NCBI GenBank assembly: GCA_027061995.1
Contig: JAMOUT010000091.1
Location: 1-5,603 of the forward strand
Direction of reading: 5' to 3'
Length of the DNA stretch: 5,603 nt
Source: Candidatus Aminicenantota bacterium
GTDB lineage: Bacteria; Acidobacteriota; Aminicenantia; JAMOAD01
This document shows, in pieces, positions 1 to 5,603 of the stretch. Within the stretch, counting starts at the first letter, position 1, and the number at the start of each line of letters is the position of its first letter. A model generated the notes under the pieces. It saw only the letters and a program-made list of their open reading frames with translations. It did no database searches and had not been told where the DNA came from. Both the position numbers and the translations under genes were made by a program.

Positions 1-722
1 TTCTTTATTTTATAATCATATATTCTTATCTCCCTACCCCAGTTACATGAAAATAATATTTTTTCATTATTAAGCTTTTTTAAGAAAAACGATTCTTTAA
101 AAAATGAAGAAGAAAGTCTTCCTACCGCCCCTTTATTCTTCTCTGTTTTTTTTATAGTAAAAACATTATATTTTTTACCTGTTCTTATATCTTCTATCAT
201 AATATTATAAAAGGTTGTTATTTTTTTCTTTGTTTCTTGAGATTTTACTCTAAGAATGACTATTTTATTATTTTTTAATCCCACCACATCAAATACATCA
301 TCTTTTGTTCTGATTATCTTTACGAAATTCCCTTCCAAATCAAATACACTTATTCTCTTATCATAATTATTTACAAGTAAATACTTATTATCAAGAATTG
401 ATAAAGCCCCCGGATGATACAGATCCCCCGGTCCTCTTCCCTTTCTTCCGATTTTTTTTAAAAATTTACCATCTTTATCAAATTTATAAACACAGTGTTG
501 CGCTTTATTCCCAAGCCCTGTTGCAAAAAAACTTCCGTCTTTTGCAAAAGCTATATCCTTTATCCCTTGCGGAAAATAGATATCCCATTCAGTCCCTTTT
601 CCGAAATCGGGATCGGGAACAAGTTTAATCTTTCCGCTCTTGTAAACATCCAATAGTGATGCTGATAGTGTTAATGAAAACAAAATTAAGAAAAATAAAA
701 TAAAGTAAATACTTTTTTTCAT
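1..722 (-). CDS. Secreted six-bladed beta-propeller protein C (3' end cut by window edge)
   Basis: An open frame runs from ATG at 722-720 to the window edge without a stop, giving 240 residues; the C-terminus is missing. Residues 1-21 form a signal peptide (MKK, a hydrophobic run, then LTLSA before SLLD), with likely signal peptidase I cleavage after Ala21 and no lipobox, so the mature protein is probably periplasmic or exported. Blade-like units follow: IAFAKDGSFFATG (57-69), a VYKFDKDGKFLKKIG strand pair (78-92), the family motif GRGPGDL at 95-101, then SVFDLEGNFVKII (125-137). The G-x-G-P-G-[DE] motif is typical of six-bladed beta-propeller proteins of the DUF5128/NHL-like kind, usually 350-400 residues. 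About 60% of such a protein is present. Residues 15-117 are 94% identical to gene A (1893-3083); the remainder diverges. It starts 9 bases after the stop of gene B, so the two are almost certainly co-transcribed. The ligand is unknown. Confidence 0.88.
   Translation of the reverse strand, partial: MKKSIYFILFFLILFSLTLSASLLDVYKSGKIKLVPDPDFGKGTEWDIYFPQGIKDIAFAKDGSFFATGLGNKAQHCVYKFDKDGKFLKKIGRKGRGPGDLYHPGALSILDNKYLLVNNYDKRISVFDLEGNFVKIIRTKDDVFDVVGLKNNKIVILRVKSQETKKKITTFYNIMIEDIRTGKKYNVFTIKKTEKNKGAVGRLSSSFFKESFFLKKLNNEKILFSCNWGREIRIYDYKIK
386..682. repeat. Direct repeat copy 1 (front half of propeller gene C)
   Basis: This segment aligns without gaps to 2729-3025 at a constant offset of 2343 bases. 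By hand count there are about 27 mismatches in 297 bases, close to 91% identity. The part from 592 to 682 differs at a single base. The repeat begins inside the signal peptide and covers the GRGPGDL motif. Similarity continues at a lower level, with a six-base indel, to about position 240 before fading. Confidence 0.9.
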
Positions 723-726
723 TGTA

Positions 727-732
727 TCACTC
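727..732 (-). promoter_or_regulatory. Weak ribosome site of gene C overlapping the stop of gene B
   Basis: The only Shine-Dalgarno-like sequence before ATG 722 is GAGTGA, whose first base is the last base of the TAG stop of gene B. With a nine-base gap and a weak site, translation of C may depend on ribosomes finishing B (translational coupling). This is an inference from spacing. Confidence 0.45.
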
Positions 733-1868
733 TAAAAAATATCTTCAGGATTTTTTACCCTGTATTCGGTAAAAACATCCCCATTATCCGTTTCCTTGAG
801 ATAGCCGAGATATCCTCCACCAAAAAAAGTAAACTCATCCATTTCCCTACCTTCGGGAGGAAGCAACCTATAAATATAATTTCCCTTCATGTCAAAAACA
901 TCGGCATTTCCATCTCCATCATAAACAAGCAGATAACCGGCGGGGGATACCTCCATATTTATAAAAGCAAGTTTTTTATCGGGAAGTTTTTTAATAAGAG
1001 CTTTTTGTATCTCCTTTCCCATATTTTTAAACATATTGGAAATTTTGATTTTTTCCTCATTCGTGCGATATCTCTCCTTATCTTTTTTCCCGAAAGTGCA
1101 TATTTTATCTCCTTTCAAATCAACGGAATATATTTTATATTTATCGCTAACACCAAAATAGACAATCCTGTTTTTTCTGTCGTAAGCCCATTCTATGGCG
1201 GGAAAAACTCCACTAATACCGAAAGCAATCGCACCTTTACCGGTTCTAACTATTGTAATTCCACTCTTGAGTGTATCAAAATACTTTACAAGCACTTTTT
1301 CATTAATATCCATAAGTCCAACTGCTTTTTTAAAAACAGTTTGCTTGTCACTTTTTTGAACATCATCAAAGGTTCCGACAAACTCATTATCATTCACTAT
1401 CTCAATCCCGTGCCTTTTCTTAAAACTTTTCTCAAAAACAACATCTCCCGCAAAATCAAATTTTATTAATTTTCTGCCGCTCGATACATATACCCCTTCC
1501 GGTAATATTCTAAAATAAGAGATATAAGGAAGTTCCCCCGGACCTTGACCTTTCTTTAAAAAACTTTTTAAATACTTACCTTCGGGAGAATATTTAAGTA
1601 TGGAACCCGTTTTAGAGAAGGAAAAATAATAATCCCCGTTTTTATCTTTTCCCATCCATCCCAAATTTATGGCATCAGGATTTGTTTCCGAAGGATCAAA
1701 ACTCAAAACCTTTTCAAGCTCAAGTTTAAGCTCTCCTTTTTGAGGAACAGTTTGTTCGAGAAGATTGTTTTCAGCGGTTTTTTTAATATGTTTTTTTGTG
1801 GTTTTACTTTTACAAGAAAACAAAAACACCGTAAATAAAATAATAAATAAAACGGATATTTTTTTCAT
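732..1868 (-). CDS. Six-bladed beta-propeller lipoprotein B
   Basis: This is a complete 378-residue protein. The N-terminus is a lipoprotein signal: MKK, a hydrophobic stretch, then lipobox LFSC with Cys19 as the predicted lipidated residue. Lys20 follows; by the E. coli Lol +2 rule this would favour the outer membrane, though the rule may not hold in this organism. A charged, probably flexible linker (about 20-50) precedes the propeller. Blade-like repeats are visible at GKDKNGDYYFSFSKTGSILKY (73-93, split by turns), the family motif GQGPGEL at 107-113, IKFDFAGDVVFEKSF (135-149), IYSVDLKGDKICTFG (246-260), VSPAGYLLVYDGDGNADVF (307-325) and FDMKGNYIYRLL (325-336). Length fits the family. It resembles genes A and C only in motifs and fold, so it is an older paralogue. 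Start choice is supported by GGAG five bases upstream. It sits 24 bases after gene A and 9 before gene C. Function is unknown; a surface-anchored binding or scaffold role is inferred. Confidence 0.9.
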   Translation of the reverse strand: MKKISVLFIILFTVFLFSCKSKTTKKHIKKTAENNLLEQTVPQKGELKLELEKVLSFDPSETNPDAINLGWMGKDKNGDYYFSFSKTGSILKYSPEGKYLKSFLKKGQGPGELPYISYFRILPEGVYVSSGRKLIKFDFAGDVVFEKSFKKRHGIEIVNDNEFVGTFDDVQKSDKQTVFKKAVGLMDINEKVLVKYFDTLKSGITIVRTGKGAIAFGISGVFPAIEWAYDRKNRIVYFGVSDKYKIYSVDLKGDKICTFGKKDKERYRTNEEKIKISNMFKNMGKEIQKALIKKLPDKKLAFINMEVSPAGYLLVYDGDGNADVFDMKGNYIYRLLPPEGREMDEFTFFGGGYLGYLKETDNGDVFTEYRVKNPEDIF

Positions 1869-1873
1869 CCTTT

Positions 1874-1877
1874 CTCC
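1874..1877 (-). promoter_or_regulatory. Shine-Dalgarno site of lipoprotein gene B
   Basis: The transcript reads GAAGGAGAAAGG directly before ATG at 1868. The GGAG core is five bases from the start codon and lies within the 24-base gap after gene A, which supports the start chosen and the operon arrangement. Confidence 0.75.
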
Positions 1878-1892
1878 TTCTTTATACTGAAA

Positions 1893-3083
1893 TTATTGAT
1901 TCTTTTCAATTTCCACTCTCTTCAAAATTCCACCTTCATCATCAAAATAATATATATAACCATTATTAAACCACAATTTTTCTTTTGATAATATTTCACC
2001 TTCCCTGCTCTCCGGATCTATAACCATCTTTCCGACATATTTTAATTCTTTTGTCCAAATATCAATTTTAACCTTATTGGCTATATAAAGCTCTTTTTTC
2101 TTTTCATTATACAGATATTTGATATTTCCAAATACAAGGACATTGCCCTCATTGTCAAGGTATAATGAGCTATAATACGGTTTATCCTCGGGGAAAAGGG
2201 TATTGTTTTTATACATTCTTTTTAAAATCTTGATAGCATATGGATTTTTTTTATAGATATCCGCTAAATATTTATAAAATGATTTCTTTTCATTATTTTC
2301 AGGTTTTTCTTTATAAACTTTTAGTTTAAAAGACTTTATTAAATTCCCATTAAATGAAAAAATATCAATTCTCGGAATTCCGGAAAATCCGCATAAAATT
2401 GATTTATCATTAAATTTATACAGATACACTTGCTTTGTAAATATGGGAATCATTATTACTCCGCCTTGAGATTTTAGTTTTTTCCTTAAATTCTTATATA
2501 TTTTAATAACTGATTTTTTCTCGGTTTTTATATCTTCAAAATAAATTGTTGAATATTCAATTGCACCTGCTTTTTCAAAACGAAATGTCAGAATGGCTAT
2601 TTTGTTATTTCCCAATCCAACAACATCAAAAACAGGATCTCTTGTTTTTATAATTTTTATAAATTTCCCGTTCAAATCGAAAACACTTATCTTCATGTTC
2701 AAAGGATAATCAGCAACAAGCAAATATTTATTATCAAGAATTGATAAAGCCCCCGGATGATACAAATCTCCAGGGCCTCTCCCTTTCCTTCCGATTTTTT
2801 TTAAAAATTTACCGTTTTTATCAAATTTATAAACACAGTGTTGCGCTTTATTTCCCATCCCTGTTGCAAAAAAACTCCCGTCAGGTAAAAAGGCTATATC
2901 GCCCACCCCTTGCGGAAAATAGATATCCCACTCGGTCCCTTTTCCGAAATCGGGATCGGGAACAAGTTTAATCTTTCCGCTCTTGTAAACATCCAATAGT
3001 GAAGCTGATAGTGTTAATGAAAACACAAGCAACAAAATCATAAAACTTACTCCTTTCATAATCCGAAAACTTCTTAAATTCAT
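1893..3083 (-). CDS. Secreted six-bladed beta-propeller protein A
   Basis: This is a complete 396-residue protein. Residues 1-27 look like a Sec signal peptide (basic start, hydrophobic FMILLLVF, LTLSA with cleavage after Ala27); there is no lipobox. Blade-like segments: IAFLPDGSFFATG (63-75), VYKFDKNGKFLKKIG (84-98), the family motif GRGPGDL at 101-107, SVFDLNGKFIKII (133-145), VYLYKFNDKSILCGF (219-233), DIFSFNGNLIKSF (240-252), a mostly helical Lys-rich insertion (about 255-300), then SLYLDNEGNVLVFG (306-319) and IDIWTKELKYVGKM (340-353). This fits a six-bladed propeller of the DUF5128/NHL-like type. The start at 3083 has GGAGG ten bases upstream. The paralogue C starts at the position matching Met9 here, so Met9 is an alternative start, but it has a poorer ribosome site. 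It is the first gene of a three-gene array. Only two cysteines (83, 231) are present. Ligand and partners are unknown. Confidence 0.9.
   Translation of the reverse strand: MNLRSFRIMKGVSFMILLLVFSLTLSASLLDVYKSGKIKLVPDPDFGKGTEWDIYFPQGVGDIAFLPDGSFFATGMGNKAQHCVYKFDKNGKFLKKIGRKGRGPGDLYHPGALSILDNKYLLVADYPLNMKISVFDLNGKFIKIIKTRDPVFDVVGLGNNKIAILTFRFEKAGAIEYSTIYFEDIKTEKKSVIKIYKNLRKKLKSQGGVIMIPIFTKQVYLYKFNDKSILCGFSGIPRIDIFSFNGNLIKSFKLKVYKEKPENNEKKSFYKYLADIYKKNPYAIKILKRMYKNNTLFPEDKPYYSSLYLDNEGNVLVFGNIKYLYNEKKKELYIANKVKIDIWTKELKYVGKMVIDPESREGEILSKEKLWFNNGYIYYFDDEGGILKRVEIEKNQ
2729..3025. repeat. Direct repeat copy 2 (front half of propeller gene A)
   Basis: This is the partner of 386-682, in the same orientation. 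It encodes residues 20-118 or so of protein A. The first bases of the two genes, coding for the start of the signal peptide, are not part of the repeat, so the duplicated or converted block has a boundary inside the coding sequence rather than at the gene start. Confidence 0.9.
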
Positions 3084-3093
3084 TTTTCCATCA

Positions 3094-3098
3094 CCTCC
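3094..3098 (-). promoter_or_regulatory. Strong Shine-Dalgarno site of propeller gene A
   Basis: On the transcript the sequence reads AAGGAGGTGATGG before the start, a near-perfect match to the anti-Shine-Dalgarno of 16S rRNA. The GGAGG core is ten bases from the ATG at 3083, which favours this start over the internal Met9. A second ATG at 3091 lies too close to the site and stops after three codons. Confidence 0.8.
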
Positions 3099-3103
3099 TT
3101 TTT

Positions 3104-3288
3104 TAAAGCATAAAGCCGTTCCTTCGGGCAGCCCCGCACCAAATTCTGAAGCTTAAAGCCACAAGCCTCGAAGCCTCCGGGGCAGCTCTTTGGGCATAAA
3201 GCAATTAAAGCCCTTATAAAAGCTACCAAAGCTCTTAAGCTTCTGCAAAATTGAGCTGTTGGGGCTTTCAGTATTCGAAGCTCATAGC
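3104..3288. repeat. Degenerate AAGCC-type heptamer repeat tract
   Basis: Heptamers of the form TAAAGCC appear in loose tandem. TAAAGCA (3104) is followed directly by TAAAGCC (3111). TGAAGCT (3147), TAAAGCC (3154) and ACAAGCC (3161) are exactly contiguous, followed by the eight-base TCGAAGCC (3168). Further AAGC or AGCTC words recur at spacings of 7-9, 12 or 16 bases up to 3288. An inverted pair, gaagcttaa at 3148-3156 and ttaagcttc at 3235-3243, could form a nine-base stem with a long loop, but part of this follows from the palindromic word aagctt. The pattern resembles decayed short tandemly repeated heptamers seen between genes in various bacteria; it does not encode protein. Confidence 0.65.
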
Positions 3289-3316
3289 TCTTGCAAAATC
3301 TCGCACGGTTTTAAAA

Positions 3317-3351
3317 ATTCAGCATTCATAATTTATCACTCATAATTATTA
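3317..3351. repeat. Five degenerate ATTCATA heptamers in tandem
   Basis: Reading the plus strand in sevens from 3317 gives ATTCAGC, ATTCATA, ATTTATC, ACTCATA and ATTATTA without a gap. Three positions of the unit are nearly invariant (A1, T3 and the A/T-rich end). The block sits 32 bases downstream of the RND stop codon. It has the same seven-base period as the AAGCC-type tract next to it but a different unit. It is too short and too AT-rich to exclude chance on its own; the shared period with the neighbouring tract supports it. Confidence 0.55.
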
Positions 3352-3383
3352 TTGGTTTCGATATTTTTTAAATATTCCGGTTC

Positions 3384-5603
3384 TCATATTCTTTTGAAAT
3401 ATATCTTCATCTTTTCAAAAAGATTGTAAAAAACAGGTATTATAAGAAAAATCAGAATGGAAGAGGTGGTAAGTCCCCCGACAGTGCATAGAGCAAGAGA
3501 TGTCCATATATCAGTTTGACCCGCTTTATGAAATAATACGAGAGGAAGCATTCCGAGAACGGTGGTTGTTGCCGTCATAAGAACCGGCCTTATCCTTTCC
3601 CTTGCCCCTCTTGAAACAGATTCAACTATTGAAACACCTCTGTTCCTATAATTATTTATATGATCCACAAGAATAATCGCATTATTAACAACTATTCCCG
3701 AAAGGAGAATAACCCCTATATATGCGGTCGAATCAAAAGAAAATGTTCCGAACTGATTTGCCAAAGCAAAGCCCAGAAACACCCCTATCAAAGCAAGAGG
3801 GATGGAGAGCATTATCAATATCGGCTGAATAAAACTCTCGTATAAAGCTCCCAAAACAAGATATATCAGAATCATAGATAGAATTATTGCGAATATCAGT
3901 TGCTTTTTTTCCTCTTTTTTCATCATCCATGAGTATTGCTCCTCACTCTTCTTGAAACCCGCTGGAAGTGTAAGCCCTTTATAAAATGCCTTATGAAGTC
4001 TGTCCCCCCTCTTTGAGGATCCGAGATAATCCCATTTTATTTTGGCGATAAATTCCTGATTTTCCCTGCTTATCCCCGCTTTAAAGAATTTCTCTTTTAT
4101 TTTCAGAATATCTTTTAACCTGAAAGGGATTCCGGTGGGTGATTTAAACTCTCTCATCATAATATCTCTTAGTTCGACCTCTTTCGGAAGATTGAAATTT
4201 ACCGCATAATCCATCTCTCTGTCATTATAAACAATCTTATTTCTTCCGAAGGAAGAATTTAATAAGCTCGACATAATATAAACTATATATCTCGGGGTTA
4301 TATCATATTTTTTAATGGCATTATAATCTATCTCCATCTGATAATATTTTGATTTTGAACCCCAAAAAAACCTGCTCTGGGTTATTATTTCAACCTCCTG
4401 GATTCTTCTGTTGGAGAGCAATGCTTTTTTCAGATTATTTGCGATTTTCAGAAGTTTAACAAAATTATAACCCTTTATAACTATTGAATAGGGAAGCCAT
4501 GAGCCTGTCTCGGGAGAATAAGAATATCCCTGCGGATCAAAACCGGACACACCTATCCCTATCCCCGCCATATTTGTTGCAAGAGATATAAGTTCTTGTT
4601 TTAATATATAGGGATAAGCCGAAAATTCTATCTTTTCGGGGAATGTTATCTCCATTTGAGCGGATCTTTCAAAAATCCGTGCTTTCACCTCTTTTTCATA
4701 TCTCTTCGATACCGCAATTTTCTCAAACTGTAACATGGTTTTTTTAGTATCCTTGAATTCCGAACCCGAAGGCATTGTTAACCATACTACAAGACTCTGT
4801 TTTCTATACCATGAAAAAAATCTCCCGAATGTTGTCTCTTTTAAAAAAATTCTATATGAAAAAAACATAATAAAAAGCAGAGGGATTATGATAAAAAGGG
4901 GATATCTGATAATAAACCTGAAAAAACTCCCTTTTCCCTTTTTTTCTTTTTTTCGCTTAATTTTAAAATTTAATTTTGTGGAAACCGCCGGAATCAGAGT
5001 AAATGCAACAAAAACAGATGATATAAGGGCGAGACTTATGAGTTGCGCCAACGGAAGATAATAAAGTTTTAGCCTTCCCTGAAAATATGCAAATGAGAAA
5101 AAAACTATTATTGTTGTAAGAGTGGAGGCAAAAACAGGCATAACCATCTCTTTGGAACCATTTATTGCCGATGTAAGATTATCTTCCCCCTGTTCTCTAT
5201 GCCTTAAAATATTATCAAAAACAACAACCGCATTATCTACAAAAATACCGAAACCGAGAGCAAATCCCGATAAAGTCAAAAGATTAAGAGGAATTTTAAA
5301 TATATAGATAAGAGTCAGAGTTGCAAAAACAGAAAACACAACAGAGGAGAAAACAAGAATTGATGCTTTTGTATCTCTGACAACCACAAATAAAATAATA
5401 AAAATCGTGAATAAAATCAAAGCCGATAATTTACCGAGCTTTGTCAATCTTTTTATGAGCTCTTTGCTTTCATCCTGAATAATCTTTGTTTTGAGTCCGA
5501 ATTTATGCTCTATTAACGAGATTTTTTCTTTTAATATCTTTGAAAGATGAAGAGTCGAAGCCTCAGGTTGTTTAAAAACATCTATTGATACAACCGGCAT
5601 CCC
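3384..5603 (-). CDS. RND-family efflux permease, AcrB/HAE-like (5' end cut by window edge)
   Basis: This is an inner-membrane proton-driven exporter subunit, expected to work as a trimer with a periplasmic adaptor and an outer-membrane channel. About 739 residues are present. The first Met (5600) is internal: its context matches AcrB just before TM2, so roughly the first 290-300 residues lie outside the window. Counting from that Met: TM2 57-75, TM3 79-101, TM4 108-130, TM5 152-172, TM6 182-206, TM7 229-252, a periplasmic porter/docking loop about 253-565 (with the WLTMPSGSEFKDT and GFKKSEEQYSWM regions), TM8 566-587, TM9 592-614, TM10 625-647, TM11 669-690, TM12 698-728. TM4 has GIFVDNAVVVFDN, keeping AcrB Asp407 (here 122) but with Asn at Asp408. 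TM10 has GIVVNNAIILVDH, with Asn where AcrB has Lys940. The RPVLMT threonine (676) is kept. The substrate cannot be read from sequence. A 300-base gap separates it from the propeller genes. Confidence 0.95.
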   Translation of the reverse strand, partial: GMPVVSIDVFKQPEASTLHLSKILKEKISLIEHKFGLKTKIIQDESKELIKRLTKLGKLSALILFTIFIILFVVVRDTKASILVFSSVVFSVFATLTLIYIFKIPLNLLTLSGFALGFGIFVDNAVVVFDNILRHREQGEDNLTSAINGSKEMVMPVFASTLTTIIVFFSFAYFQGRLKLYYLPLAQLISLALISSVFVAFTLIPAVSTKLNFKIKRKKEKKGKGSFFRFIIRYPLFIIIPLLFIMFFSYRIFLKETTFGRFFSWYRKQSLVVWLTMPSGSEFKDTKKTMLQFEKIAVSKRYEKEVKARIFERSAQMEITFPEKIEFSAYPYILKQELISLATNMAGIGIGVSGFDPQGYSYSPETGSWLPYSIVIKGYNFVKLLKIANNLKKALLSNRRIQEVEIITQSRFFWGSKSKYYQMEIDYNAIKKYDITPRYIVYIMSSLLNSSFGRNKIVYNDREMDYAVNFNLPKEVELRDIMMREFKSPTGIPFRLKDILKIKEKFFKAGISRENQEFIAKIKWDYLGSSKRGDRLHKAFYKGLTLPAGFKKSEEQYSWMMKKEEKKQLIFAIILSMILIYLVLGALYESFIQPILIMLSIPLALIGVFLGFALANQFGTFSFDSTAYIGVILLSGIVVNNAIILVDHINNYRNRGVSIVESVSRGARERIRPVLMTATTTVLGMLPLVLFHKAGQTDIWTSLALCTVGGLTTSSILIFLIIPVFYNLFEKMKIYFKRI

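Follow-up and report, generated by a model that had tools for sequence, protein, structure and literature searches.

Homogenised fronts, old divergent backs and neighbouring RiPP-like peptide genes in a family of secreted six-bladed propellers of Candidatus Aminicenantota

A GG-leader radical-SAM RiPP system, in which TIGR04149, TIGR04148 and TIGR04150 occur with a C39 ABC exporter and HlyD, has been described in Bacteroides (PMC4573289). TpsA/tpsC of Neisseria features a constant front, an exchangeable 3′ part, a small downstream gene and silent or extra copies, and undergoes gene conversion (PMC3848433). In open-licence literature, no account was found of a propeller/RiPP pairing or of gene conversion in the group studied here.

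The window analyzed was the whole of contig C91 (5603 bp) from a Candidatus Aminicenantota MAG, G000 (2.36 Mb, 104 contigs). Its main genes, all on the minus strand, are an RND pump gene (cut), C, B1 and A (cut), in that order. Because the contig ends inside gene A, A is incomplete within the window. A 142-nt overlap with contig C33 (one mismatch) showed that A continues there (locus L015), and the full-length protein of 397 aa allowed the comparison of the A and C back halves to be completed. The coordinates of all features are collected in the table.

Table. Features of the 5603-bp window; positions are those of the window.
Feature	Position	Strand	Evidence
Gene A (secreted six-bladed propeller, 397 aa), first 240 codons	3..722	-	ORF; PF17170, 40.3 bits
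Constant front of A, residues 15-117	372..680	-	97/103 identity to C; dS profile
Segment of A front nearly unchanged at silent sites	564-680	-	dS profile
Variable back of A, beginning at about residue 146	3..287	-	Identity drop, saturated dS
Gene B1, lipoprotein propeller-like protein between C and A	732..1868	-	ORF with lipobox-like FLFSC
5′ conversion tract of B1 (first ~60 codons)	1689..1868	-	Match to paralogue B2 (C33; L089 13342-13521)
Gene C, 396-aa secreted six-bladed propeller	1893..3083	-	ORF; PF17170, 32.0 bits; AlphaFold model
Constant front of C, residues 21-123	2715..3023	-	Identity to A; dS profile
Segment of C front nearly unchanged at silent sites	2907-3023	-	dS profile
Switch zone of C, residues ~139-159, from G3_40-like front to G3_194a-like back	2609..2669	-	Mosaic scan; secondary structure of model
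Variable back of C, blades 3-6 and helical insert	1893..2640	-	aa identity to other backs
Dispersed repeat copy directly upstream of C	3094..3351	.	Repeat matches in own genome
RND efflux pump gene (AcrB family), truncated at contig end	3384..5603	-	PF00873, 320 bits

Both A and C exceeded the Pfam gathering cutoff (22.9 bits) for PF17170 (6-bladed beta-propeller). The AlphaFold model of C (pLDDT 93.4, pTM 0.90) has a predicted strand pattern that fits six blades. When this model was submitted to Foldseek, the best matches were NHL propellers; the Bacteroides exported propeller-like structures 3s9j and 4raa were also recovered, and no solved close relative was among the matches. The Pfam scan of A and C returned propeller-type matches only, with no toxin domain in the variable C-terminal part. 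For B1, the same type of scan gave a weak TolB_like match below the cutoff; its orthologue in the related genome G003 is 74% identical and adjoins the same RND gene. The latter gene was used as a divergence control (orthologues, pS 0.61-0.66).

The gene order is RND, C, B1, A, X, B2 in G000, with dispersed repeats at several junctions; it is RND, X, Y, B1, B2 in G003 and RND then B1 in the related genome G004. From these orders, A and C look like insertions into an older RND/B locus; alternatively, they may have been lost from the loci of the relatives. The dispersed repeat marks rearrangement junctions, and it may break the assembly. It has about 50 matches in G000, 20 in G003 and 0 in G004, often near contig ends; further copies lie on C33 downstream of A and upstream of B2 (L015 1513-1721 and 2702-2882) and at the start of L014.

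G003 and G004, which belong to the same family as G000 and to another genus, carry arrays of the same propeller genes. (Copies are labeled G0, G3 and G4 for G000, G003 and G004, respectively.) Four copies were located in G003 on contigs C194 and C40; a 39-nt overlap between the contig ends agrees with a single array of four pairs. There were five copies in G004 (contigs C13 and C151) and one in G027, a member of another family. In G000, the copies are A, C and D (on contig C56), along with a 5′ end on contig C59. The constant front is common to all copies in these four genomes, and the constant-plus-variable design proposed in the initial annotation is real in three genomes. The arrays are known from three genomes only, all of them fragmented short-read MAGs that break at these genes.

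Combining the 5′ end on C59 with the rest on C56 as a single gene D was considered and rejected; the ends do not overlap, and they differ where they can be compared. Indeed, the C59 5′ end and the start of D on C56 (L014 1-83 and L013 1-40) differ in sequence. They may be two copies, and G000 may hold one copy beyond those assembled. Many further, more distant propeller genes are found on contig C174 of G004 (L056, L092).

Short-read chimeras arising in assembly or binning could also have joined fronts to backs, and contigs C91, C56, C59, C194 and C13 do break inside or near these genes. Nevertheless, the same pattern appears in three MAGs, A and C reside on a single contig with scattered differences (longest exact DNA match, 68 nt), the overlap with C33 is clean, and the mosaic of B1 and B2 (see below) displays the pattern independently. 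Such an artefact is thus regarded as very unlikely.

The fronts of A and C were recounted and are identical at 97 of 103 residues (94%), in agreement with the initial annotation, although its residue numbers were off; the block spans A15-117 and C21-123. The 39-residue identical run (FSLTLSA...YFPQG) does contain exactly three silent codon differences. A drop in identity follows the front, as described, but the hand count of 61% (27/44) for it did not stand: the recount for C118-161 was 30/42 (71%). The matches are indeed scattered farther back, with 56 of 232 residues (24%) identical after C161.

Synonymous sites had been called nearly unchanged in the front. This held for the first ~40 codons (pS 0.12) but not for the next ~60 (pS 0.34) or for the block after codon ~100 (pS 0.62), which is already saturated; pS remains about 0.6 thereafter. 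Along the gene, dS was ~0.1 in the first ~40 codons, 0.3-0.6 up to codon ~120, and saturated behind. The dS profile that had been suggested as a check was therefore low in front and saturated behind, and the uniform synonymous divergence that had been named as counterevidence is not what A and C have. The silent profile of this pair is a gradient followed by a break, not one uniform constant half. Silent codons were identical at 81/96 positions in the front vs. 43/82 in the back (Fisher P=4e-6), and the longest run of identical silent codons had a permutation P of 0.009.

In the non-coding DNA that precedes the start codons, the tandem copies of G003 and G004 are 93-99% identical over ca. 150 nt. 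Because the homogenised tract includes this upstream DNA, protein constraint is no explanation there. Purifying selection at the protein level on the front is also real, and it acts together with recombination: dN/dS was 0.06-0.3 in the front vs. 0.3-0.9 behind, rough values that rest on near-saturated dS and are no demonstration of positive selection. Constraint at the nucleotide level, i.e. an RNA or regulatory element that preserves the front, would agree with silent divergence being lowest near the 5′ end. Between G000 and G004, however, the silent sites of the fronts have reached saturation (pS 0.55-0.76 in the first block), which rules out a general constraint on the nucleotides; we consider this explanation exceedingly improbable.

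The histories of the two halves were compared in trees. The protein tree of the back halves mixes genomes: D, G3_40 and G4_151 formed a clade (support 97/97), and C was joined with G3_194a (86/95). One-genome clades for the backs were rejected by the AU test (P of 2e-4 for G4, 3e-5 for G0 and 7e-4 for G3). In the DNA tree of the fronts, the G4 copies were together, as were the copies of G0 and G3; few branches were starred, and the G0 copies were not one group. The back-half clade of D, G3_40 and G4_151 was rejected for the fronts (AU test, P 2e-9). Comparison with related genomes, another of the suggested checks, thus revealed backs that cross genomes and fronts that group by genome or genome pair.

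The back of C is 56% identical (aa) to that of G3_194a vs. 23-25% to the A and D backs of its own genome. In the mosaic scan, the front of C was closest to G3_40 or A and its back to G3_194a, with the change at residues ~139-159, which correspond to the end of blade 2 and the start of blade 3 in the AlphaFold model. C is a mosaic in which a G3_40-like front is joined to a G3_194a-like back. Within the front, a PHI-type compatibility test using all sites yielded P<=0.0005 in every set (the floor for 2000 permutations); with third positions alone, P was <=0.0005 in the G0+G3 set and 0.003-0.10 in larger sets.

A recent duplication could have produced A and C, after which the back halves would have changed very quickly (diversifying evolution) without any recombination; the higher dN/dS there would accord with this. 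Yet the backs are closer to orthologues from another genus than to each other (C-G3_194a, 56%; C-A, 25%), silent sites are saturated in the back and not in the front, and the AU tests also stand against it. We deem this scenario highly improbable. Recombination with an independently evolving back, as the initial annotation proposed, is supported by the AU and PHI-type tests, the mosaic scan and the upstream DNA; the part of that proposal that did not suffice is a recent conversion between A and C in one genome.

The evidence on this last point comes from comparisons between genera. A and G3_40 share 114 identical bases in a row, and their pS in the first block (~40 codons) is 0.04, lower than that of A vs. 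C (0.12). The G000/G003 controls were saturated (RND, pS 0.66; PyrB, pS 0.70), and their longest exact matches were 35 nt and 17 nt, respectively. Since the front of A is nearer to a copy from another genus than to C even though the controls are saturated, the fronts have probably been exchanged between genera as well. Lateral exchange, in either direction, is the simplest reading of the likeness between A and G3_40. The mean first-block pS for G0-G3 pairs (0.26) was no higher than that within G0 (0.35); homogenisation was not confined to one genome, as the G0 and G3 fronts were intermixed.

An independent instance was encountered in B1. Its first 30 codons are 97% identical (nt) to G0_B2 (pS 0.06) vs. 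73% to G3_B1; past the first ~60 codons, the best fit is the orthologous B1 of G003. The 5′ tract of B1 is a clear case of conversion from B2, independent of A and C. As in concerted evolution, then, paralogous segments are more alike than orthology predicts (trees, AU tests, B1/B2). This within-genome 5′ conversion at the very same locus, together with the A/C silent tract, could be taken to favor a recent conversion that involved only A and C of one genome. That account is nonetheless unlikely, because the front of A is nearer to the copy of genus g2, and the outermost 5′ codons and the front of C also fit the genus g2 copy best.

The non-window copies have a further gene in common. In 10 of 10 with a readable downstream region, the next gene was a GG-leader RiPP precursor gene (TIGR04149-like), an ORF of 59-69 codons on the same strand, about 10-55 nt behind the propeller gene. 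Their leaders share the conserved pattern KLKLT...GG, and CxCxC and GSSxxxN occur in the cores. By profile search, G000 has one such peptide (behind D on C56), G003 has four and G004 has five, and no match was obtained in G001 or G002; the count equals the number of non-window copies in G000, G003 and G004. No peptide ORF adjoined A or C, either in the window or at the end of A on C33. No GG peptides turned up when remoter homologues from other families of the class were scanned.

Four of the ten peptides (copies from G003 and G004) scored above the TIGR04149 cutoff; the other six were below it or unmatched. The G004 contigs with these genes also encode a TIGR04148 maturase and a TIGR04150 pseudo-rSAM protein (both above cutoff), a C39 ABC transporter and an HlyD-like protein. 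In G000, the single TIGR04148 match fell short of the cutoff (187 of 300 bits) and TIGR04150 was not matched; neither was found in the genome profile search of G003. Contig C94 of G000 (L112 372-4788) has a TIGR04148-like radical-SAM protein below cutoff, a lipoprotein, a G027-like companion gene and an ABC transporter, and is a possible second RiPP locus in that genome. G029 has two RiPP loci (L110, L111) in which TIGR04148 and TIGR04150 proteins occur with GG-leader-like peptides; a propeller-like gene lies near each.

The correspondence between back halves and peptides was assessed in several ways. When 120 peptide triplets were ranked by similarity of their cores, two of three back-half groups were the most similar (ranks 2 and 1) and the third had rank 40, the first group having been fixed by the back-half tree and the other two picked by eye after looking; in the same ranking, the leaders had no back-half group pattern. 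The overlap of back-half and peptide neighbors had P=0.0002 with gaps counted and 0.15 with gaps ignored. In Mantel tests against the peptides, P was 0.064 (non-significant) for the back and 0.035 for a front segment. The clade of D, G3_40 and G4_151 was absent from the peptide tree (AU, 0.053). With ten pairs and several measures tried, the agreement is suggestive only: that back-half type and peptide-core type go together is a lead, not a result.

Taken as a whole, our explanation, in which fronts recombine within and between genomes, variable backs are old and peptides are paired with propellers in relatives, is considered probable. It draws on the observed mosaics, on conflicting trees, on fronts that differ little at silent sites, on tracts shared across genera and on one-to-one peptide pairing in the relatives. 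A and C belong to a small set of paralogous secreted propellers with six blades. Purifying selection would keep the front (signal peptide, N-terminus and blades 1-2) constant, together with repeated homologous recombination over short tracts, which would pass between copies in a genome and, via lateral DNA exchange, between genera, such that the first third of the gene is repeatedly overwritten. The backs (blades 3-6) come from old lineages that had separated before the genera did; they diverge fast and would be too dissimilar to recombine.

The functional part of this explanation is tentative, and we hold it with somewhat more doubt than conviction. The front would serve a shared task, and the back would bind a cognate exported peptide as a receptor, carrier or immunity protein. 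Because every copy elsewhere has a small peptide gene of its own, the variable part may recognize the encoded peptide. The earlier idea that the back might diversify a ligand face of the propeller thereby gains a candidate, the putative RiPP peptide encoded next door in the relatives. A and C may be orphan copies that were moved from peptide genes to the RND/B locus. More doubtful still is a fully modular family, in which a constant front would be combined with exchangeable cassettes of a back and its cognate RiPP, homologous flanks would allow swaps within and between genera, the back would be a peptide-specific receptor or immunity protein, and A and C would be orphans.

As we read this family, part of a secreted, receptor-like protein is subject to recombination and the remainder stays old and diverse, a pattern that extends across genera of an uncultured lineage. 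An uncharacterised propeller family is also linked to RiPP peptides. If the pairing is functional, specificity could be studied in a large, naturally occurring collection of matched peptide/propeller pairs, and a common family of unknown role would gain a possible function.

Like TpsA/tpsC and other toxin/immunity systems with a constant N-terminus and a variable C-terminus, the propellers have a constant front, an exchangeable 3′ part and a small gene downstream, as well as additional copies and gene conversion. Unlike in TpsA/tpsC, no toxin domain was found in the variable part of A and C, and the small gene is RiPP precursor-like rather than immunity-like; the likeness is limited to the mode of evolution. 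A and C conform to PF17170 (DUF5128) in their above-threshold scores and modeled six-bladed propeller, but the definition of that family does not include the homogenised front, divergent back or pairing with peptide genes seen here. The GG-leader RiPP system of Bacteroides is matched by the four peptides above the TIGR04149 cutoff and, in G004, by the TIGR04148, TIGR04150 and C39 transporter genes beside the propeller genes. The term “propeller” is absent from the description of that system (PMC4573289), whereas here the genes form tandem arrays in which each peptide gene lies behind its own propeller gene.
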